In this document: positions 1-64,000 of the stretch, in pieces
Position numbering within the stretch: the stretch's first letter is position 1
How the letters are laid out: each line of letters begins with the position of its first letter
Source: Pseudoxanthomonas sacheonensis
GTDB lineage: Bacteria; Pseudomonadota; Gammaproteobacteria; Xanthomonadales; Xanthomonadaceae
Assembly (NCBI RefSeq): GCF_010093305.1
Contig: NZ_PDWS01000010.1
Span: 62,001-126,000 of the forward strand
Direction: 5' to 3'
Length of the DNA stretch: 64,000 bases
The notes under the pieces: generated by a model
Database searches by the model: none
What the model was told of the DNA's origin: nothing
The model's input: the letters and a program-made list of their open reading frames with translations, nothing else
Position numbers and translations under genes: made by a program

Positions 1-420
1 GTCGTCGCGCGCCCTGGCGGCGGTCACCAGCGCCTGTTCGCGCTTGATCCTTTCGGCGATGGCAGGCGGCGGGTTGACGGTTTTGGGCGGCACGCCGTCG
101 ACCTTTTCTTCGGGCCACTGGCGAGGCGTCACCACGATCTGAGCGGCGTCGCGGATTCCATCCGGCCGCTTGACCTCGACTTCCAGCGGCCCGGATTCAT
201 CGCGGCCCACGCCGAACACCACCGTACCGTAGCCGCTGACCCGCAGGTTGCGCCCGGCGTAGCGCACCTCGCTGCCGGGCGGCACCTTGCCCAGCACCAG
301 TGCGCCTTGCTGCACGCTGGCGGGAAAGACGATCTTCGAGTCTTGCGGCGGATCCTGTTGCGCGGAAACCGAGGAGGGAAGCAGGGCCAGCCAAAGCAGC
401 AGAGCAATAGCCGCCTTCAA
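1..420 (-). CDS. M23-family metallopeptidase, N-terminal part (cut by window edge)
   Basis: The first 140 codons of a secreted protein are visible; the rest lies beyond base 1. It reads from TTG at 420, overlapping the pyrC stop by 2 nt, with a signal peptide (KAAIALLLWLALLPSSVSA). A beta-rich region follows (about residues 25-85: GKVPPGSEVRYAGRNLRVSG), then VDGVPPKTVNPPPAIAERI, a signature I recognise from cell-wall M23 endopeptidases of Xanthomonadaceae. The catalytic domain would be downstream and is not in view, so peptidase activity is inferred from family resemblance. It is last in the yidD-pyrC-M23 unit. The unusual TTG start is chosen because it directly precedes the signal peptide. 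Confidence 0.75.
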   Translation of the reverse strand, partial: MKAAIALLLWLALLPSSVSAQQDPPQDSKIVFPASVQQGALVLGKVPPGSEVRYAGRNLRVSGYGTVVFGVGRDESGPLEVEVKRPDGIRDAAQIVVTPRQWPEEKVDGVPPKTVNPPPAIAERIKREQALVTAARARDD

Positions 421-1763
421 CGATCGAACTCCAACCGCTGTCCGTTCGGCGTGCCCACCAGGTGCTCGCCATTCCATACCATGCGTCCGTTGACCCAGGT
501 CGCGCCGATGCGCGACTGGAAAGTGGTGCCTTCGAAAGGCGACCAGCCGCACTTCGACAGCACATCCTCGCGGCGTACGGTGAACGGGTCGTTCTCCACC
601 AGCACCAGGTCGGCCCAGTAGCCTTCGCGCAAGTAGCCGCGTTCCTTGACGTCGAACAGCTGCGCCGGCGCATGGGAGACCTTGTTGACGATCTGCGCGA
701 CGGTCGATTTCTTTTCGTGCACCAGTTCCAACGCCGCCACCAGCGCGTACTGCACCAGCGGCAAGCCGGAAGGCGCCTGCGAATAGGCCCTGGATTTCTC
801 TTCCAGCGTATGCGGCGCATGGTCGGTGGCCAGCACGTCGATGACGTTGTCGGCCAGCGCGCGGATCAACGCTTCGCGGTCGCTGGCGTCCTTGATCGCG
901 GGGTTGCACTTGATCAGGTTGCCCAGGCGCCCGTAGTCGCTGCGGTCGAAGCGCAGGAAGTGGATGCAGGTCTCGGCGGTGATCCGCTTGCGCACGCCGT
1001 CGCTGCGCACCAGCGGGCCGGCCTGGAACAGCGCCAGCTCGTCGGCGGTGGAGATATGCAGCACATGCAGGCGTGTGTCGTGCTTGCGCGCAAGCGACAG
1101 CGCAAGCCGCGTGGACTTGATGCAGGCCTCGCGCGAGCGGATGTCCGGATGGCATTCCACCGGAATATCCTCGCCGTAGCGCACCTTGAACAACGCCAGG
1201 TTGGCGTCGATGGTCGGCGTGTCTTCGCAGTGGGTGATGATGGGCGTGGGCGCTTCGCGGAAGATGGCGTCCAGGGTGTCCGGGTCGTCGACCAGCATGT
1301 TGCCGGTGGAAGCGCCCATGAACACCTTGATGCCCGGCGCAGTCTTGGGATCCAGCGTGCGCACCGCTTCCAGGTTGTCGTTGCTGGCGCCCAGATAGAA
1401 GCCGTAGTTGCCCCAGGCGCGGCCGGCGGCGCTCTGGTACTTGGCTTGCAGCGCGTCGGCATCCAGGGTGGGCGGATTGGTGTTGGGCATGTCCATGAAA
1501 GTGGTCAGGCCGCCGGCCGCGGCCGCTCCCGATTCGCTGGCGATGTCGCCTTTGTGGGTCAGGCCGGGTTCACGGAAATGCACTTGGTCGTCGATCATTC
1601 CGGGCAACAGCCAGCGTCCGCCGGCTTCGATCACCTGATCGCCGGGTTGCGCGCTCAGCTGCCCGCCCACGTGAGTGATGCGGCCGTTGGCGAAACGCAG
1701 GTCGCCGTCGAACTCGCGGCCTTCGTTGACCAGGCGGGCGTTGACTATCAGGGTGCCGGGCAT
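417..1763 (-). CDS. pyrC: Dihydroorotase (PyrC-like amidohydrolase)
   Basis: A 448-residue amidohydrolase expected to interconvert carbamoyl-aspartate and dihydroorotate in pyrimidine synthesis. Visible motifs are DDQVHFREPGLTHKGD near residues 58-73, IITHCEDT, VLHISTADE and DVLATDHAPHTLEEK, the last carrying the catalytic Asp. The usual first metal-binding HxH is QVH (Gln60, His62), so one expected zinc ligand is absent. I recall this DQVHFREPG form from a subgroup of annotated dihydroorotases. The start overlaps the yidD stop by one base (TGATG), implying coupled translation. A dihydroorotase-like pseudo-enzyme is the alternative. Confidence 0.88.
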   Translation of the reverse strand: MPGTLIVNARLVNEGREFDGDLRFANGRITHVGGQLSAQPGDQVIEAGGRWLLPGMIDDQVHFREPGLTHKGDIASESGAAAAGGLTTFMDMPNTNPPTLDADALQAKYQSAAGRAWGNYGFYLGASNDNLEAVRTLDPKTAPGIKVFMGASTGNMLVDDPDTLDAIFREAPTPIITHCEDTPTIDANLALFKVRYGEDIPVECHPDIRSREACIKSTRLALSLARKHDTRLHVLHISTADELALFQAGPLVRSDGVRKRITAETCIHFLRFDRSDYGRLGNLIKCNPAIKDASDREALIRALADNVIDVLATDHAPHTLEEKSRAYSQAPSGLPLVQYALVAALELVHEKKSTVAQIVNKVSHAPAQLFDVKERGYLREGYWADLVLVENDPFTVRREDVLSKCGWSPFEGTTFQSRIGATWVNGRMVWNGEHLVGTPNGQRLEFDR

Positions 1764-2014
1764 CAGGGGGTTCCTGTGGACGGGGAGGGGGGAACGGGCT
1801 TTTCAGGCACGGGATCGTGCCCGCCCGGATGGAAAGGATGGCAGCGGCCGACGCGCCGCAGCGCCAGCCAGCCGCCCTTCAGCGGGCCGAAGCGACCGAT
1901 GGCCTGCATCGCATATTCCGAGCAACTGGGCGCAAAGCGGCAGCGCGGCCCTAGCAATGGACTGATGAAGCGCTTGTAAAACCGCAGAAGGAGAATAAGG
2001 AAACGACCAACCAT
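1763..2014 (-). CDS. yidD: Membrane protein insertion efficiency factor YidD
   Basis: An 83-residue protein of the YidD family, which assists YidC-dependent membrane insertion. It opens with an amphipathic segment ([20 protein letters not shown]), followed by the family signature [19 protein letters not shown] and [14 protein letters not shown]. The start is placed at ATG 2014 because family members begin directly with the amphipathic helix; an in-frame upstream extension to 2143 looks non-coding. yidD commonly sits beside rpmH/rnpA; here it leads a pyrC unit instead. The tail after HPGG is Pro-rich and not conserved in the family. Confidence 0.93.
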
Positions 2015-2133
2015 GCACCGATGATATGCGAGTTGGGTGGAGAGTTCATTGAGCCGGTGGTTGCCGCACCCGAGCGGGTAGGCTATAAAGACGCCCCCTT
2101 CCCGGGCCCGGGAAGTTGAAGGAAGTGCTTTTC

Positions 2134-3222
2134 GTGGCTGCAAAGAAACCTGCGAAGAAGGCCGTCAAGCCGGCCAAGAAACCCGCCAAGCCCGTCGCCA
2201 AGAAGCCTGTCGCCAAGCCCGTTGCGGCCAAGAAACCGGCGGCCAAGCCTGCTGCCAAGAAGGCGCCGGCCAAGAAGCCGGCCGCCAAGAAAGCTCCGGC
2301 CAAGCCGGCCGTCGCCAAGAAGGCTGCCCCGGTCCAGAAGGCCGCAGCCAAAAAGGCGCCCGCCGCAAAAGCCGCACCGGCCAAGAAGCCGGCAGCGCAG
2401 AAGCCCGCAGCCAAGGCTGCTGCGAAGCCTGCGGCCGCCAAACCTGCCGCTCCCTCCAAGTCTTCCGTCAAATCCGTACCGAAGCCGGCCGCCAAGCCGG
2501 TTACGGCCAAAGCGACTCCTGCCAAGACCGCCCCCCCGGCTGCTGGCCGTGCCGAAGCGCCAGTTCCCAAGGCTGCTGCAACCCCGGCACCGGCGCCAGC
2601 CGTCCAACCGACTCCCACAAAACCCGTGCCTTCCCCCAAAACCTCCAAAAACGCAAAATCCGTCGCCGCCGTTCCGGCCCCAGTCGCCAAGGCTCCCATC
2701 CCTCGTCCCGTGGGCAAGGTGGCCGTTGCCGTGGTTTCCAAGCCTTCGGCCACGCCCGCGCCGCGCGGCAAGGTCAAGGTGGTGCCGTACAAGACCGATG
2801 AAGCGACCGGCCGTCCCCTCATTCCCGATGGCTACAGGCCGGCGGCGGACGAGGAATACATGAGCACTCTGCAGCTGGAGTATTTCCGCCAGCGCCTGCT
2901 CACCTGGCGCGCCGATCTGGTCGAAGAATCCAAGCAGACCATCGAGAACCTGAAGGACGAAGTGCGCGACGTCGGCGACGAAGCCGAGCGCGCCACCCGC
3001 GAAACCGAGAACTCGCTGGAATTGCGCACCCGCGACCGCTACCGCAAGCTGATCGGCAAGATCGACAGCACGCTCAAGCGCCTGGATGGCGGGGACTACG
3101 GTTACTGCGCCGATACGGGCGAGGAAATCGGCCTGGAGCGTCTGGAAGCGCGTCTGACCGCCGAGCGCACCATCGATGCGCAGGAGCGCTGGGAGCATCT
3201 GCAGAAGCAGCAGGGAGACTGA
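2134..3222 (+). CDS. dksA: DksA-type RNA polymerase regulator with long basic N-terminus
   Basis: About 362 residues. The first ~235 are repeats of Lys, Ala and Pro ([11 protein letters not shown] units) resembling histone H1 tails. The last ~125 form a DksA domain: a coiled coil with acidic tip DVGDEA (D-x-x-D-x-A, as in E. coli DksA), [17 protein letters not shown], then a zinc-finger region. Only one of four zinc cysteines remains ([12 protein letters not shown]; the other positions are Thr, Thr and Ala), so it is probably a metal-free form. GTG 2134 is chosen because AAGGAAG precedes it by about 10 nt; TTG 2116 is an alternative. Long-tailed DksA proteins occur in Xanthomonadaceae. Confidence 0.9.
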
Positions 3223-3256
3223 TCACTGCGTCTGCTTAAATCTGTTGCAGAGTTTC

Positions 3257-3285
3257 AAAAAAGCCCCGCATCGCGGGGCTTTTTC
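3257..3285. terminator. Intrinsic terminator after dksA
   Basis: A 7-bp GC stem (GCCCCGC/GCGGGGC, loop ATC) is flanked by an A-run and a T-run, about 35 nt past the dksA stop. The A-run means it could also work on the minus strand. Confidence 0.9.
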
Positions 3286-3690
3286 TTGCCGTCATCCCAG
3301 CGCAAGCTGGGATCCATCTTGATCTTGATTCTGCTCTTGCTCCCGCTTCTGCCTCCTCCCTTGCGCGCAGCGCAGGGGAGGATTGAGGAGGGGTGCTCTT
3401 GATCTTGCTCTGGTTTTTGCTTGTGCCTCAAAGCAAGAGCGTTTCGCGCTAACGCGCGAGTCACTTTTCTTTGAACGGCAAAGAAAAGTAACCAAAAGAA
3501 AGCCGCCCTAACGTCGCGCCCAACGATAGAGCCGTTGGGTCCGCAAGCAGGCCAGGAATTTCCGTAAGACACATCCTGTGTCTACGGAAACGGCGCACAT
3601 CCCTGTGCGCCGCCCCTTCGGGGTTGATCCCGACCTGCTTGCCGCGTCTCACGGGATAATGAAGCTAAAAGCAAGGGCCGAACCTATCCT
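3286..3690. repeat. Gene-free intergenic mosaic of small hairpin repeats
   Basis: About 400 bases with no credible gene. Visible pieces are a TCATCCCAGCGCAAGCTGGGATCC hairpin-like unit near 3292, a CTTTTCTTTGAACGGCAAAG/AAAAG palindrome near 3463-3488, and two adjacent hairpins at 3559-3590 (CCGTAAGACACA-TCC-TGTGTC-TACGG) and 3591-3612 (CGGCGCACA-TCCC-TGTGCGCCG). The last two share the core ACATCC(C)TGTG. From memory, similar hairpin strings are scattered through Lysobacter-type genomes. The short open frames here are low-complexity and unsupported. Confidence 0.7.
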
Positions 3691-4332
3691 TTATGCCCCA
3701 TCGGCCTGAAAACCAACCTTCCTATGCGAGCCATCGCAATAAGGCTTGTTCTGCGAATGCCCGCAGCGGCAAAGCCAGGTTTCGCCGACCCGATTGATCG
3801 TGTGGCCGGTTCCGCTGACGATTTCCAGATTGCCGCTGACTTTCAGCGGTCCGTTGAGTTGCGGCGCCACTTCAAGCGTGCCCGCGCGTGCGGCCAGCGC
3901 TTCGGAAGGCTTGATCGCGGGTTCACCGGTCGCCCGGAAACCGCCTTCGGCATGGCTGTTGTCGCAGTAGGGTTTGTTCTTGGACAGGCCGCAGCGGCAC
4001 AAGGTCGCGCGCAAGCCCTGATCCTCGCCGGCGATGCGCAGCGGCGCGTTGAAGGCCAGCGGTCCGTCTTCGCGTATGCGTACTGTGTTGACCAGCGGCG
4101 GCGGCTCTCCGTTCTGCCCATCGAGGCGCTCGTAGCGGATCGCGCCGGAAGGGCAGATGCGGGCGGTGAGCGCTACTTCATCGGCGGAAACGGCGTCGGG
4201 ATGGATCCATTCGCCCTCCACGTTGGGGACGAACACATCCGGGTGGGTCAACACGCAATTGCGCGAATGGATGCAGCGTGTGCCGTCGAAATGGATGACG
4301 ACCTGCTTGCCGCGAACGGTTTCGGTACCCAT
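3691..4332 (-). CDS. Iron-sulfur protein with (4Fe-4S)-like N-domain and two CDGSH domains
   Basis: 213 residues. Residues 10-70 resemble a divergent single-cluster ferredoxin domain (CIHSRNCVL and ARICPSGAIRY). Two CDGSH zinc-finger-like 2Fe-2S domains follow: C112, C114, C123, H127 (CRCGLSKNKPYCDNSH) and C188, C190, C199, H203 (CRCGHSQNKPYCDGSH). All three-Cys-one-His ligand sets are intact, although the first has Asn in place of the usual Gly. A cytosolic electron-transfer or redox-sensing role is inferred; no substrate can be named. It is a single gene, with the repeat mosaic just downstream and the MFS gene upstream on the same strand. Confidence 0.88.
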   Translation of the reverse strand: MGTETVRGKQVVIHFDGTRCIHSRNCVLTHPDVFVPNVEGEWIHPDAVSADEVALTARICPSGAIRYERLDGQNGEPPPLVNTVRIREDGPLAFNAPLRIAGEDQGLRATLCRCGLSKNKPYCDNSHAEGGFRATGEPAIKPSEALAARAGTLEVAPQLNGPLKVSGNLEIVSGTGHTINRVGETWLCRCGHSQNKPYCDGSHRKVGFQADGA

Positions 4333-4384
4333 GGCATGACTCGGCTTTGGGGAGAGCCCAAGTTTACGCCGGAGCGGCCCGGGG

Positions 4385-5623
4385 TTATTGCAGATCCTGC
4401 AGATCCAGCCGCCGCAGCTTCGGCGCCTTCCATGCGGTGACGCCCACTACGGCCAGAGTCATGCAGCCGCCGAATATCACCGAGGGCACAAGCCCCAGCA
4501 GCTTTGCCGCCAGCCCCGACTCGAACGCGCCCAGTTCGTTGGAAGAGCCGATGAAGATGCCATTGATGGAAGAAACCCGGCCGCGCATTTCGTCCGGCGT
4601 GGCCAGCTGCAGGATGGTCGAGCGCAGCACCACCGATACGCCATCGCACATGCCCGAAAGCGCCAGCATCAGCACCGACAGCCAGAATTCGCGCGACAGC
4701 GCGAAGCCGATGATGCACAGACCGAAGCCTGCGACCGCATACAGCAGCAGGCGTCCGGCGTTGCGCTTGGGCGGATGCCGGGCCAGCCATAGGCCCACCA
4801 GGACAGCGCCTGCGGCGGGCGCAGCGCGCAGGATGCCCAGCGCTTCGGGACCGTAGTGCAGGATGTCGTGGATGAAGGCCGGCAGCAGCGCCACCGCGCC
4901 GCCGAACAGCACCGAGAACATGTCCAGCGCCTGCGCGCCCAGCACGACCTGGTTGTTGAACACGAAACGCAGGCCTTCGCCGATGCTCTTGAAGATGGGC
5001 GCGCGCTCCGGCGGGGAAGGCGGCTCGGTGACGCGCAGGGAAACGATAGCGATCGCGGCGGCCGCGGCGAAACCGGCGGCGACCAGATAAGCCAGCGTAT
5101 TGCCGCCCCAGGCCACCAGCAATCCGCCCATGGCCGGTCCCAGCACCAGGCCCGTCTGCATCACTACGCTGCCTATGCCCGCGCCGCGCGCGTACTGCTC
5201 GCGTGGCAGCACGCGCGCGAACAGCGCCGTGTACACCGGCGCCAGGAAAGCGCGCACCACGCCGTTGACGGCGATGGCCGCGTAGATGGTGAGGGTGCCG
5301 AAGGAAGGAATGCGTCCGCTGGCCACGCCCGCCAGGGTCAGCGTGGTCAACAGCAAGCCCAGGCAGGCATACATGCCCAGCCTGCGCCGGCGCATGTGGT
5401 CGACCGCATAGCCGGCGAACAGAGCGAAGCAAAAGTAGGGGATGACCTCGGTCAGCCCGATCAAGCCCAGCGCCAATGCGTCGCGGGTGATCTGATAGAT
5501 ATGCCAGCCTACGGTCACCGCCACGATCTGGTAGGACAGCATCGCCAGCAGGCGGTACACCAGCAAGCCGATGAAGCCACGGTTGCGCAGCGGCGAAACC
5601 GGTGTCGTGGCGGCATCGCTCAT
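4385..5623 (-). CDS. MFS transporter (MFS_3/EntS-like)
   Basis: A 412-residue inner-membrane protein with about 12 hydrophobic segments and MFS features, for example AGYAVDHMRRRRLGM in the cytoplasmic loop after TM2 and LVLGPAMGGLLVAWGG. Overall it resembles the MFS_3 group that includes enterobactin exporter EntS, but the cargo cannot be read from sequence. The start at ATG 5623 overlaps the sufE stop by 4 nt (ATGA), so the two are probably co-translated. A long in-frame upstream extension is shadow sequence of sufE and is excluded. Confidence 0.85.
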   Translation of the reverse strand: MSDAATTPVSPLRNRGFIGLLVYRLLAMLSYQIVAVTVGWHIYQITRDALALGLIGLTEVIPYFCFALFAGYAVDHMRRRRLGMYACLGLLLTTLTLAGVASGRIPSFGTLTIYAAIAVNGVVRAFLAPVYTALFARVLPREQYARGAGIGSVVMQTGLVLGPAMGGLLVAWGGNTLAYLVAAGFAAAAAIAIVSLRVTEPPSPPERAPIFKSIGEGLRFVFNNQVVLGAQALDMFSVLFGGAVALLPAFIHDILHYGPEALGILRAAPAAGAVLVGLWLARHPPKRNAGRLLLYAVAGFGLCIIGFALSREFWLSVLMLALSGMCDGVSVVLRSTILQLATPDEMRGRVSSINGIFIGSSNELGAFESGLAAKLLGLVPSVIFGGCMTLAVVGVTAWKAPKLRRLDLQDLQ

Positions 5624-6057
5624 GCGTGATTTCGCGCGGTGTCCTGAATGAAGGCAAGAATCGCGGCCAGCCCGTTGCTGCGTGTCGGCGACAGATGCTT
5701 GGCCAGGCCGATGTCGGCGATGTAATCCGGCTGCGTGGCCAGGATCTCGGCGGCCGAGCGGCCGGAGTACACACGCAACGCCAGATAGATCAGGCCCGAG
5801 ACGATGGCCGAGTCGCTGATGGCGCTGAAATCCAGGCGCTCCGCGTCGCCTTGCGGCACGATCCAGACCAGCGACTGGCAACCGAGCAGGCGATTTTCCT
5901 CGGTCTTCCACTCTTCAGGGAAGGCGGGCAGCTTGCGTCCCAGGTCGATCAGGTACTGGTAGCGCTCGGACCAGTCGCCGAAGAAGCCGAACTCTTCCTT
6001 GATGGCGAGCTGGGCTTCGGCGGGGGTGGATTCGAGGGGGAAGATCGTGTCAGTCAT
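5620..6057 (-). CDS. sufE: SufE-family sulfur-acceptor protein
   Basis: 145 residues. SufE accepts persulfide from the SufS desulfurase for Fe-S cluster assembly. The acceptor cysteine is Cys60 in NRLLGCQSLVW, followed by the typical DSAIVSGLIYLALRVYSGR and LSPTRSNGL. No sufBCDS genes are in view, so this copy stands outside a suf operon, as is often seen in this group. It overlaps the downstream MFS gene by 4 nt. A repeat lies immediately upstream, leaving little room for a promoter between it and cysS. Confidence 0.93.
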   Translation of the reverse strand: MTDTIFPLESTPAEAQLAIKEEFGFFGDWSERYQYLIDLGRKLPAFPEEWKTEENRLLGCQSLVWIVPQGDAERLDFSAISDSAIVSGLIYLALRVYSGRSAAEILATQPDYIADIGLAKHLSPTRSNGLAAILAFIQDTARNHA

Positions 6058-6085
6058 CGAGAAGCCAAGAATTCAGCGGATTTTT

Positions 6086-6281
6086 GAGCCCCTCTCCCTT
6101 CGGGAGAGGGGTTGGGGTGAGGGTACGGCGAAGTGAAGATGGCGCCGAAGCTGTATGAATGAGGAGCTGATCATTGCGCCCGTCAGGGCCACAAATATCA
6201 CTTCGCCGTACCCTCATCCGCCCTACGGGCACCCCGTATCGAGTACGGGGCAGGCTCTTCTCCCAGAGGGAGAAGGGGAAA
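6086..6281. repeat. Paired palindrome/G-rich intergenic repeat, copy 1
   Basis: The left half has GAGCCCCTCTCCC-TTC-GGGAGAGGGG, a G-rich tail (TTGGGGTGAGGG) and TACGGCGAAGT. The right half carries the inverted ACTTCGCCGTACCCTC, then CCCCGTATCGAGTACGGGG and CTTCTCCC-AGA-GGGAGAAGG. It ends almost at the cysS stop. Related copies lie at 22805-23030, 37399-37549 and 45993-46215. Confidence 0.85.
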
Positions 6282-6285
6282 GTCA

Positions 6286-7653
6286 TCAACCACGCTTCCA
6301 GCGTACGCCCTGTGCCGTGTCTTCCAGCAAAACGCCTTCGGCGGCCAGCTGGTCGCGGATGGCGTCGGAGCGTGCGAAATCGCGATTGCTCTTGGCAGTG
6401 TTGCGTTCGTCGATGAGCGACTGGATGCGCGCATCGTCGTCGCCTGAAGCGCCTCGACCGAACCAGTCCGCCGCTTCCTGCTGCAACAGGCCCAATGCCA
6501 GGCCCGCGCCAAGCAACTCCGATTTCAGACGTGCCTTGTCCTCGGACGTGATCGCCTTGCGCGCTTCGCCGGCGATGCGCGACAGTTCGGCGAGCGCTTG
6601 CGGAGTATTCAGGTCGTCGTCCAACGCGGCTTCCACAACAGCAGGAATCCCGGCCTCGGCCTGGACGTCTGCCAGGTCGCGCAACGTCCCATACAGCCGG
6701 TCCAGCGTGCGCACCGATTGTTCGATCAAACTCTCGGACCATTCCAGCGGCTGCCGGTAATGCGCGGAAAGAAGCGCATAGCGCAGCGCTTCCGGCGGAT
6801 GCTGCTTCAGCAGCTCATGCACGCGCTCCACATTGCCTACCGACTTGGACATCTTGGCGCCGCCGAAATTCAGCATGCCGTTGTGCACCCAGAAACGGGC
6901 AAAGATCCTGCCGCCGTGGGCGCATTCGCTCTGCGCGATCTCGTTTTCGTGGTGCGGAAACTGCAGATCCACGCCGCCGGCATGGATGTCGATGGTTTCG
7001 CCGAAGATCGCCTCGATCATCGCCGAGCATTCGATATGCCAGCCCGGGCGGCCCCGGCCCCACGGCGATTCCCAGCCGGGAAGATCGTCGCTGGAAGGCT
7101 TCCACAGCACGAAATCGCCGGGATCGCGTTTGTACGGAGCCACTTCCACCCGTGCGCCGGCCAGCATTTCCTCCGGATCGCGGCGGGAAAGCTTGCCGTA
7201 ATCCGGGAAGGTCGCCACCGCGAACAGTACGTGGCCTTCGGCGGCGTAGGCATGACCGGTTTCGATCAGGCGCTCGATCATGGCGATGATGTGGGGCACA
7301 TGGGCGGTCGCTTCGGGCTGCAGGTCCTGCGGCACCACGCCCAGGCCGGCCATGTCCTCGCGGTAGGCGGCCGCGTATTTGTCCGTGATCGCGGAAATCG
7401 GCACCCCGAGTTCCTTCGCCGCGGCGTTGATCTTGTCGTCTATGTCGGTGATGTTGCGCGCGTAGCGCAGGCCGCCGAAGCGGCGGCGTAGCAGGGCGGC
7501 CAGCACTCCGAACACCACCGGGCCGCGCGCATTGCCGATATGCACGTAGTTGTAGACCGTCGGCCCGCACAGGTACATGGTGGGGCAGGCCGGATCCATA
7601 GGCACGAAGGTTTCGACCTGTCGTGTCAGGTTGTTGTGCAGTCGCAGGGTCAT
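6286..7653 (-). CDS. cysS: Cysteine--tRNA ligase
   Basis: A 455-residue class I aminoacyl-tRNA synthetase that charges tRNA-Cys. The HIGH-type motif reads [10 protein letters not shown] within [16 protein letters not shown], and KMSKS is intact in [11 protein letters not shown]. Zinc-site residues are visible as Cys in LCGPT, Cys in WHIECSAM, and [10 protein letters not shown]. The length is normal. It starts at ATG 7653, about 130 bp from the divergent secreted-protein gene. A repeat abuts the stop codon. Confidence 0.97.
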
Positions 7654-7781
7654 CGGTGTCGGCGCAAGTGGGGGTAGCAGGACGATTCTACCGGCCCACC
7701 CTTGGCTTCGACAGCATCGATTCAGCCCCTCTCAAGGCGCGTTCCCTACACTGGCGTCCGGGATTCCAGTCAAGCGGCCTA

Positions 7782-8276
7782 ATGCACCTGTATCGCCACA
7801 CCTTACTCGGGTTCTGCCTTTCCGCCTTTGCAGCTGCGCCGGCCATGGCCCAGGATGCCGCCCCGCTCACGGTGCTTCCAGTGGAAAACGTGCGCCTGGA
7901 CTATGCCCAGGTGCTGGCGGTCGAGCCCGTTTACCAGACTCTGCGTGCCTCGCGCACCGAGATGCGTTGCGAAGAGATACAGGCCCCCAAGCCCACGCCG
8001 CCCAAGGACGAAGGCCGCTGGTCGAAGATCATGGACTCGGTGAAGGGCGTATTCACCCGCGACCCGGAGCCCGCACCCAAGACCGAACCGGCCAAGCCCA
8101 GCTGCCGCATGGTGCCGGTGGAGCGCGAATTCCGCCGTCCCATCGCCTATGACGTCGACTACGTCTACAAGGGCTTCAAATACCGCTCGCGCCTGGCCGA
8201 GGACCCCGGCAATCGGTTGCGGATCCGGGTTTCTGTGATGCCGTACGTACCCGGCCAGAACCTCGCCACGCCTTGA
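7782..8276 (+). CDS. Secreted protein of unknown function, UmoD/glycine-zipper-associated type
   Basis: 164 residues with a signal peptide (MHLYRHTLLGFCLSAFAAAPAMA). The mature part has VLPVENVRLDYAQVLAVEPVY near the start and RRPIAYDVDYVYKGFKYRSRL plus DPGNRLRIRVSVMP at the end. I recognise this pattern from Xanthomonadaceae envelope proteins related to UmoD or to 2TM glycine-zipper proteins, though no glycine zipper is present. Two Cys (CEEIQ, SCRMVP) could form a disulfide. A periplasmic location is expected. ATG 7782 is chosen because it begins the signal peptide. Function unknown. Confidence 0.8.
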   Translation: MHLYRHTLLGFCLSAFAAAPAMAQDAAPLTVLPVENVRLDYAQVLAVEPVYQTLRASRTEMRCEEIQAPKPTPPKDEGRWSKIMDSVKGVFTRDPEPAPKTEPAKPSCRMVPVEREFRRPIAYDVDYVYKGFKYRSRLAEDPGNRLRIRVSVMPYVPGQNLATP

Positions 8277-8440
8277 GTCTTGCGCCAGAGCACCCTGCAT
8301 GCGAGGATGCGGGCCCATGAAGATGAACACCCACCTGCACGCATGCGCCGCCCGGATGGCCTCGGGAATGACGTCTCGTGCCCGCCGACCGGAACCGCTT
8401 ATCTAGCTGGGTCGCCGGACGTTACTGCTTGTTCAACCGG

Positions 8441-8465
8441 AACCCAGCCTGACGCTGGGTTTTTT
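8441..8465 (+). terminator. Intrinsic terminator-like hairpin just upstream of argF'
   Basis: The stem AACCCAGC/GCTGGGTT with a 5-nt loop is followed by a T-run, 26 nt before the argF' start. It may end transcription of the gene at 7782-8276, or act as a leader attenuator for the arginine cluster. The 160 bases before it show no other clear signal. Confidence 0.75.
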
Positions 8466-8491
8466 CGTTTCTGGATACTTAGGAAGTCGCA

Positions 8492-9508
8492 ATGAAGCCG
8501 GATGCAATCAAACATTTCTTGAATACGCAGGACTGGTCGCGTGCCGAATTGGACGCTCTGCTGACGCAGGCGGCGCTGTACAAGCGGCACAAGCTGGGCG
8601 ATGCGCTGAAAGGCAAATCGATCGCCCTGGTGTTCTTCAACCCGTCCATGCGCACCCGCACCAGTTTCGAGCTGGGCGCTTTCCAGCTGGGCGGCCATGC
8701 CGTGGTGCTGCAGCCCGGCAAGGACGCCTGGCCTATCGAATTCAACCTGGGCACGGTGATGGACGGCGACACCGAGGAGCACATCGCCGAGGTCGCCCGC
8801 GTGCTGGGCCGCTACGTGGACCTGATCGGCGTGCGCGCCTTCCCGAAGTTCGTCGACTGGTCCTACGACCGCCAGGACATCGTGCTGAAGAGCTTCGCCA
8901 GGTATTCGCCGGTGCCGGTGATCAACATGGAGACCATCACCCACCCGTGCCAGGAACTGGCGCACGTGCTGGCCCTGCAGGAGCACTTCGGCACCCACGA
9001 CCTGCGCGGCAAGAAGTACGTGCTGACCTGGACCTACCACCCCAAGGCGCTGAACACCGCCGTGGCCAACTCGGCCCTGACCATCGCCACCCGCATGGGC
9101 ATGGACGTGACCTTGCTGTGCCCCACGCCCGAGTACGTGCTGGACGAGCGCTACATGGGCTGGGCCGAACAGAACGTGGCCGAAAACGGCGGCTCGCTGC
9201 GCGTCAGCCACGACACCGACAGCGCCTATGCGGGCGCCGATGTCGTCTACGCCAAGAGCTGGGGCGCCTTGCCGTACTTCGGCAACTGGGAACCGGAGAA
9301 GCCCATCCGCGACCAGTACAAGCACTTCATCGTCGACGAACGCAAGATGGCGCTGACCAACAATGGCATCTTCAGCCATTGCCTGCCGCTGCGCCGGAAC
9401 GTCAAGGCCACCGACGCCGTCATGGATTCGCCGCAATGCATCGCTATCAATGAGGCGGAGAACCGCCTGCATGTGCAGAAGGCCATCATGGCCGCCTTGA
9501 TCAAATAA
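8492..9508 (+). CDS. argF': N-acetylornithine carbamoyltransferase
   Basis: 338 residues. It should transfer carbamoyl phosphate to N-acetylornithine, the acetylated route described in Xanthomonas. Carbamoyl-phosphate motif SMRTRT (52-57), HPCQ (151-154) and HCLPLRRN (297-303) are present. Lys305 in RRNVKATD matches the carboxylated lysine known from the X. campestris enzyme, and Glu95/96 lies where that enzyme has its specificity Glu. Ordinary ArgF lacks these, so the acetylated-substrate assignment is strong. AGGAAG precedes ATG 8492. It heads a co-directional arg cluster. Confidence 0.95.
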
Positions 9509-9558
9509 GAATTCCAACCACAACCCGGTGGGCCAAGGCCCACCCTACGAGACCCAAA

Positions 9559-10758
9559 ATGACTGCCTCCCCCAAAGACATCGTTCTCGCCTTTTCCGGC
9601 GGCCTGGATACCAGTTTCTGCATTCCATACCTGCAGGAGCGGGGCTGGGCCGTGCATACCGTATTCGCCGATACCGGCGGCGTGGATGCGGAAGAGCGCG
9701 CCTACATCGAACAGCGCGCCGCCGAGCTGGGCGCCGCCAGCCACGTCACCGTCGATGGCGGCCCTGCGATCTGGGAAGGTTTCGTCAAGCCGTTCGTGTG
9801 GGCGGGCGAGGGTTACCAAGGACAGTATCCCTTGCTTGTGTCCGACCGTTATCTCATCGTCGATGCCGCGCTGGCGCGCGCCAAGGAACTGGGCACCAAC
9901 GCCATCGCCCACGGCTGCACCGGCATGGGCAACGACCAGGTGCGTTTCGATCTGGCGGTGAAGGCTTCCGGCGACTATCTGATCGTCGCGCCCATCCGCG
10001 AAATCCAGAAGGAGCACACCCAGACCCGTGCCTACGAGCAGCAGTACCTGGAAGCGCGCGGTTTCGGTGTGCGCGCCAAGCAGAAGGCCTACACCATCAA
10101 CGAGAACCTGCTGGGCGTGACCCTGTCAGGCGGCGAGATCGACAAGTGGGAAGCCCCGGGCGAAGGCGCGCGCGGCTGGTGCGCGCCGCGCAGCGAATGG
10201 CCGGAACAGGCGTTGAAGGTCGCGATCGGCTTCAAGAACGGCGAGGCAGTGACGCTGGACGGGCAGCCGATGGAAGGCGCCAAGCTGCTGGCGAAGTTGA
10301 ACAGCCTGTTCGCGCCCTACGGCGTAGGCCGCGGCATGTATACCGGCGACACCACTATCGGCCTGAAGGGCCGCATCGTGTACGAAGCGCCGGGTTTGAT
10401 CTCGCTGCTGGCCGCGCATCGCGCGCTGGAGGAGGCGGTGCTGACCAAGCAGCAGAACCGCTTCAAGCCGGAAGTGGCGCGCAAGTGGGTGGAAGTGGTT
10501 TACGAAGGTTTCTATCACGACCCCATCAAGACCGATCTGGAGGCTTTCCTGGCTTCGTCGCAGGCCACGGTCAATGGCGAAGTAGTGCTGGAAACCCGCG
10601 GCGGCCGTGTCGATGCCGTAGCGGTGAAGTCGCCGCACCTGCTGCACGCCAAGGGCGCCACTTATGCGCAGTCGGCCGACTGGGGCGTGGAGGAAGCGGA
10701 AGGCTTCATCAAGCTGTTCGGAATGAGCAGCACGCTGTGGGCCGAAATCAACCGTTGA
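9559..10758 (+). CDS. argG: Argininosuccinate synthase
   Basis: 399 residues. It condenses citrulline with aspartate using ATP. The pyrophosphatase loop [10 protein letters not shown] (residues 12-21) is clear, with [14 protein letters not shown] and [16 protein letters not shown] further on. The N-terminal half fits the family; the sequence is a divergent type seen in Xanthomonadaceae. It starts at ATG 9559, 50 nt after argF'. The overlapping plus-strand frame from 9528 is a codon-position shadow. Confidence 0.95.
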
Positions 10759-10766
10759 ACCTTCCG

Positions 10767-10849
10767 TTGTCATCGCGAACGCAGTGAGTGATCTGCTTCT
10801 CCTTTCTACGACGCTAACAGCAGATCCCTCGCTTCGCTCGGGATGACAA
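10767..10849. repeat. Inverted repeat between argG and argE
   Basis: TTGTCATCGCGAACGCAGTG...AGATCTGCT-like arms face an inverted partner (AGCAGATCCCTCGCTTCGCT...GGATGACAA). It begins 9 nt past the argG stop and ends 17 nt before argE. It resembles a REP/ERIC-like unit. Confidence 0.75.
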
Positions 10850-10865
10850 ACCATTTGGTAACGAA

Positions 10866-11954
10866 ATGCTGAACTCCGTACTCAAACACCTCGAAGCGCT
10901 GGTGTCCCACGACACCCGCAATCCACCGCGCGCCATCACCACCGGCGGCATCTTCGACTATATCCGTACGCACCTGCCGGGCTTCCGCGTCGAGGTCATC
11001 GACCACGGCGCCGGCGCGGTGTCGCTGTTCGCCGTGCGCGGACAGCCCAGACGCTTGTTCAATGTGCATCTCGATACGGTGCCTTCGTCTCCTGCCTGGA
11101 CGGCCGATCCGCTGAAACTGCGTGTCGTCGGCGACCGCGCCATCGGTCTGGGCGCCTGCGACATCAAGGGCGCCGCAGCTGCGTTGATCGCGGTGGCCCA
11201 GGTCACCGAAGGCGATGCGGCTTTCCTGTTCAGTAGCGACGAAGAAGCCAACGACCCGCGCTGCATCGCCGCGTTCCTGGCGCGCGACCACGGGTTCACC
11301 GAAGCCGTCATCGCTGAGCCCACCCAGGGCCAGGCCGTGCTGGCGCATCGCGGCATCAGCGCAGTGCGCATGGCGTTCAAAGGCCAAGCCGGGCATGCGT
11401 CGGCGGAGAACGCGCTGTCGCTCAGCGCCGTGCACAACGCCATGCGCTGGGGTGCTTCGGCGCTGGATTTCGTGCAGGCCCAGCACCACCTCCGCTTCGG
11501 CGGGTTGACCGGCTTGCGTTTCAACATCGGCCGGGTCGAAGGCGGCATCAAGGCCAACATGATCGCGCCCAGCGCCGAAGTGCGTTTCGGTTTCCGCCCG
11601 TTGCCTTCGCAGGACGTGGACGCGCTGCATGCGCAGTTCCGCGATTTCGCCAATAGCGAGGCGCTGGCCGAGTACGAGGAAACATTCCGCGGCCCTTCGC
11701 TGCCGTCGGGCGATGTGGCACGCGCAGAAGAGCGCCGGCTGGCCGCCCGCGACCTGGCCGACGAACTCGGCCTGCCCATAGGAAACGCGGTGGATTTCTG
11801 GACCGAAGCCTCGCTGTTCTCGCAGGCCGGGCTGACCGCTCTGGTCTACGGTCCTGGCGATATCGCCCAGGCGCACACCGCCGACGAATGGGTGTCGCTC
11901 GAACAACTTCAACATTACGCCGCTACGGTGCAGCGCATTTTCGGAACCGAATAG
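10866..11954 (+). CDS. argE: Acetylornithine deacetylase
   Basis: A 362-residue M20-family metallohydrolase. In this acetylated route it should deacetylate N-acetylcitrulline, the argF' product, as shown for the Xanthomonas enzyme; acetylornithine is also possible. Metal-site motifs are FNVHLDTVP, GLGACDIKGAAAA and SSDEEANDP, with a C-terminal His in DIAQAHTADEW. The dimerisation domain includes FKGQAGHAS. It starts at ATG 10866. Its position next to argF' and argB-A supports the assignment. Confidence 0.94.
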   Translation: MLNSVLKHLEALVSHDTRNPPRAITTGGIFDYIRTHLPGFRVEVIDHGAGAVSLFAVRGQPRRLFNVHLDTVPSSPAWTADPLKLRVVGDRAIGLGACDIKGAAAALIAVAQVTEGDAAFLFSSDEEANDPRCIAAFLARDHGFTEAVIAEPTQGQAVLAHRGISAVRMAFKGQAGHASAENALSLSAVHNAMRWGASALDFVQAQHHLRFGGLTGLRFNIGRVEGGIKANMIAPSAEVRFGFRPLPSQDVDALHAQFRDFANSEALAEYEETFRGPSLPSGDVARAEERRLAARDLADELGLPIGNAVDFWTEASLFSQAGLTALVYGPGDIAQAHTADEWVSLEQLQHYAATVQRIFGTE

Positions 11955-11957
11955 AAC

Positions 11958-13274
11958 ATGGAATCGCACAAGCAAACCCGGCAGACCATCATCCGCCTGT
12001 TGTCCAGCATGGCCAGCGCGAAGGAGATCTCGCAGTACGTCAAGCGTTTTTCGCAGCTGGACGCCAAACGCTTCGCCGTGGTCAAGGTGGGCGGCGCGGT
12101 GTTGCGCGACGACCTGGAAGCACTGACTTCCTCGCTGTCGTTCCTGCAGGAAGTAGGGCTGACGCCCATCGTCGTGCATGGCGCAGGTCCGCAGCTGGAC
12201 GAGGAAATGACTGCGGCCGGCATCGTCAAGCAGACCGTCGATGGCTTGCGCGTGACCACGCCGGAAGTGCTGGCCATCGTACGCAAGGTGTTCCTGCAGC
12301 AGAATCTGGCGCTGGTCGAAGCGCTGCAGGAGTCGGGCGCGCGCGCGACTTCGATCGTTTCGGGCGTGTTCGAAGCCGAATACAAGGACCAGCCGACCTA
12401 CGGCCTGGTCGGCGAGGTGAAGCGCATCAACCAGTCGCCGATCGAAGCCAGCCTGAAAGCGGGCTCCATTCCGGTCATTGCCAGCCTGGGCGAGACGGTG
12501 GGCGGGCAGATCCTCAACATCAACGCCGACTTCGCCGCCAACGAGCTGGTGCAGGTGCTGCAGCCCTACAAGATCATCTTCCTCACCGGTACCGGCGGCT
12601 TGCTGGACGACAAGGGCGCGGTGATCGACTCGATCAACCTGTCCACCGAATACGACGAACTGATGGCGCAGCCGTGGATCAACGGCGGCATGCGGGTGAA
12701 GATCGAGCAGATCAAGGATCTGCTGGACAAGCTGCCGTTGACTTCGTCGGTATCGATCACCAAGCCGGCGGAGCTGGCCAAGGAACTGTTCACCCACAAG
12801 GGCTCCGGCACCCTGGTGCGCCGCGGCGAGCGCGTGCTGCGCTTCGATTCGTGGCAAGGGGTGGATCTGGAGCGGATGCGTGAGCTGATCGAATCCAGCT
12901 TCGGCCGCAAGCTGATCGCGGACTATTTCGACAGAACTATTCCCTATCGCATCTACATCAGCGAGAACTACCGCACCGCGCTGATCCTTACCCGCGAGGA
13001 AGGCTTCGCCTACCTCGACAAGTTCGCCGTGCTGGACGATGCGCAGGGCGAGGGCCTTGGCCGAGCGGTCTGGCATGTGATGCGCGAAGAGAATCCGCAA
13101 CTGTTCTGGCGTTCGCGCCACAACAACCAGATCAATATCTTCTACTACGCCGAATCCGACGGTTGCTACAAGCAGGAGAAGTGGAAGGTGTTCTGGTACG
13201 GCATCGAGGGTTTCGCCGACATCGAGCGCTGCGTGGCGCATTGCCGCACGCGCGTGCCCACGCTGGTGGACTGA
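11958..13274 (+). CDS. argB: Bifunctional N-acetylglutamate kinase/N-acetylglutamate synthase
   Basis: 438 residues in two domains. Residues ~1-290 are an amino-acid kinase fold ([34 protein letters not shown]). Residues ~295-438 are a vertebrate-like NAT/GNAT domain ([32 protein letters not shown]). Such fusions perform the first two steps of arginine synthesis in Xanthomonadaceae and resemble mitochondrial NAGS/NAGK. It starts 3 nt after argE. No separate argA is present in the window, consistent with fusion. Arginine feedback is likely but cannot be seen. Confidence 0.95.
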
Positions 13275-13275
13275 G

Positions 13276-13896
13276 ATGAGCCTGCAACCGCTTCCCGCCA
13301 ACTGGCAGGCGCCACGCCTGCAAGGCCGCCACGTTTCCCTCGAAGCGCTGGCCATCGAACACGCCGCCGGGTTGCGACTGGCCCTGCAAGGCGATGCTCT
13401 CTCCGCGCTTTGGTACACCAACGTGCCCAAGGCGGCCGATGCGCAGGCCTGGGTCGCTACGGCGCTGCAGAAGCACGCCCAGGGTATGGAAGTGCCGTTC
13501 GTGGTCCGCGATGCCGAAGGCGTGGCGGTCGGCAGCACCCGCTTCTACGATCTCGATCCGGCCGTGCCCAAGCTGAGCATCGGCTACACCTGGTATGCGC
13601 CAAGAGTGCAGCGCACGGGTCTGAATACCGAAGCCAAGCTGCTGCTGCTCACCCATGCGTTCGAGAGCCTGGGCTGCGTATCGGTGTACCTGGAAACGAG
13701 CTGGTTCAACCATGCTTCGCGAGCCGCCATCGCCCGCCTGGGCGCCAAGCAGGATGGCGTGCTGCGCAACCACCGCCGCCATGCCGACGGCAGCCTGCGC
13801 GACACGGTGGTGTTCTCCATCCTCGGCAGCGAATGGTCCGGGGTGAAAAGCAATCTGCTGCACAAGCTGGAACAAGGAGATCGCCATGGCCAGTAA
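13276..13896 (+). CDS. GNAT-family N-acetyltransferase (RimJ/RimL type)
   Basis: 206 residues with the GNAT_3/RimL layout: [19 protein letters not shown] at the start, [37 protein letters not shown] (acetyl-CoA region), and [21 protein letters not shown]. It begins one base after the argB-A stop and runs 11 nt into argC, so it is translated with the arg operon. Substrate unknown. An involvement in arginine metabolism rests only on position; protein or small-molecule acetylation is equally possible. Confidence 0.88.
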
Positions 13897-14836
13897 GACC
13901 GTCGGCCTGGTCGGCGCGCGCGGACACACCGGCGCCGAACTGATCCGCCTCATCGCCCGGCATCCGCAACTGGAGCTGGCGTTCGTGTCTTCGCGCGAAT
14001 TGGCCGGACAGCCTGTCCGTGCGCACATAGAAGGTTTCGCCGGCGAGCTTCGTTACGAGAACCTTGGCCACGAGGAGGTCGCCGCCCGCGGCGTGGATGC
14101 GGCGATCCTGGCGCTGCCCAACGGCAAGGCCGGCGACATCGTCGCGGCGCTGGAGGCGCAGGCGCCCGATACGTTGATCGTGGACCTGTCGGCCGATTAC
14201 CGCTTCAACCAGGACTGGTACTACGGCCTTCCCGAACTTACCCGCGCAAGCTATGCGGGCCAGAAGCGCATCAGCAACCCGGGTTGCTACGCGACCGCCA
14301 TGCAGCTTGCCATCGCGCCTTTGCTCGGCCGTCTGGCGGGGCCGCCGCAATGCTTCGGCGTTTCCGGGTATTCCGGCGCCGGCACCACGCCTTCGGACAA
14401 GAACGACACCGACAAGTTGCGCGACAATCTGATGCCCTATGCGCTGGCCGACCACATGCACGAGCGCGAGGTCTCCCGCCATCTGGGGGTGCCGGTGGAA
14501 TTCATGCCGCACGTGGCGCCGCATTTCCGCGGCATCACCATGACGGTCAACCTGTGGCTGGACGCGGCGATGAAAGTGGAGGATATCCGCGCGCTGTACC
14601 GTTCGCGTTACGACGGCGAGCCCTTGATCCGGATCCTGGACGAGGCGCCCTGGGTCAGCAATATCGCAGGCAGGCATGGAGTGGAGATCGGCGGTTTCAC
14701 CGTGGCGCCGGGCGGCAAGCGGGTGGTGGTGGTGGCCACCCTCGACAACCTGCTCAAAGGCGCCGCAACGCAGGCCATGCAGAACCTGAATACCGCTTTC
14801 GGTTTCGACGAACTGACGTCGATACCGTTGGAATAG
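13886..14836 (+). CDS. argC: N-acetyl-gamma-glutamyl-phosphate reductase
   Basis: 316 residues. It reduces N-acetylglutamyl phosphate with NADPH, following the kinase step. The nucleotide-binding loop is [14 protein letters not shown] and the catalytic Cys is in [26 protein letters not shown] carries the typical His. The start ATG 13886 lies inside the preceding GNAT gene (11-nt overlap) behind AAGGAG. The stop TAG shares its last base with the start of a GTAG repeat. Confidence 0.96.
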
Positions 14837-14896
14837 TAGGGCGGCATTGCCCGCCCGTTACCGAAGTCATGAAGCGGCGGGCAGTGCCCGCCCTAC
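14836..14896. repeat. GTAG-type paired repeat after argC
   Basis: Inverted arms GTAGGGCGGCATTGCCCGCC and GGCGGGCAGTGCCCGCCCTA(C) surround a short spacer. It begins on the last base of the argC stop codon and lies 50 nt before argH. Confidence 0.8.
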
Positions 14897-14945
14897 CAAT
14901 GGCGAGGCGGGAATACCCGTCTGGCATGAAGGCAGGAGAAAACCG

Positions 14946-16250
14946 ATGTCCGATTTGTTATGGCAAAAACCCGGCGTGAGCGTCGATGCACGGATCCAGA
15001 AATTCCTGGCCGGCGACGACGTGATCCTGGACCGCGAATTCTTCCTGCACGACATCGCCGCCAGCAAGGCGCACGCCGAAGGCCTGCAGCGTATCGGCAT
15101 CCTCTCGACCGATGAGTTGTCCGGATTGCAGCGCGAGCTGGATACGCTGGCCGACGATTTCCGCAGCGGCGCCTTCGTGCTCGACGAGCGTTTCGAGGAT
15201 TGCCATTCGGCCATCGAAGCGCGCCTGACCGAGCGCCTGGGCGACGCCGGCCGCAAGATCCACACCGGCCGCAGCCGCAACGACCAGATCCTGGTGGCCA
15301 CGCGCCTGTGGCTGAAAGAGAAACTCTCGCGGGTTTCGGAACTGAGCCGCCAGATAGCAGGAATCGCGCTGGACCGCGCCGAAGCCGAGAAGGACCTTCC
15401 CATTCCGGGTTACACGCACATACAGCGCGCGGTGGTTTCGTCCGCAGGCATGTGGTGGGCAGGCTGGGCGGAAGCCTTCATCGACAACGCCATCCGCGCC
15501 GACGATACGCATCGCCTGATCGATGCCAATCCGCTGGGCACCGCCGCCGGCTATGGCGTCAACCTGCCGCTGGACCGCGACCACACCACGAAGGCGCTGG
15601 ATTTCGCGCGCCTGCAGGTCAGCCCGATCTACGCGCAGCTTTCGCGCGGGAAGTTCGAAATGGCCGCGCTCGAGGCGCTGGGCAGCGCCACGCTGGACCT
15701 GCGCAGGCTGGCCTGGGACCTGTCGCTGTTCACCAGCGCCGAGTTCGGTTTCGTCTCGCTGCCGGCGCAGTACACCACCGGCAGTTCGATCATGCCGAAC
15801 AAACGCAACCCCGATGTGATCGAACTGATGCGCGCCACCCACGCCAGCGTGGCGGCGGCGCGCACCGAGATCGAACAGCTGCTGTCGCTGCCATCGGGCT
15901 ATCACCGCGATCTGCAGGGCAGCAAGGGCGCCATCTTCCATGGATTCGGCCGTGGTCTGCCGGCCTTGGAGCTGTTGCCGGACCTGCTGGCGAACCTGGA
16001 ATGGCGCCAGGACCGCATGCGCGCTGCGATGGATTCGGGTATGTATGCGACCGACGTGGCGGTGGAGCAGGCCGCCGCGGGCGTGCCGTTCCGCGAAGCC
16101 TATCGCGCGGCGGCGGCGTCCGCGGACCAGGCGGGGTCGGGACGAACGCCCGAATCGAGCCTTGCCGCGCGTGTCTCGCCGGGCGCCGCGGCGGACTTGC
16201 GCCTGCATGAATTGCGTAACCGATGGGAATCTTTGAGCAAGCGGGCGTAG
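14946..16250 (+). CDS. argH: Argininosuccinate lyase
   Basis: 434 residues of the fumarase/aspartase superfamily. It cleaves argininosuccinate to arginine and fumarate. The superfamily signature [12 protein letters not shown] is intact, with [16 protein letters not shown] and YTHIQRAV earlier. ATG 14946 follows GCAGGAGAAAACCG; an in-frame upstream stretch encodes the repeat and is excluded. The TAG stop is supplied by the GTAG end of the following repeat. The C-terminus has an unusual [20 protein letters not shown] insert before the conserved tail. Confidence 0.95.
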
Positions 16251-16329
16251 GAGCGACGTAAGTCGCGAATATGTATTGTTGAAAGCGGAATTTATACGAT
16301 GTTCCAGTCGCGACTTACGTCGCTCCTAC
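16247..16329. repeat. GTAG-type paired hairpin repeat (copy 1 of GTAGGAGC family)
   Basis: Arms GTAGGAGCGACGTAAGTCGC and GCGACTTACGTCGCTCCTAC are in inverted orientation around ~40 nt. Bases 16248-16250 are the argH stop codon. Related copies are at 17767, 40537, 46835, 47734 and 58701. Confidence 0.9.
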
Positions 16330-16342
16330 GTTGGGGATACCG

Positions 16343-16615
16343 ATGTCCGACAGGCCAAAAACAAAGCGTTATCTGGTGATGGCGATGCGCAAGCCGGACT
16401 TCAGCGAGGCTGCGGTGGCGCCGCACCTGGCGTTTCTCGACGGCCTGCGTCTTGCCGGCAAGCTGGAAATGACCGGGGGCTTCAGCGACAAGAGCGGCGG
16501 CGCCTATGTGCTGAATGTGGGCACGCTGGCCGAAGCGCTGGCCATCGCCGCCGACGATCCGCTGGCCACCTCGGATTCCTCGACCTTGACCGTCTACGAA
16601 TGGAACGCCCACTGA
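16343..16615 (+). CDS. YciI-family protein
   Basis: 90 residues with a ferredoxin-like YCII fold pattern: KRYLVMAMRKPDF, VAPHLAFLDGLRLAGKLEMTGGF, YVLNVGTLAEALAIAADDP and TLTVYEWNAH. Family members carry a conserved His-Asp pair; His in APHLAFLD and Asp in ADDP are candidates. Function is unknown for most of the family. It starts at ATG 16343, after the repeat, and ends 10 nt before proB, so it is likely in the same transcript. Confidence 0.83.
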   Translation: MSDRPKTKRYLVMAMRKPDFSEAAVAPHLAFLDGLRLAGKLEMTGGFSDKSGGAYVLNVGTLAEALAIAADDPLATSDSSTLTVYEWNAH

Positions 16616-16625
16616 GCCCCATGCA

Positions 16626-17771
16626 ATGAACGCGACCGAGTCCGCCTTCGCCGAACAAACCTTGCCTGTCTGGCGCCGCGCGGTGCTCAAGGTCGGCAGC
16701 AGTCTGCTGACGGCCGAAGGCGAAGGCTTGAGCCCGCGCCACGCATTGGGCCTGGCGCAGTTCGTGTCGGCGAATCTGGCCGCGGGCAGGGAAGTGGTGA
16801 TCGTGTCTTCGGGCGCGGTGGCGGCGGGCAGGGCGGTGATCCATCGCAAGGCCCATGCCGGCGCCGCCATGGCCGAGCGCCAGGCGCTGGCGGCGCTCGG
16901 CCAGGCGCAGCTGATCGGGCTGTGGCAGCGTTTCTTCGAGCGGCCCGTGGCGCAGGTGCTGCTGACCCATGACGACCTGCGCAACCGCCGGCGCTACCTC
17001 AATGCGCGAGCCACGCTCAACGAACTCCTGGCCCTGGGCGCATTGCCGGTGATCAACGAGAACGACACCGTATCGGTCGACGAGTTGAAATTAGGCGACA
17101 ACGACAACCTGGCCGCGGTCATCGCCGCGCTGGTCGATGCCGATGTCCTGTTCGTCGCTACCGACATCGATGGCTTCTTCACCGCCAATCCGCGCGTCGA
17201 TCCCGACGCCCGGCCCATCGAGGACGTGGAAGCGTTGACGCCGGAATTCTTCGCCATGGCCGGCGACGCCGGCAGCAGTGCCGGAACCGGTGGCATGCGC
17301 ACCAAGCTGGAAGCGGCTGCGAAAGCGGCGGCGGCGGGTATAGAAACCTTCCTGTTCAACGGCACCCGCGCCGAGACCGTGCGCGCGCTGGCCAACGACC
17401 GTTTCCACGGCACCCGTTTCCGGCCGGCGCAGAACCGCGTGGCGGCGCGCAAGTACTGGTTGCGCAATGTGCCGCTGGAGGCGGGCGGAGTGATAGTGGA
17501 CGCGGGCGCGGCGCGCGCGATGGGCGAGAAGGGCGCTTCGCTGCTGCCGGGTGGCGTGGTCGCGGCGGAAGGCGATTTCCGCCGGGGCGACATGGTCGAA
17601 GTGCGCTTGCGCGACGAAAACGGCGACCACGGCATCGCCCGCGGCGTCTGCCAATACTCGGCCGTCGATATCCGGCGCATCGCCCGTCGGCACTCGCGGG
17701 ACATCGAATCCATACTCGGCTACAACTACGGCGAAAACGTGATTCACCGGGACGACCTGGTGCTTTTGTAG
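16626..17771 (+). CDS. proB: Glutamate 5-kinase
   Basis: 381 residues. It phosphorylates glutamate, the first step of proline synthesis. The kinase domain has VLKVGSSLLTAEG, IVSSGAVAAGRAV, INENDTVSVDELKLGDND and AGTGGMRTKLEAA. A C-terminal PUA domain runs from about residue 285 (GVIVDAGAARAMGEKGASLL). It starts at ATG 16626 and pairs with proA. Its TAG stop is the TAG of a following GTAG repeat. Confidence 0.96.
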   Translation: MNATESAFAEQTLPVWRRAVLKVGSSLLTAEGEGLSPRHALGLAQFVSANLAAGREVVIVSSGAVAAGRAVIHRKAHAGAAMAERQALAALGQAQLIGLWQRFFERPVAQVLLTHDDLRNRRRYLNARATLNELLALGALPVINENDTVSVDELKLGDNDNLAAVIAALVDADVLFVATDIDGFFTANPRVDPDARPIEDVEALTPEFFAMAGDAGSSAGTGGMRTKLEAAAKAAAAGIETFLFNGTRAETVRALANDRFHGTRFRPAQNRVAARKYWLRNVPLEAGGVIVDAGAARAMGEKGASLLPGGVVAAEGDFRRGDMVEVRLRDENGDHGIARGVCQYSAVDIRRIARRHSRDIESILGYNYGENVIHRDDLVLL

Positions 17772-17872
17772 GAGCTGCTGTAGGAGCCGCGTAAGCTGCG
17801 ACCTCGGTCGATGAGTTCCCGGATGCTTGCCGGGAGGTTGTTCTTCCGGTCGCAGCTTACGCAGCTCCTACA
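17767..17872. repeat. GTAG-type paired hairpin repeat (copy 2)
   Basis: It begins TGTAGGAGC, restarts as TGTAGGAGCCGCGTAAGCTG, and closes with the inverted CAGCTTACGCAGCTCCTACA. The double left arm looks like a partial duplication. The proB stop (17769-17771) lies in the first GTAG. It ends 40 nt before proA. Confidence 0.88.
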
Positions 17873-17911
17873 AGAAAATACGCTGATGGCCAGTAAAACA
17901 GGAATGCATGC

Positions 17912-19165
17912 ATGAGCGACATCAGATCCCAAGCCGTAGCCTGCCGCGATGCCGCACGGCACGTCGCGCAGCTTCCTGCTTCCGCGAAGAACGATCTGTT
18001 GCGCGCGATGGCCGCGGCGCTGGAAGAGGATGAAGCCTCGATCCTGCAGGCCAATGGCAGGGATCTGGAAGCGGCTGCGGCCAAAGGCATCGGCGGCGCC
18101 ATGTACGACAGGCTCAAGCTGGATGCCAAGGGGCTGGCGGCTATTGCGGATGCGCTGCACGAGGTCGCCGAGCTGCCGGATCCGGTCGGACAGGTGACCC
18201 GCAGGGAAACCCGGCCCAATGGCATCGCCATCGAGCGCGTGCGCGTCCCGCTGGGCGTGATCGCTATGATCTACGAGGCGCGGCCCAACGTCACCGCCGA
18301 CGCTGCGGCCCTGTGCCTGAAGGCCGGCAATGGCGTGATGCTGCGCGGCGGCTCCGAAGCCATCCATTCCAACACCGCCATCGCCGCCTCGCTGAAGCGT
18401 GCGCTGCGCGAAGCCGGCCTGCCGGATGCGGCGTTGACCCTGGTCACCGACCTGCGCCGGGAAACCATGCTGGAAATGCTGCAGCTCACCGACATCATCG
18501 ACTTGGCCATCCCGCGCGGCGGCGAAGGCCTGATCCGTTTCGTCGCCGAGCACGCGCGCGTGCCGGTCATCAAGCACTACAAGGGCGTCTGCCATCTGTT
18601 CGTGGATGCCAGCGCCGATCCGGATCTGGCCCTGCGCCTGCTGATCGACGGCAAAGTCTCCCGTCCCAGCGCCTGCAACTCGCTGGAAACGCTGCTGGTG
18701 CACGCGGATATCGCTGGCGACTTCCTTCCCGCGGCCGCCTCGGCGCTGTCGGAGCGGGGAGTGGAGGTGCGGGCCGACGCGCGCAGCATTGGATTCATGG
18801 AAGGCGCCAAGCCGGCCACCGATGACGACTACGCCGCCGAATTCCTCGATCTGGTGATCGCAGTGCGGGTCGTCGACAGCCTGGACGATGCCATCGCCCA
18901 TATCCGCCGCTACGGTTCGGACCATACCGAGGTCATCGCCACGCGCGATGAAGGCAATGCGGAGCGTTTCGTGCAGTCGCTGCGTTCGGCGGTGGTGATG
19001 GTGAACGCGTCCTCGCGCTTCTCCGACGGCGGCGAGCTGGGGCTGGGCGCGGAGATCGGCATTTCCACCACCCGCCTGCATGCCTATGGGCCGATGGGGC
19101 TGGAGGCGCTGACGGTGGAGCGTTTCGTGGTGCGCGGCACCGGCCAGACCCGCAACCTGCCCTGA
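17912..19165 (+). CDS. proA: Gamma-glutamyl phosphate reductase
   Basis: A 417-residue aldehyde-dehydrogenase-fold enzyme. It makes glutamate semialdehyde from the proB product. The catalytic Cys is in [17 protein letters not shown], and [22 protein letters not shown] is typical. The C-terminal [20 protein letters not shown] is conserved. The start at ATG 17912 is chosen by family length. The gene ends just before the minus-strand tRNA-Pro, so transcription converges there. Confidence 0.96.
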
Positions 19166-19172
19166 GGGCAAC

Positions 19173-19195
19173 AAAAAACCGGCGCGGGGCCGGTT
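19173..19195 (-). terminator. Terminator for tRNA-Pro
   Basis: Read on the minus strand, AACCGGC-CCCGC-GCCGGTT is followed by a T-run. It lies 12 nt past the CCA end of the tRNA. It may also weakly stop proA transcripts. Confidence 0.8.
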
Positions 19196-19206
19196 ATTGG
19201 TCTTCT

Positions 19207-19283
<77 letters not shown>

Positions 19284-19423
19284 ATGAAGCCGCATATTGT
19301 ATTCAGTCGCCCCCCATTGGAGCAAGTAGCGCGCGTCCGACCGCCTGCGTCGGCCGTTCAGCCGCTAAAATGGCGGCTTGCCGTCATTTGCCGCCCCGCG
19401 GCCGCCACCCAGGAGTTTTACGC

Positions 19424-20830
19424 TTGATCAAGCCGCGCACGCCGCCCGGGGTCATGGAGTTGCTGCCCCGCGACCAGATCGCCTTCCAGCGCATGCTGGA
19501 CACGATCCGCCGCAACTACGAGCGTTTCGGGTTCCTGCCGGTGGAAACGCCTGTGTTCGAACTGTCCGAAGTGCTGCTGACCAAGTCCGGCGGCGAGACC
19601 GAGCGGCAGGTGTATTTCGCCCAGTCGACCGGCGCCCTGGAGAAGGTCGCCGAGGGCGTCTCCCGGCATGAACTGCCCGAACTGGCGCTGCGTTTCGACC
19701 TGACCGTGCCGCTTGCGCGCTACGTGGCCGAACACGAGCACGAGCTGGCATTCCCGTTCCGCCGCTACCAGATCCAGCGCGTGTACCGCGGCGAACGCGC
19801 CCAGCGCGGCCGTTTCCGCGAGTTCTACCAGTGCGACATCGACGTGGTGGGCAAGGATGCGCTGAGCATCCGTTTCGATGCCGAGATCCTGGCGGTGATC
19901 CATGCGGTGTTTTCCGAACTGGGCATCGGCGATTTCACCATCCAGTTGAACAACCGCAAGCTGATGCGCGGCTTCTTCGAAGCGCAGGGCGTCACCGACG
20001 GCGCGCAGCAGGCGCTGGTGCTGCGCGAGGTGGACAAACTGGACAAGCGCGGCGCCGACTACGTGCGCGAGACGCTCACCGGTCCCGATTTCGGAATCCC
20101 GGCCGCGCAGGTCGGGAAGATCCTCGATTTCGTCGGATTCAGATCCGGCAATCACGCCGGTGCGCTGGAGATGCTTGCCATCCTGGAGGGGCATGAAGAC
20201 AGCAACGACACTTTGCGCCAGGGCGCGGCCGAACTGCGCGAAGTACTGGAACTGGTGAAGGCGCTGGGCGTGCCGGAATCCGCTTATTGCCTGAACCTTT
20301 CCATCGCCCGTGGCCTGGATTACTACACCGGCACCGTCTACGAAACCCAGCTGGACGGCTACCCGCAGATCGGTTCCATCTGTTCGGGCGGGCGCTATGA
20401 AGACCTGGCCAGCCACTACAGCAAATCGAAGCTGCCCGGCGTGGGCATTTCCATCGGCCTGACCCGCCTGTTCTGGCAGCTGCGCGAAGCCGGTCTGGTG
20501 GCGGGCGTCGATGAAAGTTCGGTGCAGGCGATGGTGGCTTTGATGGAAGAGAACCAACTCACCGAATCGCTGGACATAGCGCGGCGTCTGCGCGCGGGCG
20601 GCATCAATACGGAAGTGCAGATGGAACCGAAGAAACTGGCCAAGCAGTTCCAGTACGCGTCGCGGGCGGGCATCCGTTTCGTGGTGCTTGCCGGCGAGGA
20701 CGAACTGGCGCGCGGCGTGGTCACGGTGAAGGACCTGGCGCGCGAGCAGCAGTTCGAAACAACCCGCGACCAGCTCGCTTCCACTCTGCGTGTCGAGCTC
20801 GAGCAGACCCGCGCACTGGCGGGCCGCTGA
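19424..20830 (+). CDS. hisS: Histidine--tRNA ligase
   Basis: A 468-residue class II synthetase charging tRNA-His. Motif 1 region [12 protein letters not shown], motif 2 [22 protein letters not shown], and the histidine-binding loop [13 protein letters not shown] are present, as is [14 protein letters not shown] 19424 is chosen over upstream ATG 19370 because AGGAG lies 8 nt before it and homologs begin IKPRTPPG. The stop overlaps the next gene's ATG by one base (TGATG). Confidence 0.95.
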
Positions 20831-22716
20831 TGAAACCCATCCGCCTCGACGGGCAATCCCTGACCCGCGACCAGTTGGTCGAAATCGCCTACGGCGCCAG
20901 CATCGGCCTGGACCCGCAGGCGCTGGAAGCGGTGGCGCGCGCCGCCGATTTCCTGGCCGAGCAGGTGCGCCGCGAAGAGCCCATTTACGGCGTCTCCACC
21001 GGCTTCGGCAGCAATGCCGACAAGCTGCTGGGCGCGCACCCGCTGCGCGACGAATTGCCGGGCGCGGCCAAATCCGGCCGCTCGCTGCACGAAGAATTGC
21101 AGCACAACCTGATCATCACCCACGCGGTGTGCGTGGGCGAACCGATGGCGCCGGAAGTGGTGCGCGCCATGCTGGGCATCCGCATCAACACGCTGCTGCG
21201 CGGGCATTCGGGCATCCGCGTGCAGACCCTGGAAGCGCTGGCGGCGATGTTCAACGCGGGCATCGTGCCGGTGGTGCCGGAGCTGGGATCGGTGGGCGCT
21301 TCGGGCGACCTGGCGCCGCTTTCGCATCTGGCGCTGGTATTGCTGGGTGGCGGCGAAGCCTTCTTGGAAGGCGAACGCATGCCCGGCGCGCTGGCGCTGC
21401 AACGCGCGGGCCTGACGCCGGTGAAGCTTTCCTACAAGGAAGGCCTGGCGTTGAACAACGGCACCGCGCAGATGCTGGCGATGGGCGTGCTGGCCGTGCA
21501 CAAGCTGGATGCGCTGCTGGACACGGCCGATCTTGCCGCGGCGATGACGCTGGACGCCTTCGCCGGCCGGTTGGGCGCCTTTGCCGAGGAAGTGCATGCC
21601 TTGCGTCCGCATCCCGGCCAAGTGCATGTGGCCTCGCGCCTGCGCGACCTGTTGTCCGGCTCCACGCTTGCCGATATTCCTTACCACCTGGTGCCCAAGT
21701 TCAAGCAGTGGCTGCCGCACAGTTGGGACACCGATGCCTCGCGCGAACTGCGTTTCGACATCGGCTGGGACTGGGTGCCCACCGACCAGCGCCACGGCCG
21801 CGAAAAGTTCTACCAGCGGTTCCGCCCTTTCCGCGGCGGCAAGAAGCACCAGCCGCAGGACAGCTATTCGCTGCGCTGCATCCCGCAGGTACATGGCGCG
21901 GTGCGCGATGCGGTGGCGCAGGCCAAGCGCGTGCTGGAAATCGAGCTGAACTCGGTCACCGACAATCCGCTGGTGTTCCCGGACAAGGCCGATGCGGCGC
22001 ACGTGGAAGAGCAGGTCATCTCGGCCGGTCACTTCCATGGCATGCCGCTGGCGCTGGCGATGAGTTACGTGAAAGCCTCGATCCCGGTGCTGGCATCGAT
22101 CAGCGAGCGCCGGCTCAACAAACTGGTCGATCCGGCCACCAACGATGGCTTGCCGGCTTTCCTGATCGGCAACGAGGACGGCACCGAGTCGGGCCACATG
22201 ATCGTGCAGTACACCGCCGCGGCCATCGTCAACGACCTGGCCAGCCGCGCGCATCCGGCTTCGGTGTTCTCCATTCCCACCAGCGCCAACGCGGAAGACC
22301 ACGTCTCGATGGGCGCCAACGAGGCGCGCCAGGTGCTGGCGATGACCCGCGACCTGACCAAGGTGCTGGCGCTGGAGCTCTACACCGCAGCACAGGCCCT
22401 CGACCTGCGTCGGGATATGATCAATGCGGCGCGGGATCTTGCCCGCCGTAGCGAAGCCGCCGGTTTCGCCAGGAAGGTGCAGGGTAGTGCCGACACGGGT
22501 GCCGCGTTCCTTGCCGAAGTCGAGGGTCTGCGTGCGGAGCTCGCAGAGGCGGATGAATTCCATCCCGGCCATGCTGTCGCCGCAGCGCATGCGGCCCTGC
22601 GCGCGGAAATTCCGTTCCTGGACCGCGATCGTGCGATGGATGGAGAAGTCGCGGCGGCTGTGCGGCTGGTGGAATCCGGTAAGTTGATGGATGCGACGCG
22701 CACCGCGTTGTCGTAG
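20830..22716 (+). CDS. MIO-type aromatic amino-acid ammonia-lyase (HutH-like, elongated)
   Basis: 628 residues, about 120 longer than typical HutH. The MIO-forming triad Ala-Ser-Gly is at 157-159 (SVGASGDLAPLSHL), with Tyr53 in YGVSTGFG, VTDNPLVF (377-383) and QDSYSLRC (343-350). An extra segment at about 285-340 (WDTDASRELRFDIGWDWVP) is absent from ordinary HutH. Thr97-His98 occupies the substrate-selectivity site, where HutH has Ser-His, so histidine or a related substrate is plausible but unproven. No hutU/I/G genes are nearby. It is translationally coupled to hisS. Confidence 0.85.
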   Translation: MKPIRLDGQSLTRDQLVEIAYGASIGLDPQALEAVARAADFLAEQVRREEPIYGVSTGFGSNADKLLGAHPLRDELPGAAKSGRSLHEELQHNLIITHAVCVGEPMAPEVVRAMLGIRINTLLRGHSGIRVQTLEALAAMFNAGIVPVVPELGSVGASGDLAPLSHLALVLLGGGEAFLEGERMPGALALQRAGLTPVKLSYKEGLALNNGTAQMLAMGVLAVHKLDALLDTADLAAAMTLDAFAGRLGAFAEEVHALRPHPGQVHVASRLRDLLSGSTLADIPYHLVPKFKQWLPHSWDTDASRELRFDIGWDWVPTDQRHGREKFYQRFRPFRGGKKHQPQDSYSLRCIPQVHGAVRDAVAQAKRVLEIELNSVTDNPLVFPDKADAAHVEEQVISAGHFHGMPLALAMSYVKASIPVLASISERRLNKLVDPATNDGLPAFLIGNEDGTESGHMIVQYTAAAIVNDLASRAHPASVFSIPTSANAEDHVSMGANEARQVLAMTRDLTKVLALELYTAAQALDLRRDMINAARDLARRSEAAGFARKVQGSADTGAAFLAEVEGLRAELAEADEFHPGHAVAAAHAALRAEIPFLDRDRAMDGEVAAAVRLVESGKLMDATRTALS

Positions 22717-23036
22717 CCGAGGATTCTGGCGGCAGTCAAATGCGCGCTTGGTTGAAAGGCCGGGAGCTGCACTGGAAGTGCACGCAAATGTCTGGACAAT
22801 TACCACCTCTCCCCTTGTGGGAGAGGTCGACGCGCTTGCGCGTCGGGAGAGGGGTGAGCGGAGCCGCATAGCTTGCAGATTGTTTTCTGCGAACCACATT
22901 CAGGGAGCCGCCGCTCGTTGCCGCGCTCCCGATATCGGATGGCGCATCACTCCGTTCGCCCCTCATCCGCCCTCCTGGCACCCCGTATCGAGTACGGGGC
23001 AGGCTCTTCTCCCGCAAGGGGAGAAGGGAGTGGATT
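22717..23036. repeat. Gene-free stretch with paired palindrome/G-rich repeat, copy 2
   Basis: From about 22805 there is CCTCTCCCCTTGTGGGAGAGG and GGGAGAGGGGTGAGCGG, a ~110-nt spacer, then CGCCCCTCATCCGCCCTCC, CCCCGTATCGAGTACGGGG and CTTCTCCCGCAAGGGGAGAAG. It ends at the stop of the minus-strand diguanylate cyclase. No gene is supported; it probably separates two convergent transcripts. Confidence 0.8.
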
Positions 23037-24851
23037 TCACAGCGTGCGCACGCAATCGCGCCCTTCGGCCTTGGCCGCATACAAGGCCTGGTCGGCCACC
23101 TGCAACGCCGATTCGATGCTGTTCTTGGCGGCGATATCGACCGAATGCACGCCGATACTGGCCGAAACCGGCACTATCAGATCGCCGCTCACGCAAGGCC
23201 GCTGGTGCAGGCTCTGGCGCAATTCCTCGGCGACGACGCTGGCTTGCGCCAGGTCCATGCCGGGCAGGGCGGCGATGAATTCCTCGCCGCCGAAACGGGC
23301 CAGCAGCGCATTGTAGGGCGCCAGTATTTCGGCCATGGTGTTGGAAGTGGAGCGCAGACAGTCGTCGCCTACCAGGTGCCCATAGGTGTCGTTGATCTTC
23401 TTGAAATGGTCGAGGTCGATCATCAGCAGCGAGATGGGATGGCGGCTGTTCCTGGCTTCGGACAGCAGGTGCTCGAAGGCTTCGCGGAAATGGGTCCGGT
23501 TGTAGAGCTCGGTAAGGCCGTCGTGGCGGCTGGATTCGCTCAGCCGGTGGTGCGCGTCTTCCAGCTGGGCCAGCGCACTGCGCAGTTCCGAGGTGCGCAT
23601 TTCCACCTTGTGTTCCAACTGGTCGCGCGCTTCGCGAACGATGCGCTCGTTCTCGTTGCGCAAAGCGGCGTAGCGGTAGCCCAAGGCGACCGACAGCAGC
23701 AGCATCTCCAGCGCCGAGCCGATCTGCACGCCGTATTCGGTGACGAAGTTCTTCGGCAGCAGATCGAAGGCGATGGCCGAGAACATGCCGGTACCCAGCA
23801 GGAACAGGAACCAGGCCAGCAGGAAGAGCTTCGCCGGCTTGTAGCCGCGGCGAAGCACCAACACCGTTTCCACCAGGATCCAACAGATGCTGGGGAATAC
23901 CGCTGCCGAGGCCAGGGGAACCACGGTGCGGTAGGGCAGCTGCGTGGCGGCGACGCCCAGCAGGACGAAGAACACGATGATCCCCAACGCCACCCGGTCG
24001 CCGAACCGCCAGCGCTGTTTCAGTTCCAGGAACGTCCGTGCGAATTGCTGCATGCCGATCAACGCCAGGCAGATGGACAGCGGCACCATGTGGTCGGCCA
24101 GCCATGCCGACCGTGGCCACAGGTATTCGAAACCCAGCCCGTTCAAGGTGAACAGCACCAGGCCGAAGGCGGTGATGTGGAACAGGTACCAGAAATAGCT
24201 GGCGTCGCGCAGGGTCAGCCACAGCACCAGGTTGTAGGTGAACAACGCCAGCAGGATGCCGTAGTACAGGCCGATGGCGAACTGCGCATCGCGCGACTGT
24301 TCGATGAAGGCGTCGGGCGCGTACAGCGTCAGCGGCACCTGCATCGAGCTCTCGCTTTGCACGCGCACCAGCAGATTCACCGTTTGCCCCGGCGGCAGGT
24401 TCAGCCAGAAGTTCGGTTGCCGGTAGCGGAGGTTGCGCTGGTCGAAAGGCAGGTGGTCGCCGCCGGCGCTATGGGTCACGCGGCCATCGCTGTATTCGGC
24501 GTAGACGTCGATGCGATCGCTCAGCGCGTACTCCTGCACCAGCAGCCATTTATCTTCGGGGTTGTCCCGGTTGGCGACCACGGCATGGAACCAGTACGCG
24601 CCGTCCTGGAAACCGAAGGTGGTGCCGTCGCCGCCGGGCAGGGGCTTGAACGCGCCTTCCCGGACATGGCGGTCGGCGGCGGCCAGGTCGTCGTCGCCTT
24701 TTTCGTCATGGTAGAAGCCGGTGTAGGGCGCCAGCGACAGCTGGGAGGAGTCGGCGGTGATTTCCAGCGCCGTTCGCGCGAACGCGTCCGCGGCTGTCAT
24801 AGCCATGAGCACCAAAAAGACCCGAATCAACCGGCTCCGCCAATACCGCAT
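23037..24851 (-). CDS. Membrane diguanylate cyclase with 7TMR-DISM sensor
   Basis: 604 residues: signal/TM segment (RVFLVLMAMTAADAFA), a periplasmic 7TMR-DISMED2-like beta domain (~30-180), seven TM helices (~190-400), a coiled coil (~410-450) and a GGDEF domain with active signature ARFGGEEFIAAL. It should make cyclic di-GMP in response to a periplasmic ligand. The RxxD inhibitory site ahead of GGEEF is missing (sequence YNALLA), suggesting no product feedback. ATG 24851 is chosen for GGGAG spacing; ATG 24866 is an alternative. It is divergent from the his regulator gene. Confidence 0.92.
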   Translation of the reverse strand: MRYWRSRLIRVFLVLMAMTAADAFARTALEITADSSQLSLAPYTGFYHDEKGDDDLAAADRHVREGAFKPLPGGDGTTFGFQDGAYWFHAVVANRDNPEDKWLLVQEYALSDRIDVYAEYSDGRVTHSAGGDHLPFDQRNLRYRQPNFWLNLPPGQTVNLLVRVQSESSMQVPLTLYAPDAFIEQSRDAQFAIGLYYGILLALFTYNLVLWLTLRDASYFWYLFHITAFGLVLFTLNGLGFEYLWPRSAWLADHMVPLSICLALIGMQQFARTFLELKQRWRFGDRVALGIIVFFVLLGVAATQLPYRTVVPLASAAVFPSICWILVETVLVLRRGYKPAKLFLLAWFLFLLGTGMFSAIAFDLLPKNFVTEYGVQIGSALEMLLLSVALGYRYAALRNENERIVREARDQLEHKVEMRTSELRSALAQLEDAHHRLSESSRHDGLTELYNRTHFREAFEHLLSEARNSRHPISLLMIDLDHFKKINDTYGHLVGDDCLRSTSNTMAEILAPYNALLARFGGEEFIAALPGMDLAQASVVAEELRQSLHQRPCVSGDLIVPVSASIGVHSVDIAAKNSIESALQVADQALYAAKAEGRDCVRTL

Positions 24852-25043
24852 CCTGCCCGCTCCCATGCGCGTTTCCGCGTGACTGGCCCCCCATGAGAGC
24901 CGCTCCGGAAGTCTACTCCCGCCGGATCGCGCCACTCGTGGATTCCTTCTCATTTTCCGTTTCATCACTCCAACGCAGTAAGCCCTTTGCCGGGGACACG
25001 AAAGGGCGGCGGCGGCAGGATTGACGGGCCGGCCGCCCATGGG

Positions 25044-25074
25044 TTAATGTAACAGCACATTAATACATTAATAC
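25044..25074. promoter_or_regulatory. Candidate operator upstream of trpR-like gene and his operon
   Basis: TTAATGT (25044-25050) faces ACATTAA (25057-25063), followed by a direct copy giving ACATTAATACATTAATAC. It is AT-rich in a GC-rich region and ends 12 nt before the regulator's ATG. It is a likely autoregulatory site, but binding is inferred. Confidence 0.6.
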
Positions 25075-25086
25075 GAACCCGCACCC

Positions 25087-25413
25087 ATGAAACGCCGTCC
25101 CGCCGCCAACGAACAAGCCGCCTCCGCTTCGCTGCAGGCCCTGTCCCGGGCCCTGGCCGGCCTGGCCAAGGCGGAAGACGTAAGGGCTTTCCTGCAGGAT
25201 CTGTGCACTCCCGCCGAACTCGAGGCCATGGCCGACCGCTGGCGCGTAGTGCCTTTGCTGCTCAAAGGCGTGCCTTACCGCGAAATCCACGACCTGACCG
25301 AAGTCAGCGTCACCACCATCGGACGCGTCGCCCGCACGCTGGAAAGCGGTACCGGCGGTTATGCCTCCGCATTGCGGCGCCAGCAGTCCCGTTCCTCCGC
25401 CGTTTCCCAGTGA
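25087..25413 (+). CDS. TrpR/YerC-family transcriptional regulator, probable histidine-operon repressor
   Basis: 108 residues of the TrpR superfamily (YerC/YecD branch). Helices match [27 protein letters not shown], and the helix-turn-helix is [21 protein letters not shown]. It sits directly upstream of hisG in the same direction with a palindromic AT-rich element before it. The likely role is histidine-responsive control of the his genes; this is inferred from position, since the tryptophan-binding residues of true TrpR are not evident. The C-terminus is a short Ser/Arg-rich tail. Confidence 0.85.
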
Positions 25414-25423
25414 GCCTCCTTGC

Positions 25424-26338
25424 ATGAGCCCCATAGCCGCCAGCGCGACGCGCGACCGCCTGCGCATCGCCATTCAAAAGAGCGGACGTCTGGCCGAACC
25501 GGCCCGTGCGCTGCTGTCGGCCTGCGGCCTGAGCTGGCGCGAAAGCCGCGACAAGCTGTTCTGCTACGGCGAATCGCTGCCGGTGGATCTGCTGCTGGTG
25601 CGCGACGACGACATTCCGGGCCTGATCGCCGACGGAGTCTGCGATTTCGGCGTGGTGGGGCGCAACGAACTGAACGAGCAGGCCGCGGCCCGTGCGCGCT
25701 TCGGTCTGGCCGACGCCTACAGGGAAATGCATGCGCTGGGCTTCGGCGGCTGCCGCCTGATGCTCGCCATTCCCGACACCTGGGACTGGCAAGGCCCCGC
25801 GCAGCTTGAGGGCATGCGCATCGCCACCAGTTATCCCGCGATCCTGGGCGACTGGCTGGAGAAGCAGGGCGTGCGCGCCAGCGTGGTCGAGCTGTCCGGT
25901 TCGGTGGAGATCGCCCCCAAACTGGGGACGGCCGATCTGATCTGCGATCTGGTTTCCAGCGGCGCCACCCTGTTGGCCAACCAGCTCAAGCCGGTCGAGA
26001 CTTTGCTGGAAAGCGAGGCGGTGCTGGCCGGGCCGGCACGCGAGCTGGAAGACCAGCGTGCCGATCTGGCCGCGATGCTGCTGCGCCGGATGGAAGGCGT
26101 GCTCAAGCTCAAGGACAGCAAATTGCTGATGTTCCGCGCCGAACGCGCCACCGTGCCCGCACTGCTGCGTCTGCTGCCCGATGCCGATCCGCCCACCTAT
26201 CTGCAGGCCGACGCCGGCGGTCCGCTGTCCTTGCAGACCATGTGCCATGGGCTGGTGACATGGCAACGGCTGGAGGAGCTTGAACGCGCGGGCGCGCAGG
26301 GTCTGATGGTGCTCGCCGTGGAGAGGTCGCTGGCATGA
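25424..26338 (+). CDS. hisG: ATP phosphoribosyltransferase, long form
   Basis: 304 residues. It catalyses the first histidine-pathway step, joining ATP and PRPP. The N-part has [15 protein letters not shown] and the PRPP-loop region [21 protein letters not shown]. Residues ~225-304 are a regulatory HisG_C-type domain, so histidine feedback is expected and no HisZ is needed. ATG 25424 is chosen by family length. Its stop overlaps hisD by 4 nt (ATGA). Confidence 0.95.
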
Positions 26339-27663
26339 GCGCGCCTGGCATCAAAGCGTCGGTCGTGAACTGGCTCGAGTGGTCTTCGCTGGACCTGCAA
26401 TCGCGCCGTGCCGCGCTGTTGCGGCCGGTGCAGCAGGTATCGGCGGCCACGCGCGATGCGGTCGCCGGATTGCTGTCCGAGGTGCGCGAACGCGGCGATG
26501 TGGCGCTGCGGGAAATAACCGCGCGGTTCGACAAGGTCGCGCTGGAAAGTTTCGAGGTGGGCGAAGAAGAGTTCGCAGCCGCCGAAGCCGCCGTGCCCGC
26601 GCAACTGAAGTCCGCGATGCGCGAGGCCGCCGAACGCATCGAAGCCTTCCACCGCGCAGGCATGGCCCAGCCGTATGCGGTCGAAACCGCGCCTGGCGTG
26701 GTCTGCGAGCGCATCGTGCGGCCGGTACGGCGGGTAGGCCTTTACGTGCCCGCGGGAAGCGCGCCCCTGCCTTCCACCGCGCTCATGCTCGGAATTCCCG
26801 CGCGACTGGGCGGTTGCGGCGAAGTGCTGCTGTGCACGCCCCCACGCACCGATGGCAGCGCCGACCCGGCCGTGCTGGTCGCCGCCCGGCTGACCGGGGT
26901 GTCGCGCGTGCTCAAGCTGGGCGGGGCGCAGGCGGTCGCGGCGATGGCGTTCGGCACTGAAACGATCGGCAAGTGCGACAAGATCTTCGGCCCCGGCAAC
27001 AGCTACGTGACCGAAGCCAAGCAGCAGGTCGCCCGCAGCGCCGCGGTGGCCATCGACATGCCGGCCGGGCCGTCTGAGGTGCTGGTGATCGCCGATGCGG
27101 GCGCCAATCCCGCCTTCGTGGCGGCGGACCTGCTGTCGCAGGCCGAACACGGCCCGGATTCGCAGGTATTGCTGCTGTCCGACGATGCCCGGCTGCTGTC
27201 GGCCGTCGAACTGGAATTGGAATCGCAGCTGGCCGTGCTGCCGCGCGCGGCGATCGCGCGCGATGCGCTGGCGGCGTCGCGGCTGATCCGGGTGGAGTCG
27301 CTGGAGCAGGCCTTCGCCATCAGCAACGAATACGCTCCGGAACACCTGATCCTCGCGCTGCGCGAACCGCGCCAATGGCTGCACAAGGTGGAGGCCGCAG
27401 GTTCGGTTTTCCTGGGCGATTTCACCCCGGAGGCGTTGGGCGACTACTGCAGCGGCACCAACCACGTGCTGCCCACCAGCGGCGCGGCCGCAGCCTATAG
27501 CGGGGTCAGCGTCTCCAGCTTCCAGAATTTCGTCAGCGTGCAGTCGGCCAGCCGCGAGGGCATCGCCGGCATCGGCGCTTGCGCCGTGACCTTGGCCAGG
27601 GCCGAAGGCCTGGATGCGCATGCCAATGCCGTAGTGCTGCGGATGCAGGAGGCGGCGGCATGA
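26335..27663 (+). CDS. hisD: Histidinol dehydrogenase
   Basis: A 442-residue zinc enzyme that oxidises histidinol to histidine in two NAD-dependent steps. The family signature [43 protein letters not shown] and the catalytic pair in [10 protein letters not shown] are intact. [12 protein letters not shown] marks the C-terminal zinc region. It is translationally coupled to both neighbours (4-nt overlaps). Confidence 0.97.
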
Positions 27664-28742
27664 GCGGGCTTCTGGATCTGGTGCGCGAGGACCTGCGCGA
27701 TTTCACGGGCTACAAATCCGCACGCAGCGAGTCGCTGCAGGGCGGTGTCTGGTTGAACGCCAACGAGTCGGCCTGGGCCAATCCCGCCGACGCGAAGGCC
27801 ACCAGCAGGCGCTATCCCGATCCGCAGCCGGCCGCGTTACGCAGCGCTCTGGCCGGCCTGTACGGCTGCGAGGAATCGCAGTTGCTGATCGGGCGGGGCA
27901 GCGACGAGGCCATCGACCTGCTGGTGCGCGCACTGTGCAACCCGGGCCGCGACGCGGTGATCGTCACCCCGCCGGTGTTCGGCATGTACGCCGTCTGCGC
28001 GCGTCTGCAGGATGCGCCGGTCATCGAGGTTCCCTTGCGTGACGGAGCCGATGGTTTCGTGGCCGACCTGGACGCCGTCGCGGCGATGGCGGTGGAGAGC
28101 AACGCAAAACTGGTGTTCCTGTGCTCGCCTTCTAACCCGGCGGGTTCCGCTATTCCCCTGGCGGAGATCGAACGGCTGGCCGAGCGCATCGAGGGGAAGG
28201 CGCTGTTGGTCGTGGACGAGGCTTACGGCGAGTTCTCCGACCTTCCCTCGGCAACCACTTTGCAAGCGCGTCAGCCGAATATCGCGGTGCTGCGAACGCT
28301 CTCCAAGGCGCATGCGCTGGCGGCGGCGCGTATCGGCGTCGTGATCGCCGACGCCGCGCTGATCGAGGTGCTGCGCCGCTGCCAGGCGCCGTATCCGGTT
28401 CCCACGCCGTGCGCCGAACTGGCGCTGGCGGGTCTGTCGCCAGAAGCGCTCGCCGAAACGGAAAAGCGCGTTGCGTTGATCCGTTCGGAACGTGCCCGTC
28501 TGCAAGCGGCACTTGCCGGCTTGCCGGAAGTGCGGCATGTCTATCCTTCGCAAGGCAACTACGTACTGGCGCGTTTCCGCGATGCCGAATCCGCTTTCCG
28601 TTCGCTGCTGGCGGCCGGCGTCGTGGTGCGCGATCAGCGCGCCGCCCCGCAATTGGGCGACGCGTTGCGCATCACGGTCGGATCGCCGGAACAGAACGAC
28701 AGGGTGATTTCTGCATTGCGAAGGATCGAGGCTGCGGCATGA
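27660..28742 (+). CDS. hisC: Histidinol-phosphate aminotransferase
   Basis: A 360-residue fold-type I PLP enzyme. The PLP lysine is in [27 protein letters not shown] and [11 protein letters not shown] are typical of HisC, as is the [10 protein letters not shown] aspartate-tyrosine pair. It starts at ATG 27660, overlapping the hisD stop by 4 nt. A 154-nt gap with a repeat separates it from hisB, the only substantial break in the operon. Confidence 0.96.
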
Positions 28743-28766
28743 ATGAATTTACGTTTGCAAGCAAAA

Positions 28767-28872
28767 GCAAATCCCCCTCAATCCCCCTTTTTCAAAGGGG
28801 GAGGCAATTTCGCTCCTTTGCAATGAGTAGCCAGTATCCCCCCTTTGAAAAAGGGGGGCAGGGGGGATTTGC
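28767..28872. repeat. Paired CCCCCTTT repeat inside the his operon
   Basis: GCAAATCCCCCTCAATCCCC, then a CTTTTTCAAAGGGGG palindrome, ~45 nt of spacer, then CCCCCTTTGAAAAAGGGGG and GGGGGGATTTGC inverted. Related copies flank the D-2-hydroxyglutarate dehydrogenase gene at 41945 and 43557. Confidence 0.88.
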
Positions 28873-28896
28873 TCTTTGCGAAAATGGTGAAGCCCC

Positions 28897-29970
28897 GTGA
28901 CTCCCATCCTCTTCATCGACCGCGACGGGACCCTGATCGAGGAGCCTTCCGACTTCCAGATCGACACCTACGAAAAAATACGTTTCGTGAAGGACGTGGT
29001 GCCCGCGCTGCTGAAGCTGCGCGATGCCGGCTACCAGTTCGTGATCGTCACCAACCAGGATGGCCTGGGAACCGAGGCGTATCCGCAAGCGTCATTCGAC
29101 GGCCCAAACGATCTGATGCTGCAGATCTTCGAAAGCCAGGGCATCGTGTTCCGCGAGGTGCTGATCGACCGCAGCTGGCCGCAGGAGAACAAACCCACGC
29201 GCAAGCCGGGCATCGGCCTGGTGCTGCCCTACCTGCAGGACCGCAGTATCGATTGGACGCGTTCGGCCATGGTGGGCGACCGGGAAACCGACATCGCATT
29301 CGCCGAAAACCTGCGCATTCGCGGCTTCCAGTTGCGGACCCCGCAATTCGGCGGCGAATGGGATTGGGCCGGCATCGCCCACGAGCTGGCGGACGCGCCG
29401 CGTCGCGCGGTCGTGCAGCGCGATACCAAGGAAACGAAGATCCGTGTGGAGGTCGACCTGGATCGCGTCGCCGAACCCGCCATCGCGACGGGCCTGCCGT
29501 TCTTCGACCACATGCTCGAACAGATCGGCAAGCATGGCGGCTTCGCATTGAAAGTGAAGACCGAAGGCGACCTGCACATCGACGAGCACCACACGGTGGA
29601 AGACACCGGCCTGGCGCTGGGCCAGGCTTTGAAGGAAGCCCTGGGCGACAAGCGCGGCATCGGCCGCTACGGTTTCACCCTGCCGATGGACGAGACGCTG
29701 GCCAGCGCCGCGCTGGATTTCAGCGGCCGGCCGTACTTCGTGTTCTCCGGCGAGTTCAAGCGCGAGCGCGTCGGCGATCTGCCCACCGAACTGGTGCCGC
29801 ACTTCTTCCGTTCCGTCTGCGATGCCTCCGGCCTTAACCTCAATCTGCAGGTGCACGGAGAAAACGATCACCACAAGGTCGAGGCCTGCTTCAAGTCCTT
29901 CGCCCGCGCGCTGCGCCAGTCGATCAGGCGCGAAGGCGTCGAGTTGCCCAGCACCAAGGGCGCGCTCTGA
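28897..29970 (+). CDS. hisB: Bifunctional histidinol-phosphatase/imidazoleglycerol-phosphate dehydratase
   Basis: 357 residues. Residues 1-165 are a HAD phosphatase ([13 protein letters not shown] with two Asp; [17 protein letters not shown]). Residues ~168-357 are IGP dehydratase ([44 protein letters not shown]), whose His pairs bind manganese. It starts at GTG 28897, just after the repeat. The stop overlaps hisH by one base. This is the fused form typical of gammaproteobacteria. Confidence 0.97.
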
Positions 29971-30569
29971 TGCGGGTGGCGCTGATCGATGCCGGTGGGG
30001 CGAATATCGGTTCGGTGCTGTTCGCGCTGCAGCGTCTTGGCGTGGAAGCGACCCTGACCGGCGATGCCCAGCTTATCCGCGAGGCGGATCGCGTGATCCT
30101 GCCCGGCGTCAGCACCGCAGCGATGGTGATGGGCCGGCTGCGCGAACTCGATCTGGTGGAAACCTTGCGTACGCTGGAACGGCCGCTGCTGGGCGTTTGC
30201 GTGGGCATGCAATTGCTGTACGAACGCTCGGAAGAAGGCGATGTGGAATGCCTTGGCTTGATTCCCGGCAAAGTCGCGAAACTGCCAGCAAGCAGCGCGA
30301 TCCGCGTCCCGCACATGGGCTGGAACACCCTGCGGCCCCTGCGCGCCAGTGCATTGAGCGAGGGAATCGAAGCGGGCGACCGCGCCTATTTCGTGCACAG
30401 CTACGCGGCGCCGGTGACTGCGGATTGCGTGCTTTCCAGCGATCACGGCCTTGATTTCGCCGCAGTGGTGCAGCGCGGCCGCGTCGCCGGCGCGCAGTTC
30501 CACCCGGAGCGGTCGGCCAAGGTCGGCGCGCGGCTGCTGCGGAATTTCCTTGAGCGGGGGCTGGCATGA
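29970..30569 (+). CDS. hisH: Imidazole glycerol phosphate synthase, glutaminase subunit
   Basis: A 199-residue class I glutamine amidotransferase feeding ammonia to HisF. The nucleophile Cys is in [15 protein letters not shown]. The catalytic His-Glu pair is in [29 protein letters not shown] is the expected N-terminus. It starts at ATG 29970 (TGATG with hisB) and ends 4 nt into hisA. Confidence 0.96.
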
Positions 30570-31303
30570 ACGGATTCACGGTCTACCCGGCCATCGATGT
30601 GCGCGAAGGCCGCGTGGTGCGGTTGCAGCAGGGCGACTACGCGCGGGAAACCACCTACGGACACGACCCGCTGCGCGCCGCGGTCCGTTACGCCGCGCAA
30701 GGTGCGCACTGGCTGCACCTGGTCGACCTGGATGCCGCCAAGGCCGGGGGCTACACGCTTTCGCCGCTTCTGCGCGAGATCTGCGCTTTCACGGGTTTGA
30801 AGGTGCAAACCGGAGGCGGGGTGCGTTCGCGCGACGACGTGCTGCGCATACTCGCAGCGGGCGCGTCGCGCGTGGTAGTGGGATCCCTGGCGGTCCAGCA
30901 GCCGGAGCAGGTGCTGGAATGGGTCGCCGAATTCGGCGTCGAGCGCATTACCGTGGCGCTCGCCGCACGCCAGGACGAACAAGGCGTGTGGCGGCTGCCG
31001 GTCCACGGTTGGACCGAAACCGCAGCCGTCACTCTGGATCAGCTTGCGGTGCGCTTCGCCAACGGCGGCCTCAAGCACCTGTTGAGCACGGATATCGCCC
31101 GCGACGGAATGTTGTCCGGGCCCAACGCCGCGCTCTACGCGCATCTTCAGGCAATCGCGCCTTCGCTGCAGGTGCAAGCCTCGGGGGGCGTTCGCGAAAT
31201 CGCCGACGTTGCGGCGGCCAAGAGCCAGGGTTGCGCAGGAATCGTGCTGGGGCGCGCCTTGCTGGAAGGCAAGCTCGATCTGGCCGAGGCGCTGGCATGC
31301 TGA
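30566..31303 (+). CDS. hisA: ProFAR isomerase
   Basis: A 245-residue TIM barrel that isomerises the ProFAR intermediate. [19 protein letters not shown] carries the first catalytic Asp. [16 protein letters not shown] carries the second. [11 protein letters not shown] and [11 protein letters not shown] are the phosphate-binding loops. It overlaps hisH by 4 nt and hisF by 7 nt. Confidence 0.97.
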
Positions 31304-32073
31304 GCCGCCGGATCATCCCCTGCCTGGACGTGCGCGACGGCCGCGTGGTCAAAGGCGTGCGTTTCCGCGATCACGTGGACATGGGCGACATCGCCGAACT
31401 GGCGCTGCGCTACCGCGACGAAGGCGCGGACGAACTGGTGTTCTACGACATAGGCGCCAGTCCGGAAGGCCGTTCGGTGGACCGGACCTGGGTCAATCGC
31501 GTTTCCGCCTTGCTGGATATCCCGTTCTGCGTCGCGGGCGGCATCCGCGATGTGGAGACCGCGCGTGCCGTGCTTCATGCGGGTGCGGACAAGATATCGA
31601 TCAACAGCCCGGCGCTCGAGCGGCCGGCTTTGATTTCGGAACTCGCCGATGCGTTCGGCGTGCAATGCATCGTGGTCGGCATCGATTCGGTCCGCGAAGC
31701 CGACGGCCAATGGCGGGTGCGCAGCAACACGGGCGATCCATCGAAGACGCAATCGCTGCCGATACGCACCCTGGACTGGGTGGTCGAGGCGCAACGCCTG
31801 GGCGCCGGCGAGATAGTGCTGAACTGCATGGATAGCGATGGAGTGCGGCGCGGCTACGATGTGGAGCAGCTCAGCGCGGCGCGAGCCCTCTGCGCGGTGC
31901 CGCTGGTGGCGTCCGGTGGGGCGGGAGAACCGGAGCATTTCGCCCGGGTTTTCCGGCAGGCCGATGCCGATGGCGCACTGGCGGCCAGCGTTTTCCATAG
32001 CGGCCAGATCGCAATTCCGGAACTCAAGCGCTATTTGCGCTCGCAGAACATAGAGGTGCGCGATGTCGGATGA
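31297..32073 (+). CDS. hisF: Imidazole glycerol phosphate synthase, cyclase subunit
   Basis: A 258-residue TIM barrel paralogous to HisA, partner of HisH. The catalytic residues are Asp11 in [14 protein letters not shown] and the Asp in [23 protein letters not shown] and [12 protein letters not shown] bind phosphate. ATG 31297 lies inside the hisA end; a long in-frame upstream extension is hisA shadow. It overlaps hisIE by 11 nt. Confidence 0.97.
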
Positions 32074-32662
32074 ATTGCAGTCGCTGGAATGGGCCAAGGG
32101 CGACGGCCTGCTGCCCGCGATCGTGCAGGACGCAAGCAACCTGCGCGTGTTGATGCTGGGCTACATGAATGCGGAGGCGCTGGCGGCCACGCGCGCCAGC
32201 GGTCACGTCACTTTCTACAGCCGCAGCAAGCAGCGCTTGTGGAAGAAGGGCGAGACCTCCGGACACGTGCTGGAACTGGTATCCATCCAGGCCGACTGCG
32301 ACAACGACACTCTGCTGATCCTCGCGCGTCCGCATGGGCCTACCTGCCACCTGCAGCGCGCCAGTTGTTTCGCCGACGCTCCGGCTTCGTTCCTTGCCGA
32401 TCTGGATGTTCTGGTCGCGCAACGCGAGCGCGAACGTCCTGCTGGAAGCTACACGACTGCGTTGTTCGGGGAAGGCATACGCCGGATCGCGCAGAAAGTG
32501 GGCGAAGAGGGTGTGGAGACCGCGCTGGCCGCGGTTGTCCAGGATGACGCAGCTTTGCTCGGCGAATCCGCGGATCTGGTATTCCATCTGCTGGTGTTGC
32601 TGCGGGCCAGAGGGCTGTCGTTGCAGGATGTGTCGTCCTTGTTACAGGAACGGCACAAATAA
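32063..32662 (+). CDS. hisI: Bifunctional phosphoribosyl-AMP cyclohydrolase/phosphoribosyl-ATP pyrophosphatase
   Basis: 199 residues, last gene of the his operon. Residues 1-110 are HisI ([40 protein letters not shown] with metal ligands, THL Cys). Residues ~115-199 are HisE ([29 protein letters not shown]). These perform the second and third pathway steps. A GTAG-type repeat begins right after the TAA stop. Confidence 0.96.
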
Positions 32663-32785
32663 TGTAGGTCGGCCCCCGTATCACGTACGGGGCAGGCTCT
32701 ACGTGGCCGACGGGGAGACGCGATGCGCATCGGGGGACGCAGGCGCTTGGAGACATGGGGCGTCGGGGGCGTAGCCCCGACCTAC
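32663..32785. repeat. GTAG-type paired repeat after hisIE
   Basis: TGTAGGTCGGCCCCCGTA on the left and GGGGGCGTAGCCCCGACCTAC on the right form inverted ends around ~85 nt that also contains CCCCGTATCACGTACGGGG and a CAGGCTCTACGTGGCC stretch, a piece shared with the palindrome/G-rich family. It lies between hisIE and the phosphoesterase gene. Confidence 0.75.
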
Positions 32786-32842
32786 GGGACGCGATCGATA
32801 CGCAGGTCCGGCCTACAATCGGCATCCCCGCTGGACACCGCC

Positions 32843-34444
32843 ATGCATTACCTCTGCTTGCTGCCGCTTCTGTTCGCCTTCGTCCTTCCCGTACGCGCCC
32901 AGGACAGCGCCTGCACGGGCGGCGTGGTGTGGGTGGACGGCAACGGCAACGGCCAGCGGGACGACGGTGAGAAAGGACTGTCTGGGGTGAAGGTTTCCGA
33001 TGGGCGGCGCGTAGTGGTTACCGATGCGCATGGCCAATACGATCTGCCCCTGCCGGCCGGCGAGGGGCGCACGTTGTTCGTGATCAAACCGCCCGGTTAC
33101 GACTTTCCCGCGCGCAGCGATGGGCTGCCGTCGTTCTGGATCAACGATCCGCCTTCGCCGCAGCCGAAACTGAAATACGGCGGCATTCCGATTTCGGCGC
33201 ACGGCATTCCGCGCTGCATGGGTTTTCCCTTGCTTCGGCAAAAAAACCGCCGCGACAAGGGCGAGCTGGAAATCCTGCTGTTCGCCGACACCCAGACCAA
33301 GAGCGTCGCCGACATCGGCTACTACCGCCGCGACATCGTCGAACCCCTGGCCGGCAAACACACGGCGACGCTGGGCCTGACCCTGGGCGATGTGGTCAAC
33401 GACGACCTGTCGCTGTATCCCGCCTTGAACGAGGTCACCCGGCAGCTGGGCGTGCCCTGGCTGCATATCGCCGGCAATCACGACCTGGATTTCGATGCAG
33501 TACGCGACGAGGATTCGTTGCTGACCTTCCGCAATACCTTCGGACCGGACACCTTCGCATGGGAGGAAGCGCAGGCGGTATTCGTCGGGCTGGACGACGT
33601 GGTGTACCTGCCGGGCCAGAAGCCTGCGTACATAGGCGGTCTGCGCGAGGACCAGTTCGCCTTCCTCGAAGCCTATCTGCCCACGGTGCCGAAGGACCGC
33701 CTGCTGGTGCTGGGCGTGCACATTCCGTTCTTCGACGCCAAACCTGATGCGGAAACCTTCCGCCGTGCCGACCGTGCGCGATTGTTCGCATTGCTCAAGG
33801 ACTTCCCGCATGTGTTGCTGCTCAGCGGCCACAGCCACACCCAGCAGCACGTGTATCACGGCGCCGACAGCGGCTGGCACGGCAGCGCGCCGCTGCACGA
33901 ATACAACGTCGGTGCGGTCTGCGGGGCGTTCTGGTCGGGCGTGAAGGATGCGCAAGGCATTCCGGACGCCACCATGGCCGACGGTACCCCGAACGGCTAC
34001 GCCAGCCTGCAGGTGCGCGCGGCTGGCGCCTATTCGCTGGCCTGGCATCCTGCCCGCGACCCCGGCCGCGTCCTGTCCCTGTACGCGCCCAAGGTACTGA
34101 GGAAGGGCGCTTATCCCGCGTTCGCGATCTATGCCAACGTGTTCATGGGCCAGGACGACAGTAAGGTGGAATACCGGGTCGATGCGGGTCAATGGAAACC
34201 GATGTCGCAAGTGCGCCAGCCCGATCCGGGCGTATTGGCGGAAAGCATCCGCGACGACAGCGCCGACGCATTGCGCGGCTATGACCGTTCTCCCGAAGCC
34301 GTGCCGTCGCGGCACCTGTGGCGCGGCGCCTTGCCTACCGACCTGGCCGTGGGCGAACATCGGGTCGAAGTACGCGTGCAGGATCAAGGGCGCGGCGAAC
34401 GGACGGCCACCACCACTTATCGACTGCAGGAAGCTGCGGAGTAG
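32843..34444 (+). CDS. Secreted calcineurin-like phosphoesterase with SdrD-B-like N-domain
   Basis: 533 residues with a signal peptide (MHYLCLLPLLFAFVLPVRAQ). Residues ~22-100 resemble an Ig-like SdrD-B/Metallophos_N domain (GVVWVDGNGNGQRDDGEKGL, with a calcium-site look). The metallophosphoesterase core has FADTQ (variant of DxH), LTLGDVVND, IAGNHDLD, LGVHIPFF and LSGHSHTQ. The C-terminal ~150 residues form a Metallophos_C beta domain. It is probably periplasmic; the substrate is unknown. It appears to be a single gene after the his operon. Confidence 0.9.
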   Translation: MHYLCLLPLLFAFVLPVRAQDSACTGGVVWVDGNGNGQRDDGEKGLSGVKVSDGRRVVVTDAHGQYDLPLPAGEGRTLFVIKPPGYDFPARSDGLPSFWINDPPSPQPKLKYGGIPISAHGIPRCMGFPLLRQKNRRDKGELEILLFADTQTKSVADIGYYRRDIVEPLAGKHTATLGLTLGDVVNDDLSLYPALNEVTRQLGVPWLHIAGNHDLDFDAVRDEDSLLTFRNTFGPDTFAWEEAQAVFVGLDDVVYLPGQKPAYIGGLREDQFAFLEAYLPTVPKDRLLVLGVHIPFFDAKPDAETFRRADRARLFALLKDFPHVLLLSGHSHTQQHVYHGADSGWHGSAPLHEYNVGAVCGAFWSGVKDAQGIPDATMADGTPNGYASLQVRAAGAYSLAWHPARDPGRVLSLYAPKVLRKGAYPAFAIYANVFMGQDDSKVEYRVDAGQWKPMSQVRQPDPGVLAESIRDDSADALRGYDRSPEAVPSRHLWRGALPTDLAVGEHRVEVRVQDQGRGERTATTTYRLQEAAE

Positions 34445-34448
34445 CGCC

Positions 34449-35024
34449 ATGCCCATGCCCGACGATCTGCCAATCCAACATTTCGAGGACCGGACTAGCT
34501 GGGAAAAATGGCTGGTCGCCAATGCGGGAGGCAAGGGCATCTGGCTGCGGATCGCCAAGAAGGATTCGGGCATCGCTTCGGTGAACTATGCCCAAGCCCT
34601 GGAGGTGGCCTTGTGCCACGGTTGGATCGATGGGCAGAAGCGCGGATACGACGAAAAGTTTTTCCTGCAGCGCTTCACCCCGCGCAGACCGCGCAGCTTG
34701 TGGTCGAAGATCAACATAGAGCATGCCGAACGGCTGATCGCTGCGGGCCGCATGCGATCCGGCGGCCTGCGCGAGATCGAGGCGGCGAAGGCCGATGGCC
34801 GCTGGGAGGCCGCCTATCACAGCTTTTCCAATATGGAAGTGCCCGTCGAGCTAGCCGCAGCCCTGAAGAAGAACAAGCAAGCACAGGCGTTTTTCGATCA
34901 ACTCGACAAGACCAATCGTTATTCGTTCTGCTGGCGCGTGCACACGGCCAAGAAGCCGGAGACGCGGCTGGCGCGCGCGGAGAAATTCGTCGAGATGCTC
35001 GCCAAGGGCGAGAAAATTCACTGA
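34449..35024 (+). CDS. YdeI/OmpD-associated family protein
   Basis: 191 residues. The N-part has WEKWLVANAGGKGIWLRIAKKDSG, VNYAQALEVALCHGWIDGQKRGYDE and RFTPRRPRSLWSKIN, all hallmarks of the YdeI/OmdA family. The C-part (AALKKNKQAQAFFDQLDKTNRY) is the family's small helical domain. Biochemical function is poorly defined. ATG 34449 starts 4 nt after the phosphoesterase stop, so they may be co-transcribed; ATG 34455 is an alternative start. Confidence 0.88.
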   Translation: MPMPDDLPIQHFEDRTSWEKWLVANAGGKGIWLRIAKKDSGIASVNYAQALEVALCHGWIDGQKRGYDEKFFLQRFTPRRPRSLWSKINIEHAERLIAAGRMRSGGLREIEAAKADGRWEAAYHSFSNMEVPVELAAALKKNKQAQAFFDQLDKTNRYSFCWRVHTAKKPETRLARAEKFVEMLAKGEKIH

Positions 35025-35063
35025 TTGGCGCAGAAAAATTGGTCTTGAGACGGCTTCCAGGAA

Positions 35064-35171
35064 TCCGTTCGTGGTGAGCTTGTCGAACCACGCTTTCCGC
35101 GGACTGATGGAACTATCCCATACTGAATTCCCGCGCCAACAGCGTGGTTCGACAAGCTCACCACGAACGGA
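35064..35171. repeat. Inverted repeat between convergent genes
   Basis: Arms TCCGTTCGTGGTGAGCTTGT and the inverted ACAAGCTCACCACGAACGGA, including CGAACCACG, surround a ~50-nt spacer. It is a REP-like unit between a plus-strand and a minus-strand gene, possibly serving as a transcript end. Confidence 0.85.
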
Positions 35172-35187
35172 ATAAAGAGCGTCAGCT

Positions 35188-36057
35188 CTACGCCGGATTC
35201 GGCTTGCGCAGACTCAGCCACGCCCCCAGCATCAGCAGGCCAATGGCGACCGCTTGCGACCAGTGAGGCTCGGCGCGTCCCGCCAGCACCAGCAACAACG
35301 TGGACAACAACGGAGCTAGGTAAGAAAGGCTGCCCAGTACCGCGATGTCGCCATGCTTGGTGCCGTGGTCCCAGAGCAAAAACGCGGCGCCCACCGGGCC
35401 CATGCCCATCGCTGCAAGCACCAGCCACTGTTTGGCACTCGGCGCGACGGTCCGTTCGAAACCGGCGTGCGCCAGCAACCCGAATACCGCGACCAATGCG
35501 CAGGCCACGATGATCGCCGCGCTCGGCACCTGCGCATGGCGGCGGTTGAGCACCGAATAAGCGGCCCAGACCACTGCCGCACCCAAGGCGGCCAGGTAGC
35601 CGGACAGGTATTGCGGTTGTATTTCGATGCCGCTGCCGTGGGTGACCAGCACGATCGCGCCGACCAGTCCCAACAGCGTGCCCATCAGCTGCGCACCGCG
35701 CACGCGCACTCCCGGCAGCAGACCGGCGAGCAATACGATCAACAGCGGCCACAAGTAGTTGAGCAGGTTGGCTTCCACCGCCGGCGCGCGTTTCAGCGCC
35801 ATGAAGTAGAGCGCGTGATAGCCGAACAACGCCGCGGTAGCGAGCGCAAGCGCGGACCACGGCTGCCGCAACTCCCGCCAGCCATCGCGACCGCCAAGCG
35901 CAATACGCGCGAAGCCGAACAGGGCCGCGAAGCCGAAACCGAGCGCCAGGACTTCGAAAGGCGGCAGCCCTTCGGTCGCCGTGGTCAGCAGCGCCAGCGA
36001 CGACCACAGGACGATGGCCAACAAGCCGCTCAGTGTCGCCGCCTTCAGGGACGCCAC
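35188..36057 (-). CDS. DMT/EamA-family transporter (YddG-like)
   Basis: A 289-residue inner-membrane protein with ten hydrophobic helices in two EamA repeats (LLAIVLWSSLALL at the start; LWDHGTKHGDIAVLGSLSYLAPLLSTL near the end). It resembles the aromatic amino-acid exporter YddG, but substrate is a guess. It starts at GTG 36057, 10 nt downstream of mtnC, so it probably belongs to the methionine-salvage transcript, where export of a sulfur or amino-acid metabolite would fit. Confidence 0.85.
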   Translation of the reverse strand: MASLKAATLSGLLAIVLWSSLALLTTATEGLPPFEVLALGFGFAALFGFARIALGGRDGWRELRQPWSALALATAALFGYHALYFMALKRAPAVEANLLNYLWPLLIVLLAGLLPGVRVRGAQLMGTLLGLVGAIVLVTHGSGIEIQPQYLSGYLAALGAAVVWAAYSVLNRRHAQVPSAAIIVACALVAVFGLLAHAGFERTVAPSAKQWLVLAAMGMGPVGAAFLLWDHGTKHGDIAVLGSLSYLAPLLSTLLLVLAGRAEPHWSQAVAIGLLMLGAWLSLRKPNPA

Positions 36058-36067
36058 CAGTGCGAAC

Positions 36068-36781
36068 TCAGGCGGGAAGCAGGATATCGGCGAAACTGGC
36101 GGCGCGCGGATGGCCGTGCGCGGCGGCGCCTTCGCGCGGTTGCGGATAGTCCTCGCGCCGGTCCACCAGTACGGTCTGCATACCGGCGATCCGTGCGGCG
36201 TCCAGTTCTTCCACCACGTCGGACAGGAACAGTATTTCCGGAGCGTCCAGGCCGATGCGTTCGGCGATCGTCTCGTAGCTGCCTGCTTCGCGCTTGCCGC
36301 CTACTTCGGTGTCGAACCAGCCGGAGAACAGCGGAGCCAGATCGCCCGCGTCGCTATGGCCGAAGAACAGCTTCTGCGCCGGCACCGAACCGGACGAGTA
36401 CACGTACAACGGCAATCCCGAATCGTGCCAGCGGCGCAGGGCGGGCGCGGCATCGGCGTAGATGGGCGCGGTGAACTCGGCGTCGCGGTAGCCCGCTTCC
36501 CAGATCATGCCCTGCAAGGCCTTGAGCGCGGTGTGCTTGCGGTCCTGGTCTATCCAGCCCTGCAGCGTCTCCACGATCACTGCGTCGCTGCAGATGCTGC
36601 CGTGTTCGACCGCCACCGCATCCAGCCAGCGCCGCACCTCTTCCTGCTTGCCGTGCTTGGCCACGAAGCCGGGCAGGGCGTTGCGCGCGTAGGGGAACAG
36701 CACGTCCTTGATGAAGGAGATGCTGCTGGTGGTGCCCTCGATATCGGTGAGGATGGCGCGCGGTGCGCGCGTATCAGGCAT
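36068..36781 (-). CDS. mtnC: Acireductone synthase (enolase-phosphatase)
   Basis: 237 residues of the HAD superfamily. It enolises and dephosphorylates diketomethylthiopentyl phosphate in methionine salvage. The DxE motif is in [15 protein letters not shown], with [18 protein letters not shown] and [16 protein letters not shown] following. ATG 36781 is chosen since homologs begin close to [12 protein letters not shown] 36793, overlapping mtnD by 10 nt, is possible. It lies directly downstream of mtnD. Confidence 0.94.
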
Positions 36782-36783
36782 GT

Positions 36784-37341
36784 TCAGGAGCATTTACCGG
36801 GTTCGTAGCGGGGGAATTTCTTGGCGATTTCCTCGCCGGTGAAGTGGCCCACCCAGCCGTCGGGCTCGGTGAAGAAACGGATGGCGATGAAGCTGGGCTC
36901 CTCGCCCATGTCGAACCAGTGCAAGGTGCTGTCGGGCACCGCGATCAGGTCGTCCTGCACGCATTCCACTTCGTAGACCTTGCCGCCCACGTGCAGGGTG
37001 AACAGGCCCGAGCCGGCGACGAAGAAGCGCACTTCGTCTTCCTTGTGGTAGTGCTCGTCCAGGAATTTGGCGCGCAGGGCTTCGCGCTGCGGGTTGTCCG
37101 GCGCGATGCTGACCACGTCCACGGTCTTGAAGCCGCGTTCGGCGATCAGGCGGTCGATGTCGGTCCTGTAGGCGGCCATCACCTCTTCGGGGCTGGCGCC
37201 GGGCGCGAGCGGGTGGGATGCCTTCCAGCGCTCGAAGGTCACGCCGATCTTGTGCAGCTCGGTGGCGATGAAATCGGGGTCGAAGCTGGCGAATTCCGGC
37301 GTATGCGGGTTTTTCTCGTCGAAGATGCGCAGACGGCTCAT
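36784..37341 (-). CDS. mtnD: Acireductone dioxygenase
   Basis: A 185-residue cupin. With Fe it yields the methionine keto-acid precursor; with Ni an off-pathway product. Metal ligands are in [12 protein letters not shown] (His, His, Glu) and STLHWFDMG (His). The C-terminal [15 protein letters not shown] is typical. It starts at ATG 37341. A repeat lies between it and mtnB, but the three genes share strand and pathway. Confidence 0.96.
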
Positions 37342-37398
37342 GGCGGGGGGCTCGAGTGTCGTGGAAGGGATTTAGCGTAGCAAACGAAAGGGAAACCA

Positions 37399-37549
37399 GA
37401 GCCCTTCTCCTACGGGAGAAGAGCCTGCCCCGTACTTGATACGGGGTGCCCCGAAGGGCGGATGAGGGTACGGCGAAGTCCAGATGCTTGTAAGACATGG
37501 ACTTCGCCGTACCCTCACCCCAACCCCTCTCCCGTTGGGAGAGGGGCTC
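37399..37549. repeat. Paired palindrome/G-rich intergenic repeat, copy 3
   Basis: Opposite orientation to copy 1. It starts GAGCCCTTCTCC-TAC-GGGAGAAG, CCCCGTACTTGATACGGGG and GATGAGGGTACGGCGAAGTC, and closes with GACTTCGCCGTACCCTCACC, CCAACCCCTCTCCC and GGGAGAGGGGCTC. The 17-bp central inverted repeat is perfect. It lies just past the mtnB stop. Confidence 0.88.
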
Positions 37550-37554
37550 AAGAT

Positions 37555-38196
37555 TCAGCCGCGACAGCCCAGCTTGCGCAGCTCCAGCTCGCAGTGGAAC
37601 AGGAACTCGAAGGCTTCCAGGTGCCTGCGCGCTTCGGCCATGTCGCGGCCCCAGGCGTACAGGCCGTGTCCGTCGATCAGATAGCCCCATAGCGCCTTCC
37701 GGTCGAGCAGGGCATCGACCTGGGCCGCCAGGGTGTGCATGTCCTGGGTATTGGCGAACACGGGTACGTCGATGGTGTCGTCGTGGGTGGTGTTGCCCTG
37801 GAAGGCCTTCAGCAGTTCGTAGCCTTCCAGTCGGATGTGCCCGGCGCCGGCATACAGCCGCGAAGCGATGGTCTGCACGGGGGAGTGGGTGTGCAGCACG
37901 CAGCCGATTTCCGGATACCGGCGGTAGAGCTGGGTGTGCAGCAGGGTTTCGGCGGAGGGGCGGTGGTCGCTGCCCACGGCCTTGCCGTCGAAGTCGACGA
38001 CCATGATGTCCTCGACCGTAAGCCGGCCCTTGTCGCGCCCGGAAACGGTGATCGCCGCATGGCGCTCGTCCAGCCGTTCGGAGAAATTGCTGCTGGTCGC
38101 CGGCGTCCAGCCGGCCTGCGACAGCTCGCGGACGTTGGCGATGATTTCCTGCGCGAGTTCCTGCAGGCGGGCGGGGTTGTACGGCAGTGCGCTCAT
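37555..38196 (-). CDS. mtnB: Methylthioribulose-1-phosphate dehydratase
   Basis: 213 residues of the class II aldolase/adducin fold. It dehydrates methylthioribulose 1-phosphate. Zinc ligands are in [11 protein letters not shown] and [23 protein letters not shown] is the phosphate-binding loop. It starts at ATG 38196. mtnB-mtnD-mtnC in this order is the common gammaproteobacterial arrangement; mtnA and mtnP/K are not in view. Confidence 0.95.
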
Positions 38197-38228
38197 GCGC
38201 CGAGTTTACAAAATCGGGGTGGCAAACG

Positions 38229-38257
38229 AAAACGGCGCGGAAATCCGCGCCGTTTTC
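38229..38257. terminator. Bidirectional intrinsic terminator
   Basis: The stem AAAACGGCGCGGA/TCCGCGCCGTTTT has a 2-nt loop and A/T runs on both sides. It is 20 nt past the permease stop (minus strand) and upstream of mtnB. Confidence 0.88.
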
Positions 38258-38276
38258 TTGTCGCTACAGGATCGAC

Positions 38277-39821
38277 TCAGGCCTGTGGGCCCTCGTGGAA
38301 CGAGGGTTCCGGCTCCAGCTTGGCGTCCGCCGCCGCCTTGTAGGCGACGCTGCCGGGCGCGAGTTCGCTCTTGCGGTAGCCGTAGAACGCATAGACAAGC
38401 GCGCCGATCACGGCCCAGCCGAGGAACAGGCTGATGGTGTACGTGGAGAGGTTCAGGAACAGCAGAACGCAGCCGAGCACCGCCAGCGGGCAGACCACCC
38501 ACACCAGGGGCGTGCGGAACGGGCGCGGACGGTCGGGCTGGGTCTTGCGCAGCACCAGCACGCCGATGGAAACCATCATGAAGGCGAACAGCGTGCCCGA
38601 GTTGGAGATGTCGGCCAGGATGCCGACCGGGAACAGGGCCGCGAACAGCGACACGAACAGGCCGGTGATGATGGTGACCACGTGCGGCGTGTGGAAGCGC
38701 GGATGCACTTTGGACAGGACCTGCGGCAGCAGGCCGTCGCGCGACATGGTGAAGAAGATGCGGGTCTGGCCGAAGATCATCATCAGGATGACCGACGGCA
38801 GCGCCAGCGCAGCGGCGATGCCGATGGCGTTGCCCCACTTGGCGAACCCAAGCATGCGCAACACGTGCGCCAGCGGCTCGTTGCTGCAGACCAGTTCCGT
38901 GCTGCCTTTGCAGGCCGCGGCGAGTTCGGGCGTGCCTGGATGCAATGCGAGTCCATTGGCGCCCATCATCGGCTGCGCGCCACCGGCGCCCACTGCGCCG
39001 TAGCTGACCAGCATGTAGAACACCGTGCACACACCCAGCGAAGCGATGAGGCCGATCGGGATGTTGCGGTTGGGATTCTTGGTTTCTTCGGCCGCCGTGG
39101 AGACCGCATCGAAACCCACATAGGCGAAGAAGATCGACGCGGCTGCGCCAAGAACGCCGATGCCGCCCAGCGGGCTACCCCAGCCGGTGGGGAAGAACGG
39201 CTTGAAGTTGGCGTCTTGCGCGGCGGGCACCGCGATGATGATGAAGGCAGTGAGCGCAACCACTTTGATGGTCACCAGCACCGCGTTGACTTTGGCCGAC
39301 TTGGAGGTGCCGATGACCAGCAGGAACGTGACCACCAGCGAGATAAGGAAGGCGAGCAGGTTGAAGGTGCCGCCAGCGTAAGGACCCGTTCGCAGCGCTT
39401 CGGGAATGGGATATCCGGCGCTCATCAGCAGGCCGTTCATGTAACCCGACCAGCCCACTGCCACCGCACCCGCGGCAATCGCATATTCCAGCACCAGCGC
39501 CCAGCCCACGGACCAGGCCAGCGCTTCGCCCAGGACCGCGTACGTGTAGGTGTAGGCGGAACCGGAGACCGGAACCATCGCGGCCAGTTCCGAGTAGGCC
39601 AATGCGGCCAGACCGCAGACCACTGCAGCGATTACGAATGCGACCATCATGGCCGGGCCCGCCTTCTGGCCCGCTTCGGCGGTCAGCACGAAGATGCCGG
39701 TACCGATGATGGCGCCGATGCCGAGCATGGTCAGTTGGAAGGCGCCGAGTTGTCGCTTGAGCGACTTTTTCTCGGCGGTGGCAAGGATTTGATCGAGCGG
39801 TTTTACACGCCAAGATGACAT
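38277..39821 (-). CDS. APC-superfamily amino-acid permease
   Basis: A 514-residue inner-membrane protein with 12 or more helices. It resembles the cationic amino-acid transporter/YfnA group: LTMLGIGAIIGTGIFVLTAEAG is the unwound TM1 binding motif, FFAYVGFDAVSTAAEETKNP is TM6, and FGQTRIFFTMSRDGLLP is also conserved. Substrate unknown. ATG 39821 is chosen because the family's N-terminus starts near RVKPLDQILA; the in-frame upstream stretch is not conserved. It is divergent from the Nudix gene. Confidence 0.92.
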   Translation of the reverse strand: MSSWRVKPLDQILATAEKKSLKRQLGAFQLTMLGIGAIIGTGIFVLTAEAGQKAGPAMMVAFVIAAVVCGLAALAYSELAAMVPVSGSAYTYTYAVLGEALAWSVGWALVLEYAIAAGAVAVGWSGYMNGLLMSAGYPIPEALRTGPYAGGTFNLLAFLISLVVTFLLVIGTSKSAKVNAVLVTIKVVALTAFIIIAVPAAQDANFKPFFPTGWGSPLGGIGVLGAAASIFFAYVGFDAVSTAAEETKNPNRNIPIGLIASLGVCTVFYMLVSYGAVGAGGAQPMMGANGLALHPGTPELAAACKGSTELVCSNEPLAHVLRMLGFAKWGNAIGIAAALALPSVILMMIFGQTRIFFTMSRDGLLPQVLSKVHPRFHTPHVVTIITGLFVSLFAALFPVGILADISNSGTLFAFMMVSIGVLVLRKTQPDRPRPFRTPLVWVVCPLAVLGCVLLFLNLSTYTISLFLGWAVIGALVYAFYGYRKSELAPGSVAYKAAADAKLEPEPSFHEGPQA

Positions 39822-39986
39822 TCGGTGATTCCCCAGTGCCGTTGATCTGCAGGCCGTGACCGGCAGCGAATGGCCGGAACGGGTTTGCCGAACCTTACCC
39901 GTCACACTTTGGTCGCACAAGCGCCACGGGCCCGTGGTGGGCGATAATGCCAGCCTGAATAGGGATAGAGAGAGCCGGGTCCACTC

Positions 39987-40541
39987 ATGCCGCAACCGAC
40001 ACAGGCCGCGCCTTTATTGGCGCAGCAGCTCGCCGATTACTTGCGATGCTGGCCCAGCGAGGCCGAGACAGTGCAATCGTTCCTTGCTCTGCTGAATGAG
40101 CCGCAGGATCCCTTTCTGCGCGAACGCCTGGAAGGCCACTTCACCGGCGCGGCCTGGCTGGTGAGCGCCGACGGCGGCCGCATCCTGCTGACCCATCACC
40201 GCAAGCTGGAGCGCTGGCTGCAGCTGGGCGGGCATGCCGACGGCGACCGCGACATGGCCCAGGTGGCGCTGAAAGAGGCCCAGGAGGAATCCGGTTTGCC
40301 GGACTTGTCGGTCGATGCCGATGCGATCTTCGACCTGGACCGGCACTGGATTCCCGAGCGCAAGGGTGTACCGGGCCACTGGCATTACGACGTGCGCTAC
40401 GTGGTGCGCGCCGGTAGCGACGAGAACTATACGGTCAGCGACGAATCGCACGATCTGGCCTGGCGGCCGATCGCCGAAGTAGCGCAGGACCCCGACGAAT
40501 CCCTGAGCCGCATGGCCAGGAAGTGGCTGGCAATCCTGTAG
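39987..40541 (+). CDS. Nudix hydrolase
   Basis: 184 residues. The Nudix box is GGHADGDRDMAQ...KEAQEESGL, with the metal-binding EExG intact. Two consensus positions are changed (Glu to Arg after Gx5, and RE to KE). The N-terminal helical region (LADYLRCWPSEAETVQSFLA) and HWHYDVRYVV are typical of a Xanthomonadaceae/Pseudomonas group of unknown substrate. It starts at ATG 39987. The stop TAG is the TAG of the following GTAG repeat. Confidence 0.9.
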   Translation: MPQPTQAAPLLAQQLADYLRCWPSEAETVQSFLALLNEPQDPFLRERLEGHFTGAAWLVSADGGRILLTHHRKLERWLQLGGHADGDRDMAQVALKEAQEESGLPDLSVDADAIFDLDRHWIPERKGVPGHWHYDVRYVVRAGSDENYTVSDESHDLAWRPIAEVAQDPDESLSRMARKWLAIL

Positions 40542-40611
40542 GAGCGACGCGAGTCGCGAAACTCGTAACAGTTCAATTCTCCACGGCTTCGCGACTCGCG
40601 TCGCTCCTACA
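40537..40611. repeat. GTAG-type paired hairpin repeat (copy 3)
   Basis: TGTAGGAGCGACGCGAGTCG and the inverted CGACTCGCGTCGCTCCTACA. The Nudix stop is 40539-40541. It ends 13 nt from the serA stop, so it serves two convergent genes. Confidence 0.9.
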
Positions 40612-40623
40612 ATGGCCGGCTCA

Positions 40624-41865
<1,242 letters not shown>

Positions 41866-41944
41866 GCGGCAGGCGGGCGTCCGGTGGCGGGGCGGTCACT
41901 ATGCCAGAAGGGGCGGGGTTTTGCTGCGCTGCGGCAGTTGCCTT

Positions 41945-42048
41945 TGCCCCCTTTGAAAAAGGGGGCTGCGGGGAATTCGCTTTTGAACTTCGAAAGAAGC
42001 AAGAGTCAAGAGCAAATCCCCCTCAATCCCCCTTTTTCAAAGGGGGAA
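41945..42048. repeat. Paired CCCCCTTT repeat in the serA/D2HGDH intergenic region
   Basis: GCCCCCTTTGAAAAAGGGGGC, a G-rich tail and spacer, then AGCAAATCCCCCTCAATCC and CCCCCTTTTTCAAAGGGGG. It is inverted relative to the his-operon copy. It occupies most of the divergent promoter space. Confidence 0.88.
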
Positions 42049-42124
42049 GCCAAGCGATGCCGGGCTTCTGGACGCGCGACGGCATCGCTGGCACGCTGGC
42101 AGCCCCCTCATATACCGGCCTCCC

Positions 42125-43513
42125 ATGAGCGATCCGCGCCTGACAGACCTGTTGCAAGCCGTGCCGGCGCTGCGCCTGAAAACCGATCCCGCGGACCTGG
42201 AGCACTACGGCCGCGACTGGACCCGGCGCTGGACGCCGGCGCCGCTGGCGATAGCGTTGCCGGGATCGGTGGAGGAGGTGCAGGCGACCGTTCGCTGGGC
42301 GTACGAACATGGGGTCGCGGTGGTGCCTTCCGGCGGCCGCACCGGCCTGTCCGGCGGCGCGGTGGCGGCGAACGGGGAACTGGTGCTCAGCCTGGAACGG
42401 ATGAACCGCGTGCTGGATTTCAACGCCGTGGACCGTACGCTCACCGTGCAGGCCGGTATCGCTCTGGAAGCGGTGCGCAACGCGGCCCGCGAACATGGGC
42501 TCGAGTACCCGGTGGATTTCGCCTCGCGCGGTTCGTGCTCCATCGGCGGCAACATCGCCACCAACGCCGGCGGCATCCGCGTGATCCGCTACGGCAATAC
42601 GCGCGAATGGATCGCCGGCATGAAAGTGGTGACCGGCACCGGCGAACTGCTGGACCTCAACCGCGGTTTGATCAAGAACTCCAGCGGCTACGACCTGCGG
42701 CATCTGATGATCGCCTCCGAAGGCACGCTGGGTATCGTGGTGGAAGCGACCCTGCGCCTGACCGACCCGCCGCCGCCTTCCAACGTGATGCTGCTGGCGC
42801 TGCCTTCTTTCGAGGTGCTGATGCGGGTATTCGCCGCGTTCCGCGAAAAATTGCAGCTGGAGGCTTTCGAATTCTTCACCGACCGCGCGCTGCACCACGT
42901 GCTGGCGCATGGCGCGCAGAAGCCGTTCGAGGAAACGCATCCTTACTACGTGGTCACCGAGTTCGCCTCGGGCGACGAAATGCAGGAAGCGGCGGCCATG
43001 TCCGCCTTCGAGACCTGCATGGAGAACGGCTGGGTCAGCGATGGCGTGGTCAGCCAGAGCGATGCGCAGGCCGCGCAGTTGTGGCGGTTGCGCGAAGGCA
43101 TTACCGAAAGTCTGGCGCGGTACAAGCCCTACAAGAACGACGTGTCGGTGCGCATTTCGGCAATGCCCGCGTTCCTGGAGGAAACCCAGAAGCTGCTGGG
43201 CCAGGCCTACCCGCATTTCGACGTAGTCTGGTTTGGCCACATCGGCGACGGCAATCTGCACATCAACGTGCTGAAACCGGACGACCTGGGCGATACGGAG
43301 TTCGTCGGCCAGTGCGAGCAAGTGACCAAGCTGCTGGCCGAGTCGTTGAAGCGCCACCAGGGCAGCATTTCCGCCGAGCACGGTATAGGCCTGGTGAAGA
43401 AAGGCTATCTGGAAAGCACGCGCAGTGCGGCCGAGATCGAGATGATGCGCGGCATCAAGCGGGTGCTGGATCCGAAGGGGCTGATGAATCCGGGCAAGCT
43501 TTTCGACAGCTGA
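42125..43513 (+). CDS. FAD-linked D-2-hydroxyglutarate dehydrogenase
   Basis: 462 residues: FAD-binding PCMH-type domain (~40-220; PSGGRTGLSGGAV, GSCSIGGNIATNAGGIRVIRYG, ASEGTLGIVVEATL) and FAD-oxidase C domain with metal site FGHIGDGNLHINV and SAEHGIGLVKK. The match to D2HGDH rather than glycolate oxidase GlcD rests on the overall pattern and on the adjacent serA. In Pseudomonas stutzeri such an enzyme removes D-2-hydroxyglutarate formed by SerA, driving serine synthesis. It starts at ATG 42125. Confidence 0.88.
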   Translation: MSDPRLTDLLQAVPALRLKTDPADLEHYGRDWTRRWTPAPLAIALPGSVEEVQATVRWAYEHGVAVVPSGGRTGLSGGAVAANGELVLSLERMNRVLDFNAVDRTLTVQAGIALEAVRNAAREHGLEYPVDFASRGSCSIGGNIATNAGGIRVIRYGNTREWIAGMKVVTGTGELLDLNRGLIKNSSGYDLRHLMIASEGTLGIVVEATLRLTDPPPPSNVMLLALPSFEVLMRVFAAFREKLQLEAFEFFTDRALHHVLAHGAQKPFEETHPYYVVTEFASGDEMQEAAAMSAFETCMENGWVSDGVVSQSDAQAAQLWRLREGITESLARYKPYKNDVSVRISAMPAFLEETQKLLGQAYPHFDVVWFGHIGDGNLHINVLKPDDLGDTEFVGQCEQVTKLLAESLKRHQGSISAEHGIGLVKKGYLESTRSAAEIEMMRGIKRVLDPKGLMNPGKLFDS

Positions 43514-43556
43514 GAACGGTCATGCAGCCAGGCTATGGCGGCACGGCCGTTGCTTT

Positions 43557-43658
43557 GCCCCCTTTGGAAAAGGGGGCTGCGGGGGATTTGCTTTTGCTTT
43601 GGTTTTTGCACTGGAGCAAGAGCAAATCCCCTCAATCCTCCTTTTTCAAAGGGGGAGG
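43557..43658. repeat. Paired CCCCCTTT repeat after D2HGDH
   Basis: GCCCCCTTTGGAAAAGGGGGC with tail TGCGGGGGATTTGC, spacer, then AGCAAATCCCCTCAATCC and CTCCTTTTTCAAAGGGGGAG. It has the same orientation as the 41945 copy; together they bracket the D2HGDH gene. Confidence 0.88.
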
Positions 43659-43785
43659 CTGGATTTACAGCGTTGGTGGTGGCGTTGGTTGCGTGCTGCG
43701 ACGATTCAGCTTGCCGGGCACGCAGGCGGTTAATCTTGCGGAGCGTCGTTTCTTTCCTCTCCGTTTTTTTATCTGGAAACCCACC

Positions 43786-44085
43786 ATGATCCGAATTGCC
43801 ACGCTGTGCCTGTTGCTCGCGGTCTCTGTTCCGGTGTTAGCTTCCAGTTTCGCCGGCTCCTCCGCTGGCGCTTCCTCCGCAGGCTCTTCGGCTTCCTCCG
43901 GAAGCACCTCGGGCGACGACAAAGTAGTGCGGCAGGCGCGCGATGACGCCGCCAGCTTCGTCGCCAGCGAAGGGCGTATCCGCGGCGCCCGGTTGGAGGC
44001 GGCCCTGCGCCAGCTGCGCGAGCGCGACCCGGCCGCGCGCAAGGCCAGCGACATGCAACTCGCGCAGGCCATCCTGGCTTTGTGA
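43786..44085 (+). CDS. Secreted DUF2388-family protein
   Basis: 99 residues with a signal peptide (MIRIATLCLLLAVSVPVLA), then a Ser/Gly/Ala-rich stretch, then the DUF2388 core: DDKVVRQARDDAASFVASEG and RIRGARLEAALRQLRERDP, ending in MQLAQAILAL. Function of the family is unknown; it is best known from Pseudomonas. It is periplasmic by prediction. The stop overlaps the next gene's GTG start (GTGA), so the pair is translationally coupled, as DUF2388 and DUF4105 genes often are. Confidence 0.88.
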   Translation: MIRIATLCLLLAVSVPVLASSFAGSSAGASSAGSSASSGSTSGDDKVVRQARDDAASFVASEGRIRGARLEAALRQLRERDPAARKASDMQLAQAILAL

Positions 44086-45938
44086 GCCTGCCTTGTGGGA
44101 GCGCGTTCGGCGGAGCGGGAAGATGGCTGCTCCTGTTCGCGCTGGCCTGTGCGGGAAATGCGCAGGCCGGATTGCGGCTGCAGCCTGAAACCGGACCGCT
44201 GACACCGGAAGAAGCCGCTGCCACCCGACAGTTGTTGGATTCGGCCGTGCGGCGCTTGCCTCCGGCATGGGTGGCCGCTTTGGGCTCTATCCCGGTAATT
44301 TGGCGCGACGATCTGCCTGCGCAAGTGCACGGGCGCGCGAAGGCGAAGCGGCTGCTGCTCAATCGCGTGCTGCTCGACGACTGGATGGCGCGCCCGGCGG
44401 GTGCGGGAATCGACGAGCCGGCCACGCATGCGGCGTTATCGGCCGTGCTCCATGAGCTGGCGCATTTCTACGACCGCACGGCGCAGGGCCGGTTGTCGCG
44501 CGCTCCGCGCCTGTTGGACCTGGCGGGCTGGCAGGTGAGTCCCCTGCGGTTGGGTTTGCGGACTTCCCGCAATGCTTTCGGCGACCGCAGTCCGGATCCG
44601 TACGAGTTGGACCGCGCGTCCGAGTTCGTTGCCGTCAACCTCGAATATTTCCTGCTGGATCCGGACTACGCATGCCGGCGGCCAGCCTTGTACCGCTTTT
44701 TCTCCGAGCATTTCGATTGGGCGCCCGCCCATGCCGGTTGTGCGCCAGGCCAAGTATTTCTGCAGGCGGATGCCGATAGCGGTGAATCGGCGCTATTGCG
44801 ATTGGATCCGTCGCGCGTGTACGCGGTGGACTACCTGCTGGCCGAACCCAACCAGCAGCCGATGAGCCGCTGGGGCCACAGCATGCTGCGGCTGGTGATC
44901 TGCGCGCCGGACCGCCCGCCGGGACCGGACTGCCGCCTGGACCTGCGTTACCACCGCGTGCTGTCGTTCCGCGCCTTCGTCGACGATGTGCAGATTTCCA
45001 GCTGGCGCGGGCTTACCGGCTCCTATCCGTCGCGGCTTTTCCTGCTGCCCCTGGAACAGGTGATCGACGAATACACCAAGGTCGAGTTGCGCGGCCTGCA
45101 GTCGATTCCGCTGCGCTTGGATCCGGCGGAAATCGCCGGCCTGCTGGAACGCGCCGCGCAAACCCACTGGACCTACGACGGCCGTTACTATTTTCTCGGC
45201 AACAACTGCGCGGTGGAGACCTTCAAGCTGCTGCACGACGGTGTACCGCGCCTGGCCGGCGAACCGTTGGCCAGCATCACGCCGACCGGCTTGCTGCGGC
45301 GATTGAAGAAGGCGGGCATCGCCGATGCCTCGGTGCTGGACGATCCGGCGGAAGCTTTGCGCCTGGGTTACCGCTTCGAATCGGCGGGCGCGCATTACCA
45401 GGCTATGTTCGATGTGGCCCGGAGCGGATTGGGGTTGCCGCAACAAGGCGTGCGGGAATGGCTGGAGCTTGCACCGACGCAACGCGCGCCATGGCTGGAA
45501 CGGGGCGATTTACGCGCAAGCGCCGCATTACTGTTGCTCGAAGAAGCGGCATTGCGGCAACAGGAGTTGTTGGTGCGCGACGAACTCAAGCGCCGTTATC
45601 TGGGGCATGGGGCGCAGCAAGGTGGGAATGCCTTCGATGGGGAGGCCGCGCTCCGCGATTTCCTGCGCGTGGAGGGCTTCCTCAGCCACCCAGCAGCCTT
45701 GCTGCCGAACGGCAGCTATGGATTACCGCAAACGGACGAACGCAAGACGCTGGAGTTGGAGGGCGAGCGGTACGCGGCACAGCGTAAGCGACAGAGCGCC
45801 GCCTTGCGTGTGGATGCACGCAAGTGGATATCTCCCGAGCGCAGATCGACGCTAGAGAGGACCGAAACGAATATCGCTTCCCTGAGTGAACGACTGCAGC
45901 GGTTACATAAGGAGCAAAATGGACTGCAGTTGCAGTGA
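44082..45938 (+). CDS. Envelope DUF4105 (Lnb N-domain-like) protein with HEXXH domain
   Basis: 618 residues with a signal peptide (WLLLFALACAGNAQA). Residues ~35-215 contain HELAH at 124-128 and a downstream Glu-rich helix (ELDRASEFVAVNLEYF), the layout of a zinc peptidase. Residues ~245-400 are DUF4105: RWGHSMLRLV (His266) and YYFLGNNCAVETFKLL (Cys376), a possible Cys-His catalytic pair as in Lnb/NlpC-like folds. The C-terminal third is charged and ends in a coiled coil (ERLQRLHKEQNG). It is coupled to the DUF2388 gene. Substrate unknown. Confidence 0.85.
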   Translation: MSLPCGSAFGGAGRWLLLFALACAGNAQAGLRLQPETGPLTPEEAAATRQLLDSAVRRLPPAWVAALGSIPVIWRDDLPAQVHGRAKAKRLLLNRVLLDDWMARPAGAGIDEPATHAALSAVLHELAHFYDRTAQGRLSRAPRLLDLAGWQVSPLRLGLRTSRNAFGDRSPDPYELDRASEFVAVNLEYFLLDPDYACRRPALYRFFSEHFDWAPAHAGCAPGQVFLQADADSGESALLRLDPSRVYAVDYLLAEPNQQPMSRWGHSMLRLVICAPDRPPGPDCRLDLRYHRVLSFRAFVDDVQISSWRGLTGSYPSRLFLLPLEQVIDEYTKVELRGLQSIPLRLDPAEIAGLLERAAQTHWTYDGRYYFLGNNCAVETFKLLHDGVPRLAGEPLASITPTGLLRRLKKAGIADASVLDDPAEALRLGYRFESAGAHYQAMFDVARSGLGLPQQGVREWLELAPTQRAPWLERGDLRASAALLLLEEAALRQQELLVRDELKRRYLGHGAQQGGNAFDGEAALRDFLRVEGFLSHPAALLPNGSYGLPQTDERKTLELEGERYAAQRKRQSAALRVDARKWISPERRSTLERTETNIASLSERLQRLHKEQNGLQLQ

Positions 45939-45992
45939 GCAAGAGGCATTCCACTCAATACTAGACGTGGCAAACGAAGGCCGAGTTTTTCT

Positions 45993-46215
45993 CCTCTCCC
46001 CTTGTGGGAGAGGATGCCCGGAGAGCCTGCCCCGTACTTGATACGGGGCAGGAGAGGGACGCGAGCGCAGCGACGCGTGCTCTGGCTTCACATCGCTCGA
46101 AACCTTCCGGCGATTCACCGCCGATGGCTCCGGCTCACCCTCTCCCGGCCTTCGGCCACCCTCTCCCATCAAGGGAGAGGGGAGCGTGGAGCGGCTTTCG
46201 GCCACCCACTCGCAT
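45993..46215. repeat. Paired palindrome/G-rich intergenic repeat, copy 4 (degenerate)
   Basis: CCTCTCCCCTTGTGGGAGAGG, CCCCGTACTTGATACGGGG, then a long spacer and CACCCTCTCCCATCAAGGGAGAGGGG. The central perfect inverted repeat of copies 1 and 3 is missing. It fills the 296-bp gap between the DUF4105 gene and the convergent EF-P-like gene; no gene is supported there. Confidence 0.75.
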
Positions 46216-46234
46216 CAAGGAAAAGGGAACACAA

Positions 46235-46801
46235 TCAATCCGCGCGCCCACCGAACTCGCCCGTGGTCGTATTCACCAGTACCCGTTCGCCGTTGACGAT
46301 GTATTCCGGCACCATGATCTCCAGGCCGGTGCTGAGCTTGGCCGGCTTGGGACGCTTGGTGGCGCTGCCGCCCTTGAGCTCCGGCGGGGTTTCGATTACT
46401 TCCAGGGTCACGTGCTGCGGCAACTGCAAGGCGACAGGCTGGTCGTCGATGATCTGCACGTAGCTGCCGGTCAGGCCGTCTGCGATGTAGCCGGCGTCGT
46501 CGCCGATCACGTCGGCGTCGAAGGTGTAGGGCGTGAAGTCCTCGTCGTCCAGGAATACGAAGGCGTCGCCGTCCTTGTAAGAGTAGGTGGCCTGGCGGCG
46601 CGACATCTCCACTTCCTTCAGTTCGTCGTCCGCGCCTACGCTCAGGTCGTACTTGACCGCGCCGGGCACGCTGTACAGGGTGAAGCGGTATTTGACGTTG
46701 CCGCCGCGGCCCTGCGGCGAGCTGCGCTCGATGTCGCGCACCTGATAGACGGTACCGTTGTGTTCGAAGACGTTGCCTTTCTTGATTTCGTGGGCTTTCA
46801 T
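46235..46801 (-). CDS. yeiP: Elongation factor P-like protein (YeiP/EfpL)
   Basis: 188 residues with the three-domain EF-P layout: KOW-like domain ([20 protein letters not shown]), OB domain ([31 protein letters not shown]) and C-terminal domain ([26 protein letters not shown]). The tip loop is SPQGRGGN with Arg32, where EF-P carries its modified Lys/Arg; this loop is the EfpL/YeiP type. EfpL relieves ribosome stalling at difficult motifs. It starts at ATG 46801. Confidence 0.93.
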
Positions 46802-46834
46802 GAGAGACCGGGAATGGTTGAGAAGGGGAGTTTT

Positions 46835-46902
46835 TGTAGGAGCGGGCCCTGCCCGCGACCGCTCTACGCTAAAAGCGTTCGCGGGCAGGGCCCGCTCCTA
46901 CA
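46835..46902. repeat. GTAG-type paired hairpin repeat (copy 4)
   Basis: TGTAGGAGCGGGCCCTGCCC and the inverted GGGCAGGGCCCGCTCCTACA. It lies between the SDR stop (4 nt away) and the EF-P-like start. Confidence 0.9.
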
Positions 46903-46906
46903 GGGA

Positions 46907-47677
46907 CTATTTCGGCGCCAGCCGCACCGCGCCGTCCAGGCGGATAGTCTCGCCGTTCAAATAGCGGCTTTGCAGGATGAAGGCGACGGTATCGGCGAAT
47001 TCCTCCGGCTTGCCCAGGCGCGCCGGGAACGGGATCGAAGCGCTGAGCGACTTCTGCACTTCTTCGCTCATGCCATCGACCATCGGTGTCCAGAAGATGC
47101 CGGGCGCCACCGTCATCACGCGGATGCCGAAACGGGAAAGCTCGCGCGCCATCGGCAAGGTCATGCCGACCACGCCGCCCTTGGATGCCGAATAGGCGGC
47201 CTGGCCGATCTGGCCTTCGTAGGCGGCCACGCTGGCGGTGTTGACGATGACGCCGCGCTCGCCGTCTTCGCCGGCCGCATTGTGCTGCATCAGGTTGGCG
47301 GCGGCCTTGGCCACGTTGAAGCTGCCGACCAGGTTCACCAGCACGGTGGTGCGGAAGTTGGACAGCGGCATCGGCGCTTCTTTGCCCAGCACGCGCCCGG
47401 CGCCGAGGATGCCGGCGCAATTGATCGCCGCGTTCAGCCCACCCAGGAATTCACTGGCGGCCGCGGCGTTGTCCGCCACTCCGGCCTCATCGGTGACATC
47501 GGTGCGGAAGTAACGCGCGTTGCCGTCGCCCAAAGCTGCGACCGCCGCCGCGCCCTTGTCGTCGTTGACGTCGAACAGCGCGACCTTGCCGCCTTGGGCG
47601 ACAAGATTCTGGGCAACGGCCAGGCCAAGGCCGGAAACGCCGCCAGTGACGATGGCGCGGGTATTGGAAAGCTGCAT
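46907..47677 (-). CDS. SDR-family 3-hydroxyacyl-CoA dehydrogenase (HSD10-like)
   Basis: A 256-residue Rossmann enzyme. AIVTGGVSGLGLAVAQNLV is the NAD loop, LNAAINCAGILGAGRV, NTASVAAYEGQIGQAAYSASKGG (Ser-Tyr-Lys catalytic set) and VAPGIFWTPMVDGM follow. The pattern matches type-2 3-hydroxyacyl-CoA dehydrogenase, which acts on branched and straight short-chain acyl-CoAs. Leucine and fatty-acid catabolic genes nearby fit this. ATG 47677 is chosen from the homolog N-terminus; ATG 47689 is equally possible. Confidence 0.9.
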   Translation of the reverse strand: MQLSNTRAIVTGGVSGLGLAVAQNLVAQGGKVALFDVNDDKGAAAVAALGDGNARYFRTDVTDEAGVADNAAAASEFLGGLNAAINCAGILGAGRVLGKEAPMPLSNFRTTVLVNLVGSFNVAKAAANLMQHNAAGEDGERGVIVNTASVAAYEGQIGQAAYSASKGGVVGMTLPMARELSRFGIRVMTVAPGIFWTPMVDGMSEEVQKSLSASIPFPARLGKPEEFADTVAFILQSRYLNGETIRLDGAVRLAPK

Positions 47678-47733
47678 GCGGAAGTCCATCGCTTGTAGTG
47701 GCACGCATTTTACGCGATGTCCGGGCGTCCTTT

Positions 47734-47804
47734 TGTAGGAGCGGGCCCTGCCCGCGACGGGCCTTACCGGTAAAGCCTCGTCGCGGGCAGGGCCCGCTCC
47801 TACA
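47734..47804. repeat. GTAG-type paired hairpin repeat (copy 5)
   Basis: TGTAGGAGCGGGCCCTGCCC and the inverted GGGCAGGGCCCGCTCCTACA, almost the same arms as copy 4. Its right GTAG, read on the minus strand, provides the stop of the GNAT gene. Confidence 0.9.
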
Positions 47805-48300
47805 GATCCAGGAGATAGAAAGTGTTGCAACCGCCATGACCGGTGGCGCCCAACGGCGCCTCCAGGCGCCGGAATCCACTGCGCTCGTAGAGACGCATGG
47901 CCGCGTCCATCCCGCACAGGGTTTCCAGGTAGCACTGGCTGAAACCGAATTCGCGTGCGGCCTGCAGGCAGCGGGCCATCATCGCCGCGCCTGCGCCGAT
48001 GCCGCGCGCTTCGGGCAGAAAGTACATCTTGCGCAGTTCGCAGGTCCCGTCATCGCCACCCACCAGCGGCGCCACGCCGCCGCCGCCAATGACCTGGCCA
48101 TCGCGTTCGACGACGAAGTAGGCCGAACGCGGTTCCGCATAAGCGCGGCTCATCCAGTCCACTTCGGGGTCGTTGATGGCGAAGCCGCTGCCGGTGGCGC
48201 CGAATTCCGGCATCACCGTGCGGATGATCCGCGCCATCGCCGCGTCGTCGCGCGTTTCGATCGGGCGCAATAGATAACTCTCGTCCGCAGCTTCAACCAT
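47800..48300 (-). CDS. GNAT-family N-acetyltransferase
   Basis: 166 residues with a complete GNAT core: YLLRPIETRDDAAMARIIR, AYFVVERDGQVIGGGGVAPL, CELRKMYFLPEARGIGAGAAMMARCL (acetyl-CoA loop RGIGAG), and AMRLYERSGFRRLE. Substrate unknown. ATG 48300 overlaps the end of the GGDEF-EAL gene by 8 nt, so it follows that gene in the same transcript. Its stop TAG is part of the repeat at 47734-47804. Confidence 0.9.
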   Translation of the reverse strand: MVEAADESYLLRPIETRDDAAMARIIRTVMPEFGATGSGFAINDPEVDWMSRAYAEPRSAYFVVERDGQVIGGGGVAPLVGGDDGTCELRKMYFLPEARGIGAGAAMMARCLQAAREFGFSQCYLETLCGMDAAMRLYERSGFRRLEAPLGATGHGGCNTFYLLDL

Positions 48301-50902
48301 TCGAAACCCGATCCTCCCGCGCGCGCAAGCGGCTGGCGAATTCGTCCGGCGACAGCCCGGGCGCGAACAGGAAACCCTGGCCGACCGGAACGCCCAGCTG
48401 CAGCAGGAACTGGCGCTGCGCTTCCGATTCCACGCCTTCGGCCACCAGCCCCAGGCCCAGGCTGCGCGCGATCGCCGAGACCGCCTGGCACACCGCCACG
48501 TCGGAACGGTTGTTGGGCACGCCCTCGGTGAACAGCTGGCTGAGCTTGAGCCCATGGATGGGCAGGCGGCGCAGATAGTTGAGCGCGCTGTAGCCTTCGC
48601 CGAAATCGTCGATGGTCAGCACCACGCCCAACTCGCGCAGTTCGGCGAAGGTCTTGAGCGTGGCCGGAGCGTCCTCGATCAGCACGCGTTCGGTGAATTC
48701 CAGCTCCAGCGCCGAGCCGGGAAGTTCGTATTCGGCCAATACCGCGCGTACGTTTTCCGCCAGTTCGTCGCCGGCGAACTGGCGATAGGAAACGTTGACC
48801 GCCACGCGCACGATACCCAGTCCCTGGTCGTGCCATTCGCGGACCTGCCGGCAGGCTTCGCGCAGCACCCAGCTGCCGATCCGCACGATGTCGCCGGTGG
48901 TTTCGGCATGGCTGATGAAAAGATCCGGACGCAGTTCGCCCAGCTGGTGGTTCTGCCAGCGGATCAGCGCTTCGGCGGCGACGATGCGGCCGCGCCGCAG
49001 GTCGACCTGCGGCTGGTAGACCAGGCGGAACTCCTCGTTGTCCACCGCCCGCCGGAGCTGCGTCTCGATCTGCAGGCGATCCTGCTGCCGGCGCGCCAGT
49101 TCGGGAGTGAACGCCTGCCACGCGTTGCGCGCGCGGTGCTTGCTGTCGTACATGGCGATGTCGGCGTTCTGGATCAGTTGCTGCGGGCGCAATCCGTCTT
49201 CGGGCGCGCGCGCGATGCCGATGCTGGTGGTGATGGCGAACTCGTCCTTGCCGAAGCGGAAGGACTCGGTGAAAGCGCCCAGCACCGCATCGGCCAGGCG
49301 TTCGGGTTGCGCCGGATCGCCGCTGGCGTCGCAGACAACCAGGAATTCGTCGCCGCCGAAACGCGCCACCAGGCCTTCGGTGCCCACTGCGGCCAGGATG
49401 CGGGTGGCGGCCTGCATCAGCAGTTCGTCGCCGGCGCTGTGGCCCAACACATCGTTGACGGTCTTGAAGCGGTCCAGGTCGATGTACAGCACGGCGACCT
49501 GCGCATGAACAGGATCGATCAGGCGCGCGCCCAGTTCGTTGAGCACGGCGTCGCGATTCATCAGTCCCGTCAGCGGATCGGTGCGCGCCTGGATGCGCAG
49601 GGTTTCCTCGGCGCGCTTGTCCAGCGAGATGTCCTGCAATGTGCCGGTGATGCGGGAAGCGGTGGGATCGCTGGCTTCGGCCTCGCCGATGGCGCGGATC
49701 CAGAAAGGATGCCCGTCCATGCGGCTGCCCTGCAGTTCCAGGTCGAACCCTCCGCCGTTCTGCACCACGTTCTCCATCGCCGTGCGGAAGCGCCGCCGGT
49801 CCGGTTCGCGCAAGCTGGCCAGCATGGCTTCGACATTGTCCGGCACCTGCGCCGGCCCGAGGATGCGTACCGCTTCGTCGGTCAGGTAGACCCGGTCGCG
49901 GCCGGCGTCCCATTCCCATCCGCCGATATGGGCCAGCGACTGGGCGCGGTCGAACAATGCGCTGTCGCGTTTGAGCGCGGTCACGTCGCTGAAGAGCGAA
50001 GTGACCTGCGCCGGTTTGCTGCCGCCGGGCGCGAACTGCGGCACCGAAGTGACCGTGAGCCAGAGCAGCTGTTTGTGCTCGCGGTGGTACAGCCCCAGCA
50101 GCATGCTCTCGATGACCTGCCCGGTGGCCAGGGCGCGGTGCGCCGGCAGCGCGTCGCTGCCCATCTCGCGTCCGTTCTGGTCGACGATGCGCCAGTGCGC
50201 CAGGTCGAGGTCGTTGCCGCGCTTGCCTTCGCCCACCCCGAAGATACGCAGCGCCGCGCGGTTGGCGTAGACGATTTCGCGCGCGGCGTTCTGCACCACG
50301 ATGCCCTTGTCGATCACTTCCATCAGCTCGCGGTAGCGCATTTCCGCTTCGTGCCGCTTGCTCAGGTCGCGGGCTACCGCCACCAGGCTCTTGCGCCCGT
50401 CGAAGACGAAATTGGCCGAATGCACCTCCACCGGAAAACGGGTGCCGTCGCTGCGCATGTTGGTGACTTCGATCACGTAGCTATCGCCACGGTTGAGGCT
50501 TTCCCAGACCGGATCCATGTGGTCGTGCGGCAATTCGGGATTGAGCACGTTGATGTTCTGGCCGACGATCTCTTCGCGCCGCCGTTTGTAGGCGGCCATG
50601 CCGGCCTTGTTGAGATCCAGCACGGTACCGTCCTCGGCCAGGATGCTGACCGGATCGGGAACCGCGTCGAACAGGGCGCGGTAACGCAGCAACGCCCAGT
50701 CCTTCTGCGTGGTGGTCGCACGCAGCAGCTCAAGCGCGTGTTTCATCAGCTGGCGGGTTTCATCGTCCAGCGAAGCGTCGGTGCTGGCCCTCTGCAGCGA
50801 TTCCAGCAGTCTGGCGGCATCCTCTTGCAGCGATTGACTGGAAAGAAAGCCCGTTGCGCCGGCGTCGGGCGAATCCCCATCCGCTGGCGGCTTTCCGTTC
50901 AT
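48293..50902 (-). CDS. PAS-PAS-PAS-GGDEF-EAL cyclic di-GMP protein
   Basis: 869 residues, no TM segments, so cytoplasmic. Three PAS-like domains (~70-430: DAVPDPVSILAEDG; EVIDKGIVVQNAAREIVYAN; GGWEWDAGRDRVYLTDEAV), a GGDEF domain (VARFGGDEFLVV; no RxxD inhibitory site) and an EAL domain (AEALIRW, VAVNVSYRQF, LEFTERVL, DDFGEGYSAL, AEGVESEAQ). All EAL metal ligands appear present; the usual KID is KLS. It could synthesise and degrade c-di-GMP. ATG 50902 overlaps the liuE stop by 4 nt, an unusual operon link. Confidence 0.94.
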   Translation of the reverse strand: MNGKPPADGDSPDAGATGFLSSQSLQEDAARLLESLQRASTDASLDDETRQLMKHALELLRATTTQKDWALLRYRALFDAVPDPVSILAEDGTVLDLNKAGMAAYKRRREEIVGQNINVLNPELPHDHMDPVWESLNRGDSYVIEVTNMRSDGTRFPVEVHSANFVFDGRKSLVAVARDLSKRHEAEMRYRELMEVIDKGIVVQNAAREIVYANRAALRIFGVGEGKRGNDLDLAHWRIVDQNGREMGSDALPAHRALATGQVIESMLLGLYHREHKQLLWLTVTSVPQFAPGGSKPAQVTSLFSDVTALKRDSALFDRAQSLAHIGGWEWDAGRDRVYLTDEAVRILGPAQVPDNVEAMLASLREPDRRRFRTAMENVVQNGGGFDLELQGSRMDGHPFWIRAIGEAEASDPTASRITGTLQDISLDKRAEETLRIQARTDPLTGLMNRDAVLNELGARLIDPVHAQVAVLYIDLDRFKTVNDVLGHSAGDELLMQAATRILAAVGTEGLVARFGGDEFLVVCDASGDPAQPERLADAVLGAFTESFRFGKDEFAITTSIGIARAPEDGLRPQQLIQNADIAMYDSKHRARNAWQAFTPELARRQQDRLQIETQLRRAVDNEEFRLVYQPQVDLRRGRIVAAEALIRWQNHQLGELRPDLFISHAETTGDIVRIGSWVLREACRQVREWHDQGLGIVRVAVNVSYRQFAGDELAENVRAVLAEYELPGSALELEFTERVLIEDAPATLKTFAELRELGVVLTIDDFGEGYSALNYLRRLPIHGLKLSQLFTEGVPNNRSDVAVCQAVSAIARSLGLGLVAEGVESEAQRQFLLQLGVPVGQGFLFAPGLSPDEFASRLRAREDRVSNG

Positions 50903-51792
50903 GCGGCCGACATGGCCCTCGCCACTTTGCTGCTTGTTTCGTGGCCCAGCAGGGCCGACAGCCACAGGCCGGTTTCGCTCAGTTTGTCCAGGTCTATCCC
51001 GGTTTCCACACCCAGGCCGTGCAGCAGATAGACAACGTCTTCGCTGGCGACGTTGCCGCTGGCGCCCTTGGCGTAGGGGCAGCCGCCGGTACCGGATACG
51101 GCCGAATCCACCACCGCCACGCCTTCCTCCAGGCACGCCAGGATGTTGGCCAGCGCCTGTCCGTAGGTGTCGTGGAAATGCACCGCAAGCGCGGGCATCG
51201 GTACTTCGGCGGCTACGGCCTTGAGCATTGCGCGGGCCTTGTGGGGGGTGCCTACGCCGATGGTATCGCCCAGCGAGATTTCGTAACAGCCTAGCGCGTG
51301 CAGGCGCGCCGCTACCCGCACCACGTCCGCCACCGGCACCTGTCCCTGGTAGGGACAGCCCAGCACGGTGGACACGTAGCCGCGCACTTTGACCCCATCG
51401 GCGCGGGCGCGCTCGAGCACCGGCCGGAAACGTTCGATGGATTCGTCGATGCCGGCGTTGATGTTCTTCTGGTTGAAAGCTTCGGAAGCGGCGGTGAACA
51501 CCGCCACTTCCTGCGCTCCGACTTCACGCGCCCGCTCGTAGCCCTTTTCGTTAGGCACCAGCACCGGGTAGGAAATGCCCGGCTTGCGGTCGATGGCGGC
51601 GAACACTTCGGCCGCATCGGTCAGCTGCGGGATCCACTTGGGGCTGACGAAGCTGGTGGCTTCGATGCTGCGCAGCCCGGTCCGCGACAGGCGGTCGATC
51701 AATTCCACCTTGTCGGCGGTGGCGATGATGGTCTTTTCGTTCTGCAGGCCGTCGCGCGGACCGACTTCGACGATGCGGACGGAACCGGTCAT
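50899..51792 (-). CDS. liuE: Hydroxymethylglutaryl-CoA lyase
   Basis: A 297-residue TIM-barrel enzyme that cleaves HMG-CoA to acetoacetate and acetyl-CoA, the last step of leucine breakdown. VGPRDGLQNEK carries the catalytic Arg/Asp, AVHFHDTYGQALAN the metal His pair, and SGTGGCPYAKGASGN the loop Cys. ATG 51792 overlaps the upstream lipoprotein gene's stop by 4 nt. An in-frame upstream extension to 52539 is lipoprotein-gene shadow. Confidence 0.96.
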   Translation of the reverse strand: MTGSVRIVEVGPRDGLQNEKTIIATADKVELIDRLSRTGLRSIEATSFVSPKWIPQLTDAAEVFAAIDRKPGISYPVLVPNEKGYERAREVGAQEVAVFTAASEAFNQKNINAGIDESIERFRPVLERARADGVKVRGYVSTVLGCPYQGQVPVADVVRVAARLHALGCYEISLGDTIGVGTPHKARAMLKAVAAEVPMPALAVHFHDTYGQALANILACLEEGVAVVDSAVSGTGGCPYAKGASGNVASEDVVYLLHGLGVETGIDLDKLSETGLWLSALLGHETSSKVARAMSAA

Positions 51793-52409
51793 GGCGCGGG
51801 CGTCCCGGCGGCGCGCCGCATCTTCATGGGCGGCGAACCGCTTTTCGCGAAAAGTCCGGGGTGGGCCAGGAGCACTTCGCGCAGGGCCGCTTCGTCGCCC
51901 GGAATCAGGTAGTTGAACTGGTCGAGCGCCGTCGCCTTCAGGCCGCGTTCGTCGCTCAATTTCTTTACGGTATCCGAATCCACCGTGGCCATGGTCAGCA
52001 CATCGCCCTCGATGCGGTACCTGACCAGGGTGACGGCGGCCGGAGGCAGCTTTTTCTCCTGCGGCGCATCGGCCGCCAGTCCGCGTGCGAACAGGCGGGC
52101 GACGTCTCCCTCGCTCAGGGCGAAGTAGTGTTCGCCACCCAGTTCGAAACCGGGGACCTCGATTTCGGCCTTGCTTGCCGGGTTGCCGCCGATCTGGCTC
52201 ATGGAGACCGTGGCATGGCATCGCGCATCGACGACGGCGTAGTCGTCCTGGGTCAGCTTCGCCGCTTCCTCGGCGCTGTTGGCGATCGGCAACCAGCGGC
52301 CTTCCAGGCGCGCATCGCACGCGAGCGGAGCAGGGGGGCGTTCGAATACCACACAGCCACCCAAACAGAGCGGCAGCAGCATCAACAGAGATCGGAGGCG
52401 TTGGCTCAT
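51789..52409 (-). CDS. Lipoprotein of unknown function
   Basis: 206 residues with a lipoprotein signal (LRSLLMLLPLCLGGC; lipobox LGGC, Cys18). The mature part has LEGRWLPIANSAEEAAKLTQDDYAVVDARCHA and repeated beta-like stretches (EVPGFELGGEHYFALSEG). I do not recognise a domain. It lies between liuD and liuE, overlapping liuE by 4 nt. ATG 52409 is chosen for the signal peptide. A role in leucine catabolism is not suggested by its sequence. Confidence 0.83.
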   Translation of the reverse strand: MSQRLRSLLMLLPLCLGGCVVFERPPAPLACDARLEGRWLPIANSAEEAAKLTQDDYAVVDARCHATVSMSQIGGNPASKAEIEVPGFELGGEHYFALSEGDVARLFARGLAADAPQEKKLPPAAVTLVRYRIEGDVLTMATVDSDTVKKLSDERGLKATALDQFNYLIPGDEAALREVLLAHPGLFAKSGSPPMKMRRAAGTPAP

Positions 52410-52443
52410 GGGACTCGGCACGGTTCCTGACTGAGGCGAACGT

Positions 52444-52471
52444 AAAAAGCCGGCAGCCCAGGACTGCCGGC
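52444..52471 (-). terminator. Intrinsic terminator after liuD
   Basis: On the minus strand, GCCGGCAG-TCCTGGG-CTGCCGGC is followed by TTTTT. It is 36 nt past the liuD stop and 35 nt before the lipoprotein start, so the lipoprotein-liuE part may have its own promoter or depend on read-through. Confidence 0.88.
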
Positions 52472-52507
52472 GAACGGCTGAAGAAGGCGACGCGGGAACA
52501 TATTGCG

Positions 52508-54508
<2,001 letters not shown>

Positions 54509-54513
54509 GGTTT

Positions 54514-54915
54514 TTAGCCCTCCCCTTCAAGGGGAGGGTTGGGTGGGGATGGTTCGGCTCGCTGAGCCAACATATTCAGGATCACTTCGACCACTCCCTC
54601 GATATTTTCGAAAACTTCGTTATTCCAGAACCGGAGCACCCGATAGCCGCATCGTTCCAGATAGCTGGTTCTTGCATTGTCGTACTGCACGTTATCCGCG
54701 TGTTGACCGCCATCCAGCTCTACGACGATCTTTCTTTCCAGGCATGCAAAATCCAGGATGTAATCGCCAAACGGATGCTGTCTTCGGAACTTGCATCCTT
54801 CTAGTTGTCGATTCCGCAAGTATTGCCACAACCTGTGTTCGGCGTCGGTTGGGGCATTCCTTAACTTTCTTTGTAATTTGTTGCCGATGATCTTGCGGTT
54901 TGTCTGTCCATCCAT
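54514..54915 (-). CDS. DUF559/Vsr-like endonuclease domain protein
   Basis: 133 residues. The restriction-endonuclease-like core is visible: RNAPTDAEHRLWQYLRNRQ, CKFRRQHPFGDYILDFAC, KIVVELDGGQHAD (catalytic D...ExD-type residues) and YRVLRFWNNEVFENIEGVVEVIL. The final ~13 residues (EPSPPNPPLEGEG) are encoded by the flanking inverted repeat, and the last two bases of the TAA stop come from flanking DNA. DUF559 proteins are predicted nucleases of unknown role. It has the same orientation as the surrounding leucine genes. Confidence 0.9.
   Translation of the reverse strand: MDGQTNRKIIGNKLQRKLRNAPTDAEHRLWQYLRNRQLEGCKFRRQHPFGDYILDFACLERKIVVELDGGQHADNVQYDNARTSYLERCGYRVLRFWNNEVFENIEGVVEVILNMLAQRAEPSPPNPPLEGEG
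54516..54554 (-). repeat. Left 39-bp inverted repeat of the DUF559 cassette
   Basis: AGCCCTCCCC-TT-C-AA-GGGGAGGG palindrome followed by TTGGGTGGGGATGGTT. It matches the right repeat in 38 of 39 positions (T for G at one). It encodes the endonuclease C-terminus and holds the probable liuD ribosome-binding site. Confidence 0.93.
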
Positions 54916-54954
54916 GTTGTGTCACTCCCTTAACACCATCCTCTCCGAGCCTCA

Positions 54955-54993
54955 AACCATCCCCCCCCAACCCTCCCCTTGAAGGGGAGGGCT
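54955..54993 (+). repeat. Right 39-bp inverted repeat of the DUF559 cassette
   Basis: Inverted partner of 54516-54554: AACCATCCCCCCCCAACC then CCTCCCCTTGAAGGGGAGG and GCT. It lies 40 nt upstream of the endonuclease start. Together they delimit a 478-bp unit. No target-site duplication is evident. Confidence 0.93.
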
Positions 54994-55000
54994 CAAGCCA

Positions 55001-55393
55001 TCACTCCGGCGAATGGCATACCGCCTCAACGTTGTGTCCGTCGGGGTCGGTGATGAAGGCGCCGTAGTAATTGGAGTGATAGTGCGGCCGCAGACCCGGC
55101 GCGCCGTTGTCGCGGCCGCCGGCGGCAAGCCCGGCGGCGTGGAAGGCGTCCACCTTGGCGCGGCTGTCGGTGACGAAGGCGATGTGGGTATGGGCGGCCA
55201 CGCCGCGGGCGTCGCTGCCGATCCAGAAGCTGGGTTTGCCGTCGCGTCCGAAGCCCGCCGCCCAGGTGCCGTCGCCGGTCTGTTCGGGAGTGACTTCCAT
55301 CAGCAGCGATGCGCCGATGGGGGCGAACAACTGTGCATAGAACGTCTTGCTGCGCGCGTAATCCGATACGGGAATACCGGTATGGTCGATCAT
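55001..55393 (-). CDS. VOC (glyoxalase/bleomycin-resistance fold) protein
   Basis: A 130-residue single-domain VOC protein: MIDHTGIPVSDYARSKTFY, FWIGSDARGVAAHTHIAFV, FHAAGLAAGGRDNGAPGLRP and YGAFITDPDGHNVEAVCH. Candidate metal ligands are His4, His70 and Glu124. Substrate unknown. It starts at ATG 55393, 4 nt inside the liuC stop, so it is translated with liuC. It could act on a reactive intermediate of the pathway, but nothing in the sequence shows it. Confidence 0.9.
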   Translation of the reverse strand: MIDHTGIPVSDYARSKTFYAQLFAPIGASLLMEVTPEQTGDGTWAAGFGRDGKPSFWIGSDARGVAAHTHIAFVTDSRAKVDAFHAAGLAAGGRDNGAPGLRPHYHSNYYGAFITDPDGHNVEAVCHSPE

Positions 55394-56187
55394 CGTTTTT
55401 CTCCCTTGTGCGCCCATGAAGGGCTTCGTTTGTCGAGGAAGGCGGAAAGGCCTTCCTGTCCTTCCGGCGATACGCGCAGACCGGCGATCAGCGTGGCGTT
55501 GGCCTGGTCCTGCGCTTGGCCATCGGGCGTGGCGATGATGCGGGCGATCAGCGATTTCGCGCCGGCGGCGGCCAACGGGCCGGCTTCCAGCAACAGATCG
55601 ATCTGGCGCTGCACGGCCGCGTCCAGCTGTTCCGCCGCGACCACCTGATGCAGCAGCCCTATCTGCAGCGCGGTCTGGGCATCGAATATTTCTGCGGTGG
55701 CGAACCAGCGCCGCGCCTGGCGCGCGCCGATGGCGGCGATGACGTAAGGCGAGATGACCGCGGGCAGCAGGCCGAGTTTGCTTTCGGTCAGGCCGAATTT
55801 CGCCCCGGGCACGCCGATGGCGATATCGCAGCACGCCACCAGCCCGACGCCGCCGCCGAAGGCCGCACCATGCACGCGGGCGATGGTGGGTTTGGGCAAT
55901 TCGTCCAGGGTGCGCATCAGGCGGGCGAGGGCGAGCGAGTCCTGGCGGTTTTCCGCCTCGCTGGCGGCGGCCATGCCGCGCATCCAGTTCAGGTCGGCGC
56001 CGGCGGAGAACGAGGCTCCCGCACCTTCCAGCACCACCACGCGAATGCCCGCATCGGCGCCGGCAGCCGTCAGGCCGGCGGTCAGTTCGGCGATCAGTGC
56101 GGCATCGAAGGCGTTGTGCAGGGCCGGCCTGTTCAATCGCAGGCGCAGGACGGCGCCTTCCCGTTGCTGTTCCAGCAGTTCCGACAT
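55390..56187 (-). CDS. liuC: Enoyl-CoA hydratase family, probable methylglutaconyl-CoA hydratase
   Basis: A 265-residue crotonase-fold enzyme. The oxyanion-hole region GASFSAGADLNWMRGM and VHGAAFGGGVGLVACCDIAI are typical, and TESKLGLLPAVISPYV carries a catalytic Glu. The DLNWM feature matches LiuC/AUH-type hydratases that convert methylglutaconyl-CoA to HMG-CoA. ATG 56187 follows GGAAGGG. It heads the liuC-VOC-DUF559-liuD run. Confidence 0.9.
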   Translation of the reverse strand: MSELLEQQREGAVLRLRLNRPALHNAFDAALIAELTAGLTAAGADAGIRVVVLEGAGASFSAGADLNWMRGMAAASEAENRQDSLALARLMRTLDELPKPTIARVHGAAFGGGVGLVACCDIAIGVPGAKFGLTESKLGLLPAVISPYVIAAIGARQARRWFATAEIFDAQTALQIGLLHQVVAAEQLDAAVQRQIDLLLEAGPLAAAGAKSLIARIIATPDGQAQDQANATLIAGLRVSPEGQEGLSAFLDKRSPSWAHKGEKR

Positions 56188-56261
56188 CACAACCCTTCCC
56201 GGCGGCGAGGCTGAATGATAGCCGGTCGGTCGGTCGGGGCGTTCGTGCGCCATAGCGGTGA

Positions 56262-56285
56262 TAGAATGAGAATAATTCGTATTTG
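56262..56285 (+). promoter_or_regulatory. Candidate Fur box upstream of feoA
   Basis: GAATGAGAATAATTCGTATT resembles the Fur consensus (repeated NATAAT hexamers, GATAATGATAATCATTATC). It lies about 10-30 nt before the feoA start, in the divergent liuC/feoA region. Fur control of feo is established elsewhere; here it is inferred. Confidence 0.6.
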
Positions 56286-56295
56286 AGAGCGTTTC

Positions 56296-56544
56296 GTGAC
56301 GCTGAACGACCTGCCCCGACGTACCCCTGCCATTGTCGAATCCGTGAACGATCAGAGTCCAAACGACAACATCGCCCGCCGCCTGCGCGAGCTGGGTTTC
56401 GTTGCCGGCGAGCAGGTGGAAATCGTGGCAGAGGGCCCGATGGGCGGCGAGCCGCTGCTGGTGCAGGTGGGTTTCACCCGCTTCGCCCTGCGCCGCGCCG
56501 AAGCCTCGCGCGTGCAGCTGCGTGGGCCGGAGGCACGGGCATGA
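56296..56544 (+). CDS. feoA: Ferrous iron transport protein FeoA
   Basis: 82 residues with an SH3-like fold: LNDLPRRTPAIVESVND, ARRLRELGFVAGEQVEIVAEGPMGGEPLLVQV and FALRRAEASRVQL. FeoA is a cytosolic accessory of the FeoB channel. It starts at GTG 56296 and overlaps feoB by 4 nt (ATGA). Confidence 0.94.
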   Translation: MTLNDLPRRTPAIVESVNDQSPNDNIARRLRELGFVAGEQVEIVAEGPMGGEPLLVQVGFTRFALRRAEASRVQLRGPEARA

Positions 56545-58403
56545 ACGCCGCCGCCGTGCCCCTGCGCCTGGCTTTGATCGGCAGCCCCAACTGCGGCAAG
56601 ACCGCGTTGTTCAACCAGCTGACCGGTAGCCGCCAGAAGGTAGCCAACTACGCCGGCGTCACCGTCGAGCGCAAGGAGGGCCGCCTGCACAGCGCCGCCA
56701 GCGGACGCAGCTATGCCGTGCTGGATCTGCCCGGCGCCTACAGTCTGCACGCGGCCAGCCTGGATGAAGCCATTACCCGCGACCTGTGCCGCGGTTTCCT
56801 GCCGGGCGAGCCCGTGCCCGATGTGCTGGTGTGCGTGGTCGACGCGACCAATCTGCGCCTGCATCTGCGTTTCGCTCTGGAAGTGCGCGAATTGGGCAGG
56901 CCCATGATCCTGGCGGTGAACATGGCCGACGTGGCGCGCCGCCGCGGCGTGACTGTCGATCTGGAAGTACTGGAGCGCGAACTCGGCGTGCCGGTCGTGG
57001 AAACCGTGGCGGTGAAGCGCAACGGCGCCAGGGCGCTGGTCGAACAGATCGACCGCCTGGCCGCCGAACCGCACCTGCCCGGCAAGCAACTGGCCGAAGG
57101 CACCGATCTGCACCAGGAAACCCGCCGCCTGCTTTCCGTCGCAGTCGGCATGCCCACGCGCACGGCCAAGGTGGACGACACGCTGGATCGTTGGCTGCTG
57201 CATCCGGTGTTCGGTCTGCTGGCGCTGGCGGTGGTGATGTTCCTGATCTTCCAGGCGGTGTACGCCTGGGCCACGCCGATGATGGACGCCATCGAGGCGG
57301 CGACCGGTTGGTTGGGCGGAGTCGTTGGCGGCGCGCTGCCCGAGGGACCGCTCAACAGTCTGCTGGTCGACGGCATCATCGCCGGCCTGGGCGGGGTGAT
57401 CGTGTTCCTGCCGCAGATCCTGATCCTGTTCGCCTTCATCCTGGCGCTGGAGGAATCCGGTTATCTGCCGCGCGCAGCCTTCCTGCTGGACCGGATGATG
57501 GCTTCGGCCGGATTGTCGGGGCGCTCTTTCATCCCGCTGCTGTCCAGTTTCGCCTGCGCCATTCCCGGAATCATGGCCACACGCTCCATCCAGGATCCGC
57601 GCGACCGGCTGGCCACGATCCTGGTGGCGCCGTTGATGACCTGTTCGGCTCGCCTGCCGGTGTACGCGCTGTTGATAGGCGCGTTCATCCCGCAGAAGCA
57701 GGTGTGGGGCGTGCTCAACCAACAGGGGCTGGTGCTGTTCGGTCTGTACTTCGCCGGCGTGTTCAGCGCGTTGGTCGTGTCGTGGGTGATGAAAAAATGG
57801 CGCCGCGACAAGAGCGAACACCCGCTGCTGCTGGAGCTGCCTTCCTACCGCATCCCGCATGTGCGCGATCTGCTGATCGGTCTGTGGGAGCGCGCCTGGA
57901 TCTTCCTGCGGCGGGTCGGCGGCATCATCCTGGCGCTGACCATCCTGTTGTGGTTCCTGCTGTCGTTCCCGGCCGCACCGATGGACGCGACCATGCCGGC
58001 CATCGACTACAGCTTCGCCGGACGCATCGGCCATGCGATGACCGCGATCTTCGCGCCGATCGGCTTCAACTGGCAGATATGCATCGCGCTGATCCCCGGC
58101 ATGGCCGCGCGCGAAGTGGCGGTGTCCTCGCTGGCGACGGTTTACGCCTTGTCCGCGGCCGACGACGAGGCCGCTGCGCAGGCGCTGACGCCGCTGATCT
58201 CCGATGGCTGGTCGCTGGCCACCGCGCTGTCGTTGCTGGTGTGGTTCATCTATGCGCCGATGTGCATTTCTACGCTAGCCACGATCAAGCGCGAAACCAA
58301 CTCGTGGAAGAAGATGTCCTTCGCCACGCTCTATCTGTTCGCGCTGGCGTATGGCGCATCGTTCGTGACCTATCAGGTCGCGGTACTGCTGGGGGCGGGC
58401 TGA
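56541..58403 (+). CDS. feoB: Ferrous iron transporter FeoB
   Basis: 620 residues. The N-terminal G domain has G1 GSPNCGKTALFN, G3 DLPGAYSL and G4 NMAD; a GDI-like helical region follows (~170-210). The membrane part has the two inverted Gate repeats (LEESGYLPRAAFLLDRMMASAGLSGRSFIP; LIPGMAAREVAVSSLATVYA), with C-S-A-R-L-P in MTCSARLPVYALL supplying the channel Cys. It is shorter than E. coli FeoB (773). It starts at ATG 56541. It imports Fe(II). Confidence 0.96.
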   Translation: MNAAAVPLRLALIGSPNCGKTALFNQLTGSRQKVANYAGVTVERKEGRLHSAASGRSYAVLDLPGAYSLHAASLDEAITRDLCRGFLPGEPVPDVLVCVVDATNLRLHLRFALEVRELGRPMILAVNMADVARRRGVTVDLEVLERELGVPVVETVAVKRNGARALVEQIDRLAAEPHLPGKQLAEGTDLHQETRRLLSVAVGMPTRTAKVDDTLDRWLLHPVFGLLALAVVMFLIFQAVYAWATPMMDAIEAATGWLGGVVGGALPEGPLNSLLVDGIIAGLGGVIVFLPQILILFAFILALEESGYLPRAAFLLDRMMASAGLSGRSFIPLLSSFACAIPGIMATRSIQDPRDRLATILVAPLMTCSARLPVYALLIGAFIPQKQVWGVLNQQGLVLFGLYFAGVFSALVVSWVMKKWRRDKSEHPLLLELPSYRIPHVRDLLIGLWERAWIFLRRVGGIILALTILLWFLLSFPAAPMDATMPAIDYSFAGRIGHAMTAIFAPIGFNWQICIALIPGMAAREVAVSSLATVYALSAADDEAAAQALTPLISDGWSLATALSLLVWFIYAPMCISTLATIKRETNSWKKMSFATLYLFALAYGASFVTYQVAVLLGAG

Positions 58404-58406
58404 CGC

Positions 58407-58658
58407 ATGAGCGCCTGGCTGCTCTTGCAATACGTGATCATCGCGCTGGCGGTACTGCTCAGCGTCTGGGTGGTGGCCAAGAAACAATTCCCCGGCAGCG
58501 TGCGCAGGCTGCGCGTCTCTTTGGCTCTACCGCTATTGCGCGAGGGCAAGCCGGCATGGATGCGTGCGATCGGCCTGCGTATTTCGCCGGTCAACCAGGT
58601 CGGCGATTCGGCCTGCGGCGGCTGCGACAATTGCGGGCCGAGCACACCCAAACGTTGA
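58407..58658 (+). CDS. Small Cys-rich membrane protein after FeoB (DUF6587-like)
   Basis: 83 residues: one TM helix (LLLQYVIIALAVLLSVWVVA), a basic linker, and a C-terminal CGGCDNC cluster (Cys70, 73, 76). It starts 3 nt after feoB. It fits the pattern of FeoB-associated Cys-rich membrane proteins and may functionally replace FeoC, perhaps through metal or Fe-S binding. The exact role is inferred from position. Confidence 0.85.
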   Translation: MSAWLLLQYVIIALAVLLSVWVVAKKQFPGSVRRLRVSLALPLLREGKPAWMRAIGLRISPVNQVGDSACGGCDNCGPSTPKR

Positions 58659-58700
58659 CCAAACGCGTTGGAACGGCGTGGGGATCTACGCAGGATCGGC

Positions 58701-58800
58701 GTAGGAGCGACGTAAGTCGCGAAACAACGTCGACGTATCACTTCTAGCTCTACAGCTCTAGCTCTACAGCGATTTCAGTCGCGACTTACGTCGCTCCTAC
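58701..58800. repeat. GTAG-type paired hairpin repeat (copy 6)
   Basis: GTAGGAGCGACGTAAGTCGC and the inverted GCGACTTACGTCGCTCCTAC, with a tandem CTAGCTCTACAG stretch in the loop. It separates the feo genes from the convergent zinc-ribbon gene. Confidence 0.9.
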
Positions 58801-58811
58801 GCACCCGTGGG

Positions 58812-59186
58812 TTAGTGGTTGCGGCCGCGAGGGCCTTTGAGGTCGTTGCGCGGCACCGCTTCCACCGCCAGGGTGAAGCTGCGTTCTTCGTTGACCTGCA
58901 TCGCGCCCACGCCGACCACGTGGCGTGCGATCTCGTCGCCACGGTCGTTCTTGATGGTCAGCACCACCGTGTATTCCCATGCGGCGCCTTCGGCCGGATG
59001 CCGCACCGTCCCCTGCACGCGCAGGGGTACGATGGTTTCCGCTGCGCGTCTGGCGGTGACCGCCGCTTCATCGAAGCGCAGATGATGCTTGCACGCCGGG
59101 CAGATGCTCGCGCTTTCCAGGATGGTGGTCTTGCAATGCGGGCAACTGCGCGTCGCGCCCGCGGTGCCCGGGCGCGGTGTGCTCAT
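58812..59186 (-). CDS. Zinc-ribbon protein of unknown function
   Basis: 124 residues. Residues 12-36 form a zinc ribbon (SCPHCKTTI and ICPACKHH). The rest is a beta domain with VPLRVQGTVRHPAEGAAWEYTVVLTIKND and RSFTLAVEAVPRND. I do not recognise a named family. The start overlaps the bactofilin stop by 4 nt, so the two are co-translated and may act together in envelope or cytoskeletal organisation; this is inference from coupling. Confidence 0.82.
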   Translation of the reverse strand: MSTPRPGTAGATRSCPHCKTTILESASICPACKHHLRFDEAAVTARRAAETIVPLRVQGTVRHPAEGAAWEYTVVLTIKNDRGDEIARHVVGVGAMQVNEERSFTLAVEAVPRNDLKGPRGRNH

Positions 59187-59716
59187 GAAGCGGCGTCGGT
59201 CTTCTCAGCATCCTTCGAGCCGGACTTGGAAGCGGCCTTGCTGTCGTCCCAGCCGAAGTCGGCCTGGCCGCGCATGCGCGACCCGGCGGCGACCGTCAGC
59301 GAACCGGCCTTAAGGTCGCCGATGATCACGCCGGAGCTCAGCAGCTCGACCCGCGAAGCAGCTTCTATATTGCCTTCCAGTTCGCCGGCGATGGTGACCT
59401 TCTTGGCGCGCACGCCGCCATTCAACTTGGCGCCGGATTCTATGGTCAGGTCGCCCTGCACATTGACGTCGCCCTTGAACTTGCCGGCGATGCGCACATG
59501 GCCGGTGCCTTCGATCTTGCCTTCGATGGTCAGGTCGGCGGCGATCAGCGATTCCTTCGGCTCATTGGTCGCCGCGGGCACGGCGCGCGGGGGTGCGGTG
59601 GTCGTTGGAGAAAAGTCGGCCGCGGCGGGCGCGTCGCGAAGAGGCGCTGGTTCGGGCGGCGGCGGGATCGAATCCTTTCGAGTGGAGTTCTGATCCTTCC
59701 AAATAGACATCGGCAT
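59183..59716 (-). CDS. Bactofilin (polymer-forming cytoskeletal protein)
   Basis: 177 residues. A disordered Pro-rich N-terminus (1-55) precedes the bactofilin beta-helix (~56-150: SLIAADLTIEGKIEGTGHVRIAGKFKGDV, VQGDLTIESGAKLNGGVRAKK, GVIIGDLKAGSLTVAAG). A charged tail follows. Bactofilins self-assemble without nucleotide and scaffold cell-wall or polar structures. ATG 59716 or 59710 could be the start. It is upstream of and overlaps the zinc-ribbon gene. Confidence 0.95.
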   Translation of the reverse strand: MPMSIWKDQNSTRKDSIPPPPEPAPLRDAPAAADFSPTTTAPPRAVPAATNEPKESLIAADLTIEGKIEGTGHVRIAGKFKGDVNVQGDLTIESGAKLNGGVRAKKVTIAGELEGNIEAASRVELLSSGVIIGDLKAGSLTVAAGSRMRGQADFGWDDSKAASKSGSKDAEKTDAAS

Positions 59717-59852
59717 AGTCTCCAGTGAGGGACGGGGGATTGAAGACTATCGCTGCCAAATGACGCTTTTGCTGTGATCTGGCTCACCAAAATGCCCGGC
59801 GATGTCCGCAGTTGGGTTCGACACCTCAGGTAAAGCCTGATATCTGAACGGC

Positions 59853-60599
59853 TTATCTTCCACCGGCCACATCGATGAACGCGCCAGTGGTGTAGGAAGC
59901 TTCGTCGGACAACAGCCACAGTACCGCTTGGGCGACTTCCTCGGCACGGCCGCCGCGCTTGAGCGGAACGAAGGCCTTCACCCGTTCGACCCGGTCGGGC
60001 TCGCCGCCGCTGGCGTGCATGTCCGTGTGGATGAAGCCGGGGCGCACCGCATTCACTCGGATGCCTTGTTCGGCCACCTCGGCGGCCAGACCGCGGGTGA
60101 AGCTGTCGATGGCGCCCTTGCTGGCGGCGTAGTCCACGTACTCGTTGGGCGAACCGGTGCGCGCGGCGAGCGAAGACAGATTGACGATGGCGCCGCCGCT
60201 GCCGCCGTTCGCGTTGGACATGCGCCTGACCGCTTCGCGCGCGCAGAGGAAACTGCCGAACACATTGGTGGCGAATACGCGTTGCAGGCGCGCGGCGTCG
60301 ATCGCCTGCACGGCCGCCTGCCGCTCCAGCATGCCGGCGTTGTTCACCAGCGCGTCGAGACGGCCCAGCTCCCGGTCGATGGTTTCGTAAAGGCGCATCA
60401 CTTGCGCTTCCACCGAAACATCGGCGGCCACCGCGACGGCCTCGCCGCCGCCGCGTTCTATGTCGGCCACCACCGCCAGCGCGGCTTCGCGGTCATGGAG
60501 ATAGTTCACGCACACGGCATAACCGCGTCCAGCCGCAAGCCGGGCCGTGGCCGCGCCGATTCCACGGCCGGCGCCGGTGACCAGCAGGACTTTCCGCAT
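59853..60599 (-). CDS. SDR-family oxidoreductase
   Basis: 248 residues of the classical SDR type: VLLVTGAGRGIGAATARLA, DALVNNAGMLERQ, SSLAARTGSPNEYVDYAASKGA (Ser-Tyr-Lys) and NAVRPGFIHTDMH. It resembles FabG-like or glucose-1-dehydrogenase-like reductases; substrate unknown. It starts 4 nt past the liuB stop and likely shares its transcript, so an acyl-CoA or polyol role is possible. Confidence 0.9.
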   Translation of the reverse strand: MRKVLLVTGAGRGIGAATARLAAGRGYAVCVNYLHDREAALAVVADIERGGGEAVAVAADVSVEAQVMRLYETIDRELGRLDALVNNAGMLERQAAVQAIDAARLQRVFATNVFGSFLCAREAVRRMSNANGGSGGAIVNLSSLAARTGSPNEYVDYAASKGAIDSFTRGLAAEVAEQGIRVNAVRPGFIHTDMHASGGEPDRVERVKAFVPLKRGGRAEEVAQAVLWLLSDEASYTTGAFIDVAGGR

Positions 60600-60603
60600 C
60601 CGC

Positions 60604-62211
60604 CTACATCCGGAACACGCCGAACTTCGCCGGCTCTATCGGCGCGTTCAACGAAGCGGAGATCGCCAGCCCCAGCACGCGGCGGGTGTCGGCCGGGTCG
60701 ATGATGCCGTCGTCCCACAGGCGCGCGGTGGCGTACCACGGGCTGCCTTGCGATTCGTACTGGTCGCGGATCGGCGCCTTGAACGCTTCTTCCTGCTCGG
60801 CCGGCCATTCCCTGCCGGAGGCTTCGATGCCGTCGCGCTTGACCGTGGCCAGCACGCTGGCGGCCTGTTCGCCGCCCATCACGCTGATGCGCGCATTGGG
60901 CCACATCCACAGGAAGCGGGCGCCGTAGGCGCGGCCGCACATGGCGTAGTTGCCCGCGCCGAAGCTGCCGCCGATCACCACGGTGAACTTGGGCACCGAC
61001 GAGCAGGCCACCGCCGTGACCATCTTGGCCCCGTCCTTGGCGATGCCTGCGTTTTCGTATTTCTTGCCGACCATGAAGCCGGTGATGTTCTGCAGGAAAA
61101 CCAGCGGGATGCCGCGCTGGTTGCACAGTTCGATGAAGTGCGCGCCCTTCAGCGCGCTCTCGGCGAACAGGATGCCGTTGTTGGCGACGATGCCGACCGG
61201 GTAGCCGTGCAGGTGGGCGAAGCCGGTGATCAGGGTCTTGCCGTAGCGCGCCTTGAACTCGTCGAAACGCGAACCGTCCACGATGCGCGCGATCACTTCG
61301 CGGATGTCGAACGGGCGCCGGGTGTCCTTCGGCACGATGCCGTACAGCTCATGCGCCGCGAACAGCGGTTCCTGCGGCTCGCGCACCGCCAGCGGCAGGA
61401 CTTTGCGGCGGTTGAGGTTGGCGACCAGATTGCGCGCGATCTGCAGCGCGTCGCGGTCGTCCTCGGCGAAATGATCGGCCACGCCGGACACGCTGGTGTG
61501 CACATCGGCGCCGCCGAGCGCTTCGGCATCGACCACTTCGCCGGTCGCCGCCTTCACCAGCGGCGGGCCGCCCAGGAAGATGGTGCCCTGTTCCTTGACG
61601 ATGACGCTTTCGTCGCACATCGCCGGCACGTAGGCGCCACCGGCGGTGCAGCTGCCCATGACCACGGCGATCTGCGGAATGTTTTCGGCGCTCAGGCGCG
61701 CCTGGTTGTAGAAGATGCGGCCGAAATGCTCGCGGTCCGGAAAGACTTCGTCCTGCAAGGGCAGGAAGGCTCCGCCGGAATCGACCAGATAGACGCAGGG
61801 CAGGCGGTTCTCGCGCGCGATCTCCTGCGCGCGCAGGTGCTTCTTCACCGTCATCGGGAAATAGGTGCCGCCTTTGACCGTGGCATCGTTGGCCACCACC
61901 ATCACTTCCAGGCCCTGCACGCGGCCGATGCCGGCCACCATGCCGGCGCCCGGGGCGGCATCGTCGTACATGCCCTCGGCGGCGAGCGGGGCGATTTCCA
62001 GGAAGGGCGAGCCCGGGTCGAGCAGGGCGGCTATGCGGTCGCGCGCCAGCAGTTTGCCGCGTTCGGTGTGCTTGTTGCGCGCCTTCTCGCCGCCGCCATC
62101 GGCCGCGCGCGCAAGGCGGCGGTCCAGTTCTTCAACCAGGGCGCGGTGGTAGGCGACGTTGTCGGCGAATTCGGTGGAACGCGGATCGAGTTGCGAAGTC
62201 AGTACCGACAT
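60604..62211 (-). CDS. liuB: Acyl-CoA carboxyltransferase, probable methylcrotonyl-CoA carboxylase beta
   Basis: 535 residues with two crotonase-fold halves: [61 protein letters not shown] and [40 protein letters not shown]. The [11 protein letters not shown] and [11 protein letters not shown] features match MCC beta (LiuB) rather than PccB. It partners with LiuD, encoded 6 kb away. ATG 62211 is chosen by homolog N-terminus. No isovaleryl-CoA dehydrogenase (liuA) is in view. Confidence 0.94.
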
Positions 62212-62276
62212 GCCGTCGACGCCTGCGGAAAGAGAACGCAAGGATACAACCCGTCCCCATCAAACCCCCAGACGCA

Positions 62277-62302
62277 GCAAGGCCCGCCGAAGCGGGCCTT
62301 GC
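62277..62302. terminator. Hairpin after the Ala-rich lipoprotein gene
   Basis: The stem GCAAGGCCCGC-CGAA-GCGGGCCTTGC is perfect (11 bp) but lacks a T-run. It is 33 nt past the lipoprotein stop and 65 nt before liuB, so it may stop or stabilise the transcript. Confidence 0.65.
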
Positions 62303-62334
62303 CGGTGTTGCGGTCGTCGGCCGAAGCCGGCGGA

Positions 62335-62691
62335 TTACTTCTTGGCGGCTTCTTCGGCCTTGTCGGCGACTTCGGCGGCCTTGTCGGCAGTGGCCTGGGC
62401 AGCGTCGGAGACGGCGTCGGCGGTCTTGGCGGTCGCTTCCTGGGCCGCATCGGCGGTGGCAGCGGCAGCGTCGCTGGTGGCAGCGGCGGCATCGGTCGCG
62501 GCAGCGGCGGTCGCATCGGCAGCGGCGGCGGCGGCGTCGCCGGCAGCGGCGGCGGCTTCGCCGGCTTCAGTGGCGGCCTGGTCGGCAGCGGCAGCGGCGT
62601 CGGTCGCTGCGGCGTCGGTCGATTCGCTCTTCTTGCAGGCGCTCAGGGCCAGAACGGAAGCGGCGAGCAGGACAATGAACTTGGTCTTCAT
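62335..62691 (-). CDS. Ala-rich lipoprotein 1
   Basis: 118 residues. A lipoprotein signal (KFIVLLAASVLALSAC; Cys19) is followed by ~95 residues of AADAA-like repeats (ATDAAAAADQAATEAGEAAA) ending in charged DKAAEVADKAEEAAKK. Composition and periodicity suggest an extended helix or coiled coil in the periplasm, comparable in style to Lpp-like or histone-like helical lipoproteins; no homology to Lpp is claimed. A paralog lies just upstream at 62845. Confidence 0.82.
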   Translation of the reverse strand: MKTKFIVLLAASVLALSACKKSESTDAAATDAAAAADQAATEAGEAAAAAGDAAAAAADATAAAATDAAAATSDAAAATADAAQEATAKTADAVSDAAQATADKAAEVADKAEEAAKK

Positions 62692-62774
62692 GGTTTATCT
62701 CCGGAAGTGGATGGGTACAACAGATCGGCAATGCAGGCGGAGTCTGGTGAGCCATCCCCCTCGGCCTGTTACTG

Positions 62775-62806
62775 AAAAAGGCCACCGGTATGCACCGGTG
62801 GCCTTT
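62775..62806 (-). terminator. Intrinsic terminator between the two Ala-rich lipoprotein genes
   Basis: AAAGGCCACCGGT pairs with ACCGGTGGCCTTT; read on the minus strand it is followed by a T-run. It lies 39 nt past the 62845 gene's stop. The two lipoproteins are therefore probably transcribed separately. Confidence 0.88.
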
Positions 62807-62844
62807 CGCATTTTACGCTAGCTTGAAGCGATACCTTATCGGTA

Positions 62845-63186
62845 TTACTTCTTGGCTTCTTCTGCGGAATCCTTGGCGGCTTCGGCAGTGTCGGCAGCAG
62901 CAGCGGCCGTGTCGGCAGCGGCGTCGGCGGCAGCGGCGGTCGGAGCAGCGGCAGCGTCGGTAGCGGCGGTGGCAGCAGCGTCGGCAGCCTGGGCGGCGGC
63001 GTCAGCGGAGGTCTGGGCGGCATCGGCCGTGGCAGCGCCGGTAGCGGCGGCGGCGTCGGCAGCAGCCTGGGCTTCGGTAGCCGTGGCGGCAGCGTCGGTC
63101 GCGGCGTCAGCAGCCTGCTCTTTGTTCGAGCAAGCAGCCAGGGCCAGGCCCAGAGCCAGCGCGATCAGCGTCTTGTTGATGGTCAT
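62845..63186 (-). CDS. Ala-rich lipoprotein 2
   Basis: 113 residues, paralogous in plan to the neighbour at 62335. Lipobox LALAAC (Cys19 in LIALALGLALAAC), then NKEQAADAATDAAATATEAQ and further Ala/Asp/Thr repeats, ending ADTAEAAKDSAEEAKK. The shared layout but different repeat phase suggests an old duplication or concerted slippage. ATG 63186 is chosen for the signal peptide; an upstream in-frame extension is not supported. Function unknown. Confidence 0.82.
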   Translation of the reverse strand: MTINKTLIALALGLALAACSNKEQAADAATDAAATATEAQAAADAAAATGAATADAAQTSADAAAQAADAAATAATDAAAAPTAAAADAAADTAAAAADTAEAAKDSAEEAKK

Positions 63187-63325
63187 TTGTGAATTTCCTC
63201 GTCGTTTAGTTGGCAACGCGCTATTGCGCGCCGGTGACATGATGACAATCCGGATTGGGCTGTCAAGCGGTTGCGCAGTTATTTTTGTCAACGCCTTGTT
63301 AAACGTAACATAACCCGCGGTTTTC

Positions 63326-64000
63326 TTACAACGTCTCGATCGCTATGGCGGTCGCCTCGCCGCCGCCGATGCACAGCGAAGCGATGCCTCGCTTGCCGCC
63401 GCGCTTGCGCAGGGCATGGACCAGGGTGACCACCAGCCGGGCTCCGGAGGCGCCGATGGGGTGGCCCAGCGCGGTGGCGCCGCCGTTGACGTTGACCTTG
63501 GCGTGGGGAATGCCCAGCTCCTTGATCGGAGTCATGGCCACCACGGCGAAGGCTTCGTTGATCTCGAACAGGTCCACCTCGTCCACCGTCCAGCCCACTT
63601 GTTTCAGCAGCTTTTCGATGGCTCCGACCGGAGCGGTGGTGAACCACTGCGGTTCCTGGGAAAAGGTGCTGTGGCCGACGATGCGGGCCAGCGGGGCGAT
63701 GCCGCGCTTGGCCGCTTCTTCGGCGCTCAGCAGCACCGTGGCAGCGGCGCCGTCGGAGATGCTGGAGGAGCTGGCGGCGGTCACCGTGCCGTTCTTGTTG
63801 AAGGCGGGCTTGAGGGTCGGGATCTTGCTGACGTCGGACTTGCCGGGCTGTTCGTCGGTGGCGTACTCCACTTCGCCCTTGCGGGTGGCGACCTTGACCG
63901 GAACGATTTCGTCGTCGAACGCGCCCGACTTCTGCGCGGCCTGCGCGCGTGTGGCCGATTCGATGCTGTAGGCATCCTGCGCCTCGCGGGTGAAACCGTG
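63326..64000 (-). CDS. Thiolase (acetyl-CoA C-acyltransferase), C-terminal part
   Basis: The last 224 residues of a thiolase; the start is beyond base 64000. Visible are SISDGAAATVLLSAEEAAKRG, DLFEINEAFAVVAM, the catalytic-His loop NGGATALGHPIGASGAR and the catalytic Cys in LCIGGGEATAIAIE. It is most like acetyl-CoA acetyltransferase (AtoB/PhaA type). The first active-site Cys is not in view. An acetoacetyl-CoA thiolase would fit with the leucine pathway's acetoacetate output, but that is inference. Confidence 0.93.
   Translation of the reverse strand, partial: HGFTREAQDAYSIESATRAQAAQKSGAFDDEIVPVKVATRKGEVEYATDEQPGKSDVSKIPTLKPAFNKNGTVTAASSSSISDGAAATVLLSAEEAAKRGIAPLARIVGHSTFSQEPQWFTTAPVGAIEKLLKQVGWTVDEVDLFEINEAFAVVAMTPIKELGIPHAKVNVNGGATALGHPIGASGARLVVTLVHALRKRGGKRGIASLCIGGGEATAIAIETL

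Follow-up and report, generated by a model that had tools for sequence, protein, structure and literature searches.

The 64,000-nucleotide stretch of Pseudoxanthomonas sacheonensis DNA analysed here (the window) carries a DUF559 nuclease gene enclosed by two inverted copies of a palindromic repeat, and related repeats bracket DUF559 genes in many phyla. DUF559 is probably a RAYT-like partner nuclease of REPINs built from triplex-type repeats, and their mobiliser; the mobility itself we infer. It seems reasonably likely that each nuclease is matched to a family of intrastrand-triplex repeats of its own, and that the miniature elements spread in trans in the manner of RAYT systems.

The window cassette

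The features of the window are listed with the evidence for each.

54514..54915, minus strand: DUF559 nuclease gene, 133 aa, last ~13 residues from the left repeat (PF04480 E = 5.5e-43, ORF)
54513..54554, plus strand: left triplex-type repeat arm, hairpin at 54518-54538, third strand on the gene side (arm alignment, palindrome, strict motif scan)
54955..54996, minus strand: right triplex-type repeat arm in the opposite orientation, hairpin at 54971-54991, tail on the gene side (arm alignment, palindrome)
3354..3394, plus strand: dispersed triplex-type motif of another family (TCCTCCCTTGCG...) (strict motif scan)
6089..6122, plus strand: dispersed family-B motif (CCCCTCTCCC...GGGAGAGGGGTTGGGGTGAGG) (repeat pattern search, strict motif scan)
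28838..28869, plus strand: CCCCCCTTT-family dispersed triplex-type motif; repeats of this type adjoin the DUF559 gene at C33:336351 (strict motif scan, locus reading)
37512..37545, minus strand: dispersed family-B motif (repeat pattern search, strict motif scan)
46138..46181, minus strand: dispersed triplex-type motif with a longer, hairpin-like linker (strict motif scan)

The gene between the arms is free-standing, lies between two open frames, and belongs to PF04480 (DUF559; profile search, E = 5.5e-43, 145.7 bits against a cut-off of 20.6). The initial annotation had described a 478-bp cassette with 39-bp inverted repeats matching at 38 positions; the inverted bracket holds, and each arm extends to 42 nt (95% complementary, 400-nt spacer), giving a unit of 484 bp with the arms counted in. 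The palindrome CCCTCCCCTTSAAGGGGAGGG lies inside both arms and has 2 occurrences in the window at up to 3 mismatches, with none in any of 100 shuffles, which is far beyond chance. The strict motif scan lists the left arm only, because the tail of the right arm carries a substitution.

The left repeat had also been read as encoding the last ~13 residues of the protein, with a stop codon completed by flanking DNA, and both points are borne out. The end of the ORF overlaps the left arm, the C-terminus reads ...EPSPPNPPLEGEG, and positions 54514-54516, read on the opposite strand, give the TAA stop, which the outer T's complete. A carboxylase gene, presumably liuD, starts about 5 bp from the cassette (window 54508-54540), and AGGGGAGGG of the cassette repeat lies at about the position expected for its ribosome-binding site.

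Elsewhere in the 4.04-Mb genome (G000), the cassette repeat (family A) heads three REPIN-like elements of ~110 bp, at C22:170158, C40:69327 and C41:185032, and more copies lie at contig ends. The REPIN-like elements consist of two facing palindromes arranged as in the cassette, with the gene absent. The genome has six DUF559 matches, which adjoin different repeat types. The window gene has family A repeats, the gene at C15:64682 lies inside a family-B pair, and the gene at C41:146697 has CCTGCGAA-type arms; those at C41:47245, C42:28292 and C33:336351 have further repeats of this sort on one side only and bracket scores below 20. A loose repeat pattern has 67 matches in the genome, and 41 of them belong to family B. 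The family-B DUF559 gene (G000:C15:64682-64984) has one in-frame TAG despite the abundance of family-B repeats, and a stop-free DUF559 match lies at the corresponding place in the closest relative, G173 (G173:C5:526265). Three family-B copies of G173 (L377, L383 and L388) share a near-identical 22-nt insertion at an identical position, absent in G000, which suggests conversion among copies.

Bracketing at DUF559 loci

Bracketing was scored by aligning up to 450 nt upstream of the domain with the complement of the 250 nt downstream, and a locus was called bracketed at a score of at least 20. The window locus scores 37.5, and its own shifted placements reach 12.5 at best. In the own-family set (the window plus 40 fetched loci, taken as all listed own-genus matches and the best-scoring others), 30 of 41 loci are bracketed, against 3 of 560 shifted placements. 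The phylum-wide set holds 60 loci outside the family, picked by domain alone in order of E-value in the domain search (mostly one locus per genome, with two each from G188 and G396); here 35 loci are bracketed, against 0 of 759 placements. A set of 80 loci from named genomes gives 54 of 77 testable loci against 0 of 1157 placements, and is a measure of breadth rather than frequency, its query having held the repeat-encoded C-terminus and its ranking favouring repeat-bearing loci. The brackets in the named set come from several proteobacterial classes, with one or a few loci from Nitrospirae, Planctomycetota, Chloroflexi, Gastranaerophilales and FCPU426. One locus is common to the family and named sets (L091 = L240).

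The description of the cassette as a nuclease gene between repeats is right, and the arrangement is general. Repeat-encoded C-termini, suspected for other DUF559 proteins, are likewise seen at further loci in the own-family, phylum and named sets. Of the 119 bracketed loci, 116 have a hairpin in the upstream arm, with the tail pointing towards the gene in 83, away from it in 22 and in no clear direction in 11, and the 22 outward-pointing brackets count against the mobiliser reading.

Several individual loci stand apart. At L078 and L085 the DUF559 frame stays open across the downstream repeat and joins a long frame beyond it (~650 aa in total), a possible fusion. The Legionella anisa gene (L231) has unusually long flanking inverted repeats of ~147 bp. 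At L069, L093, L105, L074 and L079, in several genera, DUF559 precedes one and the same gene, which we take to be NAD-synthetase-like, and the flanking repeats differ.

Design of the repeats

Most of the repeats follow a common plan: a pyrimidine/purine hairpin, a linker of 2-3 nt (or longer), and a tail that mirrors the purine half of its own stem. The mirror is perfect (A=T) in 76 of 106 upstream units, and a few units fail entirely. These usable units, with 36 distinct purine halves, come from the 119 bracketed loci, 13 units having been dropped for short stems or a purine half on the other side. The mean match of tail to stem is 0.938; 2000 permutations that reassign tails between units give no mean above 0.847. 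The mirror beats a direct repeat 59 to 4 among 96 asymmetric halves, the remainder being ties. The initial annotation saw a palindrome with a G-rich tail, a plan shared with the scattered repeats; the plan stands, and the tail is more specifically a third strand, covarying with the stem of its own unit. These flanks often contain four G-runs, but the stem-mirroring tail fits a triplex better than a G-quadruplex; the two folds may compete.

The strict triplex motif lies within 250 bp of the DUF559 domain at 35 of 41 family, 47 of 60 phylum and 64 of 71 named loci, and at 19 of 561, 22 of 820 and 16 of 863 control placements, respectively. Linkers were measured in 231 units (inward orientation, exact 9-nt mirror filter, linkers of 1-22 nt permitted); 187 units have a linker of 2-3 nt, another 37 one of 12-22 nt, which in several cases reads as a hairpin. 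The outer dinucleotides of these units are mainly CT, TT, CC, TC and AG, and the commonest outer tetranucleotide, TGCT, occurs in 11; neither a GTAG nor a CGTC tag was found beside the palindrome in the 231 units. The sequence outside the hairpin shows a pyrimidine bias only, and therefore no target site is claimed.

Judged by sequence, the DUF559-associated repeats are of the published intrastrand-triplex motif type. The class II motif (TMECO or boxC), with copies in E. coli, is reported to form a triplex (Holder et al. 2015; PMC4666352), and that paper describes the E. coli copies as having no transposase or integrase remnants around them.

Correspondence between nuclease and repeat

Similarity of the DUF559 domains, compared without the rest of the protein, correlates with similarity of the arms, with a Mantel r of 0.30 in the named set (n = 50 of 54 loci) and 0.60 in the family set (n = 29 of 30), arms longer than 90 nt being left out. 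In both cases 0 of 5000 permutations reach the observed value. A locus also has an excess of its own repeat in its own flanks. In the named set the own arm occurs at 0.050 per kb and the arms of other loci at 0.0052 per kb, a 9.6-fold difference in density, and the 40 own-arm copies compare with a permuted mean of 5.5 and maximum of 21. In the closely related family set the 9 copies lie within the permutation range (mean 3.5, maximum 12).

The REP/RAYT trait that bracketing repeats are also dispersed without the gene is found here, with G078, G035 and G129 as exceptions. G054, with one DUF559 match, has at least 12 dispersed places of its arm beyond its own two. Among the matches listed, G078 has no dispersed full match of the L103 arm, G035 has 5 arm matches of which two are its own, and G129 is rich in repeat families for which it has no DUF559.

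Copy number in Enterobacteriaceae-like genomes

The family of G343, identified as Enterobacteriaceae-like by similarity to YcjD, comprises 246 genomes, of which 27 have a full-length DUF559 (E<=1e-20); 18 genomes with weak, partial or fragment matches were scored as without. The median number of motif copies is 49 with the gene and 0 without, and at least 6 copies are present in 23 of 27 genomes with the gene and 12 of 219 without (Fisher p 9e-20). Because the 219 gene-less genomes include many reduced ones, this pooled test is inflated; the within-genus contrasts are not. Genomes with and without the gene occur together in 13 genera; copy number is higher with the gene in 12 of these contrasts, tied in 1 and lower in 0 (sign p 2.4e-4), and two of the 12 differ by one copy. 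As the genes adjoin such repeats or lie between them in many unrelated bacteria, and DUF559 genomes are richer in them, DUF559 is probably the partner hitherto lacking for the repeats, one that would spread or process them.

The association has exceptions in both directions. Four of the 27 genomes with the gene have at most 2 copies, and some of the 12 gene-less genomes with at least 6 copies have gene fragments, others no match; in genus g110 the genome scored as without has a gene fragment and 121 copies. Among genomes with one gene match the count goes up to 236, in G641. With E. coli K-12 ycjD added to the 27 loci, 21 of 28 have the motif within 300 bp, as do 9 of 108 control placements. 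The E. coli K-12 ycjD gene ends inside a degenerate copy and has a well-formed copy within ~200 bp; both are on the 3' side, so this gene is not bracketed.

Insertion site and relatives

The flank query matches all 38 genus genomes at least in part, and a single locus was read in each of 30 genomes. G000 and G171 have the cassette, in 25 genomes the anchors are 0 to 47 bp apart, and the anchors did not place the other 3. The closest relative, G173, has 5 bp at the site, with flanks 95-96% identical and a carboxylase protein 97% identical. Among the 38 genomes the nuclease at 77% identity or more is found only in G000 and G171, and family-A repeats occur in 9, including G173, which keeps 5 copies without a family-A nuclease, a point against the mobiliser reading.

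In G171 the cassette adjoins the same carboxylase gene, as does a family-A-type cassette in G129, which belongs to another genus; the cassette loci (20 kb) of Luteimonas marina and L. mephitis also contain a match to the carboxylase gene. The cassette therefore has the look of something kept for a long time and frequently missing, and a recent insertion in the window strain is correspondingly weakened. On these comparisons an old resident with many losses appears at least as likely as repeated insertion. The window site is common to divergent relatives and does not show movement. The initial annotation looked to the liuC-liuD regions of relatives for empty sites; cassette-free relatives exist, and the cassette looks more like an old one at one site than like a fresh insertion. 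A local duplication of the repeat unique to this strain is not borne out, as the repeat is found elsewhere in the genome and related repeats bracket DUF559 genes in many phyla.

Gene-less repeats were compared by eye at 21 anchored sites in G000 and G173. No clean presence/absence pattern emerged. About 15 hold a repeat in both genomes; four (L026, L027, L021 and L012) have another repeat type in G173, and two (L017 and L035) were unassigned. None of the 21 proved to be a simple empty site with a target duplication. The G173 counterparts of the four (L371, L372, L387 and L378) are by eye CGTC-type and RAYT/GTAG-type repeats, in slots that hold triplex-type repeats in G000.

The DUF559 protein

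The nuclease is under purifying selection. dN/dS is 0.09-0.27 in the 10 computable pairs out of 13, one of them over only 36 codons, and synonymous sites are saturated in the other three, including G000-G171. Across all 41 aligned domains ten columns do not vary, including E, D, E-x-D, D and R positions; those of E26, D55, E66, D68 and D79 are among them.

The predicted structure (mean pLDDT 78.5, pTM 0.72) has NGO0050 (3hrl) as its best fold match (E 2e-9). It also matches the catalytic fold of I-Bth0305I (3r3p; E=5e-4, TMt 0.79) and, weakly, Vsr (1vsr; E=0.026). DUF559 proteins are probably stand-alone PD-(D/E)XK nucleases resembling Vsr and I-Bth0305I. With no PADLOC match (0 families at E<=0.01), a known anti-phage defence system finds no support. 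No HUH tyrosine transposase (Y1_Tnp) was found in the bracketed window gene, whose matches at E<=0.001 were DUF559 and MTES_1575, the latter below its cut-off.

Proposed mechanism and alternatives

In the proposed mechanism the repeats would be scattered singly or as inverted, REPIN-like pairs, with the gene within a pair or beside a copy. The nuclease would recognise the repeat in its folded form, probably where the DNA at replication forks is single-stranded or extruded, and cut at or next to it, and repair would copy the repeat pair elsewhere. The gene itself would be mostly static, inherited and often lost, and the miniature elements would spread in trans. No transposition event was seen, and it is not obvious that a PD-(D/E)XK hydrolase offers a strand-transfer step.

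A wider claim, to which we give about an even chance, is that DUF559 forms a second, independently evolved class of REP mobiliser, one that reads triplex DNA and drives the spread and turnover of triplex REPINs in several phyla, with E. coli ycjD and boxC/TMECO as a laboratory model. If this is confirmed, elements of the REPIN kind have originated two or more times, with enzymes unrelated to each other, and triplex DNA may be read by a bacterial protein. E. coli K-12 has the nuclease-repeat pair, which makes tests of binding, cutting, knockout and turnover straightforward.

The repeats may instead spread by other means, with DUF559 resolving or cutting fork-blocking triplexes and specialised on the local repeat type. 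This is unlikely, though the likeliest of the alternatives. It accounts for the copy-number association and the co-variation, and the Vsr-like fold speaks for it. It is also in line with PMC4666352, which ties the triplex motif to genomic instability, and with PMC12907096, which describes a Caulobacter DUF559 protein that causes a DNA-damage response on loss of a methylase. It leaves unexplained why the gene is bracketed with tails mostly inward, and why gene-less inverted pairs built like the cassette are dispersed.

It is improbable that the repeats are terminators or insulators that damp a harmful nuclease gene and travel with it, the dispersed copies being leftovers of lost genes or convergent terminators. 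Hairpins do lie at the gene ends, some C-termini and stops fall inside the repeat, and the gene is frequently absent among relatives, but terminators do not need a mirrored third strand, and the 236 copies beside a single gene match in G641 fit poorly.

That RAYT (HUH) transposases spread the repeats with DUF559 as a passenger is strongly disfavoured and highly improbable. Y1_Tnp genes are indeed widespread, being found in 102 of the family's 149 genomes, and inverted repeats bracket 13 of the 20 Y1_Tnp loci that were read at a 450-nt reach (9 at 250 nt). However, GTAGGAGCG/GTGGGAGCG-type repeats lie within 500 bp at 9 of the 20, the strict triplex motif lies within 250 bp at 0 of the 20, and DUF559 arms score at most 0.33 of arm length at 19. 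The exception is L153, whose Y1_Tnp gene has a family-A pair nearby. In G054 the arm of its DUF559 gene has dispersed copies although this genome lacks a Y1_Tnp match.

Equally remote is a selfish homing gene that cuts its own empty site and has the repeats just as its ends, which would suit the fold match to a homing endonuclease catalytic domain and the same site with and without the cassette among relatives, but not the up to hundreds of motif copies per single-gene genome, unexpected under simple homing.

Comparison with known systems

Among the papers listed in a search of largely open-access journals, titles and the starts of abstracts showed no link of DUF559 to REP or triplex repeats. 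The closest parallel to the mobiliser reading is the REP/REPIN-RAYT system (REPtrons). In both, the gene lies within inverted palindromic repeats, gene-less inverted pairs are dispersed, the gene is long held at a given site, and the repeat type is matched to the enzyme. The two differ in that RAYT is a HUH tyrosine transposase, whereas DUF559 has a PD-(D/E)XK-type nuclease and a triplex-type repeat with no GTAG tag seen. The initial annotation had proposed REP/RAYT-like logic with a Vsr-like nuclease, and the bracket and the gene-less dispersed pairs agree with it, with DUF559 in place of Y1_Tnp.

CGTC-tagged REPs (PMC3733652) are also dispersed palindromes without a known transposase; by eye they fill some of the same slots in the sister genome G173, and their sequence differs. 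I-Bth0305I (3r3p, a homing endonuclease catalytic domain) and Vsr (1vsr) have a similar fold and known activity, and in contrast to I-Bth0305I the DUF559 gene of the window is free-standing. The TMECO/boxC repeats, as far as described in the part of PMC4666352 consulted, share the repeat plan, the TTA and CCG linkers, the inverted pairs and the E. coli copies; triplex folding in solution is reported there for TMECO, whereas the families described here are known from sequence. No partner gene or mobility is described in that part of the paper; the present analysis adds DUF559 as a partner, further families in several phyla and the covariation of stem and tail.
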